Source of the DNA: Luteibacter jiangsuensis
GTDB taxonomy: Bacteria; Pseudomonadota; Gammaproteobacteria; Xanthomonadales; Rhodanobacteraceae
Length of the DNA: 64,000 nucleotides
Assembly (NCBI RefSeq): GCF_030812295.1
Contig: NZ_JAUSSK010000001.1
Location: 310,001 to 374,000 of the forward strand
Direction of reading: 5' to 3'
The notes under the pieces are model-generated. The model was not told where the DNA came from and made no database searches. It was given only the letters and a program-made list of their open reading frames with translations. Made by a program: the position numbers and the translations under genes. This document shows, piece by piece, positions 1 through 64,000 of this stretch (positions are counted from its first letter, which is position 1; each line of letters starts with the position of its first letter).

Positions 1-266
1 TCGAGATCTGCGAGGGCGATGCGCTGGAAACGTTGAGTGCCGACCTTCCCGAGACCATCGACCTGCTCCTGCTAGATGGTGCCAAGGCTCTCTATCCCGC
101 CGTTCTCGACCTGGTGGAAAGCCGCTTGAGGCCGGGTGCCTTCATCGTCGCCGACAACGCCGATTACAGCCCCGACTATGTGGCGCGCGTGCGTTCGCCG
201 GCGCGTGGCTACCTGTCCATGCCTTTCGACGAGGATGTCGAGTTGTCCGTGCGGATCGGAGGTTAA
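1..266 (+). CDS. Class I SAM-dependent O-methyltransferase, C-terminal part (5' end outside window)
   Basis: The reading frame is open from the first bases of the window and stops at 264-266, so only about the last 88 residues are present. The segment DLLLLDGAK followed by a long helix and RLRPGAFIVADNAD is the usual end of the Rossmann core in caffeoyl-CoA-type and Methyltransf_24 O-methyltransferases: the acidic strand that closes the S-adenosylmethionine pocket, then the strand carrying a metal- or substrate-binding Asp-Asn. The end (LSMPFDEDVELSVRIGG) fits the last beta strands of that fold. An inner ATG at 33 is inside the domain and is not the real start. Substrate cannot be told from this fragment. 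Confidence 0.75.
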   Translation, partial: EICEGDALETLSADLPETIDLLLLDGAKALYPAVLDLVESRLRPGAFIVADNADYSPDYVARVRSPARGYLSMPFDEDVELSVRIGG

Positions 267-270
267 GGAC

Positions 271-308
271 CACCCTGGGCTATGCGGTGGTCGAACAAGC
301 CCAGGGTG
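271..308. terminator. Inverted repeat between convergent genes, possible bidirectional terminator
   Basis: Positions 271-281 and 298-308 are perfect 11-base inverted copies (CACCCTGGGCT / AGCCCAGGGTG) with a 16-base loop. It lies between the stop of the methyltransferase and the stop of the convergent epimerase gene, where a shared terminator is expected. There is no clear T-run on either side, so the terminator role is an inference. Confidence 0.4.
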
Positions 309-336
309 AGAACGCCATGCACGTGGTGCTGGCTCG

Positions 337-1233
337 TCAAGCGCCTTCGAAGTAAGCCGGCTGGTCGATATCGGCGAGCAAGCCTGGCTGCGTCGGCTGC
401 CAGCCGAGCCGCGCGCGCGTCCGTTCGCTCGATGTCGGCGCGTCGATCCCGGCGAACATGCCGAACCAGCCGAAGTGAGCTTTCGCTTCCTCGATTGTCT
501 TGCTTGCGACGGGAACGCCCAGGCGGCGGCCGATCACCGCGGCGATGTCCCGGAATAACACACCTTCTTCGGCGATGGCATGGAAGCGGCCGCCGATCGC
601 ATTGGCATCCAGGGCGAGCCGGTACAGGCGTGCGGCGTCCATGCGATGCACGGCAGGCCATCGGTTGGTTCCCTCGCCGATATATGCGGCCATGCCTTTC
701 TCGCGAGCGAACTGGATAAGGCGCGGCACGAACCCGTGATCGCCTTCGCCATGCACGGAAGGAGGAAGGCGAACCACCGATGCGTGCACGCCACGCGCCG
801 CGAGTTCGAACGCCGTCGTTTCCGAGGCGCGGGGATAGGTGCTGGATGTCGGCACGGGCCCGTCTTCTTCCGTGGCGAGGCGACCATGGGCGAGATGCGC
901 GACGCCGGAGGTGACCAGCAGGGGGCGCTGCGAACCCTGAAGGGCTTCGCCAAGCGCCAGGATGGCGGCGCGGTCCATCGCACAGTTTTCCGCGAAGCGG
1001 GAGAAGTCGTGGTTGAAGCCCGCATGGATCACGGCATCCGCCATGGACGCCCCGCGGCGCAGGCTGTCGAGATCCTCCAGGGAGCCTCGGTGCACCTCCG
1101 CGCCTGCATCGAGCAACGACGCAGCGCCAGCGTCGGAGCGGGCGAGACCGAGCACGGCATGTCCCGCATTTCGCAAATCCTTCACGACGGCCGAGCCGAC
1201 GAAACCCGTTGCACCTGTCACGAACACACGCAT
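337..1233 (-). CDS. NAD(P)-dependent epimerase/SDR family oxidoreductase
   Basis: 298 residues, ATG start. The N-terminus [14 protein letters not shown] has the GxxGxxG nucleotide-binding motif of atypical/extended short-chain dehydrogenases, followed by the expected acidic GSLEDLDSL segment and a LLVTSG strand. The position that usually holds the YxxxK catalytic pair reads [10 protein letters not shown], so Tyr is kept while Lys is replaced; this suggests a sugar-epimerase-like or NmrA-like reductase rather than a classical alcohol dehydrogenase. It diverges from an XRE regulator with about 95 bases between them, a layout typical of a regulator controlling its neighbour. Substrate unknown. 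Confidence 0.85.
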
Positions 1234-1327
1234 GGAAATCTCCCGTCGATCGAATGATGGGCGTACTCTCCACAGATGATCGATCGGGGTGAAGTAGTGA
1301 CGTTATACGGGTATGGGAACTAATACG

Positions 1328-2164
1328 ATGAGTGCGCCGCTGGCCAAGGACAACGCGCTTGGGGAGTTCCTGAGGGACCGCCGCGCGAAGCTCGACGCGG
1401 CCGCCCTGGGATTCCCGTTGGTACGGCGGCGCACGCCAGGCTTGCGCCGCGAAGAAGTCGCCCAACGCGCCAACGTCAGCGCCACCTGGTACACGTGGCT
1501 CGAACAGGGAAGGGGTGGCGCTCCATCGGCCGACGTGCTCGACCGCATCGCGCGTGCGCTCATGCTTACCGATGTCGAACGCGAGCATCTCTTCCTGCTC
1601 GGCCTGGGCCGGCCGCCAGAGGTTCGCTATCAGGCGGTGGGGGACGTGACGCCGCGCTTGCAGCGCGTGCTCGATGCCTTCGACCTCAGCCCGGCCATCG
1701 TGCGTACCGCCACGTGGGACGTGATCGCCTGGAACCGCGCCGCGGCGGCGGTCTTGACCGACTACGGTGAACTCATGGCCGCGGACCGCAACATCTTGCG
1801 CCTGATCTTCTCCCATTCCCGTGTCAGGGAGCGACAGCTCGACTGGGAAAGCGTCGCGCGTTTCGTCGTCGCGTCGTTCCGTGCGGACGTCGCGCGCGCG
1901 GGGGCGTCGAAGGAGATCGAATCCTTCGTCGCCGAGTTGAGCAACCAAAGCGCCGAGTTCGATGCGATGTGGCGTAACCACGACGTGAGCAACCACGGCG
2001 GGGGCACGAAAATTTTTCGTCGTGCGGATGGCGGCCTGTTGACGATGGAATACTCCGCGTTCACGGTCGATGGCCGGCCCGATCTCAGCATGATCGTATA
2101 CAACCCGGCCACGCCCGAGGACGCAGCGAGCATACGAGCCCTCCTGGCCGTATCGCCGGATTAG
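1328..2164 (+). CDS. XRE-family regulator with MmyB-like ligand-binding domain
   Basis: 278 residues from the ATG at 1328; an in-frame ATG at 1313 is possible, but the GGGA at 1315-1318 is a better ribosome site for 1328. Residues about 10-80 form the helix-turn-helix with the family signature RRRTPGLRREEVAQRA and WYTWLEQGRG. The rest (PAIVRTATWDVIAWNRAA onwards) is the PAS-like MmyB ligand-binding domain that in this family is thought to bind fatty acids or small ligands. It is divergent from the epimerase gene and upstream of an Old Yellow Enzyme, so control of either or both is likely. The family fit is firm; the ligand is unknown. Confidence 0.9.
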   Translation: MSAPLAKDNALGEFLRDRRAKLDAAALGFPLVRRRTPGLRREEVAQRANVSATWYTWLEQGRGGAPSADVLDRIARALMLTDVEREHLFLLGLGRPPEVRYQAVGDVTPRLQRVLDAFDLSPAIVRTATWDVIAWNRAAAAVLTDYGELMAADRNILRLIFSHSRVRERQLDWESVARFVVASFRADVARAGASKEIESFVAELSNQSAEFDAMWRNHDVSNHGGGTKIFRRADGGLLTMEYSAFTVDGRPDLSMIVYNPATPEDAASIRALLAVSPD

Positions 2165-2239
2165 AACAAGGGTTGCCAATCCTCCATGCGACACCATGTG
2201 GTGGTCTTGCATCTTCGAAACCCCTCCAGGAGAACCACC

Positions 2240-3400
2240 ATGGCGCAACCCGCGCTATTCAAGCCGATCCAGGTACGTCGCCTGGAGTTGCCAAACCGTA
2301 TCGTCATCGCGCCCATGTGCCAGTACTCGGCCGAGAACGGCCAGATGAACGATTGGCACCAGATCCACCTCGGCCAGCTCGCCATGTCCGGCGCGTCGCT
2401 GCTGACGATCGAGGCGACGGGCGTGCTGCCCGAAGGCCGTATCACGTGGGGCGACGTCGGCCTGTACGACGACGCCACCGAGGAAGCGATGCGGCGCACC
2501 CTCGAAAGCGTCCGCCGCTGGTCGCATACCGCGATCGGCATCCAGCTCGGTCACGCGGGACGCAAGGCATCCACGGAGGTTCCCTGGGCGGGTGGGCACC
2601 AGCTCACGCCGGACGATCCGCACGGGTGGCAGACGGTCGCCCCATCCGCCGTACCGTTCAATGAGGGCGACGTAGCCCCCGTGGCCCTGGATCGCGAGGG
2701 CATGGTCCGTATCCGCGATGCTTTCGTGGCGGCGGCGGTCCGCGCAGCGCGCCTGGGACTGGACTTCGTCCAGTTGCACGGCGCGCACGGCTACCTGTTG
2801 CACCAGTTCCTTTCCCCGCTGTCGAACCGTCGCACGGACGAATACGGTGGATCGTTGGAGAACCGCATGCGTTTCCCGCTCGAGGTCTTCGAGGCGGTGC
2901 GCGCGGCGTTCCCCGTCGACCGGGCGGTCACCATGCGTGTATCGGCCACCGACTGGGTGGAGGGCGGCTGGGACCTGGCGCAGACGATCGCCTTCGCCAA
3001 GGCGCTGGAAGCCCGTGGCTGCGATGCCATCCATGTTTCCACCGGCGGGCTCCACCCTGCGCAGCGCATCCCGGTCGGCCCGAGTTACCAGGTGCCGTTC
3101 GCGCGCGCCGTGAAGCAGGCCGTGAAGATGCCCGTGGTGGCGGTCGGTCTCATCACCAGCCCCGAGCAAGCCGAGGCGATCGTCGCCACCGGCGACGCGG
3201 ACATGGTGGCACTGGCACGCACGATCCTCTACGACCCGCGCTGGCCCTGGCACGCAGCCGCCGAACTGGGCGCCACCGTGCTTCCGCCGAAGCAGTACCT
3301 GCGCTCGCAACCCGCGCGGCACCGTCACCTGTTCGGCGTCGACGGGCCGGTCGGGCCGACGGCATCGTGGAAGCGGGACGAGAGCGGCGCGTACTGGTGA
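2240..3400 (+). CDS. NADH:flavin oxidoreductase, Old Yellow Enzyme family (YqjM-like)
   Basis: 386 residues from the ATG at 2240, behind an AGGAGA ribosome site at 2227-2232. The FMN-binding TIM-barrel family is clear: RIVIAPMCQYSA carries the redox-tuning Cys of the thermophilic-like (YqjM) class, GIQLGHAGRK and LHGAHGYLLHQFLSPL hold the His pair that binds the substrate carbonyl, and NRRTDEYGGSLENR and the late VGLITSPEQAE give the FMN phosphate site. Such enzymes reduce activated C=C bonds of enones, maleimides and nitro compounds with NADPH. It follows the XRE regulator in the same direction, suggesting an electrophile or xenobiotic response unit with the divergent dehydrogenase. Confidence 0.93.
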   Translation: MAQPALFKPIQVRRLELPNRIVIAPMCQYSAENGQMNDWHQIHLGQLAMSGASLLTIEATGVLPEGRITWGDVGLYDDATEEAMRRTLESVRRWSHTAIGIQLGHAGRKASTEVPWAGGHQLTPDDPHGWQTVAPSAVPFNEGDVAPVALDREGMVRIRDAFVAAAVRAARLGLDFVQLHGAHGYLLHQFLSPLSNRRTDEYGGSLENRMRFPLEVFEAVRAAFPVDRAVTMRVSATDWVEGGWDLAQTIAFAKALEARGCDAIHVSTGGLHPAQRIPVGPSYQVPFARAVKQAVKMPVVAVGLITSPEQAEAIVATGDADMVALARTILYDPRWPWHAAAELGATVLPPKQYLRSQPARHRHLFGVDGPVGPTASWKRDESGAYW

Positions 3401-3486
3401 GGTGACGGGGCTGCGACAAGATGATGCAAGTCGCCCTGTCGCAGCCGTCGTTACACTTGACACCCCCTCCAGCAAGGAGAGCGAGC

Positions 3487-3948
3487 ATGGCAGCGCCCAT
3501 TCCCCCGTTCACGCACGAAACCGCCGTCCAGAAGGTCCGTCTGGCCGAAGACGGCTGGAACAGCCGTAACCCGGAGAAGGTGGCCCTGGCGTACACGCCG
3601 GACAGCCGCTGGCGCAATCGCGCCGAATTCGTCAACGGACGGGCCGATATCGTCGCCTTCCTCACCCGTAAGTGGGCGAAAGAGCTGGAGTACCGCCTGA
3701 TCAAGGAACTCTGGGCATTCACCGGCGACCGCATCGCCGTGCGCTTCGCCTATGAATGGCGCGACGACAGCGGCAACTGGTTCCGGTCCTATGGCAACGA
3801 GAACTGGGAGTTCGACGACGCAGGCGAGATGCACCATCGCTATGCCTGCATCAACGACTTGCCGATCAAGGAAAGCGAGCGCAAGTTCCATTGGCCACTC
3901 GGCCGCCGCCCCGACGACCATCCGGGACTGTCGGACCTCGGCCTCTGA
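3487..3948 (+). CDS. DUF1348 / NTF2-like (SnoaL-type fold) protein
   Basis: 153 residues from the ATG at 3487, preceded by a good AAGGAGA site at 3474-3480. The sequence matches the DUF1348 family throughout: [32 protein letters not shown], a central [18 protein letters not shown], then [18 protein letters not shown] in pieces. The fold is the cone-shaped NTF2/SnoaL barrel. No catalytic role is established for the family. Full length, no signal peptide, free-standing between the Old Yellow Enzyme and tag. Confidence 0.9.
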
Positions 3949-3991
3949 TATCTTCCTCGGCCGTGCGTGGACATGAGGCCGAGGACGATTC

Positions 3992-4543
3992 ATGAGCAAA
4001 GAACCCAAGCGTTGCGCCTGGGCGGGAACGGACCCGCTATACCTGGAATATCACGACACGGAGTGGGGCGTGCCGCTGCACGACTCGCGCATGCTGTGGG
4101 AGCAATTGATGCTCGAGGGTTTCCAGGCCGGTCTTTCGTGGATCACCATCCTGCGCAAGCGGGAGAATTTTCGAAGAGCGTTCAAGGGATTCGACCCCGC
4201 CAAGGTCGCCCGCTTCGGCGAGAAGGACATCCTGCGGCTACTCGACGATCCCGGCATCATCCGCTCGCGCGCCAAGATCGAAGCCACGATCAAGGGTGCC
4301 CGCATCTATGAAGACATGCGCGACCGTGGAGAGGACTTCGACCGCTATTGCTGGTCGTACAGCGAGGGGAAGGTGCTGCGTGGCGATGGCCGCACCGTGC
4401 AGGCGCAGACGCCGCTTTCGGTCACCATCTCGAAAGACCTGAAGAAGCGCGGGTTCAAGTTCGTGGGACCGACGATCACCTACGCCTGGATGCAGGCGGT
4501 CGGGATCGTGGACGATCATTCGTTGGGGTGTTTCAGGCGTTGA
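3992..4543 (+). CDS. tag: DNA-3-methyladenine glycosylase I
   Basis: 183 residues, ATG start. Tag removes 3-methyladenine from alkylated DNA as the first step of base-excision repair. The family hallmarks are present: the N-terminal RCAWAG and YHDTEWGVP, the helix-hairpin region FQAGLSWITILRKRE, FKFVGPTITYAWMQAVGIVDDH in pieces, and the terminal HSLGCF. Cys8, His21, His176 and Cys180 match the zinc-snap ligands of the E. coli enzyme in position and spacing. Length is usual. It is a stand-alone gene, 43 bases after the DUF1348 gene. Confidence 0.96.
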   Translation: MSKEPKRCAWAGTDPLYLEYHDTEWGVPLHDSRMLWEQLMLEGFQAGLSWITILRKRENFRRAFKGFDPAKVARFGEKDILRLLDDPGIIRSRAKIEATIKGARIYEDMRDRGEDFDRYCWSYSEGKVLRGDGRTVQAQTPLSVTISKDLKKRGFKFVGPTITYAWMQAVGIVDDHSLGCFRR

Positions 4544-6014
<1,471 letters not shown>

Positions 6015-6018
<4 letters not shown>

Positions 6019-6851
6019 GACCCGGAACTATAGCCCATCGGCCCGGCGTGTTCTCGGAGGGCTTGCAGCACCTGGCCGGCGTCGTCGGCGAAGCGCACGA
6101 TCGCCTGGTCGAGGTAACGGTGGCGCCCTTGCTCCAGTTCCCGTTCAAGTGCCAGTCCGACGCAGGACAACTCGGTGGCCTCGGCCATGCCGAGGGCGCC
6201 GGATACCCTGTGCAGCCAGGCCTGCAGGTGGGTGGTTCCCGGCTCGACGAGCAGCGCCCCGAGGCCGGCGAGGTCGCTGCTCAACGCGCGGTCGAGTGCG
6301 ACGATCACTTGCCGCAGCGCGTCTTCGCCTCCGAGCGTGGAACGCAAGGCGTCCACGTCGATGCGTGGCGGCACGCGCGGCCGTTCGAAGGCAAGTTCGA
6401 TGATGATCCGGTTGCCGATGTCCGCGTCCCATTCACGATGGACCACGCCGCCGATGGCGGCGACCATCCCCGCTACGTCGTCCAGGCAAGCGTGGTCGTC
6501 CGCGATGGGCCTGTGTTCATCGGCCACCGTGAAATGCACGATCTGCGTTCCCGCGTCGTCGCCGACCACGTCCACGTGTAACGCGACATACCCGGTGCGG
6601 GCATGGAGCGCGTGTTCCAGCAGCAAGGACAGTGCTCGGCCAAGTGTGGAAAACGGGCCTTGCAGGTTGCCGCCGAGCGCCGGGTCGATCTCGAAGTCGA
6701 GCCGGATGCCGCGCGCGAGCGCATCCTGGGCGTAGCGGCGGCCAACCCTGCCCAGCAGCTGGGGCAGGCTGCTGCTGGCCTCGATGCGCAGCCGCGCAGC
6801 CATGTCTCCACGGGTCTTCCACCAGTCGGCGATGCGATGCAGGAGTGGCAT
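6015..6851 (-). CDS. RcsD-like phosphotransfer protein: degenerate HATPase domain plus HPt domain
   Basis: 278 residues from the ATG at 6851; in-frame TTG starts exist up to 6923. Residues about 20-160 look like a histidine-kinase ATPase domain that has decayed: the N-box position reads LSLLLEHALHART, without the Asn that coordinates Mg-ATP, and no HisKA dimerisation helix precedes it. The C-terminal 100 residues form an HPt bundle with the phospho-accepting His214 in WLHRVSGALGMAE. A dead kinase core fused to HPt is the layout of RcsD cytoplasmic domains, and the divergent neighbour is an RcsB-like regulator. No membrane segment is seen. It forms an operon with the sirtuin. Partner kinase not in the window. 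Confidence 0.75.
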
Positions 6852-6944
6852 CGGAGGGCGTGATGTGCTCAACTCTGCGGCCCGCCCACGATGCTCCAGA
6901 CCGGCACGTGGGTGGTTGGACAAGCAAGAAAGGATGGATCACTC

Positions 6945-7583
6945 ATGGTCTACCGTGTCATTCTGGCCGACGATCACCCCGTCGTGTTGAAGGGCCTCAG
7001 CCTCGCCCTGGCCAAAGATGGCCTTGCGACGGTGGTAGGAGAAGCACAGTCGCCTGACGAACTCCTCGGCCTGCTCGCGGTGACGCCCTGCGATGCGCTG
7101 ATCACCGACTTCAGCATGCCTGCTCCTGGACGCGACGGCCTGGCGCTGCTGCACGAGATACGCCGACGGCATCCCACGCTTCCCGTGATGGTGATCACGA
7201 CGTTGGCCAATCCGGCGTTGTATCGCGAGATCATCGGGACAGGCGTGCTCGGCCTCATCGGCAAGTCCGGCGACACCCGGGAAATTCCCGAGGCGTTGAT
7301 GGAAATCCTGTCGAATCATGTCTACCTCGGTAGTTCGGTGCGCGATCTGGTCGCTACGCCACATGGCGAGCCGCTGGGCAAGTCCGGAACACTGGCCGAC
7401 CTTTCACCACGCGAACTGAAGATCCTGCGGCTCTTCGCCGCCGGTAACAGCGTCACCGATATCGCCAAGGCGACGGGGCGTGGACTGTCGACCGTCAGCC
7501 AGCAGAAATCGAACGCGATGCGAAAGTTGCGGCTGGACACGGATGCCGAAATTTTCGAGTACATCGAACGGTTGCGCTTGTGA
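6945..7583 (+). CDS. NarL/RcsB-type response regulator
   Basis: 212 residues from the ATG at 6945, with an AAAGGA site upstream. Receiver domain: acidic pair Asp9-Asp10 in VILADDHPVV, phospho-acceptor Asp55 in ALITDFSMP, Thr in MVITT and the conserved Lys in LIGKSG. Output domain: LuxR-type helix-turn-helix with LSPRELKILRLFAAGNSVT followed by VSQQKSNAMRKLRL, which closely resembles RcsB. RcsB-type regulators receive phosphate from an HPt domain, and the divergent gene encodes just such a protein, with about 90 bases of shared promoter region. Envelope-stress or surface control is the likely role, by analogy only. Confidence 0.9.
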   Translation: MVYRVILADDHPVVLKGLSLALAKDGLATVVGEAQSPDELLGLLAVTPCDALITDFSMPAPGRDGLALLHEIRRRHPTLPVMVITTLANPALYREIIGTGVLGLIGKSGDTREIPEALMEILSNHVYLGSSVRDLVATPHGEPLGKSGTLADLSPRELKILRLFAAGNSVTDIAKATGRGLSTVSQQKSNAMRKLRLDTDAEIFEYIERLRL

Positions 7584-7686
7584 TGCGCCATCGTCGGACA
7601 CCACGATAACCATCGCGGGACGCGACGGACATGGAAGATTTCTCAAAACACGTCGTATGCTTGGGGGACCGGATCCCAGGAGAGCC

Positions 7687-9333
7687 ATGGTGAGTGCCAA
7701 GATCAGCCCACTTGCGGGAAAACCCGCCACGGAAAGCCAGCCTGTCGACGTGGCGGCCTTGCTCGCCGCCTACCACGACCTCAAGCCGGAGCCATCCGTG
7801 CCCGAACAGCGGGTGGTCTTCGGTACGTCCGGTCATCGGGGTTCCTCGTTCGACCGTTCGTTCAACGAATGGCATGTGCTGGCCGTGGTCCAGGCGATTT
7901 GTGAATATCGCGCGAAGGATGGCGTCGACGGTCCGGTGTTCGTCGGCATCGACACCCATGCGTTGTCCGGCCCGGCGTTTGAAAGCACCCTGGAAGTGCT
8001 GGCTGGAAACGGTGTGCAGACGCGGATCTCCGCCGGTGGCGAGTTTACGCCGACACCCGCGGTGTCGCACGCCATCCTGGTCCACAATCGCGGCCGCGAG
8101 AGCGGTCGTGCCGACGGCATCGTCATCACCCCGTCGCACAATCCGCCCGAGAGTGGCGGGATCAAGTACAACCCTCCCCATGGCGGTCCCGCGGATACCG
8201 ACGCCACGTCATGGATCGCGGCGCGTGCCAACGCCCTGATCGAAGGCGGCCTGCGCGAGGTGAAGCGCCTTCCCTTCGCCCAGGCCCGCAAGGCCGGAAC
8301 CACGCACGAATTCGATTTCCTGCAGCGCTACGTCGGTGATCTGGACGACGTGCTCGACCTGGAGATCATCCGCGCGAAGGGCGTACGCATGGGGGTCGAT
8401 CCACTCGGTGGCGCGGGCGTCCATTACTGGAGCGCGATCGGCGAGCGCTATGGCCTGAATCTCACGGTGGTGAGCGAGACCGTCGACCCGACGTTCTCGT
8501 TCATGTCGCTGGACTGGGACGGCCGCGTGCGCATGGATCCATCGTCCTCGTTTGCGATGCAGCGGCTGATCGGCCTGAAGGACAAGTTCGACGTGGCCTT
8601 CGCCTGCGATACGGACCACGACCGGCATGGCGTCGTCGCGCCGAGTTCGGGTTTGATGCAAGCCAATCATTATCTCTCGGCCGCGGCCTGGTACCTGTTC
8701 CAGAATCGTCCCGGCTGGCGTGCCGACGCGGCCATCGGCAAGACCGCGGTCAGCACCGCGCTGCTGGACCGCATCGCAGGGCACCTGGGCCGGCCGTTGC
8801 GCGAGGTGCCGGTGGGCTTCAAGTATTTCGTCGCGGGCCTGTACGACGGCAGCCTCGGATTCGGTTGCGAGGAAAGCGCCGGCGCATCGTTTCTGGCCAA
8901 GGACGCGTCGGCATGGTCCACCGACAAGGATGGCATCGTGGCGGCCTTGCTCGCCGGCGAGATGACCGCTCGTCTCGGCAAGGATCCAGGCGAGCTGTAT
9001 TCGGACATCACCAAACAGCTGGGCGACCCGGCCAATGCGCGCATCGATGCGCCGGCCAACCATGCGCAGAAGACGAAGCTGTCGAAGCTCGCGCCGGAGC
9101 AGGTCACCTCAAAGACCCTCGCGGGTGATCCGATCGTCGAGGTAACCAACAAGGCGGGCGGGCAGCCCATCGGCGGCATCAAGGTGATCTCGGCGAACGG
9201 CTGGTTCGCCGCGCGTCCCTCGGGCACCGAGGACATCTACAAGGTCTATGGCGAGAGCTTCCGCGGCAAGGAACATCTGCAGACCATCCTCGCCGAGGCC
9301 CAGGCGATGGTCGACCGCGCGCTCTCCGACTGA
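7687..9333 (+). CDS. pgm: Alpha-D-phosphoglucomutase
   Basis: 548 residues from the ATG at 7687 with a CAGGAGAG site. Interconverts glucose 1-phosphate and glucose 6-phosphate. The family motifs are in order: FGTSGHRG, active-site phosphoserine loop VITPSHNPPESGG, metal loop ACDTDHDRHG (a Thr variant of DPDxDR), sugar-binding CEESAGASF and the phosphate-binding RPSGTEDIYKVYGESF. Length and layout match the E. coli Pgm branch rather than the bifunctional phosphomannomutase branch. Glucose 1-phosphate from this step feeds UDP-glucose, the donor for the cyclic glucan synthase encoded at 23.6-32 kb, and glucose 6-phosphate feeds the nearby zwf product. Confidence 0.96.
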   Translation: MVSAKISPLAGKPATESQPVDVAALLAAYHDLKPEPSVPEQRVVFGTSGHRGSSFDRSFNEWHVLAVVQAICEYRAKDGVDGPVFVGIDTHALSGPAFESTLEVLAGNGVQTRISAGGEFTPTPAVSHAILVHNRGRESGRADGIVITPSHNPPESGGIKYNPPHGGPADTDATSWIAARANALIEGGLREVKRLPFAQARKAGTTHEFDFLQRYVGDLDDVLDLEIIRAKGVRMGVDPLGGAGVHYWSAIGERYGLNLTVVSETVDPTFSFMSLDWDGRVRMDPSSSFAMQRLIGLKDKFDVAFACDTDHDRHGVVAPSSGLMQANHYLSAAAWYLFQNRPGWRADAAIGKTAVSTALLDRIAGHLGRPLREVPVGFKYFVAGLYDGSLGFGCEESAGASFLAKDASAWSTDKDGIVAALLAGEMTARLGKDPGELYSDITKQLGDPANARIDAPANHAQKTKLSKLAPEQVTSKTLAGDPIVEVTNKAGGQPIGGIKVISANGWFAARPSGTEDIYKVYGESFRGKEHLQTILAEAQAMVDRALSD

Positions 9334-9346
9334 TACCGAGGTTCCG

Positions 9347-9907
9347 ATGTCCACCGACAACACGCCGATCAGGGTCCTGGTCGGCTCGCGTAATCCAGTC
9401 AAGATCGGCGCCGTGCGTAACGCGCTGGCACCCCTGTTCCCCGGCCGCCTGGTCGAGTGCGAGGGCATGCATGCGCCTTCGGGCGTGCACGACCAACCGA
9501 TGTCCGCCGCGGAAACCCGCGAGGGCGCGATCAATCGCATGAACTTCTGTCGGCAGAATGGTGACGCCGATTTCTACGTCGCGCTGGAAGGCGGCGTCGA
9601 CGTGACCGAGGATGGCCCCGGTACGTTCGGCTACGTCGCCATCGCGAATGGCGTCGACGTATCCGTCGGGTGCAGCGCATGGCTGCCCTTGCCACCGGCG
9701 GTCTACGAAGCCCTGCTCGAGGGCGAGGAACTCGGCGACGTGATGGACCGCCTGTTCGACACGGTGAACATCAAGCAGCAGGGTGGCGCCATCGGCCTGG
9801 TCACCGACGGCCATGCCACGCGCGAGAGCGCGTACACACAGGCGATGGTGCTGGCGATGGCGCCGTTCCTCCATCCGGAGCTCTACGGGCTCCGGCCTTG
9901 CGTCTAG
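9347..9907 (+). CDS. yjjX: Inosine/xanthosine triphosphatase (DUF84/YjjX family)
   Basis: 186 residues from the ATG at 9347, 13 bases after pgm, so probably co-transcribed. YjjX-family enzymes hydrolyse non-canonical ITP and XTP to keep them out of nucleic acids. Recognised by RVLVGSRNPVKIGAVRNAL at the start, EGGVD in the centre, and the late GGAIGLVTDGHATRES. Full length for the family. No signal peptide. The link with pgm is positional only. Confidence 0.9.
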   Translation: MSTDNTPIRVLVGSRNPVKIGAVRNALAPLFPGRLVECEGMHAPSGVHDQPMSAAETREGAINRMNFCRQNGDADFYVALEGGVDVTEDGPGTFGYVAIANGVDVSVGCSAWLPLPPAVYEALLEGEELGDVMDRLFDTVNIKQQGGAIGLVTDGHATRESAYTQAMVLAMAPFLHPELYGLRPCV

Positions 9908-9917
9908 CTGTCCGGGT

Positions 9918-10664
9918 TCAGCGCATGCCGCCCGAGGCGATGATCAGCTCGCCGGTGATCCAGCGCGCGTCGTCCGAGGCCAGGAAAGCGACGATCGGAG
10001 CGATGTCGTCCACCTGGCCGACACGGCCGAGCGGCGTCTGGCTGACCGCGAAGGCCTCGAAGTCGGAACCTTCGATGCCCGCCGTCTTCACGCCTTCGGT
10101 GATCACCATGCCTGGATTCACCGCGTTCACACGGATCCCGCGCGGACCCAGTTCGCGGGCGAGCACGCCCGTGATCGCGTCCACCGCGCCCTTGGTGCCG
10201 GTGTAGACCGCGCTCTCGGGCGGCGTGATGCGGGTGGCGGTGGAGCCGATATTGATGATGCTGGCGCCCTTGTCCAGGTGCTTCACGGCGGCCTGGGTGA
10301 CCAGGAGCGTGCCGAGCACGTTGATGTCGAAGGTACGGCGGTACAACTCCTCGGTCGTCACCTCGATCGAGGCGAATTCATAGACACCGGAATTGTTCAC
10401 CAGGACGTCCAGACGGCCGAAGTGCTCGATGGCTTTAGCCACGAGGTTTTCCGCGTCCGCTTGCTTGGAAACGTCGCCGCCCACGGCCACGGCCTTGCCA
10501 CCGGCCGCCTCGATCTCGGCCACGACCTTGTCGGCGCCCGCCTTGCTGGAGGCGTAGTTCACGATCACCGACGCGCCTTCGGCCGCCAGCGCCTTGGCGA
10601 TGCCCGCGCCGATACCCTTGGATGCGCCGGTGACCAGTGCGACCTTGTCTTTGAGCTTGCTCAT
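9918..10664 (-). CDS. Short-chain dehydrogenase/reductase, FabG-like
   Basis: 248 residues from the ATG at 10664; a longer open frame to 10739 adds a Pro/Arg-rich stretch that is not part of the fold. Classical SDR: cofactor loop VTGASKGIGAGIA, NNSG motif (Asn-Asn-Ser-Gly in place of NNAG), catalytic Ser in INIGSTA, YTGTK as the YxxxK pair, and RVNAVNPGMV after it. The Tyr-Ala-Ser start of the second strand region (VIVNYASSKAGAD) favours NADPH. The closing WITGELIIASGGMR is typical of stand-alone SDRs rather than FabG of fatty-acid operons. It converges on yjjX with 10 bases between stops. Substrate unknown. Confidence 0.92.
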   Translation of the reverse strand: MSKLKDKVALVTGASKGIGAGIAKALAAEGASVIVNYASSKAGADKVVAEIEAAGGKAVAVGGDVSKQADAENLVAKAIEHFGRLDVLVNNSGVYEFASIEVTTEELYRRTFDINVLGTLLVTQAAVKHLDKGASIINIGSTATRITPPESAVYTGTKGAVDAITGVLARELGPRGIRVNAVNPGMVITEGVKTAGIEGSDFEAFAVSQTPLGRVGQVDDIAPIVAFLASDDARWITGELIIASGGMR

Positions 10665-10826
10665 GTTGATGTTCCTTGGACCAAGTGAGAGTCCGCCAAC
10701 GGGCGGTCGGCCCCGCTGCGGGGCCCTGCACCGATCCATGGGGACGAGGCCGTGCGAGCTGTCATACCTTTCGGCTCATAACACTTATGCCGCCAAGGCA
10801 ATGGTGATTGGGAAAGACATACTTGA

Positions 10827-10845
10827 AAGGCGCCAACGGCGCCTT
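10827..10845. promoter_or_regulatory. Perfect hairpin in the sdr-zwf divergent region
   Basis: AAGGCGCC at 10827-10834 and GGCGCCTT at 10838-10845 are perfect inverted copies with a 3-base loop, followed by TATTC on the plus strand. It sits about 65 bases upstream of the zwf ATG. The 246-base gap holds no protein gene I can support. The hairpin could end a short upstream transcript, act in the zwf leader, or be an operator; the sequence alone does not decide. Confidence 0.45.
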
Positions 10846-10910
10846 ATTCATGTCCGGGTCGAGGTGACGGCAGCATGCCGCCCCACCCAATCGCCATCGG
10901 ATGCCCCCTC

Positions 10911-12398
10911 ATGAACAGTTCCACCTCGCTCGAACCCGTCGATTCTTTCGATTACGTCATCTTCGGCGCCACCGGCGACCTCACGATGCGCAAGTTGTTG
11001 CCCGCGCTGTACCGGCGTTTCGCCGAAGGGCAGGTTCCCGCCGATTCGCGCATCGTGGGTACCGCGCGCTCGCCGCTGGACGATGAAGGCTACCGCGAGC
11101 GAGCGCGCCAGGCGCTACACGAACACGTGCGCGCCGACGAACTCATCGACGCGACGGTGAACCGGTTCCTGCGCATGGTTCACTATGTGAGCCTCAATGG
11201 CGCCGAATCCACGGGCAACTGGGAGGGCCTGAAGTCCCTGCTGGTATCGAACGCCGCCGCCGACCGGGTGCGCGTCTTCTATCTGGCGACGGCGCCGGAC
11301 CTGTACGGTGACATCGCCCGCAACGTGGCGGAGAAGGGTCTGCGCAGCGAGTCGTCGCGCATCGTGCTGGAGAAGCCTATCGGCACCGACCTGGAAACGG
11401 CGCGCAAGGTCAACGAAGGCGTAGGCCGCTACTTCCCCGAGGGAAGCATCTTCCGCATCGATCACTACCTCGGCAAGGAAGCCGTGCAGAACATCATCGC
11501 GTTGCGCTTCGCCAACCCGATGCTGGAACGGATGTGGGATCGTGATTCCATCGAGTACGTGCAGATCACCGCCGCCGAGACCGTCGGCCTCGAAGGCCGG
11601 GGCGGCTACTACGACGGTTCCGGTGCGTTGCGCGACATGATCCAGAACCACTTGTTGCAGGTGCTCACGGTGGTCGCCATGGAACGCCCCGTGTCGCTCG
11701 ATGCCGATGCGCTGCGCGACGAGAAGGTGCGGGTACTGAAATCGTTGAAGCCGCTCGATCGCGACAACTTGCGGGCGAACGTCGCGCGCGGCCAGTACGT
11801 GCAGGGAACGGCAGGCGGAAAGCCGGTGCCTGCCTATCGCGAAGAGCTGCCGGGCGAGACGCCCAGCAACACCGAGACCTTCGTCGCCTTGAAGGCGGAG
11901 ATCGACAATGCCCGTTGGCGTGGCGTTCCCTTCTACCTGCGCTCGGGCAAGCGCATGCCCGAGAAGCTTACCGAGGTGGTCGTGCAGTTCCGGGCGGGCG
12001 AGCCGGGCTTGTTCGGCGAGGCGCGGCCGGGTAGCCGCCTCGTGATCCGCGTGCAGCCGAACGAAAGCGTCACGTTGCCGCTGTTCGTCAAGCATCCCGG
12101 CGACAGCTTCGGCCTGGACGAGGTCGACGCGTTGTCCCGGCTCGGCGAGCCGGGCCGCATCCGCTATCGCGATTCCTACGAGGGGCTCATGCTGGATGCC
12201 GTGAAGGGCAGCCCCGCGCTGTTCGTCCGCAAGGACGAGACCGAGGCGGCCTGGCAGTGGGTGACGCCGATCCTGGAAGGCTGGCGCGAGGACGAGAACG
12301 GTCCCGACACCTATGAAGCCGGCACCTGGGGCCCCGATTCGGCCCGCGAGCTGCTGCGCCAGGCGGGCCACCAGTGGGTCGAGGACATCGCCGCCTGA
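10911..12398 (+). CDS. zwf: Glucose-6-phosphate 1-dehydrogenase
   Basis: 495 residues from the ATG at 10911; an upstream ATG at 10875 gives a non-conserved extension. First step of the pentose phosphate and Entner-Doudoroff routes, giving NADPH. Motifs: [18 protein letters not shown] (Rossmann loop), [11 protein letters not shown], and the signature [14 protein letters not shown] with the catalytic His and substrate-binding Lys, then [14 protein letters not shown] and a C-terminal WVTPILEGW. Length matches bacterial G6PD. It is alone rather than in the zwf-pgl-edd cluster seen in many relatives. Confidence 0.96.
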
Positions 12399-12519
12399 AG
12401 GGCCTCCCGGCCGCCTGTCCCATTGCATCCAAGACGGGCGGCCACATTATGTGGAGAGTGCCGGGAAGAGGGTCCCCGAGCCCCATTCCCAGGCAACCTT
12501 CCTTCCCCTGGAGGCCTCC

Positions 12520-12981
12520 ATGTCCGAGTATCGCAAGACCCCCGAAGCGCTGGCGAAGTTGACCCCCGAGCAGTTCCGGGTCACCCAGCAGAGCGGCACC
12601 GAGCGGCCGTTCCACAACGCGTTCCACGACAGCCACGCGCCGGGCATCTACGTCGACATCGTCTCGGGCGAGCCGCTGTTCTCCTCGCTCGACAAGTTCG
12701 ACAGTGGCTGCGGCTGGCCGAGCTTCACCCAGCCGCTCGAAAACGAGCATGTCATCGAGAAGCAGGATGCCAGCCACGGCATGGTCAGGACCGAGGTCCG
12801 CTCGAACCACGCCGACAGCCACCTGGGCCATGTCTTCCCCGATGGCCCGCGCGACCGCGGTGGCCTGCGTTATTGCATCAACTCCGCCTCACTGCGCTTC
12901 ATTCCCCTGGCCGACCTGGAGAAGGAAGGCTACGGGCAGTACGCGAGCCTGTTCGCCGACGCGAAGGGAGGTGTCGCATGA
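12520..12981 (+). CDS. msrB: Peptide-methionine (R)-S-oxide reductase
   Basis: 153 residues from the ATG at 12520, with a CTGGAGG site. Repairs the R epimer of methionine sulfoxide in proteins. The family core is clear: [33 protein letters not shown] and the catalytic Cys in [12 protein letters not shown]. The two CxxC pairs that bind zinc in many MsrB proteins are missing, so this is the zinc-free type. The stop overlaps the msrA start (ATGA at 12978-12981), so the two reductases are made together. Confidence 0.95.
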
Positions 12982-13478
12982 CATCGCGTGCCATCCTTGC
13001 CGGCGGCTGCTTCTGGGGCATGCAGGACCTGATCCGCAAGCAGCCGGGTGTGATCTCCACCCGCGTGGGCTATACCGGTGGCGACGTGCCCAACGCCACC
13101 TATCGTAACCATGGCAACCATGCCGAGGCGATCGAGATCGAGTTCGATCCGGACAAGCTCAGCTACCGCAAGGTGCTGGAGTTCTTCTTCCAGATCCACG
13201 ACCCGACCACGCTGAACCGGCAAGGAAACGATCTTGGCGAGAGCTATCGCTCGGCGATCTTCTACCTCGACGACGCGCAGAAGGCCGTGGCCGAGGACAC
13301 CATCGCCGACGTGAACGCCTCCGGCCTGTGGCCGGGCAAGGTGGTGACCGAGGTCGCGCCGGCCGGGCCATTCTGGGAAGCCGAGCCCGAGCATCAGGAT
13401 TACCTGGAGAAGTACCCTAACGGGTACACCTGCCACTTCATCCGGCCGGACTGGGTGCTGCCCCGCCGCGCCACTTGA
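12978..13478 (+). CDS. msrA: Peptide-methionine (S)-S-oxide reductase
   Basis: 166 residues; the ATG overlaps the msrB stop. Repairs the S epimer of methionine sulfoxide, complementing MsrB. The catalytic motif GGCFWGMQ is at residues 9-16, followed by [25 protein letters not shown] in pieces, the [19 protein letters not shown] segment and YRSAIFY. No N-terminal signal is present, so action is cytoplasmic. Together with msrB it makes a compact oxidative-repair operon. Confidence 0.95.
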
Positions 13479-13483
13479 CCCGG

Positions 13484-13522
13484 CAGCACCCCCGGCTCTG
13501 GTATAAGAGCCGCGGGGTGCTG
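13484..13522 (+). promoter_or_regulatory. Long hairpin containing an extended -10 promoter for the LytS-type kinase gene
   Basis: Arms 13484-13499 and 13506-13522 are inverted copies (one bulged base) around a 6-base loop, just after the msrA stop. Inside lies TGGTATAAG (13499-13507), an extended -10 element of the sigma-70 type; TTGACC at 13475-13480 is too far for an ideal -35. A start near 13514 would give a leader of about 30 bases before the kinase ATG. The structure may serve as msrA terminator and kinase promoter at once. Confidence 0.45.
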
Positions 13523-13545
13523 GCAACGCAGGGGGCGGGCAAGGC

Positions 13546-14628
13546 ATGGAGAGTGCGATCGGTACGGGATCTCGACCGTCCTGGCGACATGGCCACGGCG
13601 TGTGGCCCTGGTTTGCGTTGCTCGTCGCGATCGGCGTCCTGCGCGCCACCAACCGGTATCTCATCGACGTCGCCAACGGCCATCCGTCCCTCTTTACGCC
13701 CAAGCTGATCGACGAACTCACCGGATCGTTGAGCTTCGGCGTGTTCCTGCCGGCCCTGTTCCTGATGCTGCGGCGCATGCCGCGTACCTGGCTTGCGCAC
13801 GCGGGCTTGTTCCTCGCGCTGTCGATCGCCCAGACCAGCTTGATGATCGCCTTCCGCCAGGTCGTGTTCCGCGCGGCCGGCATGCCGGAGTTCGCCTACC
13901 CGCCGACGCGTTGGCGTTACCTGATGGAGATGCCGACGCAGCTGTTCTTCTACGTGGTGATCGTGGCTGGAGTGTGGCTGTTCGATCGCTATAGGGAAGG
14001 GCGGGCACGTGAGCTGCGGGCCGTGCAACTGGAGTCCGCGTTATCCGAGGCGAGGCTGGACGCCTTGCGCCTGCAACTCAATCCGCATTTCCTTTTCAAC
14101 ACGCTCAACGCCGTGTCGGAACTGATGTACGAACGGCCGCGCGTGGCCGACGAAATGCTTTCACGTATCGGCGAATTGCTGCGCAACACGTTGTCCGCAT
14201 CCAGCCACGAGCACAGTCTTGCCGAAGAATGGCGACTGGTCTCGCTATACATGGACATTCAGCGCGTTCGCTTCGGCGACGGGCTGGACGTGCAGGTCGA
14301 GACGAATCCCTCGCTCGACGACCTGCGGATTCCTTTCCTGCTACTCCAGCCGCTCGTGGAAAACGCCATCGAACATGGTGGCTCCGGCGATGGACGGCGC
14401 GTGCGCGTGGACGCCTCGCGTGAAGCCGGCCGGCTGACCGTTCGCGTACGCGATGACGGCGGCAGCGGTGCCATGGCCCGGCCGGGGCACGGCATCGGCC
14501 TGGGCAATGTCGGGGCGCGGCTTCGCCACCTCTATGGAGAAGAGGCGGGGGTGCGGCTCGAGCCGGTGGTCGGCGGCGGCAGCGTTGTCAGCGTCTGGCT
14601 GCCGGCCAGGCGCTGGGAGGCCGCATGA
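13546..14628 (+). CDS. LytS/AlgZ-type sensor histidine kinase (His_kinase family)
   Basis: 360 residues. The first 150 residues hold about four membrane helices (WFALLVAIGVLRA, LSFGVFLPALFLMLRR, LFLALSIAQTSLMIAF, FYVVIVAGVWLF). The His_kinase domain follows, with the phospho-accepting His in LRLQLNPHFLFNTLNAVSEL, and a HATPase domain with the N-box LLLQPLVENAIEHG and the glycine-rich GHGIGLGNVGARL. This family works with LytTR response regulators, and such a gene overlaps its stop by four bases. The signal is unknown; no extracellular sensor domain of size is present. Confidence 0.92.
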   Translation: MESAIGTGSRPSWRHGHGVWPWFALLVAIGVLRATNRYLIDVANGHPSLFTPKLIDELTGSLSFGVFLPALFLMLRRMPRTWLAHAGLFLALSIAQTSLMIAFRQVVFRAAGMPEFAYPPTRWRYLMEMPTQLFFYVVIVAGVWLFDRYREGRARELRAVQLESALSEARLDALRLQLNPHFLFNTLNAVSELMYERPRVADEMLSRIGELLRNTLSASSHEHSLAEEWRLVSLYMDIQRVRFGDGLDVQVETNPSLDDLRIPFLLLQPLVENAIEHGGSGDGRRVRVDASREAGRLTVRVRDDGGSGAMARPGHGIGLGNVGARLRHLYGEEAGVRLEPVVGGGSVVSVWLPARRWEAA

Positions 14629-15386
14629 GCCTGCGCGCGGTCGTGGTCGACGACGAGGCCCCTGCGCGGGCCAAGCTGCGCCGCTACCTTGCGGAAAGCG
14701 AGGGCGTGCAATGGATCGGCGAAGCTTCCGATGGCCGCGAAGCGGTGAGGTTGATCCAGCGCGACCGCCCCGACGTGGTCTTCCTGGACATCAGCATGCC
14801 CGGCCTCGATGGCTTCGCCGTCTTACAGGCCTTGGGCGATCCATTGCCGGCGGAGATCGTCTTCGTCACCGCGCACGACGATCAGGCGGTACGCGCCTTC
14901 GAGGTGCATGCCTTCGACTACCTGCTGAAGCCGGTGGGACCGGAGCGCTTCGCCCGCGCCTTGGCCCGTTTGCGTGACAAGGTGGCACCCGCGCTCGGGA
15001 TCGCAGGACGCGTGGACGGCCTGCTGGGGGACGCACCGCCTCCGCAGCGCTATCTGGATCGCCTGCTGCTGCCCAGTGGCGACGCCGCTGAACTGGTGCG
15101 CGTCGAGCGTATCGACCGCATCGAATCCGACCGCAACTACCTGGACGTGTATGTGGATGGCGCGTCCCATCGGCTGCGGGGAACGTTGGACGCGATGCAG
15201 GGTCGCTTGAATCCGCGTCATTTCGTGCGGGTGAACCGATCGGCGATCGTCCGTCTCGACGCGGTGCGCGAGGTACAGCCCTGGCCCGATGGCGAACGGC
15301 GGCTCCTGTTGGCCGACGGTGCGCGAGTCACCTGGACGCGCCGCTACCTCGCGAACCTGCCCGAGGGCCTGTCACTCAGGGCCTGA
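14625..15386 (+). CDS. LytTR-family response regulator
   Basis: 253 residues; the ATG overlaps the kinase stop (ATGA), so the pair is co-translated. Receiver: acidic pair in VVVDDEAPAR, phospho-acceptor Asp in VVFLDISMPGLDGF, Thr in FVTAHDD and Lys in YLLKPV. Output: LytTR DNA-binding domain with RIDRIESDRNYLDVYV, the RGTLDAMQGRL linker and HFVRVNRSAIVRLDAV. LytTR proteins bind direct repeats upstream of genes for surface structures, virulence factors or autolysis; the targets here are not evident. Confidence 0.93.
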   Translation: MSLRAVVVDDEAPARAKLRRYLAESEGVQWIGEASDGREAVRLIQRDRPDVVFLDISMPGLDGFAVLQALGDPLPAEIVFVTAHDDQAVRAFEVHAFDYLLKPVGPERFARALARLRDKVAPALGIAGRVDGLLGDAPPPQRYLDRLLLPSGDAAELVRVERIDRIESDRNYLDVYVDGASHRLRGTLDAMQGRLNPRHFVRVNRSAIVRLDAVREVQPWPDGERRLLLADGARVTWTRRYLANLPEGLSLRA

Positions 15387-15519
15387 TCCGTGGTTCTTCT
15401 CCTCGTCGCCGCGTCCTTCCTGGCGGGGTTTCGTCCCCGGCGCTCCTGACTTCGTCCCTGGCGACGCCTGTGGGCGAGGCACGCCGTTCCACACTCCGTC
15501 CACCTGCCGGAGATCAGTC

Positions 15520-16893
15520 GTGGCGAAGAAAGCCCTTGTCGCAATCGGAGTCCTCGTCGCGCTCGGCGCCATGGGATGGGCCGTGTTCCGTCCGGACCAG
15601 GCGCTGCGTGTCGCCGCCGGTGTCGCGGCCCACCACGTCTGCTCGATGACCTTCGTGGGAAATCAGGACCCGAAGCGGACGTACGACGAACTGGTGACGC
15701 CGATGATCGGCGATACCGCCGCCCGCCTGCTCACGCCGCATGTGTCGCTAGATCCGGCCGGCGTGGAGGTTTCCGGGCCGTTCCGGTCGCTGGCTCGCGC
15801 CGAGTTCGTACCCGGGTACGGTTGCCGTCTCGTCTTGCCCGGCAACCGACCGCCGCCCGCCGATGCGACGAGCCATGCCGTGGCGGCTGCCGATGGATTC
15901 GCACCCGCCGATGTCGTCGCCGCCGCGCAACCCGCGATCGCTACCGCGGTGGACCGCGTCTTCCAGGACGCGCCGGGCGAGCCCCCCAAGCGCGTGAAAG
16001 CGGTCGTGGTGGTGAAGGATGGCCGCGTGATCGCCGAACGCTATGCGCCTGGATTCGGCGTGCACACGCCATTGATCAGCTTTTCCGTCGCCAAGTCGTT
16101 CACCAATGCCTTCCTCGGTATCCTCGCGCGGAAGGGCAGGCTGCGCGCGGACCAGCCCGTGGGTGCGCTCGAGTGGAAGGCGCCGGGCGACGCACGCGCC
16201 GCGATCACGATCGAAGACCTCATGCGGATGCGCAGCGGGCTCGCCATCGAGGAAGCCGAATCGGCTTTCAGTCCCGTGGCCAGGATGGAATTCCTGCATG
16301 CCGACATGGCGGGGTTCGCCGCCGCGCAACCGGCGAAGGAACCCCCGGGCTCGTCCTTCGAATACACGTCGGGAAACACGGTACTGCTCGACCGCCTGCT
16401 CGGCGAAAAGGTGGGCGGAGGTCCCGCGGGGCTCCGTGCATTCGCCCGGCGTGAACTGTTCGACCGGCTGGGCATGGGCGAGGTCACCATGGAATTCGAC
16501 GGGCAGGGAACCTTCGTCGGCTCCACCTATGTGTACGCCAGCGCCCGCGACTATGCGCGCTTCGGCATGCTCTACCTGCGCGACGGCATCGCACCGGACG
16601 GCACGCGGCTGCTTCCCGAGGGCTGGGTGGGCTGGTCGCGGACCTCCACGCTGGGAGCCCCCTACGGCGCCGGTTTCTGGACCAACGACGGGCCGAGCGA
16701 TGTGGCACGCCGGCGCGTCGAGGGTGGCTTTCCCAAGGACGGGTTCTTCGCCAGCGGCACCATGGGCCAGCGCATCTACATCGTGCCGTCCGAGCACCTG
16801 GTGGTGGTGCGCTTCGGTTACTCCGCGCCGCCCGACTACGGCATCGTCGACGACGTGGGCCTGATCGAGGCGGCCATCGCGGCCACGCGGTGA
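15520..16893 (+). CDS. Serine hydrolase of the beta-lactamase/DD-peptidase fold (class C-like)
   Basis: 457 residues with a GTG start at 15520 after an AGA-rich site; the open frame upstream has no homologous character. A hydrophobic N-terminus (ALVAIGVLVALGAMGWAVF) is a signal peptide or membrane anchor. The SxxK nucleophile motif is SVAK in LISFSVAKSFTNAFLG, and FEYTSGNTVLLDRLL supplies the Tyr-x-x/SGN motif seen in esterase EstB and 6-aminohexanoate-dimer hydrolases. The first 140 residues are a domain I do not recognise. Role could be esterase, peptidase or amidase at the cell surface. It stands alone, 133 bases after the LytTR gene. Confidence 0.85.
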   Translation: MAKKALVAIGVLVALGAMGWAVFRPDQALRVAAGVAAHHVCSMTFVGNQDPKRTYDELVTPMIGDTAARLLTPHVSLDPAGVEVSGPFRSLARAEFVPGYGCRLVLPGNRPPPADATSHAVAAADGFAPADVVAAAQPAIATAVDRVFQDAPGEPPKRVKAVVVVKDGRVIAERYAPGFGVHTPLISFSVAKSFTNAFLGILARKGRLRADQPVGALEWKAPGDARAAITIEDLMRMRSGLAIEEAESAFSPVARMEFLHADMAGFAAAQPAKEPPGSSFEYTSGNTVLLDRLLGEKVGGGPAGLRAFARRELFDRLGMGEVTMEFDGQGTFVGSTYVYASARDYARFGMLYLRDGIAPDGTRLLPEGWVGWSRTSTLGAPYGAGFWTNDGPSDVARRRVEGGFPKDGFFASGTMGQRIYIVPSEHLVVVRFGYSAPPDYGIVDDVGLIEAAIAATR

Positions 16894-16904
16894 GGCATGC
16901 CGGG

Positions 16905-17597
16905 TTAGCCGACGGCCTCGGAGGAGGCGAGGGACAGCAGGTCCGGCATGCGGTCGATCACCGCCACCGCGCCGGCGCCATGCAGGTCGAGCGACTTGCG
17001 ATAGCCGTAGCTCACCAAGACGAAGTCCATGCCCGCGTCGCGCGCGGCGAGCACGTCGCTCTCGGAATCGCCGACCATCAGGCTCCGTTCGATCGGCACG
17101 TGGGCTTCGCTGGCGAGATGGCGCAGGGGCACGCCGCTGGGCTTTCGCTCGGGCAAGGTGTTGCCGCCGACGATGCCGTCGATGAAGGGCAGCATGCCAC
17201 GCACCTCCAGCAACGGGCGCACGAATTCCTCGTTCTTGTTCGTGCATACCGCCAGCTTCACGCCCTGCGTGTGAAGCGACTTCAACGTCTCGACCACGCC
17301 GTCGTAGGCGACGCCGTCGAGCGCGGTTTCCGCGTAATGCGCCAGGAAGCCCGGCATGACCTCGTCGATATCCGCGTCGCTTCCCGCGTGGCGGAAGGCG
17401 TAGGTGATGAGCTTGCGCGAGCCCTCACCGATCCAGGCGGTGACTTGTCCCGTGTCGTAGGTCGGCAGCTTCCAGTCGCGCAATGTGCGGTTCACCGATT
17501 CGGCGATGTCGGCCGCGCTGTCGACCAGCGTGCCGTCGAGATCGAAGATGACGAGGGAATAGGGGAAGGACAAGGTACCGCTCCGCGCGAAAGACAC
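16905..17597 (-). CDS. gph: Phosphoglycolate phosphatase (HAD superfamily)
   Basis: 230 residues from the GTG at 17597; a TTG at 17573 would give a version starting nearer the fold. HAD motifs: VIFDLDGTLVDSAADI (nucleophile Asp and acid Asp), VCTNKNE (motif II Thr), GNTLPERKPSG (motif III Lys) and MVGDSESDVLAARDAG (motif IV). The cap region WIGEGSRKLI is typical of Gph. Gph clears 2-phosphoglycolate from DNA-repair products. The gene begins six bases after the TetR stop on the same strand, so it is probably in the TetR transcript. In many relatives gph is beside ubiG; here it is not. Confidence 0.9.
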   Translation of the reverse strand: MSFARSGTLSFPYSLVIFDLDGTLVDSAADIAESVNRTLRDWKLPTYDTGQVTAWIGEGSRKLITYAFRHAGSDADIDEVMPGFLAHYAETALDGVAYDGVVETLKSLHTQGVKLAVCTNKNEEFVRPLLEVRGMLPFIDGIVGGNTLPERKPSGVPLRHLASEAHVPIERSLMVGDSESDVLAARDAGMDFVLVSYGYRKSLDLHGAGAVAVIDRMPDLLSLASSEAVG

Positions 17598-17602
17598 CGA
17601 TT

Positions 17603-18265
17603 CTACGCCTTCGGCGCCGCCAGCCCGTGGCCGAGAAGGGCCACCGCGTGCCGCGTGATCTCCTCCGGCCCGATGTGCTTGCGCAGGGGGTCGTCCTTCC
17701 ATTTACGCAGCGCGGTCATCGGCAAGACGGTCAGGCTCAGGATCGAGGTCATCAGCAGGGCGGGATCGAGTGCCTTGTTCAGGCGGCCCTCGTCCTGCCA
17801 CCGGCGAATGGCCGTGACCAGGGCAGCCTGGCGACTCGCCTTGACACGCTTGCGCAGGTGCTGCTTGAACAGGTCGTGGTCGCTCAGCAGTTCGCCGAAG
17901 AACACCGGACCCATCCAGGCATGCTCGGCGGCCAGTTCGACGAAGCGCTCGGCGAGGCGCGCGAACGCCGCAACGGGGTCGTTCGCGTGCGTCTGGAAGA
18001 TGTCGTCGATCCGCGCCCGCATCGGTGCGATGTGTTCGTCGAAGATCGTGTCGAACAGTTGTTCGCGTGTCTTGAAATAGTAATGCACCGCGGCGGGAGT
18101 CATGCCGGCGGCGCGTGCGATCGCGGCGAGTGTGGTCGCGGTGTAGCCCTGCCGCGCATACAACTCCAGCGCGATGCCGACCAGCCGCTCGCGCTGGTCC
18201 GGGCCGTCAGGCTGGGCGGGTGGGCGGCCCGGACGGCGGGCCTTGCGAGGAGCGGAAGTGACCAC
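17603..18265 (-). CDS. TetR/AcrR-family transcriptional repressor
   Basis: 220 residues from the GTG at 18265, which has a CGGAGA site; the open frame continues to an ATG at 18316, but that lies inside the divergent promoter. The helix-turn-helix is at about residues 40-75 (ALELYARQGYTATTLAAIARAAG, then AAVHYYFKTREQLFD). The all-helical C-terminal half is the ligand and dimer domain. The divergent gene is a multidrug-type MFS pump, the classic arrangement in which the repressor senses a pump substrate. See the promoter feature between them. Confidence 0.92.
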   Translation of the reverse strand: MVTSAPRKARRPGRPPAQPDGPDQRERLVGIALELYARQGYTATTLAAIARAAGMTPAAVHYYFKTREQLFDTIFDEHIAPMRARIDDIFQTHANDPVAAFARLAERFVELAAEHAWMGPVFFGELLSDHDLFKQHLRKRVKASRQAALVTAIRRWQDEGRLNKALDPALLMTSILSLTVLPMTALRKWKDDPLRKHIGPEEITRHAVALLGHGLAAPKA

Positions 18266-18307
18266 GGTGTCTCCGGGAGTCGAATGACCGCATGGATACC
18301 ATGAACG

Positions 18308-18360
18308 GCCGGACATTTGACCTCATGAGATGCCGGACATATATTAACTCATCACTTAAT
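18308..18360 (+). promoter_or_regulatory. Sigma-70 promoter and probable TetR operators for the MFS pump
   Basis: TTGACC at 18317-18322 and TATATT at 18340-18345 are separated by 17 bases: a near-consensus promoter reading toward the pump gene. The direct repeat GCCGGACAT occurs at 18308-18316 and 18332-18340, flanking the spacer, and the inverted repeat ATTAA/TTAAT lies at 18343-18347 and 18356-18360 over the -10 and start point. Either could be where the divergent TetR protein binds. Confidence 0.6.
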
Positions 18361-18379
18361 TAATTGCAGGCATCGCGTA

Positions 18380-19897
18380 GTGACGACCGAAACCGCCCTG
18401 GATGCCGCCGAGACGCCAGCTGTCATCGCGCCGCCGCCTTCGCTGCGCCTGCTCTTCACCGCGCTCATGCTGGTGATGTTGCTCGCCGCCCTCGACCAGA
18501 CCATCGTCTCGACCGCGTTGCCGACCATCGTGGGCGAGATGGGAGGCTTGAGCCAGCTGTCATGGGTGGTGACCTCGTATCTGCTGACGTCGACGGTGGT
18601 CGTGCCGCTGTATGGCAAGTTCGGCGACCTGTTCGGCCGCAAGATCGTCCTCCAGACGGCCATCGTGATCTTCCTCATCGGCTCCGTCCTGTGCGGCCTC
18701 GCGCAGGACATGACCCAACTGATCCTGATGCGTGCCTTGCAGGGACTGGGGGGCGGTGGCTTGCTGGTGGTGACCATGGCGTCGATCGGCGACGTGATCC
18801 CTCCGGCCGATCGCGGCAGGTACCAGGGATTGTTCGGCGGCGTTTATGGGTTGGCCACGGTGATCGGTCCCTTGCTCGGCGGCTTCATGGTCGACCACCT
18901 CTCCTGGCGCTGGATCTTCTACGTGAACCTGCCATTGGGGGTGTTGTGCATCGCCGTGATCGCCGCGGTGTTCCATCCGCACGTGCGCCACGTCCGCCAT
19001 GCCATCGATTACTGGGGCGCGGGTTGGCTGGCGCTGGCATTGAGCTGCCTCATCCTGTTCACCACCGAGGGCGGCACCACGCTGCCTTGGGATTCGGCGC
19101 AGTTGTGGTTCATCCTCGCGTTCGCGGTGCTCGGCGTGGTCGGTTTCATCTACGAGGAAAGCGTGGCGGTGGAGCCGATCATCCCGCTGCATCTGTTCCG
19201 CCATCGCACCTTCCTGCTGAGTTGCCTCATCGGGTTCTTCGTGGGCACGGCCTTGTTCGGTTCCACGACCTACCTGCCGTTGTACCTGCAAGTGGTCAAG
19301 GGCGTGTCGCCGACAGGTGCCGGCCTGCAGCTGTTGCCGCTGATGGGCGGCGTGCTGGTCAGCTCGATCGCGTGTGGCCGCCTCATCAGCCGGTTCGGCC
19401 GGTACCGTGTGTTTCCGATCGTGGGTACCCTGATCTCGGGGATCGCCCTGGTCCTGCTCGGCACCGTGCGCGACAGCGATCCGCTGTATCTGATCTATCT
19501 CTATGCCGGTTTTCTCGGTCTGGGTCTGGGCATGGTCTTGCAGGTGTTGATCCTCGCCACGCAGAACAGTGTGGAGATGAAGCACCTCGGCGTGGCGACA
19601 TCGGGGGTCACGTTGTTCCGTTCGATCGGCGGATCCATCGGTGTGTCGGCATTCGGGGCCATCTTCAGCAATGGGTTGCAGTCGCGATTGCACGACGTGA
19701 TGCCCGAGGGCCCACGCACGCCGCACTCTCTCGGACCCGATGCGGTGCGCGCGCTGCCGCCGGCGATCCACGATCGCTATATCCACGCCTTCGGCGCCTC
19801 GCTGCACACGGTGTATCACGTGGCGGCGGTGGTCATGGCGGTAGCGTTCGTCCTGGCCTGGTGGCTGCGCGACGTCCCGCTACGCCGCGCGCACTGA
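18380..19897 (+). CDS. MFS drug/proton antiporter, DHA2 (14-helix, EmrB-like) family
   Basis: 505 residues with a GTG start. About 14 membrane helices can be followed. Motif A is GKFGDLFGRK, motif B-like RALQGLGGGGL, and motif C GLATVIGPLLGG, all features of DHA2 drug:H+ antiporters; helix 1 has LAALDQTIVSTALPTI, the family opening. These pumps expel lipophilic cations, antibiotics or dyes. No adaptor (EmrA) or TolC gene accompanies it. Control by the divergent TetR gene is very likely. Confidence 0.93.
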   Translation: MTTETALDAAETPAVIAPPPSLRLLFTALMLVMLLAALDQTIVSTALPTIVGEMGGLSQLSWVVTSYLLTSTVVVPLYGKFGDLFGRKIVLQTAIVIFLIGSVLCGLAQDMTQLILMRALQGLGGGGLLVVTMASIGDVIPPADRGRYQGLFGGVYGLATVIGPLLGGFMVDHLSWRWIFYVNLPLGVLCIAVIAAVFHPHVRHVRHAIDYWGAGWLALALSCLILFTTEGGTTLPWDSAQLWFILAFAVLGVVGFIYEESVAVEPIIPLHLFRHRTFLLSCLIGFFVGTALFGSTTYLPLYLQVVKGVSPTGAGLQLLPLMGGVLVSSIACGRLISRFGRYRVFPIVGTLISGIALVLLGTVRDSDPLYLIYLYAGFLGLGLGMVLQVLILATQNSVEMKHLGVATSGVTLFRSIGGSIGVSAFGAIFSNGLQSRLHDVMPEGPRTPHSLGPDAVRALPPAIHDRYIHAFGASLHTVYHVAAVVMAVAFVLAWWLRDVPLRRAH

Positions 19898-19929
19898 TGA
19901 GGCGGCAGTAGCCATTGTGGAGAGCTGCC

Positions 19930-20012
19930 GTGGGAGCCGACCTCGTCGGCGATCCCGCGGCAGCGGGCCAGGTTGCGGCAAGCACCCATCGCCGACAGGG
20001 TCGGCTCCCGCC
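19930..20012. repeat. Dispersed 83-base palindromic repeat, copy 1
   Basis: Outer arms 19932-19953 and 19988-20009 are 22-base inverted copies with two mismatches (GGGAGCCGACC... / ...GGTCGGCTCCC), enclosing an inner small hairpin CCCGC-GGCA-GCGGG. A second copy is at 57735-57815. The form is that of a REP/BIME-type extragenic palindrome. It lies in the 289-base gap after the MFS pump; the rest of that gap holds the upstream region of the small peptide gene and nothing else I recognise. Confidence 0.75.
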
Positions 20013-20186
20013 TGAAGTGGCCTCCACAGTAGAGGGGCGTGCGCAATTCCGGCAGAGATGGCGATCAGACGCTTTCCATGGCCATCGGGCGACGTAGTAT
20101 CGGTCGGCCCCGTCGCCAAGGCGCTTGGGCTACAGCGTTATTCCTTACGATCAAACACCGTGCGATCCACCGAGGAGTTCCCCGCT

Positions 20187-20360
20187 ATGACGAACAACGC
20201 TTCGCAGTTCCACGATGCATCCACCAAGGCCCGTGCCTTCGCCCGCCTCAGCGCCTTCGAGGTGACCGCGGTTTCCGAAGACGACAAGGGTGGTCTGTTC
20301 CTGACCATCTATACCGATCCGGACCGTCCCGAACCGGAAATCGGCATCATCGGCGGCTGA
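20187..20360 (+). CDS. Small peptide, probable graspetide-type RiPP precursor
   Basis: 57 residues from the ATG at 20187, with a GAGGAG site at 20171-20176. The N-terminal part has a helical, charged leader character (KARAFARLSAFEVTAVSED); the segment FARLSAFEV recalls the helical recognition motif of graspetide leaders that binds the ATP-grasp enzyme. The C-terminal 20 residues (LTIYTDPDRPEPEIGIIGG) hold Thr hydroxyls and several Asp/Glu carboxylates, the pairs that graspetide ligases join as esters or amides, and end in Gly-Gly. The ATP-grasp gene follows within 60 bases. Precursor status is inferred from size, context and composition; it is not a family I can name. Confidence 0.65.
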   Translation: MTNNASQFHDASTKARAFARLSAFEVTAVSEDDKGGLFLTIYTDPDRPEPEIGIIGG

Positions 20361-20378
20361 TACGCATCGTCCGATCCC

Positions 20379-20400
20379 GCGCCCCGCACCCGCGGGGCGC
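20379..20400 (+). terminator. GC-rich hairpin between peptide gene and ATP-grasp gene (attenuator candidate)
   Basis: GCGCCCCGC at 20379-20387 and GCGGGGCGC at 20392-20400 are perfect 9-base arms with a 4-base loop, followed by ATCTTCAT. Placed between a small peptide gene and its putative modifying enzyme, it would keep peptide message in excess by partial termination or 3'-end protection, as is common in RiPP operons. The T-run is weak. Confidence 0.55.
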
Positions 20401-20418
20401 ATCTTCATGGGAGCTTCC

Positions 20419-21510
20419 ATGCGTCGTCCCCTGATCCTGGCCCCTTCGAGCGATCCGCATGCATGCGCGCTGGCGTGGGCTATCCGCCGGCAAGGCGTCG
20501 AGCCTATATGGACGCCGTCGTTACGCGCGCAGAGAGGCGTCCACTACAGCGTGCGCGCGGGAGGCGACGGTACGTCGTTCAGCGATTCGCTGCTCGCGGA
20601 TGACAGCGTCAGTTCCGTGTGGAACCGGCGAATGCAGGACCCCGTTCCCGATTGCGCGGAGGAAGACAGGAACTTCGCCACATGGGAGTGGAAACTGTTC
20701 CAGCGAAATGTCTTCAGTCTGGAGGCGGCCTACGACGGCGCGCTATGGGTCAATGGGCTGGCGGCATCGCAACGGGCGGAGTTGAAGCTCGTGCAACTCG
20801 ATACCTGCCGGCGGCTGGGTATTCCGTTCCCGGAGACGCTGGTGACCACCGACGTCGCCGAGGTGGCTGCACTGATCCGGCGCTGCGGAACGGTGGTGTT
20901 CAAGAGTTTCCTCGTGCATCAATGGCAGGAGCGTTCCAGCGGCAGGATGCACGCCGTGGGTGTCACCTTGCTCAACGGCGACAGCGAATTACCCGCGGAG
21001 GCCATCGCGGTCTGCCCAGGCATCTACCAGCGCTATATCGAGAAGCGCCACGACGTACGCGTCACCTTCATCGGCGATCGTGTGTTCGCGATGAGCCTGG
21101 GCAAGGGGCAGGGCGAGGCGTATGTCGACTGGCGGGGACACGGCAAGGACCCGGCCTTCCGCGTCGAGGCGATAACCTTGCCTGCCGGTGTCGAAGCGAA
21201 GCTGAGCATGCTCATGCGCGAACTCGGCCTCGTGTTCGGATGCATCGACCTTGCCGTCGACAAACAAGGGGATTTCCACTTCCTCGAGGTGAACCAGGCC
21301 GGCCAGTTCCTGTTCGTCGAGGACTTGCTGCCCGGGTACCCGGTGTTGCAAAGCATGACCGCCTTGCTGGTCTCCGGGCGCACCGATGCCTCCATCGATG
21401 CGCTGGCGTCCGTCTCGATGGAGGCCTTCTGGCAGTCGGAAAGCTACGCGTCCTTGCGAGCCAGCGTACGGACGAACCTGCCGGAACGCTCCCTGTTCAC
21501 GCTCGAATAG
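20419..21510 (+). CDS. ATP-grasp ligase, graspetide (MvdC/MvdD-like) synthetase type
   Basis: 363 residues from the ATG at 20419, chosen because GGGAG at 20409-20413 is well placed for it; an ATG at 20407 is also open. The N-terminal domain has VWNRRMQDP, equivalent to the VWxRRP-type motif of graspetide ligases. The ATP-grasp core follows: TVVFKSFLVHQW (ATP-binding Lys), YQRYIEKRHDVRVTFIGD (the linker and the Lys/Arg strand common to MvdD), and FHFLEVNQAGQFLFVE, matching the FLEVNPxGQ metal/ATP loop. Graspetide ligases close macrocycles between Thr/Ser/Lys and Asp/Glu side chains of a precursor. No protease, acetyltransferase or transporter is adjacent, so the pathway looks minimal. Confidence 0.8.
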   Translation: MRRPLILAPSSDPHACALAWAIRRQGVEPIWTPSLRAQRGVHYSVRAGGDGTSFSDSLLADDSVSSVWNRRMQDPVPDCAEEDRNFATWEWKLFQRNVFSLEAAYDGALWVNGLAASQRAELKLVQLDTCRRLGIPFPETLVTTDVAEVAALIRRCGTVVFKSFLVHQWQERSSGRMHAVGVTLLNGDSELPAEAIAVCPGIYQRYIEKRHDVRVTFIGDRVFAMSLGKGQGEAYVDWRGHGKDPAFRVEAITLPAGVEAKLSMLMRELGLVFGCIDLAVDKQGDFHFLEVNQAGQFLFVEDLLPGYPVLQSMTALLVSGRTDASIDALASVSMEAFWQSESYASLRASVRTNLPERSLFTLE

Positions 21511-21529
21511 GCGACGCGGCTGCGTGCGG

Positions 21530-22603
21530 CTACCCGAACGTGAAGGAATAGACCTGGATACCCGGATCGAGGAACTCGATCTCGACGTCCCTGTCGGTTA
21601 TCCCGCCTGCCTGGCGGATCAACTGGTACATCCGCGGCTTGGTCACCGTGCCGCTGCCGTCGCCACCGACATCGACACCATGGCCGGCTCCGGGTGGCTT
21701 GCCGTTGACGAGCACGCGGAAGCGGACAGGTGCCCCGCTCGCCGAAGGCCCCATCACCAGGTGGACGTCGCGCGCATGGATGCGGTAGACGATGCGGGCG
21801 CCCGCTTTATCGGCCTGTGCGGACTCCGCGTTGACCGTCCAGTCCCCGACCAGGCCCCAGCTACCGGGCGACAGGCCGTTGGGTCGGGCATACGTCTCGC
21901 TCCGGCCGTGCCGCATACCACCCGGCGACGCGAAGCCGTCCGCCCGGCCATAGCCGACATAGGTCTCGCCGGAGCGAAGCTGCGCCCAATCGGCCTGCGC
22001 CTCGACGCCTTCGGATATCACCTTGGCCGGACCCGCGGGCAAGTCGGCGTGCCCGGCTTCGGCCAATAGCTGCCTGATGATCGCTTCCGTGCGCTCGTAT
22101 TCGCCCTCGCCGAAGACGTGATGGCGGATGCGGCCCTGGCTGTCGACGATGTAGAGGGCGGGCCAGTACTCGTTGTCGAAGGCACGCCACACGGCATGCT
22201 CGCTGTCGACGGCGACCGGATAACCGGGAGCGATGTCCTTCACCGCCGTGCGCACGTTGTCCAGGTCTTTCTCGAAGCCGAATTCGGGGGAGTGGACGCC
22301 GATGACGACGAGGCCCCGGTTCCCGTATCGCTCGGCCCATGCGCGCAGGTAGGGGATCTGCCGGAGTGAATTGATGCAGGAGTACGTCCAGAAATCCACG
22401 AGCACCACCTTGCCGCGCAACGCGGCGGGCGAGAGCGCCGGGGAGCCGATCCAGGTCTTCGCGCCGGTGAGGGATGGCATTCGGCCTTCGACCGGTAGTT
22501 CGATCGATGAGGGGGGCGAAACGACGGCATCGCCACTAACGGCCGGATGGGAAAACACGGTGGTGAACGCCAGCGAGATCGCCAGCAACGTGTATGGTTT
22601 CAT
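21530..22603 (-). CDS. DipZ-like secreted thioredoxin-family protein with a CxxS active site
   Basis: 357 residues, ATG start with a GGGAGG site, and an N-terminal signal peptide (LLAISLAFTTVFSHPAVS). Residues about 40-185 form a redoxin domain with VLVDFWTYSCINSLRQIPYL; the family normally reads WTYxCINC, so the second (resolving) Cys is Ser79 here while Cys76 is kept. Residues about 190-357 match the C-terminal carbohydrate-binding-like domain of DipZ proteins (SGETYVGYGR, WTVNAESAQ, VYSFTFG). The membrane CcdA-like domain of full DipZ is absent. A monothiol site points to isomerase, glutathione or peroxidase-type chemistry rather than disulfide exchange. Converges on the ATP-grasp gene. 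Confidence 0.85.
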   Translation of the reverse strand: MKPYTLLAISLAFTTVFSHPAVSGDAVVSPPSSIELPVEGRMPSLTGAKTWIGSPALSPAALRGKVVLVDFWTYSCINSLRQIPYLRAWAERYGNRGLVVIGVHSPEFGFEKDLDNVRTAVKDIAPGYPVAVDSEHAVWRAFDNEYWPALYIVDSQGRIRHHVFGEGEYERTEAIIRQLLAEAGHADLPAGPAKVISEGVEAQADWAQLRSGETYVGYGRADGFASPGGMRHGRSETYARPNGLSPGSWGLVGDWTVNAESAQADKAGARIVYRIHARDVHLVMGPSASGAPVRFRVLVNGKPPGAGHGVDVGGDGSGTVTKPRMYQLIRQAGGITDRDVEIEFLDPGIQVYSFTFG

Positions 22604-22683
22604 GAGGCCCTCCCGGTATCCCGCGACATGTCACTACAATTCGCACCGGATCTCTTGGAGAGACGTGCCTTCGTGGCGAGGCG

Positions 22684-23403
22684 TCAGTCTCGCTTGTCTT
22701 GCGGAAGCAGGCGGTCGTATTCCCGTTTGACCACGGCATAGCATTCGCAGGTGCGCCGCTCGAGCCCTTCGCGATCGAGCACGGTGATGTGTCCGCGCCG
22801 ATAGTGGATCAACCCGGCACGCTGCAAGTGTCCGGCAGCCTCCGTAACGCCTTCGCGGCGCACGCCAAGCATGTTGGCGATCAGTTCCTGGGTCATGACG
22901 AGTTCGCTACCGCCCAGGCGATCCAGGCTGAGCAGTAACCACCGGCACAGCTGCTGGTCGAGCGAATGGTGTCGATTGCAGACGGCGGTCTGCGACATTT
23001 GCGTGATGAGGGCCTGGGTATAACGGAGCAGCAGGTGGAGGACCGGTCCAGCACGATTGAATTCCTGGAGCATCGCGGCCGCTTCCAGTCGGAATCCCTT
23101 TCCCGCGCTTTGCACCAGCGCCCTGCTGGGAGTCGATTCCCCACCCATGAAAAGCGAGATGCCGACGATGCCCTCGTTGCCGACCACGGCGATTTCCGCC
23201 GATGCGCCGTCTTCCATCACGTAGAGAAGGGAAACGATGGACGTGGTGGGAAAATAGACGTGGCTCAGCCGCACGCCCGGCTCGTACAACACCTGTCCCA
23301 AAGGCATGTCTACCGGCTCGAGCCGGGGTGACCACGACGCCAAGGCGTCGTCGGGCAACATGGCGAGCAAATGGTTGTCGCGCGGATCCTGAGCCGAGGC
23401 CAT
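22684..23403 (-). CDS. Crp/Fnr-family transcriptional regulator
   Basis: 239 residues from the ATG at 23403. Residues about 15-140 form the cyclic-nucleotide-binding-type barrel (GQVLYEPGVRLSHVYFPTTS, VGNEGIVGISLFMGG) and residues about 150-225 the winged helix with MTQELIANMLGVRREGVTEAA as the recognition segment. The barrel lacks the usual cAMP-contacting pattern of true CRP and resembles the large group of Crp/Fnr proteins of unknown ligand found near stress genes in Proteobacteria. It diverges from the giant glucan synthase gene with about 150 bases between, so it may control it. Confidence 0.9.
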   Translation of the reverse strand: MASAQDPRDNHLLAMLPDDALASWSPRLEPVDMPLGQVLYEPGVRLSHVYFPTTSIVSLLYVMEDGASAEIAVVGNEGIVGISLFMGGESTPSRALVQSAGKGFRLEAAAMLQEFNRAGPVLHLLLRYTQALITQMSQTAVCNRHHSLDQQLCRWLLLSLDRLGGSELVMTQELIANMLGVRREGVTEAAGHLQRAGLIHYRRGHITVLDREGLERRTCECYAVVKREYDRLLPQDKRD

Positions 23404-23446
23404 GCGCTTTCCTCCATGGGGTCCGCCCCGGGAGTCTACTACCTAA

Positions 23447-23460
23447 GTGCGCCAGCGCAC
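23447..23460. promoter_or_regulatory. Perfect GTGCGC/GCGCAC palindrome in the crp/fnr-ndvB gap
   Basis: Arms 23447-23452 and 23455-23460 are exact inverted copies with a 2-base centre. It lies in the 153-base divergent region between the Crp/Fnr-type gene and ndvB and could be an operator for that regulator. It does not resemble the CRP consensus. No convincing -35/-10 pair was found nearby. Confidence 0.3.
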
Positions 23461-23556
23461 CGACAATACGCTCGCATTGGTGCAGGGTGGGCGTCTGCCC
23501 GGCGTCCTGGGCCCAAAGAGTGCCATGATCCCTTTTCCCCGCACCAGCGCTGGCGT

Positions 23557-26500
23557 GTGACCGGCAAGACCATGTGGCGCACCGCGACGAAAGCGCCTGC
23601 CGCCGAACGTGAACCGGCGCTCCGTTCCGAACTCTTCAACGCCGACCAGCTGGAAGCCCACGGGTCCGTACTGGCGAGTCGCCACGGACTCGCGCGGAAG
23701 CGATCGTCGGAATGGCTACTCCCACGGCTGGCCGAAAACGAGACCGTCATCCTCGAAGCCTGCCGGGCATTGGTGGCGGCGGGCAGGCGTGTGGATGGCG
23801 CCACCCCCGCGGGGGAATGGCTGCTCGACAATCTTTACCTGATCGAAGAACACATACGGATCGCCCACAAGGACTTTCCCAAGGGATATAGCCGCGAGCT
23901 GGTGCAGCTGGAGAACGGCGCCTCGAAGGGCCTGCCGCGGGTCTACGATATCGCCCTGGAAGTGATCTCGCATGGCGACGGCCGGCTCGACGCGGCAGGT
24001 CTGGCGCGTTTCCTCGAAGCTTACCAGGCCATCGTGCCGCTGAGTCTCGGCGAGTTGTGGGCCATCCCCATCATGCTGCGCCTGGCCTTGATCGAAAACC
24101 TGCGGCGCATCGCGGTGAGGGTGATGCTCGACCGTTCCCGGCGGCATCGTGCCACGCGCTGGGCGGACGCCATGACTCGCATGGCCGTGAACGATCCGAA
24201 GAACATTGTCCTCGTGGTCGCCGACATGGCGCGTTCCTCGCCGGTGATGAGCGCACCCTTCGTCGCGGAGCTCGCGCGCCGGCTACAAGGGCAGGGGCCG
24301 GCACTGGCCATGCCATTGGGCTGGGTCGAACAGCGTCTGTCGGAATCCGGTCGCAGTATCGACTACCTCGTGCAGGTCGAGTCGCAACAGCAGGCCGCCA
24401 ACCAGGTTTCCGTCGCGAACAGCATCGGAAGCCTGCGCGCGCTGGCGACCATCGACTGGCGCGATTTCGTCGAGGAAGCGAGCCAGGTCGAGGCTATCCT
24501 GCGCGAGGACCCGGCGGCGATCCATGCAGCGATGGATTTCGCCACGCGCGACCGTTACCGGCATGCCGTGGAGCGTCTGGCCCGAACGAGCCACCACGAT
24601 GAAGTGACGACGGCGCGCGCTGTATTGGCCGCCTGCGGGAGGCCGGGCAACGGCGAGTTGGCCAGGCATGTCGGTTTTCACCTGATCGGTGCCGGCGCGC
24701 GTGCGATGGAAGACGAGCTGGGGGCGCGGCCTGGATTCTCGACGCGCTGCCGGCGCATCTTCGACACGGCCCCCTTTGCCTTCGCGCTGTCCGCCCTGGT
24801 GGTGGTCACGGCGGTGCTGGGCCGTGGGCTCATCGCGACGGCTTCGTCGCCGTCGGTGCCTGCGTGGGCGATGGCGGGCATCGTCATCGGCTCGCTGCTG
24901 GTGGCGAGTCAGCTCGCGATAAGCCTGTTGAACCTGCTGGCCACGCTGGTCACGATACCCGATTCGCTGCCACGGATGGACTATGCGGAGGGCATACCGG
25001 CCCAGGCGTCCACGATCGTGGTGGTGCCGACGTTGCTGGGCTCCATCGACGATGTCGAGTCCACCGTGGAATCGCTCGAAGTGCGGTTCCTCGCCAATCG
25101 CGACACCGCCCTGTACTTCGCGTTGCTCACCGATTTCACGGATGCGGATTCCGCCTCGATGCCCGGCGACGAGGACATCCTCGACTCGGCGCACCGACGG
25201 CTCGCATCGCTCAATGCGAAATATGCATCGCTGGACGCCGACCGCTTCTTCCTTTTCCACCGGCCTCGGACATGGAGCGAGACGGAGCGCCGGTGGATCG
25301 GCGCCGATCGCAAGCGCGGGAAGCTGGTGGCGCTGAACGCGTTGCTTCGCGGCAAAGGCTCGGAGGCCTTCGTGCGCGTGGTGGGGCGATTGTCCAGCCT
25401 CCCGTTCCTCCGTTATGTGATCACGCTGGATACCGATACGCAGCTGCCGCGCGATACGGCACACCTGTTGGTCGCCGCGATGGACCATCCACTGAACCGG
25501 CCGGTGTTCGTCAGCGACGGAAGCAAGGTGCTTTCCGGCTATGGGATCATGCAACCCCGTGCGGGCATCGGCCTGCCGGCTCGCGCGCGCTCACTCTTCG
25601 CGCGCCTTTATGGAAGCGACGCCGGAATCGATCCTTACACGCGCGCCGTGTCCGATGTCTACCAGGACCTCTTCCACGAGGGCTCGTTCATCGGCAAGGG
25701 TATCTACGACATCGATGCCTTCGAGCGTGCGTTGGCGGGACGGCTACGCGACGAGCGTATCCTCAGCCATGACTTGATCGAAGGCTGCTTCGCGCGTTCT
25801 GCCTTGCTCAGCGATGTGACCGTGTTCGAGGAAATTCCCGAGCGGTACGTCGACGACATGCTGCGGCGCCATCGTTGGATACGCGGGGACTGGCAGTTGT
25901 TGCCCTGGTTGCTGCCGAAGGTGCCCAGCATGACGGGCTGGCGGCGAAACGACCTGTCGGCGCTGTCGCTCTGGAAGATCTTCGACAACCTGAGGCGCAG
26001 CCTGGTGCCGTTGGCGGCGGTGGCACTGCTTGTCGTGGGCTGGTCGTGGATACGGCCGGCGTCGACCTGGACCCTGGCGATACTGTCCATGACCTTCGTG
26101 CCCGTACTGCTCCAGGCCCTCATGGAGGCATCGCGCAAATCGAGCGACATCGACTGGTCGCAGCACCTTCGCGTGTCGCTGGCGGGGGCGGGCCAGCACG
26201 GCGCGAGGCTGGTACTGTCCATGGCATGGCTGCCCCACGAGGCGGCATCCGGACTCGATGCGATCCTGCGCTCCCTCTGGCGCATGGCGGTGAGCCGGCG
26301 GCATCTGCTCGAATGGCGTTCGTCGAGCGAAGTCGAACGGCGGGGGCGGGGATCGCGGAGTGTTCCATGGCGAGCGATGTGGGCCGGACCCGCGCTGGCG
26401 TCCGGCCTGGTCGCCACGCTCTGTTTCGTCCGGCCCGCGGTGCTGCCGGTGGCCATGCCCGTTCTTCTCCTCTGGTCGCTTTCGCCGGTACTTGCCTGGT

Positions 26501-29500
26501 GGGTCAGTCGCCCCAGGACCGGATCGGCCTTTGATGCGAACGATACCGAGCGGCGTTTCCTTCGCGGCCTGGCAAGGCGTACATGGTCCTTCTTCGAGGA
26601 ATACGTCGGGCCGGACGATAGCTGGCTTCCGCCCGATAACGTGCAGGTGACCCCGGACCCGGTCGTGGCGAGGCGCACGTCGCCAACGAACATGGGCCTT
26701 GGGCTGCTCTCCGGCCTCGCCGCCTACGATTTCGGTTTCATCGGCATGGGCCGATTCATCCAGCGGACATCCGCCACGCTGGAGACGATGCGCTCGCTCG
26801 AGCGACATCGCGGGCACTTCTACAATTGGTACGCCACCGACACGCTCGCTCCATTGCCGCCGCTGTATGTCTCCAGCGTGGATAGCGGCAACCTCGCCGG
26901 TCACCTGCTCACGCTGCAACGTGGACTGTTGGCCCTTGCGGACGAACCGGTCTTCCGGATGTCGTCGCTGCTCGGCTTGCGCGATTCGGTGGACATACTG
27001 GCCCATGAAGCCGGCACGACCGATGCGAAAGCCGACCTGGGAGCCTGGTCGACCGCGTTGGCGAGCGCGATGGATTCACCCCCGGGGAACCTCGACGAGG
27101 TGCTCGCCCTGGCGATGCTTCAGGGTGAGCACCTGCGGACGGTGACCGCGCGACTGGCGCATGCCTCATCCGCCGAGGTGGCTTTCTGGCTCGAGCGCGT
27201 GAGGGTGCAGTGCGAAGAACTGCTTTCCGACGCGCGACAGTGGCAAGGCGCTTCCGTCGCACCTTCCGCGATTCCGACGCTCGGCGATATCGCGGAGGGC
27301 GAGCCAGGGACTCCGGCGCACGCCCGCGCGGTCGAGCGCATGCGCGATGTCTCGACACTCGCGGCGCTCGCCCGTGAGTTGTCGATCATGGACCACGCTT
27401 TCCTCTACGACGAGCGCCGGCATTTGTTCTCGATCGGCTACGACGTCGAAGGGCGGACCCTCGATGCCTCGTTCTACGACTTGCTGGCGTCGGAGGCGCG
27501 CCTGGGCAGTTTCGTCGCGATCGCCGAAGGTCAGGTGCCCCAGGACAACTGGTTCGCGCTGGGCAGGTTGCTCACCACGTCGGGGACGTCCACGGTATTG
27601 TTGTCGTGGACCGGGTCGATGTTCGAGTACCTGATGCCGATGCTGGTCATGCCCAGTTACGAGGGAAGCCTGCTGGAGCAGACGTGTCGTGCCGCCGTCG
27701 CGCGCCAGGTCGCCTACGGCAGGCAACGCGACGTGCCGTGGGGCGTCTCTGAATCGGGCTACAACACCATCGACGCCCATGGGACGTACCAGTATCGCGC
27801 CTTCGGGGTGCCGGGACTCGGCCTCAAGCGGGGGCTCGGTGACGACCTGGTCGTCGCGCCTTACGCCAGCGCGCTGGCCCTCATGGTCGCTCCGCAAGCG
27901 GCGATCATGAATCTTCGACGCCTCGTGGACCTGGGCATGGCAGCGCGTCATGGCATGTACGAGGCGATCGACTACACACCCTCCCGGGTTCCGCCTGGGC
28001 AGGGTGCGGCGGTGGTTCGTTCGTTCATGGCGCACCACCAGGGCATGGCGTTGCTGGCCATCGAGCATCTCCTGCTCGACCAGCCCATGCGGCGCCGGTT
28101 CGAAACGGACCCCGCGGTGATGGCCACGAGCCTGCTGTTGCAGGAACGGATCCCTCGGACGGCGACGGAGTACCTGCATGCCACCGAGTTCTCCGGTGGC
28201 GCCACCGCGGCACCGGCGCCCGAAGCACGACTGCGCCTGTTCACCGATCCCGACAGGTCGCGACCCGCCGTACAGTTGCTGTCGAACGGCCGCTATCACG
28301 TCATGATCAACAGTGGGGGTGGCGGCTACAGCCGGAGGCACGCCATGGCGGTCACCCGATGGCGTGAAGACATCACATGCGACGCGCATGGCATGTTCTG
28401 CTACCTGCGCGACCCGGAGTCCGGTGACATCTGGACGACGTCGTACCAGCCCATCGGTCGCCGGACGGAACGGTTCGAAGCCATTTTTTCCGAGTCCCGG
28501 GCGGAGTTCCGCGTTCGGCAGCGCGGGTTCGAGACGCATACGGAGATCGTGGTCTCGCCCGAGGACGACATCGAATTGCGCCGCACCCGCGTGACCAACC
28601 AGGGCCGTGCCCGCCGCACCATCGAACTGACGAGCTACGCCGAGGTGGTGCTGGCCGATCCGATCGGTGATGCGATGCACCCCGCCTTCAGCAAGCTTTT
28701 CGTGACGACGGAGATCGTCGAGGAGATGCAGGCGCTGCTATGCAAACGCCGGCCACGATCCGCCGACGAGCAGATCCCATGGATGTGCCACCTCGTGGCG
28801 GTGCACGATGCGGATGTGGATGCCATATCGTACGAGACCGATCGCTCCCGCTTCATCGGCCGGGGGCGAAGCACGGCGCATCCCGCCGCGCTCGATCCCG
28901 GGGTCTCCCGCCTGTCGGGAAGCGACGGTGCCGTCCTCGATCCCATCGTCTCGATCCGCGTCCGCGTGACGCTCGATCCCGGGCAGACGGCGACCCTGGA
29001 TTTCGTCACCGGCGTCGCGGACAGCCGTGACGCCTGTCTGCGCCTGATCGAGAAGTACCGCGATCGCCACCTTTCCGATCGCGTGTTCGACCTCGCCTGG
29101 ACGCATAGCCAGGTGCTGTTGCGTCAAGCCAATGCGACGCTCGCGGACGCCCAGCTCTACGAACACATGGCGACCTCGATCCTGTATCCGAACCTGGCCT
29201 TGCGCGCGGAGCCCTCGTTGATCGCGGCGAACACGCGTGGGCAATCCGGCCTATGGGGCCAGGCCGTTTCCGGCGACCTTCCGATCGTCCTGCTCCGGAT
29301 CGGCGACATGGCCCGCCTGGATATCGCGCGCGACCTCGTGCGCGCCGCCGCGTACTGGCGAATGCGCGGACTCGTGGTCGACCTGGTGATCTGGAACGAG
29401 GACAGCACCGGATACCGGCAGGCGTTGCACGACGCGCTGACCGGATTGTTGGCGTCCGGCTCCGAAGCCAGCCTGCTGGACCGGCCCGGTGGCGTTTTCA

Positions 29501-32076
29501 TCCGGGCCGCGCAGCCGCTCTCCTACGAAGACCGGATGGTGATGCAGGCAAGCGCGCGCATCCTGGTGGTGGACAACCTCGGTTCACTTGCCGAGCAGAT
29601 GGAACGTCATCGGCTCGACTCGCGGCCTGCACCGGTCGAAGCGGCCTCATGGCCGCAGAGACCGGCGCCACCGCCAGTCGATCGGACGACGGCGGTCGGG
29701 GCGTTCTCCGCCGATGGCAGCGAGTACGTGATCGAACTGGACCCCGGTGCGGTCACCCCCGCCCCATGGTGCAACGTGCTGGCCAATCCCTCGTTCGGCA
29801 GCATCGTCTCCGAGAGCGGCTCCGCGTATACATGGGCCGAGAACGCCCATGCCTGTCGCCTGACGCCATGGCACAACGATCCCGTGGAGGATGCCGGCGG
29901 CGAGGCCATCTACCTGCGTGACGAGGCCAGCGGCCATGTATGGTCGCCTACGCCGCTTCCCATGCGGGGCACCGGCGGTTACACGACGCGCCACGGGTTC
30001 GGTTACAGCACGTTCGAACATATCGAGGAAGGCATCCGTTCGCGGCTCGATATATTCGTCGCGATCGACCTTCCCGTGAAGTTTCACGTGTTGAGGCTCA
30101 CGAACGAGGGAAATGCTCCCAGGCGTATATCGATCACCGCGTACGTGGAATGGCTGCTCGGCGACATCCGCGAAAAGAACGTGATGCACGTGGTGACCGA
30201 TATCGACGCCGCAACGGGTGCCTTGTTCGCACGCAACGCTTATAACAGCGACTTCCCGGGGCGCGTCGCGTTCCTCGACGTGGGCGATCCGGAGCGCAAG
30301 ATCGGCGGTGACCGCACCGAGTTCCTCGGACGCAACGGATCGCTCGCGTCGCCGCTGGCGATGCGCCGCCAGGACTGGTCGAATCGTGTCGGGGCAGGGC
30401 TCGATCCCTGCGGCACCCTGCGCATGGAGGTATTGCTGCCTGTTGGTGAATCTCAGGATATCGTCATCCGTCTGGGCATGTGCTCCAACGACACCGAGGC
30501 GCGTGCGCTGGTGAGGCATGGGCGAATGGACGGCACCGCGGAGGCGGCACTCGCGGCGGTGCGCGCCCACTGGCGGGATGTACTGGGCAAGGTACGGGTC
30601 GAGACCCCCGAACCCGCCATGGACGTGCTCGCCAATGGCTGGCTCCTTTACCAGACGATCGCCAGCCGGATGTGGGCTCGCAGCGGTTACTACCAATCCG
30701 GGGGCGCGATCGGTTTTCGCGACCAGTTGCAGGATTCGATGGCGATGCAGCATGCCGCGCCGGCCCTGGCGCGTGCGCAGCTGCTGGTGTGCGCCGCGCA
30801 TCAGTTCGTCGAAGGCGATGTGATGCACTGGTGGCATCCGCCGACGGACCGAGGTGTACGCACGGCGTGCTCCGACGATTATCTGTGGCTGCCGCTGGCG
30901 ACGAGCCGATACGTGGCATGCAGCGGTGACGTCGACGTCTTGCACGAGACGATCGAGTACATCGAAGGACGAGCTCTGCGGGCCGGTGAGGAATCCAACT
31001 ACGATCTGCCACGGCCCTCTGGAATGAGCGCGAGCCTCTACAAGCATTGCGTGCAGGCGATCGAGCACGCGATGCCCCGTGGGCGCCATGGCCTGCCCTT
31101 GATGGGCGGCGGCGACTGGAACGACGGCATGAACCTGGTCGGCATCGGCGGGCAGGGGGAAAGCGTGTGGCTGGGCTTCTTCCTCAGCCATGTAATGCGC
31201 GAGTTCGCCGTGACCGCGCGAGGACATGGCGATCCGGCTTTCGCGGAACGTTGTCTCGCCGAGGCCGACAAGCTGGCCGCCAGCCTGGAAACGGAAGCCT
31301 GGGACGGCGATTGGTATCGCCGCGCATGGTTCGACGACGGCACGCCGCTGGGATCGGCCCGGAACGAGGAATGCCGGATCGACTCCATCGCCCAGAGCTG
31401 GTCGGTGCTGTCGGGCGTGGCCGGCACCGAACGAGCGGCGCAGGCGCTGGCCTCGCTGGACAGCCATCTCGTAGACCGCGGCGCAGGCTTGATCCGGTTG
31501 CTCGATCCCCCGTTCGACCGGACGGCGATGGAGCCTGGCTACATCAAGGGCTACGTTCCGGGCGTGCGCGAAAACGGTGGCCAGTACACCCACGCCGCGG
31601 TCTGGGCGGCGATGGCGTTCGCCAGGATCGGACAGCCGGACCGGGCCTGGGAGCTTGCCCGCATGATCGGACCGGCCAGCCATACGGGCGACATCGCTTC
31701 GGTCGAGTGCTACAAGGTCGAGCCCTACGTCGTCGCCGCGGATGTCTACAGCGTCGCACCTCATGTCGGGCGTGGCGGCTGGACGTGGTACACGGGTTCC
31801 GCTGGATGGATGTACCGGCTGCTCGTGGAATCCCTTCTGGGTATACGGCTAAACGGCGGCAAGCTGCGTTTCGAGCCGAACGTACCCGAGGCATGGGCGG
31901 GATACCGCGTGGAGTACCGCCACGGCGCCACGGCCTGGGACATCGATCTCCGCCCCGCGCAGGCGGGCGAGGAAACGAGCGTGCGCTTCGACGGTGACGT
32001 GGTCGATGGTGGGGAACTCGAGCGAATCGATGACGGGCTTCGACACAACGTGCACGTGACCTATCGGCCCCGCTGA
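23557..32076 (+). CDS. ndvB: Cyclic beta-1,2-glucan synthase (NdvB/ChvB type)
   Basis: About 2,839 residues, very close to Rhizobium NdvB. The start is taken as GTG 23557, with ATG 23572 as the alternative; the frame is open further upstream but not protein-like. Order: cytoplasmic N-terminal region, two helices near residues 405-470, a GT84 glycosyltransferase domain with the DxD motif in VITLDTDTQLPRD near residue 625, further helices near 815-860 and 935-985, a glucoamylase-like domain (SESGYNTIDAHGTYQYRAFG), two carbohydrate-binding GT36 domains and a GH94 phosphorylase-like domain with GGGDWNDGMNLVG near residue 2517 that sets ring size. It makes periplasmic cyclic glucan from UDP-glucose, used in osmoadaptation and host contact. 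No ndvA exporter is adjacent. Confidence 0.95.
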   Translation: MTGKTMWRTATKAPAAEREPALRSELFNADQLEAHGSVLASRHGLARKRSSEWLLPRLAENETVILEACRALVAAGRRVDGATPAGEWLLDNLYLIEEHIRIAHKDFPKGYSRELVQLENGASKGLPRVYDIALEVISHGDGRLDAAGLARFLEAYQAIVPLSLGELWAIPIMLRLALIENLRRIAVRVMLDRSRRHRATRWADAMTRMAVNDPKNIVLVVADMARSSPVMSAPFVAELARRLQGQGPALAMPLGWVEQRLSESGRSIDYLVQVESQQQAANQVSVANSIGSLRALATIDWRDFVEEASQVEAILREDPAAIHAAMDFATRDRYRHAVERLARTSHHDEVTTARAVLAACGRPGNGELARHVGFHLIGAGARAMEDELGARPGFSTRCRRIFDTAPFAFALSALVVVTAVLGRGLIATASSPSVPAWAMAGIVIGSLLVASQLAISLLNLLATLVTIPDSLPRMDYAEGIPAQASTIVVVPTLLGSIDDVESTVESLEVRFLANRDTALYFALLTDFTDADSASMPGDEDILDSAHRRLASLNAKYASLDADRFFLFHRPRTWSETERRWIGADRKRGKLVALNALLRGKGSEAFVRVVGRLSSLPFLRYVITLDTDTQLPRDTAHLLVAAMDHPLNRPVFVSDGSKVLSGYGIMQPRAGIGLPARARSLFARLYGSDAGIDPYTRAVSDVYQDLFHEGSFIGKGIYDIDAFERALAGRLRDERILSHDLIEGCFARSALLSDVTVFEEIPERYVDDMLRRHRWIRGDWQLLPWLLPKVPSMTGWRRNDLSALSLWKIFDNLRRSLVPLAAVALLVVGWSWIRPASTWTLAILSMTFVPVLLQALMEASRKSSDIDWSQHLRVSLAGAGQHGARLVLSMAWLPHEAASGLDAILRSLWRMAVSRRHLLEWRSSSEVERRGRGSRSVPWRAMWAGPALASGLVATLCFVRPAVLPVAMPVLLLWSLSPVLAWWVSRPRTGSAFDANDTERRFLRGLARRTWSFFEEYVGPDDSWLPPDNVQVTPDPVVARRTSPTNMGLGLLSGLAAYDFGFIGMGRFIQRTSATLETMRSLERHRGHFYNWYATDTLAPLPPLYVSSVDSGNLAGHLLTLQRGLLALADEPVFRMSSLLGLRDSVDILAHEAGTTDAKADLGAWSTALASAMDSPPGNLDEVLALAMLQGEHLRTVTARLAHASSAEVAFWLERVRVQCEELLSDARQWQGASVAPSAIPTLGDIAEGEPGTPAHARAVERMRDVSTLAALARELSIMDHAFLYDERRHLFSIGYDVEGRTLDASFYDLLASEARLGSFVAIAEGQVPQDNWFALGRLLTTSGTSTVLLSWTGSMFEYLMPMLVMPSYEGSLLEQTCRAAVARQVAYGRQRDVPWGVSESGYNTIDAHGTYQYRAFGVPGLGLKRGLGDDLVVAPYASALALMVAPQAAIMNLRRLVDLGMAARHGMYEAIDYTPSRVPPGQGAAVVRSFMAHHQGMALLAIEHLLLDQPMRRRFETDPAVMATSLLLQERIPRTATEYLHATEFSGGATAAPAPEARLRLFTDPDRSRPAVQLLSNGRYHVMINSGGGGYSRRHAMAVTRWREDITCDAHGMFCYLRDPESGDIWTTSYQPIGRRTERFEAIFSESRAEFRVRQRGFETHTEIVVSPEDDIELRRTRVTNQGRARRTIELTSYAEVVLADPIGDAMHPAFSKLFVTTEIVEEMQALLCKRRPRSADEQIPWMCHLVAVHDADVDAISYETDRSRFIGRGRSTAHPAALDPGVSRLSGSDGAVLDPIVSIRVRVTLDPGQTATLDFVTGVADSRDACLRLIEKYRDRHLSDRVFDLAWTHSQVLLRQANATLADAQLYEHMATSILYPNLALRAEPSLIAANTRGQSGLWGQAVSGDLPIVLLRIGDMARLDIARDLVRAAAYWRMRGLVVDLVIWNEDSTGYRQALHDALTGLLASGSEASLLDRPGGVFIRAAQPLSYEDRMVMQASARILVVDNLGSLAEQMERHRLDSRPAPVEAASWPQRPAPPPVDRTTAVGAFSADGSEYVIELDPGAVTPAPWCNVLANPSFGSIVSESGSAYTWAENAHACRLTPWHNDPVEDAGGEAIYLRDEASGHVWSPTPLPMRGTGGYTTRHGFGYSTFEHIEEGIRSRLDIFVAIDLPVKFHVLRLTNEGNAPRRISITAYVEWLLGDIREKNVMHVVTDIDAATGALFARNAYNSDFPGRVAFLDVGDPERKIGGDRTEFLGRNGSLASPLAMRRQDWSNRVGAGLDPCGTLRMEVLLPVGESQDIVIRLGMCSNDTEARALVRHGRMDGTAEAALAAVRAHWRDVLGKVRVETPEPAMDVLANGWLLYQTIASRMWARSGYYQSGGAIGFRDQLQDSMAMQHAAPALARAQLLVCAAHQFVEGDVMHWWHPPTDRGVRTACSDDYLWLPLATSRYVACSGDVDVLHETIEYIEGRALRAGEESNYDLPRPSGMSASLYKHCVQAIEHAMPRGRHGLPLMGGGDWNDGMNLVGIGGQGESVWLGFFLSHVMREFAVTARGHGDPAFAERCLAEADKLAASLETEAWDGDWYRRAWFDDGTPLGSARNEECRIDSIAQSWSVLSGVAGTERAAQALASLDSHLVDRGAGLIRLLDPPFDRTAMEPGYIKGYVPGVRENGGQYTHAAVWAAMAFARIGQPDRAWELARMIGPASHTGDIASVECYKVEPYVVAADVYSVAPHVGRGGWTWYTGSAGWMYRLLVESLLGIRLNGGKLRFEPNVPEAWAGYRVEYRHGATAWDIDLRPAQAGEETSVRFDGDVVDGGELERIDDGLRHNVHVTYRPR

Positions 32077-32103
32077 CGGTGGCCTAACGCGACGGCAACG
32101 GCA

Positions 32104-33036
32104 TCACGTGTGTGCCGGCGCCGGCAGGCTCTCCTGCCAGCGCATGGTCATCGCCGCCAGGCTCTGTTGCACGAAACGCACGAAGTTCAGTGTCGCCTCG
32201 CTGACCGACCGGCTCGACATGGTCAGCGCGTGGAGGGGCAGGGGTTGGGGTTCGAACGCCTCCAGCACGATACGCAGGCGGCCACTGGCGATGTCGTCGG
32301 CGACCATGTAGAGCGGGAACTGGGCGAATCCAAGCCCGGCACGCGCCGAGGCGAGCAAGGCGCCGAGATCGGCCGAGGCCATGCGCGCATGGCGGCGTTG
32401 CGATACCGGCCCGCGGAACATCCGGTACCCGGATGTCTCACCCGACGCATAACTGAGGTAATGGGTTTCATCCAGGCTGGCCGGATGCACGGGCTTGCCG
32501 AAGCGGCGCACGAGGTCGGGGCTGCCCACCGTGACCAGTCGGACCATGCCGAGCGGGCGAGCGACGATATCGCTGCTGTCCGGCAAGGTCTCGCGCAGGC
32601 TGAGGATCACGTCTGCCTGTTGCCGCAACAGTGCCTCGATGTCGCTGCCATGGGTGGTCACCGCCAGTCGCGTACGCGGATGCGTGACGGCGAAGCCCGG
32701 CACGAGTTCCGCCACCAGGGGTGACAGCAGGCCCTGTGCCTCGATGCGCACCAGGCTGGCCGCATTCGCCGGGGGTGCCGCGGCGTGTTCCGCCGCGATC
32801 GCCGCTTCACACATGGCCGCCGCGTGGCGATAGACCCGTTCCCCCGCCTCGGTGATCGCGAACCGGCGCGCGTTGCGATGCAAGAGGCGCGTACCCAGCC
32901 GCTGCTCCAGCGCGATGATGCGCCGGCTCAGGAGCGAACGCGTCGTGCCGAGCCGGGTCGCCGCCGCGGAAAAGCCGCCGGCCTCGACCACATGGACGAG
33001 CAGGAAGAAGTCACCGAGGTTGTTGATCTGTTCCAT
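32104..33036 (-). CDS. LysR-family transcriptional regulator
   Basis: 310 residues from the ATG at 33036; a GTG at 33057 adds seven residues. Winged helix at residues 1-65 (FFLLVHVVEAGGFSAAATRLG, then RSLLSRRIIALEQRLGTRLL), then the two-lobed LysR substrate domain. The AxxRLGTTRSLLSRRI pattern is that of the aryl-carbinol/DmlR-like subgroup that usually controls a divergent reductase or efflux gene. Here the divergent gene is a response regulator, and ndvB converges on it, so the target is not obvious. Confidence 0.9.
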   Translation of the reverse strand: MEQINNLGDFFLLVHVVEAGGFSAAATRLGTTRSLLSRRIIALEQRLGTRLLHRNARRFAITEAGERVYRHAAAMCEAAIAAEHAAAPPANAASLVRIEAQGLLSPLVAELVPGFAVTHPRTRLAVTTHGSDIEALLRQQADVILSLRETLPDSSDIVARPLGMVRLVTVGSPDLVRRFGKPVHPASLDETHYLSYASGETSGYRMFRGPVSQRRHARMASADLGALLASARAGLGFAQFPLYMVADDIASGRLRIVLEAFEPQPLPLHALTMSSRSVSEATLNFVRFVQQSLAAMTMRWQESLPAPAHT

Positions 33037-33221
33037 CCGCCCGTGCCCCGCCGCCACATCGGCGCCAGCGCTTCATTTTAGTGAGCGCCGCCCGGCCCGT
33101 TTTTGGACGCGCGACGAATTCCTTTGCTGGAGCGGAAATGGATTGGCCAAAGGACATATACTTCGGCCGAAAACGCGCCGGACCACCGTCAGTGGCCGGA
33201 GCGACCGCAGGGGGGGAAGCC

Positions 33222-34010
<789 letters not shown>

Positions 34011-34014
34011 CCGG

Positions 34015-37000
34015 ATGACCGCCCGCCGCGTGCCGTTCCCGCGGCATGTCGTGATGGCCTTGCTCGTGATCGCCGCGTGCCTCGGACGCTGGACGCCGTC
34101 ATGGGCCTCGGCGGTGCAGCTGCCTTTGACCGTCTACGACCAGTCCAACGGGCTGACCAGCCTCTCCGTGATCCGCATGATCCAGGATCGGCAAGGCTAC
34201 CTTTGGGCCGGCACCGAAAAGGGGCTCTACCGTTTCGATGGCGTGGGGTTCAGCCAGGTCGGATCGGAGAACGGTTTCCAGACCTCGGAAGTCATCGGTT
34301 TCGCGGAGGATGCCGGCGATCACCTGTGGGTGGCTTCGCGGGCGGGCCTGCAACGGCGGGAAAGCGACGGGACATTCCACTGGGTTCGGCCCGGCGGCAT
34401 CCAGATCATGGCCGACCGTGGCCAGACCCTCGCCGCCGACGACCGCGACGGCATGCTCGTGGTGAGTGGACACCGTCTGTTGAGGTTGACCCAGGATGCC
34501 GGCGGACGCTGGACGGGCGCGCCGCTGTTCGGTGCCGGGGCGGAACGCCATGGGGAGGATCCGGGCGATGTCGCCGCGGTGCTCCAACGCAACGGCACCA
34601 CATGGTTCGGCTGCGGCGGTGCCTTATGCCGCCTGCGCGATGGCCTGCTCACCCGGTACGGCGTCGAGCATGGCGTTCCCGCGGACAAATGGGTGGGTAT
34701 CCTCGCCGCGCGTGACGGCAGCATCTGGGTGCGCGGCATCCGCAACGTGCTGCGGTTGCCGGCGGGCGCCTCCGATTTCACCCGTCACGACATCCCGGAC
34801 GGACACACCGAGGTGGCTGCATCCAGCATCGACATCATCGAGGATCGCGCGGGACGGATAGTCACCCGCACGGACGTCGGCATCGCCCGTTGGGATGGCG
34901 CGCGCTGGGAACTGTTCGACACGGGCTCGGGTTTGCCCGGCGTGGGCATTTCCTCGCTGCTGGCCGATCGTGACGGCATGGTCTGGATGGGCACCTATGG
35001 TCGCGGCGTCGTCTATTGGAGCAATGCCGACGCCGTCGAGAACTGGACCTCGGCGCAAGGCCTGAGCAATAGCCTGATCTGGTCGATCGCCCGCGGCGAC
35101 GCCCGTTCCGTCTGGGTCGCCGGCGAGGCCGGCGCGGAAGTGATCGTGCCGGAAGAAGGACGCGCGCATCGCGGGCCGCTGAAGGCCGCGCCGCCGAACC
35201 AGGCTCATGCGGTCATCGTCGATGCCGGCGGAATCATCTGGTACTTCCTTTTCGATGGACGCGTATTGCGTTACGAACCGAAAACGGAGAAGACCACGCA
35301 GGTCGCCGTGTTGCCGTACCTGGTACGTGGCGCCTACCTCGACCGGGCCGGGCATTTCTGGGCCTATACGCTGGGCGGGCTGTACGAGGTCGATCCGGTT
35401 CAAGGGCGCGTGTCACCCGCCGCGCCGTCCCTCATGCCCTCCACCATGTGCTCGGATCTGGCCGAAGACGCCGCGGGCGACCTCTGGGTGGCTTGCAGCG
35501 GCGGACTGTTCCGGCACGACGCCGCCGGCTGGGCACGCGTACGCGTGCAGCCGGCGGAAGCCTCGGGTGGCTACGAGAACGTGGCGGTCACGCCCGACGG
35601 AAGATTGTGGCTGAGCTCGTTGCAGCCCGGGCTGCTCGTCGGCCGGATCACCGATGCGGACCATGTGACGATGGCGCCGGTGAATGATCCCCTGCTCGCG
35701 GATACCCGCTTCTATTTCCTGCGCGCCGATCGGAGGGGCCGCTTGTGGGCGGGCGGAGGCAACGGCGTCGACGTTTTCGACGGTGGCGACTGGACCCGGC
35801 TCTCCACGCGCGACGGCCTGCTCTGGGACGAGACCAACCACGGTGCGTTCTTCGCCGACGACGACGGCTCCATCTGGATCGGGTCGCCGATCGGCCTGAC
35901 CCATATCCTCGACCCCGGACAACTCCTCGCGCCGCGTCGGATTCTCCCGCTGCTCATCTCCGCCCACTACGGCGACCGCGATGTCGCCGGACCGGATGCC
36001 GCGTTGTCCTTCGAGGATGCCGCGCCCCTCGTGCTGCGGTTCGGTGTATCGGGCAATGGCGCGGGGCAGCCGGTACGTTTTCGCTACCGTCTTTCCGGGG
36101 CCGACAAGGACTGGGTGGAAACCGCGCAACGCGAGGTGCGCTACGCATCGCTGCCGCCCGGTCATTACCGCTTCCAGCTCCAGGCGATCGACGCGAACCG
36201 GCGCAACGTCTCCGAGCCGGTCACCCTCGATTTCAACGTCGATCCGCCATGGTGGCTCACGCGGTGGGCCTTCGCCATGGCAGCGCTGCTGGTATTGGCG
36301 CTTGTCGTGCTGGCATGGCGCTGGCGCACGCGCGTGCTCATACGCCACGCGCTACGCCTGGAGCACGTGGTCGAGGAACGCACGGCCGAGCTGCGGCAGT
36401 CGCTGCAGTCGCGCCGCATGTTGCTGGCCCACATCGGCCACGACCTGCGCTCGCCGCTGGGCGCGATCCTGGATGCGGTGCGCCAGTGGCGCTCGGGCAG
36501 GACGGGACGCGATTATCCACGGGCTATCGAGCGGCATGTGCGCCAGCAAATGGACCTCATCGACGAACTGCTGGAGTTCTCCCGCGGCGACCTTACCGAA
36601 CTCACGCTCGAGCCCGTACCGGGTTACCTGCACGGATTCCTCCACGACGTGGCGGACCACGCGGCGCCGCTGGTGGAACGCCACGCCAACCGCCTGGAGT
36701 GCCGCTTCGATCCGCGCCTGCCGTCGTTGGCGGTCGCCGACTTCCGCCGCCTGCGACAGGTGCTGTTGAACCTCCTCGGCAACGCGGCCAAGTTCACCCA
36801 CGACGGTCTTGTCGTTTTCCGTGTCGACCTGCGGAGCGGCGATGGCCTTCGCGTGCACCTGGCCTTCTCGGTCGAGGACACGGGCATCGGCCTCGGGGCC
36901 GATGTGGCCGCCGCATTGGCGCAGCCTTTCACACGTGGCGGCAATGCCGCGCACCACGAGGGCAGCGGTCTCGGGCTGGCGATCGTGACCCAGTTGCTCG

Positions 37001-37548
37001 ATCACATGGACAGCCGCCTCGTGGCCGAGCCGGTGGCATCCGGTGGAAGCCGCTTCGGTTTCGAAGTGGTCGTGCCGCTGGCGAGCGAAGACGACCTCGA
37101 GCCGGAACTCGAGCCCGGTGGCGACATCGGTGACATCGACGGCGAGGGCAGGGCGGTGCTGGTGGTCGAGCCGCATCCGGCGCGGCGTGCCGTGTTGTGC
37201 GACCTGCTCGACGGGTACGGCTTCCGTAGCCTTGCCGCCGCCGATGGCAGGAGCGCCCTGAACGCCCTGCGAGACGACATGCCCGACGTGGTCGTGATGG
37301 AACAGCGGTTACCGGACTTGGACGGCTGGGGATGGCTGCAGGCGCTGCGGCGTGACCATCCGGGCTTGCCGGTGCTGCTCTATTCGGCCTTGCCGCCGCG
37401 ACGTCCCGCCGACGCGGCGGCCAGGGACGACTTCGACGACGTCCTGCTCAAACCCGCCACGGCAGCCGAGTTCATGGCGCGTGTCGTGCGTCTCCTCGAA
37501 CCGACAACGGATGAAACGGCGGCCGTCACACGCGACGGCGTGCGCTGA
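34015..37548 (+). CDS. Hybrid sensor kinase: Reg_prop beta-propellers, Y_Y_Y, HisKA, HATPase and degenerate receiver
   Basis: 1,177 residues from the ATG at 34015. A signal/anchor helix (VVMALLVIAACLGRWT) is followed by about 640 residues of two-component propeller repeats (QDRQGYLWAGTEKGLYRFDG, DRDGMVWMGTYGRGVVYW, RRGRLWAGGGNGVDVFDG and others) and a Y_Y_Y domain (VRFRYRLSGADKDWVE, LPPGHYRFQLQAID), which sense periplasmic ligands, often glycans. One helix (residues about 746-772) leads to HisKA with His809 in HIGHDLRSPLG and HATPase with Asn923 in LLNLLGNAAKFT and GSGLGLAIV. The C-terminal receiver is altered: Glu1096 replaces the phospho-accepting Asp (VVVMEQRLP) and the acidic pair reads VVEPHP, so it probably cannot be phosphorylated normally. 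Confidence 0.93.
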   Translation: MTARRVPFPRHVVMALLVIAACLGRWTPSWASAVQLPLTVYDQSNGLTSLSVIRMIQDRQGYLWAGTEKGLYRFDGVGFSQVGSENGFQTSEVIGFAEDAGDHLWVASRAGLQRRESDGTFHWVRPGGIQIMADRGQTLAADDRDGMLVVSGHRLLRLTQDAGGRWTGAPLFGAGAERHGEDPGDVAAVLQRNGTTWFGCGGALCRLRDGLLTRYGVEHGVPADKWVGILAARDGSIWVRGIRNVLRLPAGASDFTRHDIPDGHTEVAASSIDIIEDRAGRIVTRTDVGIARWDGARWELFDTGSGLPGVGISSLLADRDGMVWMGTYGRGVVYWSNADAVENWTSAQGLSNSLIWSIARGDARSVWVAGEAGAEVIVPEEGRAHRGPLKAAPPNQAHAVIVDAGGIIWYFLFDGRVLRYEPKTEKTTQVAVLPYLVRGAYLDRAGHFWAYTLGGLYEVDPVQGRVSPAAPSLMPSTMCSDLAEDAAGDLWVACSGGLFRHDAAGWARVRVQPAEASGGYENVAVTPDGRLWLSSLQPGLLVGRITDADHVTMAPVNDPLLADTRFYFLRADRRGRLWAGGGNGVDVFDGGDWTRLSTRDGLLWDETNHGAFFADDDGSIWIGSPIGLTHILDPGQLLAPRRILPLLISAHYGDRDVAGPDAALSFEDAAPLVLRFGVSGNGAGQPVRFRYRLSGADKDWVETAQREVRYASLPPGHYRFQLQAIDANRRNVSEPVTLDFNVDPPWWLTRWAFAMAALLVLALVVLAWRWRTRVLIRHALRLEHVVEERTAELRQSLQSRRMLLAHIGHDLRSPLGAILDAVRQWRSGRTGRDYPRAIERHVRQQMDLIDELLEFSRGDLTELTLEPVPGYLHGFLHDVADHAAPLVERHANRLECRFDPRLPSLAVADFRRLRQVLLNLLGNAAKFTHDGLVVFRVDLRSGDGLRVHLAFSVEDTGIGLGADVAAALAQPFTRGGNAAHHEGSGLGLAIVTQLLDHMDSRLVAEPVASGGSRFGFEVVVPLASEDDLEPELEPGGDIGDIDGEGRAVLVVEPHPARRAVLCDLLDGYGFRSLAAADGRSALNALRDDMPDVVVMEQRLPDLDGWGWLQALRRDHPGLPVLLYSALPPRRPADAAARDDFDDVLLKPATAAEFMARVVRLLEPTTDETAAVTRDGVR

Positions 37549-37767
37549 TCCCTCTTTCACAAAGAACACGCATCCCTTCGGGCAAAGGTCCGCCTTCGCG
37601 ATCCTGACGCCACCATGGCGACGGATGGGGCCTGGCCGCCCCGTACCCGCGAAGCCGCACCCTCGCACCTTTGCCGGAGCGGACGATCGTCACGCCGGGC
37701 ATGACGCAATTTCCCACGCCGCCGCCTTCTCAGCGCGAGCGTCCATGCATAGCATCGGCGCCGCCGC

Positions 37768-37783
37768 TGTGACGTAAATCACA
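37768..37783. promoter_or_regulatory. Perfect CRP/Clp-type operator upstream of the adhesin
   Basis: TGTGACGTAAATCACA is an exact TGTGA-N6-TCACA palindrome; the arms extend by one more base on each side (C/G). It is centred about 102 bases upstream of the adhesin ATG. In Xanthomonadales such sites are bound by Clp, a CRP homologue whose binding is relieved by cyclic-di-GMP, and Clp often controls adhesion and extracellular products. No clear -10 could be fixed, so activator or repressor position is open. Confidence 0.75.
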
Positions 37784-37804
37784 GCTTCACGCCGATACCG
37801 ATTT

Positions 37805-37828
37805 CCCGAAAGCCCCAGGGCATTCGGG
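37805..37828 (+). promoter_or_regulatory. Hairpin in the probable leader of the adhesin gene
   Basis: CCCGAA at 37805-37810 pairs with TTCGGG at 37823-37828, and inside it GCCC (37812-37815) pairs with GGGC (37818-37821), giving a nearly continuous stem with one A-A mismatch. It lies 50 bases before the start codon. It may be a leader structure or a terminator for transcripts from upstream. Confidence 0.35.
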
Positions 37829-37877
37829 ATGGAGCCCGTCGGCCAACGTCATGCCCCGTTACCTTGAAGGCGATCCC

Positions 37878-40800
37878 ATGCCAGGGACAAAGTCACCGAA
37901 CCTCTTCCGTCCGCGTTCCCACCGCTATGCGTTGGAGCCGCGCCAGATGTACGACGGTGCCGCGCTCGTGGAAGCGGCCAGCCACCATGTCGATCCCGCG
38001 GAAGCGGCGCATGAGGCGGGCAAGTTCCACAGCGCCGCCGTGGAGCAGCCGGGCCATGCCGCGCCGCCGCCGGCACCCAGTGCGCCGGCACCGACCCAGG
38101 TCTACGTCATCGATCAGAGCGTGGCGAACTGGCAGTCGCTGGTTGCCCAGCTGCCGCCGGGCGGCCAGGTGGTGGTGCTGGACGACAAGTCCTCGGGCCT
38201 GGCGCAGATCGCCGACGCGCTGCGCGGCGAACACGACATCGCGGCGATCCACATCATCAGCCATGGCGCCAGCGATTCCATTTCGCTGGGCACCGACACC
38301 GTGACGGCGGGCAACATCGCCGCGTATGCAAGCCAGCTTGGCGACATCGGCGCAGCGCTTTCGACCAACGGTGACATCCTTCTCTACGGCTGCGACGTGT
38401 CGCACCAGGACAACGCGCTGGTCACCCAGCTGGGCCGCCTGACCCAAGCCGACGTGGCCTCGTCCACCGACGCCACCGGCGCCGCCGCGCTCGGCGGCGA
38501 CTGGGTGCTGGAAAGCTCGGTGGGACACATCGAGACCCGCTCGCTCGCACTCGACTACGACGGCCTGCTGGTCGCGCCGAGCATCGGCACCACCAGCACC
38601 GGCCTCACCGTTTCCGAACCCAGCGCGCTCAACGCCGCGGGTGCGGACCGCGGCACGCTCAGTGGATGGTCGATCGTCGACGATGGCGTCGGTGGCGACC
38701 GGGTGACGGTCACCGCCGTCGTCGCGGACCCCGGCAAGGGCACCCTGGTCACGGGAACGGCCGCCACGGCGGTCGCGGGCGGCTACCGGTTCACCGGTAC
38801 CGTCGCCGAGGCCAACGCGTGGCTCAACCAGCTCAGCTTCGTCGCGGCCGACGTCGAGTTGGGCAATACCGCCGCGCGCACGACCATCGATGTCACCGTC
38901 ACCGATGCGCAGTCGCTCTCGGCGACGCGCTCGCTCGATGTCACCATCACGCCTTCGAACGATCCGGTGGCCGTACCCGACGCCACCAAGACGGTACTGG
39001 AAGTCGGTGCCGGCGACAGCCCGAGCGTCACCGTGATCGGTGCCGACACGCTGGCCGCCTCCGATGCGGAAGTGACCATCGGCACGCAGTCCGCCAGCCA
39101 GATCGTCTACAGCCTCACGGCGCTGCCTCAGTACGGTTACCTCACGCTCGACGGCAACCGCCTCGGCGCGGGTTCCGTGTTCACCCAGCAGGACGTGATC
39201 GACGGCCGCCTGAGCTACGTGCACACGGCCACCGGCGCTAACCAGGACACCGCGGACGGCTTCGACGCCCGGGTCAACGACGGTGCGACGCCGCTCGACC
39301 GTTCCGCCACCGTGCACGTCAGCCTGGCGGTTCAGCCGGTGAACCAGGCCCCGACCGTCGGTGGCACCGGCATGGTCTATGAAGGCCAGCCGGCCAACGC
39401 CGTGGACACGGGCAACGTGGGCCAGTACATCGTCGCCGGCAGCGGTGGCGATCCGCAGGACACGGCGCTGCAGGTCACCATCACGGCGCTGCCCACGCAC
39501 GGCACGCTTTACTACAACGGCGTCGCGGTCACCGTTGGCCAAAGCTTCGACTACGCCAACCGGAACCTGCTCACCTATCGCAACGACGGTGTCGACGGCG
39601 TCACCCAGGACAGCTATGGCGTGCGCGTCACCGATCTCGGCGGTGGCACCGGCACGCCGGGCAGCGCCGATGGCACGATCATGCTCGACGTCCACGCCGT
39701 GGACGACGACCCCTCGCTGGACGTCGGCAGCACGCGTACGGCAACCGTGACCGCCGCGGGCAACGGTAGCGCGGGCGCGTATTCGGTCGTGCTCACGACG
39801 GCCATGCTCGGCGCGACGGATGTCGATTCGCCGGAGCAGAACATCAGCTTCGTCACCAGCCAGGCCGGGCTCACCCACGGCTACCTGCTGCTCAATGGCG
39901 AGGAACTGAAGGACGGCGCCACCTTCACCATGGCCGACGTGCGCGCCGGCCGCGTGCAGTACGTGCAGGTGACCGGCGCCACGGCGGGCCAACAGGACAC
40001 CTTCCATTTCCAGGTGGTGGACAACACCACCGCGCTGCGCTGGAACGCCGACGGCACCACCTTCACGCGCATCGGTGGCGACTACACCGGTGGTGCCTCC
40101 ACGGACACGTTGCGCGATTACACCTTCACCATCGCTCTTGCACCGACACCCGACGGCAACGGTGGCGGTTTCCCGGTCCACGATGTGACCACGGGGGAGC
40201 AGCAATCCACCTATGCGGGTGTCGATCCGTCCGGCAACGCCATCGGCAGCGTGTCCGAAGGTGGCACCATCGTGCTCCACGGCACGACGACGAACGGGCA
40301 GCCGACCGACTTCAGCACCATGCCGGGGCTCAGCTATACCGCCGAAGGCGTGGACCCGTCGCAGGTGGTCTACACCTTCCTCGGGTTCACCAGCGACGGC
40401 GCGGGCACCGGCACCGCCGGCACGCTGCAGAAGCAGGTGAACGGCACCTGGGTCGACGTCGCCACCTATGGCACGTTCACCCAGGCCGACCTCGATGCGG
40501 GGCGTGTCCGCTTCCAGCACGACGGTGCCAGCGAAGACTTCCACGCCACGGCCAATTTCTCCGTTTCCGCCGGTCTGGTCACCGTGCAGAACGGGCAGGC
40601 GGTCGTGGACAGCTGGGAACCCTCGTTCGATATCTACGTGACGCCGACCAACGACCTGCCGACGGTCGTCGGCTCGTCCACCACGGTGATCAACGAAGGC
40701 GAGATCGCCTATATCACCACGGGGCAGCTCGGCCTGGCCGATCCGGACGATGCGGCCAGCGCGAGTTATCTCGAGAACTCGCCGACACTTCCCGACGGCA

Positions 40801-43800
40801 GCCCCAACTACGCGTACAACAACGACGCCACGGGCGCGAACGCGCTGAAGTTCGTCATCACCAGCCTGCCCGCGGGTGGCAAGCTGCAATACTCGACCGA
40901 CGGTGGCGCGAGCTGGCAGGACGTGACCGCGAACACCTTGCTCGACGCGTCCATCATCACCGGCAGCGCGGGCACCACGGGCCTGCGCTTCGTCAGCAAC
41001 GGCTCGGAAGTGCGCAGCGCCAGCTTCACCGTCGAGGCGCAGGATCGCTGGGGCGCCCGCTCGGCCACGGACGCCACCGTCACGATCCAGATCACCAACG
41101 TCAACGACGCGCCGCAGATCGCGAAGGACCCGACGCTGGCCGATCCGACGGTGCCCGCCGATTCGCCCAACAACATCGGCGGTGCCCCGGTCAACAATCC
41201 GCTCACCGTCGTGGAAGGCGGCTATGGCCAGATCACCACGGCCATGCTCCAGGCCTACGATCCGGACAGTTCCGCCGAGCAGGTGCAATACACCATCACC
41301 GGCGGACCGGCGCACGGCAAGCTGGCGTACTCCACCGATGGCGGCGTGACCTTCCACATCCTCGGTGCCGGATCGTCCTTCACCCAGGCGGACGTCGCGG
41401 CCGGCCGCATCTACTACCTCAACGACGGTACCGAATCCACCGGCGCCAGCTATCCGTCGGCACCCGACGACCGCTTCTTCTTCACCGTCTCCGACGGTGA
41501 CAAGGAGCAGGCGGGCAACGAGTTCTGGGTCTACACCGATCCCACCAACGATGCGCCGAAGGTCACCGCGCCGGCCGGACCGGTCGACCTCGACAGCGCG
41601 GACCCGCAGTTCAACCCGGTGCCGGGTTTCAGCGTGGCCGATCCCGATCTCACCACCGTCGGCGGCGGCGAGACCGACTACCTCCAGGTCACCGTACGCC
41701 TGTTGCATGCCGACGGCAGCGCGTTCTCGGCCGCCGAATACACCGCCGATGGCGTCACGATCGGCTATGCGGCCGGTGGCGGCGCGGTCGTGGATGGCGA
41801 CAAGAACGGCGGTGGCGACTACCTCGTGCTGAGCGGCACGCGCGCGCAGGTCAACGCCGCGCTGGCCGGGCTCACCGTGAACTTCGCCGGCGACCGCGAC
41901 GCGAAATACCAGGTACAGGTGATCGCGGACGATCGCCTGCGCGATGCCAGCGGCAACCTCGTCGGCGGCGCGAACGGCGGCGACGTGAACCAGCCGGCGA
42001 CGCCGGGTACCGGCGGTGCGACCACGCCCATCGATGCCACGAACTACGACTGGTACAGCGACGCGGCGCCCACCAACAGCGGCGACATCGCCGCCGCCGC
42101 CGTGGTGGTCCGCGCGTCCAGCGTGAACGAGCCGGGCACCCTGACCGGTCCCACCAGCGGCACCGTGTACGAAGACCAGGCGACCCACATCGGTGGCGGC
42201 TTCGTCGTGGCCGATCCCGAGTCGGCCGCGTTCGATACGCCGGTGACGGTGCGCGTGACCGTGCCCAGCGGCACGCTCGGCATCGGTGGCGGCGGCAACC
42301 AGACCAGCTTCACGCCGAGCGCGCCGGGCAGCCTCGCCGTCACCATCAGTGGCGACAACACCGGTACGCTGGTCCTGACCGGCCGTGCCAGCGACATCCA
42401 GGCGTTGCTCAACGACGCGACCAACGGTCTCACCTATCGCAGCGCCGCCAACGTCAACCACGACACGAACGGTGCCGCCGCGGGCGATGTCACCGTCACG
42501 CTGCACTTCGACGACACGGGCTCGGCGATCGGTGGCGATACCGGCGAGGGAAGCGTCGCCAACAACCCGGCCGACATCCAGGTCGCGCTCGACATCGTCG
42601 CCGTGAACGACGCGCCGACCGTGACGGCGGGCGCGGGCACCGTCTATCTGAACGGCAGCACGGCGGTGGGTGGCTTCGTGGTGGGCGACGTCGACTACAC
42701 CGATGGCGGCGGGATCACGCAGGGCGAACAGGATTTCATGCAGGTCACCGTGCGCGTCACCGATGCCGCCGGCAATCCGCTGGCGCAGTCGGCCTACGCG
42801 AACATCGTGCTGGGATCGAGCAGCGGCGGTACGTCCGGCGCGACGGTGGACGGCACCTACGACGGGACCGATGCCGCGCTGGTCATTCGCGGCACGCGGC
42901 AACAGGTGAACGATTATCTCGCCGGCTTGCAGGTGTCGATCGGCGGCGATCTCGCCAATGCCGACCAGTCGTATCGCGTGGAAGTGATCGCCGACGATCG
43001 CCTGCGCGACACGGCCAGCGGAAACCTTGACGGTTCCGGTGCCGCCAACGGTGGCGAGAACGCCGCCGCCAACGGTACCCAGGCCGTACCGACGGCAGGT
43101 GTCGACCCGTATGCGGCCGTGCCCGGCGGGCTCACCCAGAACGTCGCCTCGTCGTACCGGGTGGTGTTCCCGTCCTCGATCAACAACCCGACCGCGATCG
43201 GTATCACCGGGCCCAACGGAGCCGATGAAAGCGCCGCCGGCCTGTACACGCTCAGCCACATCACCCTGGCCGATCCCGATGCCGGCACCGACAGCATCAC
43301 CGCCACGGTGACGCTGCAGAACGGCTTCACCATCCACGACGTCAACGGGTCCACGGCGACCTCCGGCACCTATGCCGGTGCCACCTACACCTTCGGCACC
43401 GATGGCCAGGGCCGCAGCACCATCACCATCACCGGTTCCATCGACCAGGTGCAGTCGGCGATCAACGCGGTGGGCGTGCAGTTGCCGTCGGCGGAAGCGG
43501 GGGACAACAACGCGTACTGGAACGGCACCTTCCAGGTGCAGGTGGCCGTGAACGACAACGGCAACCACGGCAGCCGCCCGGACCGGCCGACGCTCGACGG
43601 CGATGCCGCCTCGAACGCGGGTAGCGATCCCAGCACCGCCGGCGACCAGTACGGCTACGCCGACGGCGAAGCGGGTTCGTCGAACGCGCTCGTCACCACG
43701 CGCGTCTTCGATGTCACCGTCAGCAGCCGCACCCAGGTCGGCGAGGCCGGGTTGGCCGACAACAGCGGCAGCCAGGGCGTGGACGGAACCGAAAGCTTCG

Positions 43801-46800
43801 CCCTGTTCAACGGCCTGGACAGCGTGACGATCGGCGATCCGGCCGCGGGCGCGGGTCATTCCGTCACGCTCACGCTGGCGCAGCTGCAGGACATCGCCAA
43901 CGTGCCGCTCGCCGAGCGCACGATCCAGACCGATCACGGCACGCTGGTCGTCACCGGCTACCTTCCCGGTGCGGATGCGGGCCACGGCACGCTCGTCTAT
44001 CACTACAGCCTCAACGGTCCCGTGGACCAGCCGGGCGCCACCGGCAGCAGCGAGACGATCGCGATCGCCACGCGTGACAGCGCCGGTTTCACGGACAGCG
44101 GCAGCATCACGGTGGATATCGCCGACGACGTGCCCGTCGCGCACGCCGACACGAACACGGTGGATGAAGACGGTGCGCCCGCCACGGGCAATGTCGTGCT
44201 CACCGGCGGCGGTGCCGACCACGTGGGCGGCGATGCCACGCCGACGCCGGTGTCCGGCGTGGTGTTCGGCAACGCGGGTGGGCCGGTCAGCGGCAATGTC
44301 GGCGCGGCGATCGCGGGGCAATACGGCTCGCTCACGCTGAACGCGGACGGCAGCTACAGCTATACGCTGGACAACGCCAACCCCGTCGTCAACGCCTTGA
44401 AGGATGGCGAGACGCGCACCGAGGTCTATACCTACACGATCACCGACGCGGACGGCGATACAAGCACCACGACGTTGACCATCACCATCGTGGGTCATAC
44501 CGACGGCGGTCCCGCCGTCGTGCCGCACGACGGCAATGGCGCCGGCAATGGCGTGAACACCACCGGCGAAACCACGGTGTGGGAGTCGGGCCTGACCCCG
44601 GACGGTCCGGCAGGGCAGGCGCGTGACGCGACGGATACCGTCGCCATCTCCGCGCCGGACGGCCTCGTCAGCATTACCGTGGGCGGCACGACGCTCACCG
44701 CCGCCCAACTCGCCGCGTTGAGCGCCGGCACCCCGGCGACCATCGCGACGGCACATGGCACGCTCGTGCTGACCGGCTTCACGGCGACCGCCGAGGTCGG
44801 AGGCGTGCCGACCGCGGGCACGCTCACCTATACCTACACCTTGGGCGGATCCATCGCCCAACCCGGCACGGACCACAGCACCGACGACATCGCCTTGTCC
44901 GTCACCGATGCCGGTGGCGGCAGTGCCGCGGGCACCCTCGTGGTCAACATCGTGGACGATGCCCCGACCGCCCGTCCCGATAGCGCCGACATCGGCGAGG
45001 ACGGCACGGCGGTCGTCAATGGCAACGTCGTCTCCGCGACGGGTCCGGGCGATATCGCCGACCGCCTCGGCGCCGACGGAATCGCTTCGCCGGTGGCGGG
45101 CGTCGCCGCCGGCACGGCAGGCGGCCCCCTCGCCGGCAGCGTCGGCACGGGCGTGGCCGGCCAGTACGGTACGCTCACGCTCAACGCCGACGGCAGCTAT
45201 GGTTACGCGCTGGACAACGGCAACGCCGCCGTGAACGCCTTGAAGGACGGGCAGACGCTTACCGACGTCTACAGCTACACCATCGTCGACGCGGACGGCG
45301 ACACCAGCACCACGACGCTGACCATCACCATCCATGGCCATACCGACAGCGCGCCGTCGATCGTGCCCGTGGACGGCAATGGCGGGGCGGCCGGTCACGC
45401 CACGGTCATCGAGGCGGGCCTGGTCGATCACGATGGGTCGCAGGTCACCACCGGCAGCATCGAACTGACCGCCGACGATGGGCTGGCCAGCGTGACGGTG
45501 GGCGGCACCACGCTCACCACCGCGCAGCTCGCCGCGCTCGGCAGCGGTTCGCCGGTCAGCATCACGACGCCGGATGGCACGCTCGTGCTCACCGGCTTCA
45601 ACCCGACCTCGATCGTCGGCGGCGTTCCGACAGCGGGCACGCTCAGCTATACCTACACGCTGGATCGCGCGGCCTCCCAGCCAGGTGCCACCGATAGCAC
45701 CGAGAGCATCGCGCTGACCGTCACCGACGCCGGTGGCGACACGGCGGCGGGAACCCTCGTCGTGAACATCGTCGACGATGTGCCGACGGCCCGCGACGAC
45801 ACGGCGGCCGTCACCGAGAACACCGCCGGTGTCACCGGGTCGGTGCTCGTCAACGACCGCGTCGGTGCCGACGGCACTGCCACGCCGGTCAGCGCGGTCG
45901 GTTTCCACGGCACGGCGGGATCGGTCGGTTCGCCGCTCGGGGGCAGCTACGGCACGCTCACGCTCAACGCCGACGGCAGCTACAGCTACGCGCTCGACAA
46001 CGACAACCCGGCGGTGAACGCACTGAAGGACGGGCAAACGCTCACCGAAACCTTCACCTACGTCATCACCGATGCCGACGGCGACAGCAGCACCGCGACG
46101 TTGACCATCACGATCGGCGGCGTGACCGACGGCAACCCGTCGATCGTCCCCGTGGACCGGGACGGCAACGTCGGCGGCCACGCGGCGGTCGGCGAGCCGG
46201 GCCTGGTCGATGGCGGCAGCAGCGACACTACCAGTGGCCATATCGACCTGAGTGCCCTGGACGGCCTCGCCAGCGTCACCGTGGGCGGCACCACGCTTAC
46301 GCCGGAGCAGTTGTCCGCGCTGAGCCCGCAGCATCCGGTCACCATCGTCACGCCGGACGGCACACTCGTGCTCACCGGCTTCACCGCCACCTCGACGGTG
46401 AATGGCGTGGCGACGGCGGGTACGCTCGATTACACGTACACGCTCGACCATGCGTTGCAGCAGCCCGGTTCGACGGCCACCAGCGATGTCATCGCGCTGG
46501 GTGTCACCGACGTGACCGGTGGCGTGTCCACCGGCAGGCTGGTGGTCGACATCGCCGACGACGTGCCCGTCGCGCACGACGACAGCGCCACCATCGTCCA
46601 GGATGCCGGACAGACCGGCGCCAGTGGCAACGTGTTCACCGGCAAGGGCCCCTCGCACGACGGTTCCGACCGGATCGGTGCCGACGGTCCGGCGGCCGGT
46701 GGCCCGCTCACCGGCGTGGTATCGGCCAACCTCGGCACGTCCGGCACGATCGGTGGCGGCAGCCGTGGCGAGTTCGGCACGCTGATCCTCAACGCGGACG

Positions 46801-47522
46801 GCTCGTACACGTACCAGCTCGACGTCCACAACCCGAGGGTGAGCGCGCTCGACGCCAGCCGCACGCTGAGCGAGGTGTTCGTCTACACCATCACGGATGC
46901 CGACGGCGACGTGAGCGAAGCACGCCTCACCATCACGATCCAGGGCACGACGCCGCCGATGCAGGCACGCTGGGGCGACCAGATCTTCCCTGTCGCCTAC
47001 GACCGGACCACGCGCGATATCCGCCAGGGTTACGAGCCAGGCCTGTTCGTCCTGCCGGCGGTGGACCAGTCGCAAGGCGACACGATGCGCTGGCACAACC
47101 AGTGGATCACCGGCCGCTACGACGCCACCTCGGACCTCGGCGACGCGCCGCTGGACCCGTCGAACACCCAGCACGTGCTGCGTGATGGCGTGGCCTTCTC
47201 GCGCCAGTTGCTCGCCGAGGCGCATAGCCGCGCGCGAGTCGCCCTCAACGATTTCGGACTGGGCTCGAGCGTGTTGTGGGACGACTTCTCGCCGTTCTCG
47301 CCGACGCGCATCCAGGATCTGGAGAAAACGAACGAGGCACACGCCGAGCGGACGCAGCCTGCGACCAGGCCTGCCCATGAGGTACCCACCACCATGCGTG
47401 TGCCACCACCGGCGTCCACGCCGGCCGGTGCGCCATCGCTGACGGCACAGATCGCGGCGATGGCCAAGGCCGCCGCCATGCCGTTGGCCTCCGCACCCGC
47501 ACCCACGCAGCCACGCCACTAA
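37878..47522 (+). CDS. Giant repeat adhesin: DUF4347 head, CSPG/cadherin-like and VCBS repeats
   Basis: 3,214 residues from the ATG at 37878, with AAGG at 37867-37870. There is no classical signal peptide; the start carries HRYALEPRQMYDGAALVEA, the LEPRxxxDGA motif seen at the N-terminus of many such exported giants. Residues about 75-235 are a DUF4347 domain with His129 (IHIISHG) and Cys172 (LLYGCD). Then come CSPG/NG2-type cadherin-like units (LPQYGYLTLDG, FTQQDVIDGRLSYVH) to about residue 1940, and four composite VCBS units to about residue 3030. The C-terminal 190 residues (from MQARWGDQIFPV) are unique, Pro/Ala-rich at the end, with no RTX nonapeptides and no membrane anchor. Very few Cys. 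The following operon is the probable exporter. Role: surface adhesion, by family. Confidence 0.9.
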   Translation: MPGTKSPNLFRPRSHRYALEPRQMYDGAALVEAASHHVDPAEAAHEAGKFHSAAVEQPGHAAPPPAPSAPAPTQVYVIDQSVANWQSLVAQLPPGGQVVVLDDKSSGLAQIADALRGEHDIAAIHIISHGASDSISLGTDTVTAGNIAAYASQLGDIGAALSTNGDILLYGCDVSHQDNALVTQLGRLTQADVASSTDATGAAALGGDWVLESSVGHIETRSLALDYDGLLVAPSIGTTSTGLTVSEPSALNAAGADRGTLSGWSIVDDGVGGDRVTVTAVVADPGKGTLVTGTAATAVAGGYRFTGTVAEANAWLNQLSFVAADVELGNTAARTTIDVTVTDAQSLSATRSLDVTITPSNDPVAVPDATKTVLEVGAGDSPSVTVIGADTLAASDAEVTIGTQSASQIVYSLTALPQYGYLTLDGNRLGAGSVFTQQDVIDGRLSYVHTATGANQDTADGFDARVNDGATPLDRSATVHVSLAVQPVNQAPTVGGTGMVYEGQPANAVDTGNVGQYIVAGSGGDPQDTALQVTITALPTHGTLYYNGVAVTVGQSFDYANRNLLTYRNDGVDGVTQDSYGVRVTDLGGGTGTPGSADGTIMLDVHAVDDDPSLDVGSTRTATVTAAGNGSAGAYSVVLTTAMLGATDVDSPEQNISFVTSQAGLTHGYLLLNGEELKDGATFTMADVRAGRVQYVQVTGATAGQQDTFHFQVVDNTTALRWNADGTTFTRIGGDYTGGASTDTLRDYTFTIALAPTPDGNGGGFPVHDVTTGEQQSTYAGVDPSGNAIGSVSEGGTIVLHGTTTNGQPTDFSTMPGLSYTAEGVDPSQVVYTFLGFTSDGAGTGTAGTLQKQVNGTWVDVATYGTFTQADLDAGRVRFQHDGASEDFHATANFSVSAGLVTVQNGQAVVDSWEPSFDIYVTPTNDLPTVVGSSTTVINEGEIAYITTGQLGLADPDDAASASYLENSPTLPDGSPNYAYNNDATGANALKFVITSLPAGGKLQYSTDGGASWQDVTANTLLDASIITGSAGTTGLRFVSNGSEVRSASFTVEAQDRWGARSATDATVTIQITNVNDAPQIAKDPTLADPTVPADSPNNIGGAPVNNPLTVVEGGYGQITTAMLQAYDPDSSAEQVQYTITGGPAHGKLAYSTDGGVTFHILGAGSSFTQADVAAGRIYYLNDGTESTGASYPSAPDDRFFFTVSDGDKEQAGNEFWVYTDPTNDAPKVTAPAGPVDLDSADPQFNPVPGFSVADPDLTTVGGGETDYLQVTVRLLHADGSAFSAAEYTADGVTIGYAAGGGAVVDGDKNGGGDYLVLSGTRAQVNAALAGLTVNFAGDRDAKYQVQVIADDRLRDASGNLVGGANGGDVNQPATPGTGGATTPIDATNYDWYSDAAPTNSGDIAAAAVVVRASSVNEPGTLTGPTSGTVYEDQATHIGGGFVVADPESAAFDTPVTVRVTVPSGTLGIGGGGNQTSFTPSAPGSLAVTISGDNTGTLVLTGRASDIQALLNDATNGLTYRSAANVNHDTNGAAAGDVTVTLHFDDTGSAIGGDTGEGSVANNPADIQVALDIVAVNDAPTVTAGAGTVYLNGSTAVGGFVVGDVDYTDGGGITQGEQDFMQVTVRVTDAAGNPLAQSAYANIVLGSSSGGTSGATVDGTYDGTDAALVIRGTRQQVNDYLAGLQVSIGGDLANADQSYRVEVIADDRLRDTASGNLDGSGAANGGENAAANGTQAVPTAGVDPYAAVPGGLTQNVASSYRVVFPSSINNPTAIGITGPNGADESAAGLYTLSHITLADPDAGTDSITATVTLQNGFTIHDVNGSTATSGTYAGATYTFGTDGQGRSTITITGSIDQVQSAINAVGVQLPSAEAGDNNAYWNGTFQVQVAVNDNGNHGSRPDRPTLDGDAASNAGSDPSTAGDQYGYADGEAGSSNALVTTRVFDVTVSSRTQVGEAGLADNSGSQGVDGTESFALFNGLDSVTIGDPAAGAGHSVTLTLAQLQDIANVPLAERTIQTDHGTLVVTGYLPGADAGHGTLVYHYSLNGPVDQPGATGSSETIAIATRDSAGFTDSGSITVDIADDVPVAHADTNTVDEDGAPATGNVVLTGGGADHVGGDATPTPVSGVVFGNAGGPVSGNVGAAIAGQYGSLTLNADGSYSYTLDNANPVVNALKDGETRTEVYTYTITDADGDTSTTTLTITIVGHTDGGPAVVPHDGNGAGNGVNTTGETTVWESGLTPDGPAGQARDATDTVAISAPDGLVSITVGGTTLTAAQLAALSAGTPATIATAHGTLVLTGFTATAEVGGVPTAGTLTYTYTLGGSIAQPGTDHSTDDIALSVTDAGGGSAAGTLVVNIVDDAPTARPDSADIGEDGTAVVNGNVVSATGPGDIADRLGADGIASPVAGVAAGTAGGPLAGSVGTGVAGQYGTLTLNADGSYGYALDNGNAAVNALKDGQTLTDVYSYTIVDADGDTSTTTLTITIHGHTDSAPSIVPVDGNGGAAGHATVIEAGLVDHDGSQVTTGSIELTADDGLASVTVGGTTLTTAQLAALGSGSPVSITTPDGTLVLTGFNPTSIVGGVPTAGTLSYTYTLDRAASQPGATDSTESIALTVTDAGGDTAAGTLVVNIVDDVPTARDDTAAVTENTAGVTGSVLVNDRVGADGTATPVSAVGFHGTAGSVGSPLGGSYGTLTLNADGSYSYALDNDNPAVNALKDGQTLTETFTYVITDADGDSSTATLTITIGGVTDGNPSIVPVDRDGNVGGHAAVGEPGLVDGGSSDTTSGHIDLSALDGLASVTVGGTTLTPEQLSALSPQHPVTIVTPDGTLVLTGFTATSTVNGVATAGTLDYTYTLDHALQQPGSTATSDVIALGVTDVTGGVSTGRLVVDIADDVPVAHDDSATIVQDAGQTGASGNVFTGKGPSHDGSDRIGADGPAAGGPLTGVVSANLGTSGTIGGGSRGEFGTLILNADGSYTYQLDVHNPRVSALDASRTLSEVFVYTITDADGDVSEARLTITIQGTTPPMQARWGDQIFPVAYDRTTRDIRQGYEPGLFVLPAVDQSQGDTMRWHNQWITGRYDATSDLGDAPLDPSNTQHVLRDGVAFSRQLLAEAHSRARVALNDFGLGSSVLWDDFSPFSPTRIQDLEKTNEAHAERTQPATRPAHEVPTTMRVPPPASTPAGAPSLTAQIAAMAKAAAMPLASAPAPTQPRH
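44124..46960 (+). repeat. Tandem composite VCBS-repeat array within the adhesin
   Basis: Four units start with DDVPVAH/DDAPTAR/DDVPTAR/DDVPVAH at about 44124, 44955, 45774 and 46556, giving periods of about 831, 819 and 782 bases. Each has a VCBS module (YGTLTLNADGSYSYALDN, ALKDGQTLTE, YTITDADGDTSTTTLTITI) followed, in the first three, by a second module (ASVTVGGTTLT, PDGTLVLTGF, YTYTLD). Units are similar but not identical, so copy number could vary between strains by recombination. Confidence 0.8.
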
Positions 47523-47578
47523 TCGCGAGCCCGGCGATCCACGCATCGCCGGCCCACGTTCACAAGGACCGAATCTCC

Positions 47579-49501
47579 ATGCACCACATCCATGCCATGA
47601 AGACCACCACACCGACGACTTTCGCCATGCGCCGTGCGCCACTGGTCGCCTCGCTGGCCCTCGCCGTGTTCCTTACCGGTTGTGGCGCCGTCAAGCCCAA
47701 GCCGCTAACCCATGACGAGGTCGCCACGCGGGTCAAGAACGACCAGCAGGCGATGTACAAGGACCAGGAGCCGATCGGCGCTCCGCTGACCTTGTCCGAC
47801 GTCATGGCGCGGTCGCTCAAGTACAACCTCGACTATCGGCTCAAGCTGATGGAGACCGCGCTGTCGCGCGGCCTGCTCGACGTCTCCCAGCTCGACATGC
47901 TGCCCAAGCTGACCGCCGACGCCGGCTACCGCTGGCGCAGCAACGACTCCGGTGGCACCAGCATCGGCATCGAGGACCGCATCGTCAGCCTGCGTCCCTC
48001 CACGTCCGAAGAGCGCGTGCATTACCTCGCCGACGCGACGCTGTCGTGGGACGTGCTCGACTTCGGCCTGAGCTACTACCGGGCGAAGCAGCAGGCCGAC
48101 GACGTCAACGTCACCGACGAGCGCCGCCGCAAGGTCCTGCAGAACATCGTGCAGGACGTGCGCGACGCCTACTGGCGTGCGCTCGGTGCGCAGCGCCTGC
48201 TCGGCGAGACCCAGGTGCTGGCCGACAACATTCAGGCCGCGCTGGAGAAGACCCGCCAGGCCGAGCGTGCCGGCGTCCTGCCGCCGGTCGAAGGGCTGGA
48301 ATACCAGCGCGCGTTGCTCGACGCCATGACCCTGGTGAACGAGAAGCGCCAGGAGATGGAGTTCGCACGGCGCGAACTGGCCGCCCTGATGAACCTGGCA
48401 CCCGGCACGCAGTTCACGCTGGCCGACGCCACCGAGACGGGGCTCTCCCAGGTTCCGTCCAACCTCGACCAGCTGGAACAGATGGCACTGGAGCAGCGCC
48501 CGGAGCTGCGCGAGGAAGACTACAAGGCGCGCATCGACGCGATCGAGACCAAGAAGCAGATCGCCGCGCTGTTCCCGAACCTCAACCTGTTCGGCGGCAT
48601 CGGCTATGACTCCAACAGCTACCTGTACAACGAGAACTGGACGCAGGGCGGCATCAGCATGTCGATGAACCTGATCCGCCTCGCCGGGCTGCCCGCGATC
48701 AAGCGCACCAACGAAGCGCGGATGAAGGTGGACGACGCCCGCCGCATGGCGCTCAGCATGGCCGTGCTGACCCAGGTGCGTGTCTCGGTGGAGCGCTACA
48801 AGCTGGCCGTCTACGATCACCAGCTCGCCCAGGAATCCGCGCAGGTGGACCAGCGTCTCGCGAGCGTGGCCCGCGCCGGCTCCAACAACCAGCTCACCAG
48901 CGAACTGGAAACGCTGCGCACGCAGGCGCGCTCGATGGTCTCGCGCTTCCAGGAGGCTTCGTCTTATGCGGCGGCACAGTCGGCATATGGCCGCGTGCTC
49001 AACTCCGTTGGCATCGACCTGATGCCGGAGCAGGTCGCGGGCAGCGACGTGCCGACCCTGTCCAAGGCGATTCAGGCCAGCCTGGTCGACGGTGAGAAGC
49101 ACGTGTTCACGCAGTCCGCCGACGCCGTGGCGGTGGACCGGCCGATCCAGCTCAGCGTGACCGGCCTGCCGGCGCGCGTGGATGGCGTGGCGGTGCGCGA
49201 CGCCGTGGGCAAGGTGATGACCGGCAACCGGCTGGCCCTTGGCAACGGTGCCGACAGCCTCGCCATGGAACTGCATTACAGCGCCACGCCCAGCAAGGCG
49301 GCGACGCGCGCGCAGTGGGACGTGACGGTGCAGGACACGGCCGGCAAGCGCCTGCTGACGCAGAGCTACCGCAGCTTCCTTCCCGATGACGCCAGCACAC
49401 GTTCGGTGATCGCCCTGGCCGAAGCCGCCGCGCTCTCGGTGATGGCGGAAGTGCGTCGCCTGGCGGCCGCACCGGAAACGGCGGCCACGGCCCGGCCATG
49501 A
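47579..49501 (+). CDS. TolC-family outer-membrane efflux lipoprotein
   Basis: 640 residues, ATG start with AAGGA at 47563-47567. A lipoprotein signal ends in VFLTGC with the lipid-bearing Cys35. The OEP/TolC fold is seen in PLTLSDVMARSLKYNLDYRL, ATLSWDVLDFGLSYYRAKQQ, QNIVQDVRDAYWRALGAQRL and a second half with ALFPNLNLFGGIGYDSNSY and VRVSVERYKLAVYDHQLA. About 120 residues after the usual TolC end (from DVPTLSKAIQ on) form an extra periplasmic domain. Membership in one transcript with membrane-fusion proteins, 56 bases after the adhesin, makes it the outer-membrane channel of the adhesin exporter. Stop overlaps the next start. Confidence 0.9.
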   Translation: MHHIHAMKTTTPTTFAMRRAPLVASLALAVFLTGCGAVKPKPLTHDEVATRVKNDQQAMYKDQEPIGAPLTLSDVMARSLKYNLDYRLKLMETALSRGLLDVSQLDMLPKLTADAGYRWRSNDSGGTSIGIEDRIVSLRPSTSEERVHYLADATLSWDVLDFGLSYYRAKQQADDVNVTDERRRKVLQNIVQDVRDAYWRALGAQRLLGETQVLADNIQAALEKTRQAERAGVLPPVEGLEYQRALLDAMTLVNEKRQEMEFARRELAALMNLAPGTQFTLADATETGLSQVPSNLDQLEQMALEQRPELREEDYKARIDAIETKKQIAALFPNLNLFGGIGYDSNSYLYNENWTQGGISMSMNLIRLAGLPAIKRTNEARMKVDDARRMALSMAVLTQVRVSVERYKLAVYDHQLAQESAQVDQRLASVARAGSNNQLTSELETLRTQARSMVSRFQEASSYAAAQSAYGRVLNSVGIDLMPEQVAGSDVPTLSKAIQASLVDGEKHVFTQSADAVAVDRPIQLSVTGLPARVDGVAVRDAVGKVMTGNRLALGNGADSLAMELHYSATPSKAATRAQWDVTVQDTAGKRLLTQSYRSFLPDDASTRSVIALAEAAALSVMAEVRRLAAAPETAATARP

Positions 49502-50292
49502 AGGACGCAACGATGATTCCGAAGGCGATGACGTTCGCCGCCTTCAGCGCCGTACTCGCATTGGGGTTGCCTTGCGCTGTCTCCGCGCAGGCTCAATCCG
49601 CGCCGACGGCGGCGTCGACCCAGGCGCCCGTGCGCTTCCTCGTGGTGGCGGACCGGGAAAGCCCGTTGTCCGCCGTGGCCGGCGGACGCGTCGCGCGCGT
49701 CTACGTGCAGTTGGGCGATACCGTCGCGAAGGGCAAGGTGCTGGCTTCGCTCGATTGCAGCGACGTGGATGCCCGGCGTGCGGCCGCCGACGCCGAATAC
49801 AAGGCGGCGCAGCTGCGCTACGAGGCGAAGGCGAAGTTGCAGGGCCTGCAGTCGGCCGCCGCGCTGGAAGTCGAACTCACCGCCGCCGACGTCAATCGCA
49901 CGCGCAGCCAGATGCGCATCTTCGACGCGCAACTGGCGCAGTGCCGCTTCGTGGCGCCGTTCGACGGCCGCGTGGCGCGCATCCACGTGAAGGAAGGGCA
50001 GGGCGTGTCGCCGGGTGCCCCTGTGATCGAACTGGTCGGTACCGGCACGCCGAAGGCGCGGCTGAACGTGCCGTCCAGCTGGATCGGCTGGCTCAAGCCG
50101 GGCGCACATCTGGATGCCGCCGTCGACGAGACCGGCGAACACCATCCGCTCACCGTGACGCGCCTCAGCGGCCGGGTGGACGCGGTGAGCCAGACCATCG
50201 AGATCGAAGCCGATTTCGAAGGCGATACGAGCCGCGTCCTGCCGGGCATGAGCGGCCGGGCGACGCCGGCGAAGAGCGCCGGGCAGGGCTGA
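49498..50292 (+). CDS. Periplasmic membrane-fusion protein (RND/HlyD-type adaptor)
   Basis: 264 residues; the ATG overlaps the TolC stop (ATGA), with ATG 49513 an alternative. A cleavable signal peptide (FAAFSAVLALGLPCAVSAQA) precedes a short biotinyl-lipoyl-type domain (AVAGGRVARVYVQLGDTVAKGKVLASLD), a coiled-coil hairpin (about residues 85-135), the returning lipoyl half (CRFVAPFDGRVARIHVKEGQGV) and a beta-barrel domain. No membrane anchor, so it is a soluble adaptor likely to bridge the TolC-like channel to an inner-membrane part. It is short for the family, lacking a full membrane-proximal domain. Confidence 0.9.
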   Translation: MKDATMIPKAMTFAAFSAVLALGLPCAVSAQAQSAPTAASTQAPVRFLVVADRESPLSAVAGGRVARVYVQLGDTVAKGKVLASLDCSDVDARRAAADAEYKAAQLRYEAKAKLQGLQSAAALEVELTAADVNRTRSQMRIFDAQLAQCRFVAPFDGRVARIHVKEGQGVSPGAPVIELVGTGTPKARLNVPSSWIGWLKPGAHLDAAVDETGEHHPLTVTRLSGRVDAVSQTIEIEADFEGDTSRVLPGMSGRATPAKSAGQG

Positions 50293-50296
50293 AACG

Positions 50297-51676
50297 ATGA
50301 ATCCCCAGGACAACCCCGGCGCCAGCGCGTCGTCGCGCTTCTATGCGCTCGCCGCACGCGCCGAGGGCGCCGCGACCGCGGCCGAGCTAGGCTTCGTCGC
50401 ATGCAACGAGACGCGCAGCCTGGTCGACTACCGGCAGGCCGCCCTGCTGGCGATGCCGCCGGGACGGAGTCCGCGGCTTGCAGCCCATTCCGGGCTGGCC
50501 GAACCCGATTCCAATACGCCTTACGCGCTGTGGTTGTCCGCCGTTGCACGGCGGATCGCGCCACGTTGTGCCGAGCTGCCCGCGGGTGCCCGCGTCCTGC
50601 CGCTTTCGCCCGACATGCTCGGCGAGGAACTGGCCGCGGAGTGGGGCGAATGGTTGCCCGCCCATGTGTGGGTGCTGCCGTTGACGGGCCCGGACCGCAG
50701 CGTCGATGCGCTGCTCGTGCTCGCGCGGGACGTGCCTTGGCCCACGACGCTTACGCCGGACAGCGCTGAGTTCGCGCTGCTGCAACTGGTCAACCTCTAT
50801 GGCTATGCCTGGTGGTCGCTGGTGGCGCGGCCGTCGCGTTGGCGGCGCTGGTGGGAAGCTGCCACCAGCGGACGACGCCTGCGCTATGCGCTGGCCGCGC
50901 TACTGGTGGTGCTGCTGATTCCCGTGCGCGAATACACGCTCGTTCCCGCCGAGGTGATTTCCACGCGAAGCCAGGTGATCGCTTCGCCGCGCGAGGGCGT
51001 GATCCATCGCATGGCGGTTCTGCCGAACGCGCCGGTGAAGGCGGGGCAGGTCCTCGCCGAACTCGACGATACGACCTTGCGCAACAAGCTCGCCGTCGCG
51101 CAGGCCGAACTGGCCACGGCAAGCGTGGAGATGCACCAGGCCGCGCAACAGGCCATCGAGAACCAGAACGCCAAGGCCGACCTGGGCATGGCCGAGGGCA
51201 AGTGGCGCGAACGCCAGGTCGACGTCGTCTCGTTGCAGCGGGAGGTGGACAAGCTGGCCATCCGCGCACCGGCCGACGGCGTGTTCGTCTATTCCGATCC
51301 GGACGACTGGTCCGGCCGCCCCGTGCAGACGGGTGAGCGCATCGGCCTGCTTGCCGACCCGCATGCGCTGGGCGTGCGCGCGTGGGCCCCGGTGGGCGAA
51401 CCGACCAACCTGGCCGAGGGCGCTCCCATGACCGTCTTCCTCAAGGTGGCGCCGCTGGACCCTCTCGACGCGAAGCTCGACTATGCCGGTTATCAGCCGG
51501 TGGAGGCACCCAACGGGGTCGCCAGCTACGTGCTGCGCGGGACGATCGACGGCACGCCACCCGGCGCGCGTATCGGCTTGCAAGGCACGGCGCGCGTCTC
51601 GGGACGCTGGAGCGTGTTCGGCTACCTGATGCTGCGCCGTCCGCTGGCCGCCGTGCGCGCCTGGTGCGGGCTCTGA
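50297..51676 (+). CDS. Inner-membrane-anchored HlyD-type adaptor with a cytoplasmic GAF-like domain
   Basis: 459 residues; starts four bases after the preceding stop. Residues 1-190 are cytoplasmic and look like a GAF domain (an ELGFVACNETRSLVDYRQAALL opening in pieces, VWVLPLTGPDRSVDALLVLAR), a sensory fold not found in ordinary HlyD proteins. One membrane helix (YALAALLVVLLIPV, about 197-212) leads to a periplasmic HlyD part: lipoyl halves (SPREGVIHRMAVLPNAPVKA, LAIRAPADGVFVYSDPDDW) around a coiled coil, and a barrel domain. It resembles the adaptor of type I secretion systems except for the N-terminal domain. Next gene begins two bases after its stop. Confidence 0.88.
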   Translation: MNPQDNPGASASSRFYALAARAEGAATAAELGFVACNETRSLVDYRQAALLAMPPGRSPRLAAHSGLAEPDSNTPYALWLSAVARRIAPRCAELPAGARVLPLSPDMLGEELAAEWGEWLPAHVWVLPLTGPDRSVDALLVLARDVPWPTTLTPDSAEFALLQLVNLYGYAWWSLVARPSRWRRWWEAATSGRRLRYALAALLVVLLIPVREYTLVPAEVISTRSQVIASPREGVIHRMAVLPNAPVKAGQVLAELDDTTLRNKLAVAQAELATASVEMHQAAQQAIENQNAKADLGMAEGKWRERQVDVVSLQREVDKLAIRAPADGVFVYSDPDDWSGRPVQTGERIGLLADPHALGVRAWAPVGEPTNLAEGAPMTVFLKVAPLDPLDAKLDYAGYQPVEAPNGVASYVLRGTIDGTPPGARIGLQGTARVSGRWSVFGYLMLRRPLAAVRAWCGL

Positions 51677-51678
51677 CG

Positions 51679-53802
51679 ATGTCCGCGGTGCCTGCGATGG
51701 GTGCAATGGGCGGGGCGCCACCGCCGTGGCCCGCCTTGCGCGACGAGTTGAACATCCATGCCGCCGGGCGCAATCGCGACGGTTCGCCCGCGTGGCACCT
51801 GTCCGACCCCGTGCGCAACCAATTCTTCCGCATCGGCTGGCTCGAGTTCGAGTTCCTCCAGCATTGGGCGCTGGGCGATCCGCAGCGAATCGCCGATGCC
51901 GTCGCGTCGAGCACCACGATGACGCCGGAAGCCGACGACGTGCTGGAGTTCGCGCGCTTCCTGCAACAGCAACAGCTCACGCGAGGCGCCATACCGAAGC
52001 GGGGAACGTCGGCGCTGCATTGGCTGTTGCAGAACTACCTGTTCATCCGCATTCCGCTGGTGCGCCCGGAACGCTTCCTGCGCCGCACGCTGCCCTTCGT
52101 CAGCTGGATGTTCGGCATGCGGTTCCTCGTCGCCACGCTGTTCGCGGCCGTGCTCGGCCTTCTGCTGGCGGCACGCCAATGGGATGTCGTGCAGGCCAAC
52201 CTGCGTGGCGCGATGAGCTGGGACGGTGTCATTGCCTTCGCCGGCGCACTGGTCTTCTCCAAGTGCTGGCACGAGTTCGGCCACGCCTTCATGGCGACGC
52301 GGTTCGGCGTGCGCGTGGGACACATGGGCGTGGCATTGCTGGTCATGTGGCCGATGGCGTACACCGATACCGGCGAAAGCTGGAAGCTCGAAGGCTCGCG
52401 TCGACGCCTGGCCATCGCGTCGGCCGGCGTCATGGCCGAGCTGGTGCTCGCCGCGTGGTGCACGCTCTTGTGGTCGTTCGCTCCGGAAGGCAACTTCAAG
52501 AACGCGCTGTTCTTCCTGGGCACGACGGCCTGGGTGCTCACCCTTGCGGTCAACGCCAGTCCGTTCATGCGCTTCGACGGGTATTTCATCCTCGCCGACG
52601 CGCTGGATTATCCCGGCCTGCACGAGCGTGCGGGCCGCTGGGCGAAGCGGTGGGTGCGCCTGCGCCTGCTCGGCATCGAGGATCCGCGGCCGGACGCGGT
52701 CTCTCCGCGTTTCGCCGCCTTCCTCACCGTGTTCGCGTTCGCGACCTGGTTATATCGACTGACCCTGTTCGTGGGCATCGCCGTGGTCGTCTACCACGCC
52801 TTCTTCAAGGCCCTGGGCCTGATCCTATTCCTGGTGGAAATCGTGACGTTCGTGGTGAGGCCGATGCTCAACGAAGTAAGGATATGGTGGATGCGGCGCG
52901 CGGAAATCCGCTGGCCGCGCGTGCGCCGGCGCCTGATCGTCGTGGGCGTGGCCGCGCTGGTCGTGCTGGTGCCCTGGTCGGCAAGCATCACCGCCGAGGG
53001 CATCGTTGAGGCGGGGTTCGAACAACCGGTGTTCACCCCCTTCGCCGCGCGGATGGAACGCGTGAGCGTCGCGGACGGCACGCATGTCAAGGCTGGGCAG
53101 TTGCTGTTCGAACTCAGCGCACCGACACCGGAAGACGAGCGGGCGAAGGCCGATGCGCTGCGCGACGCTTACGAATCCACGGCGCGCGGTGCCATCGCCC
53201 TCGACCGCGATGGCGTGGCCAAGCAGGTCGTGGCAGAGCGCATGGCCGACCAGTACGACGTGCAGCGTCGCGCCAGCACGTCGGAATTGCATCGCCTTCG
53301 CCTCACGGCCAGCGAGGATGGCATCGTGCGCGACCTCGATCCGGCGTTGCAGGCGGGCAGCTGGGTATCGCCCGGCTCGCGCATCGCCACCGTCGTGGGC
53401 GGTACGCGCTGGAGGGCGGAGGTGCTCGTATCGGAGGCGGATCGGGCCCGGCTCGTTCCCGGTGCCTCCGCCACCGTCTATCCGCATGGACATTGGCAAC
53501 CACTGCATGGCCGCGTGGTGGCCGTGGACGATGGTGCGCTCGAACACCTGCCCAGCCTGTTGCTGGCGAAGAACCACGGCGGGCCGATCCCGCTCAATCC
53601 GACGGCGCCGGCCAAGGAGCTGCGCCCGGCGACCGTCTGGTACCGGGTGCGCGTGGAAGGTGAGGGCTTGTCCGCTCCGCTGGCCGCCGAACAAGGTGTC
53701 AGCGTGCGCATGCAAGGACGCCGCGAAAGCCTGGCCCGGCGCTGGATCGACAGTGCGCTGCTGATCCTTCTGCAACAGACGGGACTGGGCAAGGAAGGCT
53801 GA
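51679..53802 (+). CDS. Polytopic M50 (site-2-protease) metallopeptidase fused to a HlyD-like domain
   Basis: 707 residues from the ATG at 51679. Residues 1-140 are cytoplasmic; several membrane helices follow (about 146-435). The zinc protease site is complete: HEFGH at residues 198-202 in SKCWHEFGHAFMATRFG, and NASPFMRFDG at 292-301 supplying the Asp300 ligand, as in S2P/RseP enzymes. After the last helix (LIVVGVAALVVLVPW) a periplasmic part of about 270 residues has lipoyl-type segments (PFAARMERVSVADGTHVKAG, LTASEDGIVRDLDPALQAG) and a coiled coil, as in HlyD. One protein thus joins an intramembrane protease to an efflux-adaptor domain, in the position where an ABC exporter would be expected. 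Confidence 0.9.
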   Translation: MSAVPAMGAMGGAPPPWPALRDELNIHAAGRNRDGSPAWHLSDPVRNQFFRIGWLEFEFLQHWALGDPQRIADAVASSTTMTPEADDVLEFARFLQQQQLTRGAIPKRGTSALHWLLQNYLFIRIPLVRPERFLRRTLPFVSWMFGMRFLVATLFAAVLGLLLAARQWDVVQANLRGAMSWDGVIAFAGALVFSKCWHEFGHAFMATRFGVRVGHMGVALLVMWPMAYTDTGESWKLEGSRRRLAIASAGVMAELVLAAWCTLLWSFAPEGNFKNALFFLGTTAWVLTLAVNASPFMRFDGYFILADALDYPGLHERAGRWAKRWVRLRLLGIEDPRPDAVSPRFAAFLTVFAFATWLYRLTLFVGIAVVVYHAFFKALGLILFLVEIVTFVVRPMLNEVRIWWMRRAEIRWPRVRRRLIVVGVAALVVLVPWSASITAEGIVEAGFEQPVFTPFAARMERVSVADGTHVKAGQLLFELSAPTPEDERAKADALRDAYESTARGAIALDRDGVAKQVVAERMADQYDVQRRASTSELHRLRLTASEDGIVRDLDPALQAGSWVSPGSRIATVVGGTRWRAEVLVSEADRARLVPGASATVYPHGHWQPLHGRVVAVDDGALEHLPSLLLAKNHGGPIPLNPTAPAKELRPATVWYRVRVEGEGLSAPLAAEQGVSVRMQGRRESLARRWIDSALLILLQQTGLGKEG

Positions 53803-53866
53803 GCCGGGTTGTCGCTCCCTGCCTCCGAACCGCTACTATCGGGCTCGGTCATCACGGGGGAACGGG

Positions 53867-55030
53867 ATGCGCGCATGGATATGGGTGGCGGGCGTGGCGG
53901 CGACGATGGGTACCGGCCTCCATGCGCGGACGGTGCCCGATCCGGCTCCGGTCGAAGCGAGGGTGCCATGGGCGCCCACCGTATTCACGGGCAGTGACGG
54001 CGCGCGGCACGCCGCCTACGAGCTGCACCTGACCAATTTCTACGGTGACACCGGCCCGTTGACCCTCGACGACCTGGACGTCTTCGCCGACGATTCGCCC
54101 CGGCCCTTGCTACACCTGGACAGTGCTGGTCTGGCCGCCGTCGCCAAGCCCGTGCCGAAGGAAGGTGCCGCCGCCGTCGTCGATCCCGGCAAGCGCGGTA
54201 TCGTCTATCTATGGCTCACGCTTCCCACGGGAACGCCGGTGCCGAAGCAACTGCGACATCACGTGGACATGACGGCGAACGGCCACGCCTACGCGGTGGA
54301 CGGCGTCGAGGTGGCGGTGTCGCCGACGGCGGTGCCGGTGATCGGTGCGCCGCTTCGTGGCGGCCGTTGGCTGGCCCATGAAGGCCCGGGCGCATTCCGC
54401 TCGCATCACTGGGGCAGCATGGTCGCGATCAACGGCAGCCTGACCGTACCGCAGCGCTACGCGATCGACTTCGTCGGCGTGGACGCTTCGGGACGTGCGA
54501 TCAAGGCCAGCGTGAAGGACCTGCAGGCGACACGCTATGCGGACTGGATCGGCTACGGCGCGGAGGTCATCGCCGTCGCGGATGGCGTCGTCGCGGGCGC
54601 GAGGGATGGCGAGGAAGAACATGCGCCGCTGAAGCCGCAACCCGAACCGGCCTCGCTCACCACCGACGGCCTGTTCGGTAACTACGTGGTGTTGTCGATC
54701 GGGCCCGGGCAGTACGCCGGTTACGCCCACCTTGCCAAGGGCAGCGTGCGGGTGAAGAAGGGCGACCGCGTGCGCCGTGGCCAGGTGATCGGGCGGTTGG
54801 GGCAGTCAGGCAATTCCGCCGCGCCGCACCTGCATTTCCAGCTCGCGAACGCACCGGAATTCCAGGGCTCCGAGGGCATTCCCTATGTCTTCGACCGGAT
54901 CGATCTCTACGGTGAGGAGCGCGAGGCGCAGCTGTTCGGGCAGGGCGATCCGTGGAAGGCGGCGCCGCCGAGCCATCGCCAGGCGCAGTTGCCGCTCGAC
55001 GGTATCGTGGTGGGCTTTCCGGACAAATAA
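53867..55030 (+). CDS. Secreted M23-family metallopeptidase (LytM-type)
   Basis: 387 residues from the ATG at 53867 with a GGGGGAA site; a signal peptide (WIWVAGVAATMGTGLHA) directs it to the periplasm or beyond. Residues about 40-165 are a beta-rich domain I do not recognise. The M23 domain follows: HHWGSMVAINGSL, QRYAIDFVGVD (zinc Asp), YGAEVIAVADGVV, NYVVLSIGPGQYAGYAHL, GQVIGRLGQSGNSAAPHLHF with the HxH. Such enzymes cut peptidoglycan cross-bridges. It follows the M50 gene by 64 bases in the same direction, suggesting it opens the wall for the export machine or trims surface proteins. Confidence 0.9.
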   Translation: MRAWIWVAGVAATMGTGLHARTVPDPAPVEARVPWAPTVFTGSDGARHAAYELHLTNFYGDTGPLTLDDLDVFADDSPRPLLHLDSAGLAAVAKPVPKEGAAAVVDPGKRGIVYLWLTLPTGTPVPKQLRHHVDMTANGHAYAVDGVEVAVSPTAVPVIGAPLRGGRWLAHEGPGAFRSHHWGSMVAINGSLTVPQRYAIDFVGVDASGRAIKASVKDLQATRYADWIGYGAEVIAVADGVVAGARDGEEEHAPLKPQPEPASLTTDGLFGNYVVLSIGPGQYAGYAHLAKGSVRVKKGDRVRRGQVIGRLGQSGNSAAPHLHFQLANAPEFQGSEGIPYVFDRIDLYGEEREAQLFGQGDPWKAAPPSHRQAQLPLDGIVVGFPDK

Positions 55031-55031
55031 T

Positions 55032-55874
55032 TCAACGACGCGTCGCAAACACCCCATCCAAGGCCAGCTGCGCCTTGAACCCGGCGTGTTCGAGCCGTTT
55101 CGCGACTTCGCGTGGCACGTCGCGGCCACTGGTCAGCTTGTTGGGACTGCCCGTGTAATGGAACAGGCGGCCACCGCGGCGCAGGACGCGGGCGAGCTGG
55201 GTGTAGAACGCTTGCGAGTACAACTCGCCGGCGATGCCGAAGCGCGGTGGGTCGTGCAAGAGCGCGTCCACCGACGCGTCGGGCACCTGGAGGATCGCCT
55301 GGGTGACGTCGCCATGGCCGAGCTGCAGCCTGCCTCCGGCATCGGCGCTGTCCGGATCGGGAGACCACGGGTTGAGCGTGCGCAACCAGAGCACGTCCGG
55401 GTTCTTCTCGAAGGAAAGCACCCGTGCCGCGCTGGCTTCCAGGCAGCAGGCGGCGAAGTAGCCGAGGCCGCCGCAGGTGTCGAGCACCACCTTGCCACGC
55501 GGCTCCACCAGCGCCACCTTGCGTCGCGCATCGTCGATCGGCGATTCCTTCGAGGTGGGCAGCATCTTGATGCCATCGATCTCGAAGGTGGGCGCGCCCC
55601 ATTCGGTGGGCACCAGCTTGATGAGCGACCCTGAAAAACGCGATACCGGCTCGAAACCCCGGCCATCCCAGTAGTAGATCGTGCGGTCCTTGAGGCGCGC
55701 GGGATACGGATAGCGCGCATCATGCCATTGCCAGGCGTCCGCGTGCAGGGACGCCTGGGTTTCCGAGCGGCCCAGGTCCAGCGACCCCGTCCATTCGTCC
55801 GCGCCAGCGTCACGCGAGACCGTCAGGGCCTCGGCGACAGGGCGGGTAAGCAGCGGACCGGCGTAATGCGACAC
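55032..55874 (-). CDS. Class I SAM-dependent methyltransferase (spermidine-synthase-like fold)
   Basis: 280 residues, GTG/ATG region start at 55874. An N-terminal beta domain (SLDLGRSETQASLH, YYWDGRGFEPVSRFSG) precedes the methyltransferase core: VVLDTCGGLGYFAACCLE (motif I), VLSFEKNP, LGHGDVTQAIL and LLHDPPRFG at the DPPR-type catalytic position, then LRRGGRLFHYTGSPNK. HDPPRFG resembles nucleic-acid or small-molecule methyltransferases, but the target is unknown. It faces the M23 gene (one base between stops) and is last in a three-gene minus-strand group with the P460 and hydrolase genes. Confidence 0.85.
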   Translation of the reverse strand: MSHYAGPLLTRPVAEALTVSRDAGADEWTGSLDLGRSETQASLHADAWQWHDARYPYPARLKDRTIYYWDGRGFEPVSRFSGSLIKLVPTEWGAPTFEIDGIKMLPTSKESPIDDARRKVALVEPRGKVVLDTCGGLGYFAACCLEASAARVLSFEKNPDVLWLRTLNPWSPDPDSADAGGRLQLGHGDVTQAILQVPDASVDALLHDPPRFGIAGELYSQAFYTQLARVLRRGGRLFHYTGSPNKLTSGRDVPREVAKRLEHAGFKAQLALDGVFATRR

Positions 55875-55952
55875 GAAGGGAATCTCCTGGCTCCGCGGCG
55901 ATACGGCGGGCTGGAACGATAGGCAATCGCCGTGGAAATGTCACTCGCTGGC

Positions 55953-56465
55953 TCACTGCGCGTAGTGGGTGAAGACGTAGTCGTGGTCGCGCACGAGCGC
56001 CTGATGGCAGGCGAAGCAGGTGCGGTGCTGGGCTTCGTCGACCGCCTTGCCATCGACGAAACGCCCGAATCCCCACCCGCCGGTGGACGCGTATTTTTTG
56101 CTGTCTTTCACCATGACCTGTACGGTCGTCGCCGCGCCGGGCACGGTTGCCGAGGCGAACTCCTTCGAGGGCGTTCGCTTCCAGGCCAGCTTCACCAGGA
56201 TCGTTCCATCGGGGAAAGGCAGGTCCGCATGGCGATAGGCGTCCGCCGCCTTCGGGTTGCCGACGACGGCGCGCAACTCGTTGAGCGGCGCGTCCTCCAG
56301 GGCGGGGGCGATCAATTCCCATTGCCGGTATCCCGCCGGAATGGTGACCCCGTAGATGGGCGATGCCGAGAGCGGCTTCGCGTCCTCCTCCGCTCCCGAT
56401 ACTTCCACCAGGGCGAACAAGGCGATGAGCGCGAAGACACACGACAGGAGATAAACGGACTTCAT
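55953..56465 (-). CDS. Cytochrome P460-family haem protein
   Basis: 170 residues, ATG start, with a signal peptide (VYLLSCVFALIALFALVEVSG). P460 cytochromes carry a c-type haem cross-linked to a Lys and oxidise hydroxylamine or detoxify NO. The CxxCH motif is CFACH at residues 150-154, close to the end as in the family; the VKLAWKRTP strand (residues 91-99) offers the Lys positions for the cross-link, and SASPIYGVTIPAGYRQWELI is the usual opening. Exported to the periplasm. It lies between the methyltransferase and the hydrolase gene, 20 bases after the latter. Ammonia-oxidising genes are absent, so defence against NO/hydroxylamine is the better guess. Confidence 0.88.
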   Translation of the reverse strand: MKSVYLLSCVFALIALFALVEVSGAEEDAKPLSASPIYGVTIPAGYRQWELIAPALEDAPLNELRAVVGNPKAADAYRHADLPFPDGTILVKLAWKRTPSKEFASATVPGAATTVQVMVKDSKKYASTGGWGFGRFVDGKAVDEAQHRTCFACHQALVRDHDYVFTHYAQ

Positions 56466-56485
56466 GCGATAGCTCCGGGCATGCC

Positions 56486-57544
56486 TCAGGATCGGGCCAC
56501 GTCGATCACCGCCTTGGCGAAGGCCTGCGGCGCTTCCTGCGGAAGATTGTGGCCGACGCCACCGTCGATCAGGCGATGCTCGTACTTGCCCGAGAAACGT
56601 TTCGCATACGCGGACGGGTCGGGATGCGGCGCGCCGTTGGCGTCGCCTTCCATGGTGATCGTCGGAACGCCGATGGACGGGAAGGTCGCCAGCTTCGCTT
56701 CGAGCGCGTCATAGCGTGCTTCGCCTTTCGCCGCGCCGAGACGCCAACGGTAGTTGTGGATCGAGATGGCGACATGGTCGGGGTTGTCGAACGCGCTGGC
56801 CGAGCGCTGGAATGTCGCGTCGTCGAAGTGCCACTTCGGTGAGGCCTGTTCCCAGATGAGGTGCGCGAAGTCGTGCGTGTACTTCGCGTAACCGGCCTCG
56901 CCGCGTTCGGTGGCGAAGTAGAACTGGTACCACCAGTTCAGCTCGGCCTTCGGCGGCAACGGTGCGCGGTTCTGTTCCTGGCTGCCGATCAGGTAGCCGC
57001 TCACGGACACGAGGGCCTTGCACCGTTCCGGCCAGAGCGCGGCGACGATGCACGCGGTGCGGGCACCCCAGTCGAAACCGGCCACCACGGCCTTGTCGAT
57101 CTTCAGCGCGTCCATCAGGTCGATCACGTCCTGCGCGAGCGCGGCTTGCTGGCCGTTGCGCGGCGTGTCGGCCGAGAGGAAACGTGTCGTGCCATAGCCA
57201 CGAAGGTAGGGAACGATGACGCGGTATCCGGCGGCCGCGAGGATCGGTGCCACCTCGACGAAACTGTGGATGTCGTAGGGCCAACCATGCAGGAGGATGA
57301 CCGGCGTGCCGTTCGCCGGACCGTCCTCGGCATAACCGACGTCGAGGCTGCCGGCCTTGATCTGCTTCAGCGTCTTGAAGGAAGTCACGTTGCCTCCGGA
57401 GGTGGTTTTCTTCTCAGGCGCCACCGGCGCCGCATGGGCGGCCGACATCACCGTCGAGGTGTTCAGCACGAATGGCGCGGCGGCGATTCCCCACGCGGTG
57501 GCACCCAGCCACCTGCGCCTCTTATGGTCGACGGCTTCCGTCAT
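56486..57544 (-). CDS. Exported alpha/beta-hydrolase with an Asp nucleophile (epoxide-hydrolase/dehalogenase-like)
   Basis: 352 residues, ATG start. The N-terminus has a Tat-type signal (KRRRWLGATAWGIAAAPF, then SAAHAA), so it is exported folded. The fold is shown by ILLHGWPYDIHSF (oxyanion loop HGxP), VIVPYLRGYG, and the nucleophile elbow VVAGFDWGARTA, with Asp in place of Ser as in epoxide hydrolases and haloalkane dehalogenases. The acid is probably the Asp of MEGDANG and the His that of GGVGHNLPQE. Substrate unknown. First gene of the minus-strand operon with P460. Confidence 0.88.
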   Translation of the reverse strand: MTEAVDHKRRRWLGATAWGIAAAPFVLNTSTVMSAAHAAPVAPEKKTTSGGNVTSFKTLKQIKAGSLDVGYAEDGPANGTPVILLHGWPYDIHSFVEVAPILAAAGYRVIVPYLRGYGTTRFLSADTPRNGQQAALAQDVIDLMDALKIDKAVVAGFDWGARTACIVAALWPERCKALVSVSGYLIGSQEQNRAPLPPKAELNWWYQFYFATERGEAGYAKYTHDFAHLIWEQASPKWHFDDATFQRSASAFDNPDHVAISIHNYRWRLGAAKGEARYDALEAKLATFPSIGVPTITMEGDANGAPHPDPSAYAKRFSGKYEHRLIDGGVGHNLPQEAPQAFAKAVIDVARS

Positions 57545-57656
57545 GGCACTACTCCGGGCAGATTACGTGGCCACACCATTGCGGCCATGCGTCGCTTTAA
57601 TGTAATCGGCCTCGGTGAGATTGATTGCAGCCACTTCCGGTGTATTTGAATCAGCG

Positions 57657-57691
57657 TGTAACGGCTTGGCCGACTGATACATTGCGTTACA
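57657..57691. promoter_or_regulatory. TGTAACG/CGTTACA inverted repeat upstream of the hydrolase-P460 operon
   Basis: Exact 7-base arms at 57657-57663 and 57685-57691, about 115-150 bases upstream of the hydrolase start on the minus strand. The surrounding bases are AT-rich for this genome (including an A6 run), as in a promoter/operator. The binding protein is unknown. Confidence 0.35.
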
Positions 57692-57734
57692 AAAAACAGC
57701 GGCCGTGACGGAGGCCGACCGTATCCGCAACCTG

Positions 57735-57815
57735 GTGGGAGCCGACCTTGTCGGCGATCCCGCGGCAGCGGGCCGGGTCGAGGCAAGCACCCATCGCCGA
57801 CAAGCCGGCTTCCAC
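57735..57815. repeat. Dispersed palindromic repeat, copy 2
   Basis: Nearly identical to the element at 19930-20012 over its left 60 bases (GTGGGAGCCGACC, CCCGCGGCAGCGGG, GCAAGCACCCATCGCCGACA); the right arm differs slightly (AAGCCGGCTTCCAC in place of GGGTCGGCTCCC). Intergenic, same orientation relative to the plus strand. Two copies in 64 kb suggest a genome-wide family. Confidence 0.75.
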
Positions 57816-57934
57816 AAGAGCCGTTCCATTTCCACCATTGACGCGGTCGGCGTGGACGCCCAGCATGCGTATCAGGGGGCGGCGGCATCGGTGTGTACCC
57901 ACCTACGGACAACCTGTTCCCGATCGGTGTCGCC

Positions 57935-58612
57935 ATGAACAAGAACCTCACCATCCGCGACGTGCACAGGCCGAGGGCCGGAATGGCTGAACAGGAAACA
58001 CACCGCACGCTAGGTGAAGCCGGCTTCCGGCGCGAAGCCGCGCACGCCTTGAGCACGCCACTGGGAAGCCTGCTGTTGCGGGCGGAACTGATCGACCACT
58101 ACCTGCGCCAGGACAAGGTCCCGCAAGCGCGCGAGGCGGTGACAGCGTTGCTTCGCGACTTCGACGCCTTCGGCCGCCGCTTCCGTTCGGCCTTCGCCGC
58201 GATGGCGGACATCGCCGAGGAAGGTTCGGAACCTGGTAATCCGCGCGAGTGCCTTGCGGAGGCCCTGGTGGAAATGCGCGACGAAGCCGTCGCCGTCGGT
58301 TACCGCGGGCTCGCGCCATCCGTGGCGATGCCGGCGGCTGCCTTGACGGCGCTGATGCGGCGTCTCGTCTTGCTGGCCGCGGAGACGCACGCCAGCGATG
58401 TGACGCTTAGCGGTACGCGGTCCGGCGACCAGTGTCTGCTTTCGCTGACAGGCGTGGGCGGCGATTCGGTAGCGGAAGAAAGACAACCCTTCGAATCCGA
58501 GCGTAGCCTTCACCTGTGGACGGCCAGGGAAATCGTCGCCCGCCATGGCGGCCGCCTGGTGGCCGCGGAAACCAGCGATACCATCGTCCGGGTCATCCTG
58601 CCGATCGTCTAG
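57935..58612 (+). CDS. Orphan degenerate histidine-kinase-like protein
   Basis: 225 residues from the ATG at 57935. A HisKA-like helix carries His37 in REAAHALSTPLGSLLLRAEL, the H-x-x-x-TPL signature of phospho-accepting sites. The second half resembles a HATPase fold (LWTAREIVARHGGRLVAAE near the end is the usual G2/last-helix region) but lacks the N-box Asn and the DxGxG loop. No sensor or membrane segment and no receiver partner next door. It may be a phosphotransfer (ChpT-like) or decoy protein; the ChpT parallel is an inference from its size and structure order. Confidence 0.6.
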   Translation: MNKNLTIRDVHRPRAGMAEQETHRTLGEAGFRREAAHALSTPLGSLLLRAELIDHYLRQDKVPQAREAVTALLRDFDAFGRRFRSAFAAMADIAEEGSEPGNPRECLAEALVEMRDEAVAVGYRGLAPSVAMPAAALTALMRRLVLLAAETHASDVTLSGTRSGDQCLLSLTGVGGDSVAEERQPFESERSLHLWTAREIVARHGGRLVAAETSDTIVRVILPIV

Positions 58613-58740
58613 GTTCCTGCGGATGAGGACCGTCTGGCGACATGGAGCGGGGCTGTGTGCGAGGCATTCACGCGACGCATCTGATCGCGTGACAAACCGG
58701 GCCCTAGCATGCGTGCTTTCCAACCAGCGCGGAGATCACC

Positions 58741-59247
58741 ATGGCGGTAAAGACGATCGAAGACCTCTTCATTCATGAGCTCTCGGATATCTACAGCGCG
58801 GAGAAACAACTGACCAAGGCATTGCCGCGCCTTGCCCGCGCCGCTACGGCGCCCGAGCTGAAACAGGCATTCGAGACCCACCTGGAGGAAACCCAGGGAC
58901 AGGTGGAACGCATCGACCAGATCGTCGAGGCGCTCGGCATCCGGCTCAAACGCATCAAGTGCGCGGCGATGGAAGGCCTCGTGGAGGAAGGCAAGGAAGT
59001 GATCGAGGAAGTCGACGCCGGCGCATTGCGCGACGCGGCCCTCATCGGCGGTGCGCAAAAGGTCGAGCATTACGAGATCGCCTCGTACGGCACGCTTTCG
59101 GCGATCGCGAAGCAACTCGGTTACAAGGACGCGTTGCCCTTGCTGCAGGCCACGCTCAAGGAAGAAAAGGCGACCGATGAGAAGCTGACGATATTGGCCG
59201 ACCAAGTGGGAAACCAGCGCGCCGCCGAGAAATCGAAAGCGGCCTGA
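58741..59247 (+). CDS. Ferritin-like DUF892 protein (YciE family)
   Basis: 168 residues, ATG start. Four-helix ferritin-like bundle with the family opening TIEDLFIHELSDIYSAEKQL and repeated Glu/His metal positions (ETHLEETQGQVERIDQI, GGAQKVEHYEIASYGTL, LKEEKATDEKL). YciE proteins bind a di-iron site and are induced by stress; the exact reaction is not known. Stand-alone gene, full length. Confidence 0.9.
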   Translation: MAVKTIEDLFIHELSDIYSAEKQLTKALPRLARAATAPELKQAFETHLEETQGQVERIDQIVEALGIRLKRIKCAAMEGLVEEGKEVIEEVDAGALRDAALIGGAQKVEHYEIASYGTLSAIAKQLGYKDALPLLQATLKEEKATDEKLTILADQVGNQRAAEKSKAA

Positions 59248-59379
59248 GCCATTGGAACGTCATGACGCCCCGCGGTGCTCCCAAGGGAGGCCGCGGAAGC
59301 GTCAGCGGCACCGATATGGGTGGCGGCGACCATTACCTCGTACTCAACGGCAGCGTGCGAATTGTCCTACTATTGCGCG

Positions 59380-60186
59380 ATGAATACATCGCAGTCACAG
59401 CGTGGACGGCTCGCGTGCGTCGGCATGGGCATGACCCTTGGTTCCCATCTGACGCCGTTGGCCCGCAGCCATATCGAGCAGGCCGACGTGGTGTTCGCGG
59501 CGCTGTCCGACGGCATCGTGGAGGCGTGGCTGCAACGCATGCATGGCGATGTGCGCAGCCTGCAGCCGTACTACCGGGAAGGCAAGTCGCGCATGACGAC
59601 CTACCGTCAATGGGTCGACCTGATGATGACCGAAGTGAGGGCCGGCAAGCGTGTCTGCGGCGTCTTCTATGGCCATCCGGGGATCTTCGCCTGGTCGCCG
59701 CACAAGGCGGTCGAGGTCGCCCGGGCGGAGGGCTTCGCGGCGCACATGGAGCCCGGCATCTCGGCCGAGGACTGCCTCTATGCGGATCTAGGCATCGACC
59801 CGGGTCGTTTCGGCTGCCAGCACTTCGAGGCCAGCCAGTTATTGTTCTATGAGCGCCGCATCGATCCCACGGGCTACCTGGTGCTATGGCAGGTAGGTGT
59901 CGTCGGCGACAGGTCGCTGGCACGGCTTCGCACGGACGGGGCGTACCGGCAAGTACTCGTGGATGTGCTGGGCCACGACTACCCGCTGGACCACGAAATC
60001 ATCGTCTACCGCGCAGCGACACTGCCCATCCAGAAGCCGGGTATCCGCCGCATCCTCCTGCGCGACCTGCCGCACGTTCCCCTGGCTCCCGAGGAAACGG
60101 TGGTCCTTCCGCCGGCCGCCGCCTTGAAGGCGAACCTCGCCATCCGGGAGCGGCTGGCCGTCCTGGACGCATCGGCCGAGCGGTAA
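59380..60186 (+). CDS. Split-borosin alpha-N-methyltransferase (SonM-like, tetrapyrrole-methylase fold)
   Basis: 268 residues from the ATG at 59380; the open frame back to 59275 is not conserved-looking. The fold is the tetrapyrrole (precorrin) methylase type: LACVGMGMTLGSHLTPLARS, VFAALSDGIVEAWL, VCGVFYGHPGIFAWSPH, AHMEPGISAEDCLYADLGID and FEASQLLFYERRID. This pattern matches Shewanella SonM, which methylates backbone amides of a separate peptide, rather than cobalamin enzymes. Catalytic residues expected from the family are present: Arg71 and Tyr75 in SRMTTYRQW, with Tyr64/Tyr65 just before. No cobalamin genes lie nearby. The probable substrate peptide is encoded 116 bases downstream. Confidence 0.88.
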   Translation: MNTSQSQRGRLACVGMGMTLGSHLTPLARSHIEQADVVFAALSDGIVEAWLQRMHGDVRSLQPYYREGKSRMTTYRQWVDLMMTEVRAGKRVCGVFYGHPGIFAWSPHKAVEVARAEGFAAHMEPGISAEDCLYADLGIDPGRFGCQHFEASQLLFYERRIDPTGYLVLWQVGVVGDRSLARLRTDGAYRQVLVDVLGHDYPLDHEIIVYRAATLPIQKPGIRRILLRDLPHVPLAPEETVVLPPAAALKANLAIRERLAVLDASAER

Positions 60187-60302
60187 GGACACGATTATTC
60201 GCGAAAGCCTGGAAGATACGGGGAATGCGTAAAGAACCTAAAGAAATGCCGGGAGATGCCGTCAAGGTGTGAAAGTGCTCGCAGGGAGCAGGGGGTAATA
60301 CC

Positions 60303-60608
60303 ATGTCGGATACGATCGAATTGCTGGAGGCCATCGGCCGCGACGCATCGCTGCGCCACATATCGGCGGAGGAGCTGGCCGACCTCCTGCGGCGGGTCCA
60401 GGCGAGCGAGGCACTCACGAAGACCGTGGTTTCGGGCGATCGATCGTGGCTGTCCGAGGAGTTCGGAACCATCCTTATGCACACGACGCACATCTCCCAG
60501 ATCCCCGCCCATGAGGACGACGAGGACGAGGACGACAAGCCGGACCACGACGAGGACGGCAAGGAGCACGAGAACGAGTCGCCGTGCCCTCCGGCGGAGC
60601 AGCCGTAG
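60303..60608 (+). CDS. Split-borosin precursor peptide with acidic C-terminal tail
   Basis: 101 residues from the ATG at 60303, with a CAGGGGG site. Residues 1-55 form a helical domain (TIELLEAIGRDASLRHISAE, VVSGDRSWLSEEFG) that follows the borosin-binding domain of SonA in length and pattern, including the GD-x-x-x-L turn before the core. Residues about 56-70 (TILMHTTHISQIPAH) are the likely core where backbone N-methylation would occur. Residues about 71-91 are nearly all Asp, Glu, Lys and His, and the end is Pro-rich with one Cys. It stands between the methyltransferase gene and a diguanylate cyclase gene. Precursor status is inferred from fold pattern and context. Confidence 0.75.
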   Translation: MSDTIELLEAIGRDASLRHISAEELADLLRRVQASEALTKTVVSGDRSWLSEEFGTILMHTTHISQIPAHEDDEDEDDKPDHDEDGKEHENESPCPPAEQP

Positions 60609-60618
60609 CGATGTGGGC

Positions 60619-62391
60619 ATGCGCCGGGCGATAAGCCGCTCCCGGTCATGCGCGATCGGCGTCGCGCTGGTCTGGTGCGTGCTGGTGTCGCCAGGCCTGG
60701 CCACGGCATCCATAGCCGATCCGGCGGCGTTCCTCGAGCAGACGGAAGCCCTGCGCACGAAGGACCATTCACGATTCGTCGAGAGGCTGCGACAGGTACG
60801 TCGTGAAGGCCCTTCGCTGAGCACGCCGCAGCAATGGCATCTGCGCTATCTCGACGCATGGGAAACCATGTTCGAGGGTGACTACTCGCGGTCCGAGGCT
60901 CAACTGCGCGACATCATCGGCCATTCCGGCGATGTCACGCTCGCCGCCAAGGCATCGGCATTGCTCCTGAGCAACCTGGGCGCCAATCGACGGTACGACG
61001 AGGCCTTCGCGCTCGCCAATCACCTGGTGGACGACCTGCCGCGGATCGACGATCCGCTGGCCCGCTCGATGGTGTTGATGAACCTGTCGCAGATGTTCAA
61101 CCTGGCCGGCCAGACCGACCTCGCCATCCAGTATGCCGGCATGATGGAAAGCGCCGTGCCCCCCGGCGAAACCCTGTGTTATCCCTTCTCCATGCGGGCC
61201 GCGGCGCTTAACAATACCGGACGCCTGACCTCGTCCAGTCCTGAACTGACGAAGGCCATCGATGCCTGCGTCACCGCCGGGCAGCCGATCCTGGCCAATA
61301 CCATGTGGCTCGTCCTCGGCGACCGCTTCATCGACGAAGGGCAGCCGCGCAAGACCCTGGCCCTCCTCGAACGGATCGAACCGAGCATTCGCGCCAGCGA
61401 TTACTACGCCCACTTGTTGTCCTCGCAGGTGCAACGGGCCAGGGCGAACGAGAAACTCGGCAACGTGGAGGGTGCCAGGAAGGCGGCGCTCGCCGCCCTG
61501 GCAATGGGTGACGACACCGAGATGAACGAGTGGATGAGGGACGCCTATGGGGTGCTTTACCGGATCGAGAAGGGACAAGGCCACGCGTCGGCCGCGCTTT
61601 CGTATTACGAACGCTATGTCGCCCAGGACAAGGGCTATCTGGACGACATCACGGCGAGGGACGTCGCGTTTGAACTGAGCAGACAACATCTGCTCGCGCA
61701 AAAGCTCGAGACGGAGCGGCTCGCCAGACAGAACAGTGTCCTCCGCCTGCAGAAGGCGCTGGAGACCAAGGCGGTCGAGACCAGCCGGTTATATATCGTC
61801 CTGCTACTGCTGTTCCTGGCGTCCGTGGTGTTCTGGCTGTTGCGGACCAAGCGCTCGCAACTCCGCTTCAAGAAGCTGTCCTGGCACGACGGCTTGACCG
61901 GTATCTTCAACCGCCAGCATTTCATGAACGAGGCCGAACGTATCCTGCGTTCGCTGGAGAAGCGCACGGGCGACGCCTGCCTGGTCTTCATCGACCTGGA
62001 TCATTTCAAGCAGATCAACGATACGCATGGCCATGCCATGGGCGATCTCGTGCTCAAACATGCGGTGGCCATTTGCGGCCAACAATTGCGCCCCGGTGAT
62101 GTGTTCGGCCGCCTGGGCGGTGAGGAATTCGGCATGTTGCTCGTCGGGTGTCCCGGGGAGCGGGGCATGCTCGTCGCCGACCACATCCGCATGGCGATCG
62201 AAGCGTCGCCGGTCATCGAGGAAGGCTGTGTCGTGTCGTTCTCCACGAGTGTCGGCCTTGCCGCCACCGGGACGTGCGGCTACGAACTGCAACGGCTGTG
62301 CCGGGAAGCGGACATGGCCCTTTACAAGGCAAAACGTGCCGGACGCAACCGGGTGATGGCGGATACGTCCGGCAGCCTCGCCGAATCCTAG
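60619..62391 (+). CDS. Membrane diguanylate cyclase with periplasmic TPR-like sensor
   Basis: 590 residues from the ATG at 60619, ten bases after the borosin precursor stop. A signal peptide (CAIGVALVWCVLVSPGLATA) is followed by about 370 residues of helical-repeat (TPR-like) sensor, a membrane helix (LYIVLLLLFLASVVFWLL, near residue 395) and a GGDEF domain: DGLTGIFNRQHF, FIDLDHFKQINDTHGHAMGD, and the active site GGEEF at residues 500-504. The inhibitory I-site RPGD (491-494) is spaced five residues before it, so feedback by cyclic-di-GMP is likely. An active enzyme making cyclic-di-GMP is expected. Converges on the TonB receptor with four bases between. Confidence 0.93.
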   Translation: MRRAISRSRSCAIGVALVWCVLVSPGLATASIADPAAFLEQTEALRTKDHSRFVERLRQVRREGPSLSTPQQWHLRYLDAWETMFEGDYSRSEAQLRDIIGHSGDVTLAAKASALLLSNLGANRRYDEAFALANHLVDDLPRIDDPLARSMVLMNLSQMFNLAGQTDLAIQYAGMMESAVPPGETLCYPFSMRAAALNNTGRLTSSSPELTKAIDACVTAGQPILANTMWLVLGDRFIDEGQPRKTLALLERIEPSIRASDYYAHLLSSQVQRARANEKLGNVEGARKAALAALAMGDDTEMNEWMRDAYGVLYRIEKGQGHASAALSYYERYVAQDKGYLDDITARDVAFELSRQHLLAQKLETERLARQNSVLRLQKALETKAVETSRLYIVLLLLFLASVVFWLLRTKRSQLRFKKLSWHDGLTGIFNRQHFMNEAERILRSLEKRTGDACLVFIDLDHFKQINDTHGHAMGDLVLKHAVAICGQQLRPGDVFGRLGGEEFGMLLVGCPGERGMLVADHIRMAIEASPVIEEGCVVSFSTSVGLAATGTCGYELQRLCREADMALYKAKRAGRNRVMADTSGSLAES

Positions 62392-62395
62392 GCGA

Positions 62396-64000
62396 TCAGA
62401 GGTCGAACGAGGCCGAGACGTAGAACGTGCGCGGCGCGCCCTGGGTGAGGTAGCCGCCGTTGGCGGAGGCCCAGTAGCCCTTGTTGGTCACGTTCTGCAC
62501 CGTGAGGCGGAAGGTCACCGGCACGCCCTCGAGGTGCGTGGTGGTGCGGGCGCCAAGGTCGTAGGTCGTCCACGCGGGTACGTCCATCGTGTTGGCGGTA
62601 TCCAGGTACTGCTTGCCCGTGCGCACGGCGCGGGCGCTGACGGTGACATCCGGCGTGTTCGGTATATCCCACTCCACGCCCGCATTGGCCTGGAAGCGCG
62701 GTACGCCGATGCCATCGTTGCCATCGTTCAGGCCGTCCTGGGTCTTCACCAGTTCGGGCTTGATGTAGTTGGCGCCGCCCAGCACGCGCACGCCGTCGAC
62801 CGGCTGGCCGAAGAAGCTCCACTCGATGCCACGGTTACGCTGCTCGCCATCCACCACGAAGGTGTTGGCACCGTTGACATAGGCGCTGGGCTGCTTGATC
62901 TGGAACAGGTCCAGGCTGCTGCCGATCGTGCCCGCGTCCCACTTCACGCCGATCTCGTTCTGCTTGGACTTGTAGGGGGCGAAGACCTGGCCGGCATTGG
63001 TGACCGGCCGGTTGTCGAAGGTCTCCGGAGCCTGGTCGCCCTGGGTCAGCGCCTCGATGTGGTTGGCGTAGATCGACCACTGGTCGGCAAGGCGGAAGTT
63101 CACGCCGGCGACGGGGCTGGTCGTGTATCGCTCGTATTCGGAGTTCTTCGCGCCATCGACACCGTCGACCGCATAGGCATAGCCGATGGTGTGCAGTTTC
63201 TGGCGGCGGGCGCCGAGCGTCACCTGCAGGCGGTCGTCCATGAAACCGAGCGTGTCGGACACGGCGATGCTGCGCAGCTGCGTGCGGCCGGTGATGCCGG
63301 GATCGCTGATCGGGCCGACGTTGTAGGCGAAGTCGGGTACCGGCGCATAGGTGGGCGAGTAGATGTTGGTATGGATCGGATCGAGTGAACCGGCATACGC
63401 GGCCTTCTTGCGGAAGCTCAACGCCGAGAAGCCGACGTTCACCCGGTGGGTGACCTCGCCGGTGTCGAAGTGCGCGTTGAAGCCGGCTTCGCCCGTGGCG
63501 GTGTCCGCGACGTACGGCACGGTGAAACGCGTTTCGGTCGCGTTGCCCGCGGTATCCACGAGCGTCGGGCTGACGTAGTCGCCGAACTCGTTGCCATGAT
63601 GCGCGCCCGCCGCCACGTAACCCGTGAGCCACGGGGTGAAATCATATTCGGCGCGGACCACGCCGAAGGTATCCTCCAGCGAGGAGTTGGACCAGGGCTG
63701 GGCGTAGTTGGTCTTTGCGGACGGTGCGCGTGGCACGCGGTCGAGGCCGCTGGCATAGACCACGGCGCGACCACCGGTGATCACCTGTTTCTGGTAGCCG
63801 ATGTCGGTGGTGATGCGCAGCTTCTCACCCTGGTAGTCGAAGGCGACCGAGGCCGCGGTAACGCGGCGCTGCTCACCGTCGATGGCGGTGTTGCCGTCAC
63901 GGTGGACGGCATTCACACGCACGCCGAACGCGTCGCCGGCACCGAAGCGGCGGCCGATGTCCACGCTGCCGCCCACCTGGCTGTCGCTGCCCCAATCCAG
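62396..64000 (-). CDS. TonB-dependent siderophore receptor, C-terminal part (5' end outside window)
   Basis: The frame is open to the right edge of the window, giving about the last 534 residues. It is a TonB-dependent outer-membrane barrel: alternating strands such as GVRVNAVHRDGNTAIDG, YDFTPWLTGYVAAGAHHG, DDRLQVTLGARRQKLH, YKSKQNEIGVKWDAG and the closing VPAWTTYDLGARTTTHL, VTFRLTVQNVTNKGYWAS and TFYVSASFDL, the standard end of FhuA/FpvA-type receptors. Plug domain and TonB box are outside. Import of a ferric siderophore is the usual role; the ligand cannot be told. Confidence 0.92.
   Translation of the reverse strand: MDWGSDSQVGGSVDIGRRFGAGDAFGVRVNAVHRDGNTAIDGEQRRVTAASVAFDYQGEKLRITTDIGYQKQVITGGRAVVYASGLDRVPRAPSAKTNYAQPWSNSSLEDTFGVVRAEYDFTPWLTGYVAAGAHHGNEFGDYVSPTLVDTAGNATETRFTVPYVADTATGEAGFNAHFDTGEVTHRVNVGFSALSFRKKAAYAGSLDPIHTNIYSPTYAPVPDFAYNVGPISDPGITGRTQLRSIAVSDTLGFMDDRLQVTLGARRQKLHTIGYAYAVDGVDGAKNSEYERYTTSPVAGVNFRLADQWSIYANHIEALTQGDQAPETFDNRPVTNAGQVFAPYKSKQNEIGVKWDAGTIGSSLDLFQIKQPSAYVNGANTFVVDGEQRNRGIEWSFFGQPVDGVRVLGGANYIKPELVKTQDGLNDGNDGIGVPRFQANAGVEWDIPNTPDVTVSARAVRTGKQYLDTANTMDVPAWTTYDLGARTTTHLEGVPVTFRLTVQNVTNKGYWASANGGYLTQGAPRTFYVSASFDL

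Follow-up and report, generated by a model that had tools for sequence, protein, structure and literature searches.

The window analysed here, a 64,000-nucleotide stretch of Luteibacter jiangsuensis DNA, contains three consecutive genes on one strand, designated M, A, and S. Their features are as follows.

59380..60186, + strand: M, a borosin-type peptide alpha-N-methyltransferase, 268 aa (identity to SonM, phmmer against the PDB, Pfam TP_methylase)
60303..60608, + strand: A, the borosin precursor, 101 aa (AlphaFold2 model; match of profile A1 to SonA at E 3e-6)
60303..60464, + strand: borosin-binding domain of A, residues 1-54, five helices (pLDDT, fold match)
60465..60512, + strand: putative core of A, residues 55-70, GTILMHTTHISQIPAH (placed by position and by relatives)
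60513..60605, + strand: acidic tail of A, residues 71-101, Asp/Glu 16/31 (sequence)
60619..62391, + strand: S, a TPR/transmembrane/GGDEF sensor, 590 aa, 10 bases 3′ of A (Pfam GGDEF, E 4e-37)
60619..60705, + strand: predicted Sec signal peptide of S (a hydrophobic N-terminal segment after MRRAISRSR)
60706..61668, + strand: TPR sensor domain of S, residues 30-350, predicted to be periplasmic (AlphaFold2, profile A2, alignment)
61786..61842, + strand: predicted membrane-spanning helix of S at about residues 390-408 (19-residue hydropathy of 2.49, with RTKRSQLRFKK following)
61882..62352, + strand: GGDEF domain of S, residues 422-578, with the active-site motif GGEEF and the I-site RPGD

SonM and SonA form the split borosin of Shewanella oneidensis, of type IV, and passages of the report on them implicate Y58, R67, and Y71 of SonM in turnover and Y93 in SAM binding (PMC8429565). 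The initial annotation had proposed that M and the small gene form a pair of this kind, with a sequence search against SonM as a check; in a phmmer search of the PDB sequences, SonM was indeed the top match for M (E 2e-76), and the two proteins are 47.7% identical across 256 alignment columns. Tyr65, Arg71, Tyr75, and Tyr97 of M align with SonM Y58, R67, Y71, and Y93, all four being conserved, which includes the Arg71/Tyr75 pattern already recognized in that annotation. The motifs that it had named (VGMGMTLG, GHPGIF, and EPGISAEDCLYADLGIDPG) are all present in the translation, and its gene positions and 116-base gap between M and the small gene are exact. All 25 distinct PDB chains listed for M at E≤0.01 by phmmer are borosin methyltransferases, among them MroMA, which we take to be one. 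Pfam returned a match to TP_methylase, a fold that borosin enzymes have in common, and NCBIfam models of the tetrapyrrole type scored only 13-27 bits against cut-offs of 163-525. By its sequence relationships, M is a borosin methyltransferase, grouped with SonM and OphM and apart from the tetrapyrrole methylases. As in known split borosins, it is a discrete alpha-N-methyltransferase of the SonM/OphM clade that retains the active-site residues, and it probably methylates the backbone of a small peptide. A cobalamin or sirohaem context, said to be absent, was found neither by eye in the frames at 54-64 kb nor by Pfam in five proteins. A plasmid search for M gave 8 records, every one of them under 60% identity. 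Directly 5′ of M, on the same strand, lies a DUF892 gene (58741-59247), which was not seen to belong to the conserved unit; the protein encoded at 57893-58612 resembles by eye the C-terminal part of a histidine kinase, without a Pfam match at E 0.1.

The helical domain that had been attributed to the product of the small gene, A, is well modelled. In the AlphaFold2 model, five helices (residues 2-13, 15-19, 22-31, 36-44, and 48-54) precede an unstructured, low-confidence tail, with pLDDT block means of 86-95 over residues 1-50. The tail is not short, as had been thought: 47 residues follow the helices, and acidic residues (Asp or Glu) make up 16 of the final 31. A profile of the 41-member precursor family (A1) matched SonA chains in the PDB at E 3e-6 over residues 1-61, with no other PDB match below E 0.1, which bears out the suggested likeness to SonA. 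The profile and structure comparison with SonA that had been proposed for the precursor thus gave a mixed outcome: the profile was positive, A as a single sequence had no match in the PDB, and the fold matches were weak. In VIA-align, the best match of the model was the SonA chain 9ch7_H, at a weak score (Z 4.7, 53 residues aligned, rmsd 3.1), and in Foldseek nothing fell below E 0.001, homeodomains coming first and SonA ranking eighth (E 3.8). Because these structural matches are weak, the assignment of the binding domain depends on profile A1. No NCBIfam family had more than one member among the 41 precursors at E≤0.01; one of the 41 matched 'NHLP-related RiPP peptide' (TIGR04509) at 5e-4. 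Two further hallmarks of a split borosin are therefore found here, namely a binding domain homologous to that of SonA (by profile A1) and a separate, neighbouring precursor gene. Judging from the position of the SonA core and from the relatives of A, residues 55-70 are the likely core. Overall, the pair resembles SonM/SonA in its separate methyltransferase of about 265 aa, its adjacent precursor with a five-helix borosin-binding domain, and the same catalytic residues, but the precursor differs from SonA in its length (101 aa, the SonA chain having 71), its core, and its long acidic tail.

The initial annotation took 59380-60608 as the unit. The pairing of M with A holds, but the end of the unit does not, since the conserved unit reaches 62391 and includes S; that reading was incomplete because it omitted the TPR-GGDEF gene that begins 10 bases after A. 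S has the composition of a diguanylate cyclase, with a GGDEF domain and an intact GG[DE]EF motif. For comparison, S frames no shorter than 540 aa, 71 in all, were collected from 70 M loci: GG[DE]EF is intact in 71/71 and the I-site is present in 64/71, while a hydrophobic N-terminal segment was found in 66/71, a membrane segment before the GGDEF domain in 67/71, and net positive charge after the membrane segment in 71/71. In the TPR part, Cys187 and Cys217 are invariant in 21/21 aligned proteins. Taken together, the N-terminal segment, the membrane segment, the positive charge, and the cysteine pair place the TPR part, as a prediction, in the periplasm.

Pfam TPR models fell below their cut-off for the S protein of the window and above it in several relatives. 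AlphaFold2 modelled the TPR part with a mean pLDDT of 90.4 (408-residue model). A profile of this part (A2) matched RapF chains best in the PDB (E 5e-6), including 4i9c, in which an inhibitory peptide is bound. With the model itself, VIA-align gave Z 22.4 for 4i9c (312 residues aligned, rmsd 4.7), about 22 for phage Rap with peptides, 20.7 for NprR, and 18.7 for AimR; human APPBP2 scored 23.8, above Rap, and an APC subunit 22.2, equal to Rap. These matches therefore point to a peptide-binding type of fold, not to a function. Receptors of the RRNPP type such as Rap, NprR, and AimR are described in the relevant passages of PMC9765709 as cytoplasmic and of Firmicutes. S shares with the RRNPP(A) receptors a TPR superhelix adjoined by a small propeptide gene—RapF being its best profile match, and Rap among its best fold matches—and, by its model and its structural and profile matches, it has the TPR receptor domain of that class. 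RRNPP receptors are cytoplasmic and are themselves DNA-binding proteins or phosphatases, whereas S, from a gammaproteobacterium, has a predicted signal peptide and membrane helix, a predicted periplasmic sensor part, and a GGDEF output (a cyclase, or a kinase in some relatives), and the peptide of the window has a folded leader and is probably backbone-methylated. S may work like an RRNPP receptor, but it is not classed as one.

The linkage of M, A, and S is well supported. Queried with the window sequences, 70 M loci contained A in 67 (all but L080, L100, and L103) and S in 66 (all but L037, L081, L083, and L102); a wider profile added S at L102, and at L037 and L083 the contig ends early. 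With start codons assigned by rule, the median spacing is 11 bases from A to S (n=66) and 183 bases from M to A (n=64). When frames of at least 110 aa within about 6 kb were clustered, M was represented in 70/70 loci and S in 67, the next separate-looking cluster occurring in 15 loci; the other large clusters were taken, from their positions, to be antisense or shadow frames of M, A, and S. No exporter or protease conserved beside the three genes was seen among these frames in the 70 loci.

Across the Luteibacter genome itself and 60 relatives, which are related genomes and not independent observations, M and S were found in an identical set of 42 genomes, and A in 41, with none of the three in the other 19. 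This count was made after five weak M rows and three short S rows had been dropped. The M rows, which came singly from G029, G033, G036, G051, and G055 with E-values of 9e-6 to 1.6e-4, were read as CysG-like from frame size, and the S rows (in G002, G005, and G055) span 60-120 residues; with the dropped rows kept, G055 would have a weak M and a weak S, and G036 and G051 would have M but no S. In G044, the S match is weak (E 1.3e-4) but was retained for its length and later confirmed by profile; this genome, which has no A match, contains a 77-residue, acidic-tailed frame just 3′ of M and 5′ of S. M and S are also jointly present or absent within five families of the host order (f1, f4, f5, f9, and f10).

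Within these 61 genomes, A keeps closer company with S than with M. Altogether, 98 of the 105 A genes lie upstream of an S, 78 of them within 600 bases and 20 followed on the same strand by an S at 0.6-6 kb, mostly as parts of tandem arrays; seven stand beside M only, and none stands alone. Conversely, 74 of the 96 S genes have an A within 600 bases upstream, the arrangement of propeptide and receptor genes seen in RRNPP systems. No M was found within 8 kb of 18 A-S pairs. The Luteibacter genome itself illustrates this layout, with one M, three A, and three S, every A directly 5′ of an S (two further precursor matches at E about 0.68, L034 and L035, were taken as noise). Of the 22 S genes that have no A within 600 bases upstream, six are separated from an A, about 2 kb upstream, by another S; a search for hidden precursors upstream of 14 others gave one clear case (L250), two weak ones (L239 and L244), and otherwise none. 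Twelve TPR-GGDEF genes (L237-L248) have no clearly recognisable upstream precursor, and are possibly receptors that listen to other peptides. At L080 (= L249; M and sensor gene within 5977-8673), the sensor gene begins about 100 bases after M, with no room for A.

Among 369 genomes drawn from the class, M was found in nine and the TPR profile (E≤1e-10) in four, all of them M genomes. In two of these four (L147 and L149), the gene after A encodes a TPR protein that also has histidine kinase and receiver domains. The other five distant M genomes had neither a match to the TPR profile nor a TPR sensor in the regions fetched, and the link between M and the sensor is thus not universal among borosins. 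In a second order, that of G405, M was found in 47/197 genomes (70 places) and the TPR profile in 38/197 (72 places), with both in 34, M only in 13, the TPR profile only in four, and neither in 146; 61 of the 72 TPR places lie at most 5 kb from an M, and 49 of the 70 M places at most 5 kb from a TPR place. From this order 40 regions containing 42 M were fetched, and 38 of the 40 encode a TPR protein—TPR-GGDEF in 30, TPR-histidine kinase in seven (six by local profile, L236 by Pfam), and TPR-only in one. That last region (L211 4800-6980, in G606) has, after the precursor and instead of a membrane sensor, two proteins (354 and 368 aa) that consist of TPR only and lack an output domain. Among the 40 regions, no TPR sensor was found in L230 and L235, and no A in L207, L208, and L230; at L203, M is on the opposite strand and A and S are still together. 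In a comparison of 53 regions, each of the eight M closest to SonM (64-81% identity) has a TPR-GGDEF neighbour, so that, by homology, the founding SonM branch is included; the sharing of this neighbour is a further likeness to SonM/SonA.

The association of A with the sensor across relatives hints that the peptides are signals. On balance, we lean towards the view that split borosins in this group serve as ligands for the TPR sensor of the adjoining gene, with M, A, and S forming one peptide-signalling module. The simplest account of three observations—A being tied more tightly to S than to M, A-S pairs occurring without a local M, and the output being swapped while the TPR part is kept—is that the sensor has the modified peptide as its ligand. 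By analogy with SonM/SonA, for which these steps are known, A would be made in the cytoplasm and its five-helix domain would dock on M, which would methylate backbone amides of the core just past the binding domain. The core would then be cut free and reach the periplasm; since backbone methylation resists proteases and aids membrane passage, a dedicated exporter may be unnecessary. There it would bind in the TPR superhelix of the adjoining sensor, and binding would alter the membrane-crossing helix and switch the output, a diguanylate cyclase here and a histidine kinase in some relatives. A single M could serve several A-S pairs per genome. Such a mode of action would be like that of the RRNPP (Rap/Phr) receptors, except that the peptide would be backbone-methylated and the sensor would sit in the membrane.

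Several findings count against this ligand reading. A starts with the binding domain and not with a signal peptide, and no conserved exporter or protease was seen among the neighbouring frames of at least 110 aa; TPR is a generic fold, with APPBP2 scoring above Rap. With shared history removed, the distances between cores and those between TPR parts correlated with a partial r of only 0.07 in 62 loci (GGDEF control, 0.04; M, 0.11). To these are added the S genes without A, L080 without room for one, the four second-order genomes with the TPR profile but no M, and the five distant M genomes without a TPR sensor.

The strongest alternative, which we regard as rather unlikely, is an ordinary split-borosin natural-product cluster, in which the TPR-GGDEF protein senses something else and times peptide production through c-di-GMP without being a receptor for the peptide. 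Cyclases can regulate secondary metabolism, so that such control is possible on general grounds, and the solitary S genes without a clear A and the low core-TPR correlation are both consistent with it. On the other hand, a production timer is at odds with the 18 A-S pairs that have no M within 8 kb, with S rather than M being the closer neighbour of A, and with S being missing wherever M is missing (61 genomes, weak rows dropped). The exchange of cyclase for kinase output with retention of the TPR part also argues against it, since it ties A to the sensing part of S.

It is less probable still, in our estimate, that A, methylated or not, is a cytoplasmic protein partner of S, acting for example on a coiled helix or on the output domain, with no free peptide exported. 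The start of A, which is not a signal peptide, the folded binding domain of the AlphaFold2 model, and the lack of a conserved exporter in the regions seen would all suit such a partner. So would a precedent from Vibrio vulnificus: in the sections of PMC12282931 that describe it, RcbB is a TPR-GGDEF cyclase whose TPR domain represses activity until RcbA, a partner from the same operon, acts. The likeness to RcbA/RcbB lies in a TPR-GGDEF cyclase with a partner gene in its operon, but the Vibrio partner is another TPR protein and not a RiPP precursor, and the main text of that report does not mention a methyltransferase, a RiPP, or a signal peptide. Against a cytoplasmic partner, the topology features (66/71, 67/71, and 71/71) and the cysteine pair (21/21) predict an extracytoplasmic location for the conserved part of S, and the output domain differs among relatives. 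Finally, the notion that M is a tetrapyrrole (cobalamin/sirohaem) methylase and the small gene unrelated deserves virtually no credence: the Pfam TP_methylase match would fit it, but it is ruled out by the borosin identity of all the listed PDB matches and the low NCBIfam scores, and the conserved SonM catalytic residues and the precursor at 67/70 M loci likewise oppose it.

The ligand reading extends to a broader proposal, which we advance tentatively and hold at slightly below even chances. In Gammaproteobacteria, split borosins would be backbone-N-methylated signals rather than secreted toxins or antibiotics, each meant for its adjoining periplasmic TPR sensor; they would form an RRNPP-like Gram-negative system that feeds into c-di-GMP or two-component pathways, in which several dispersed pairs would share one methyltransferase. 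If true, this would represent an additional peptide-signalling mechanism in Gram-negative bacteria and suggest a reason for the protease-resistant backbone of the peptides. The conserved partner sensor offers a candidate target and a simple readout for split borosin peptides. A product from Shewanella has reportedly been described since.

Part of this association has been noticed before. A figure legend from 2024 names a 'GGDEF-sequence-containing domain' among borosin architectures (PMC11395268), so that, as far as the legend goes, the association of GGDEF with borosins is at least partly known; in the literature searched, most subscription papers lying outside it, this was the only source in which borosin and GGDEF occurred together, and borosin and tetratricopeptide occurred together nowhere. 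In the accessible passages of the SonM paper, no mention of a sensor gene beside sonA was found (PMC8429565). The TPR-sensor link, the swap of cyclase for kinase, and the layout of one enzyme with many pairs were likewise not found in that literature, again mostly without subscription papers; the TPR-sensor link may already have been published, and priority is uncertain.

The relatives of A vary in their cores and in copy number. The core-equivalent stretch is often of the form M-x-x-PQ-x-[ST]-Q-x-P, or is a hydrophobic stretch ahead of acidic residues, and it is repeated in some relatives; acidic tails are common. Repeated core-like units occur in L087 (7361-7786; DKDEEEIR...GG), L093 (6578-7138; FSxALMPP), L086 (6898-7287; CCMMLP), and L029 (2450-2785; TGTQMPS), and this pattern suggests several cores per precursor. 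In Solimicrobium silvestre (L104, 5641-5970), a precursor frame ends, by eye, like a GGDEF C-terminus, ADKALYQAKSGGRN, perhaps through recombination between precursor and sensor genes. Tandem expansion was seen in two genomes of the same genus, with 18 precursors in G010 and 13 in G020 (L010 and L008); single arrays between M and the sensor gene hold 12 and seven of these, respectively, with short cores such as MYQPQATQSF.
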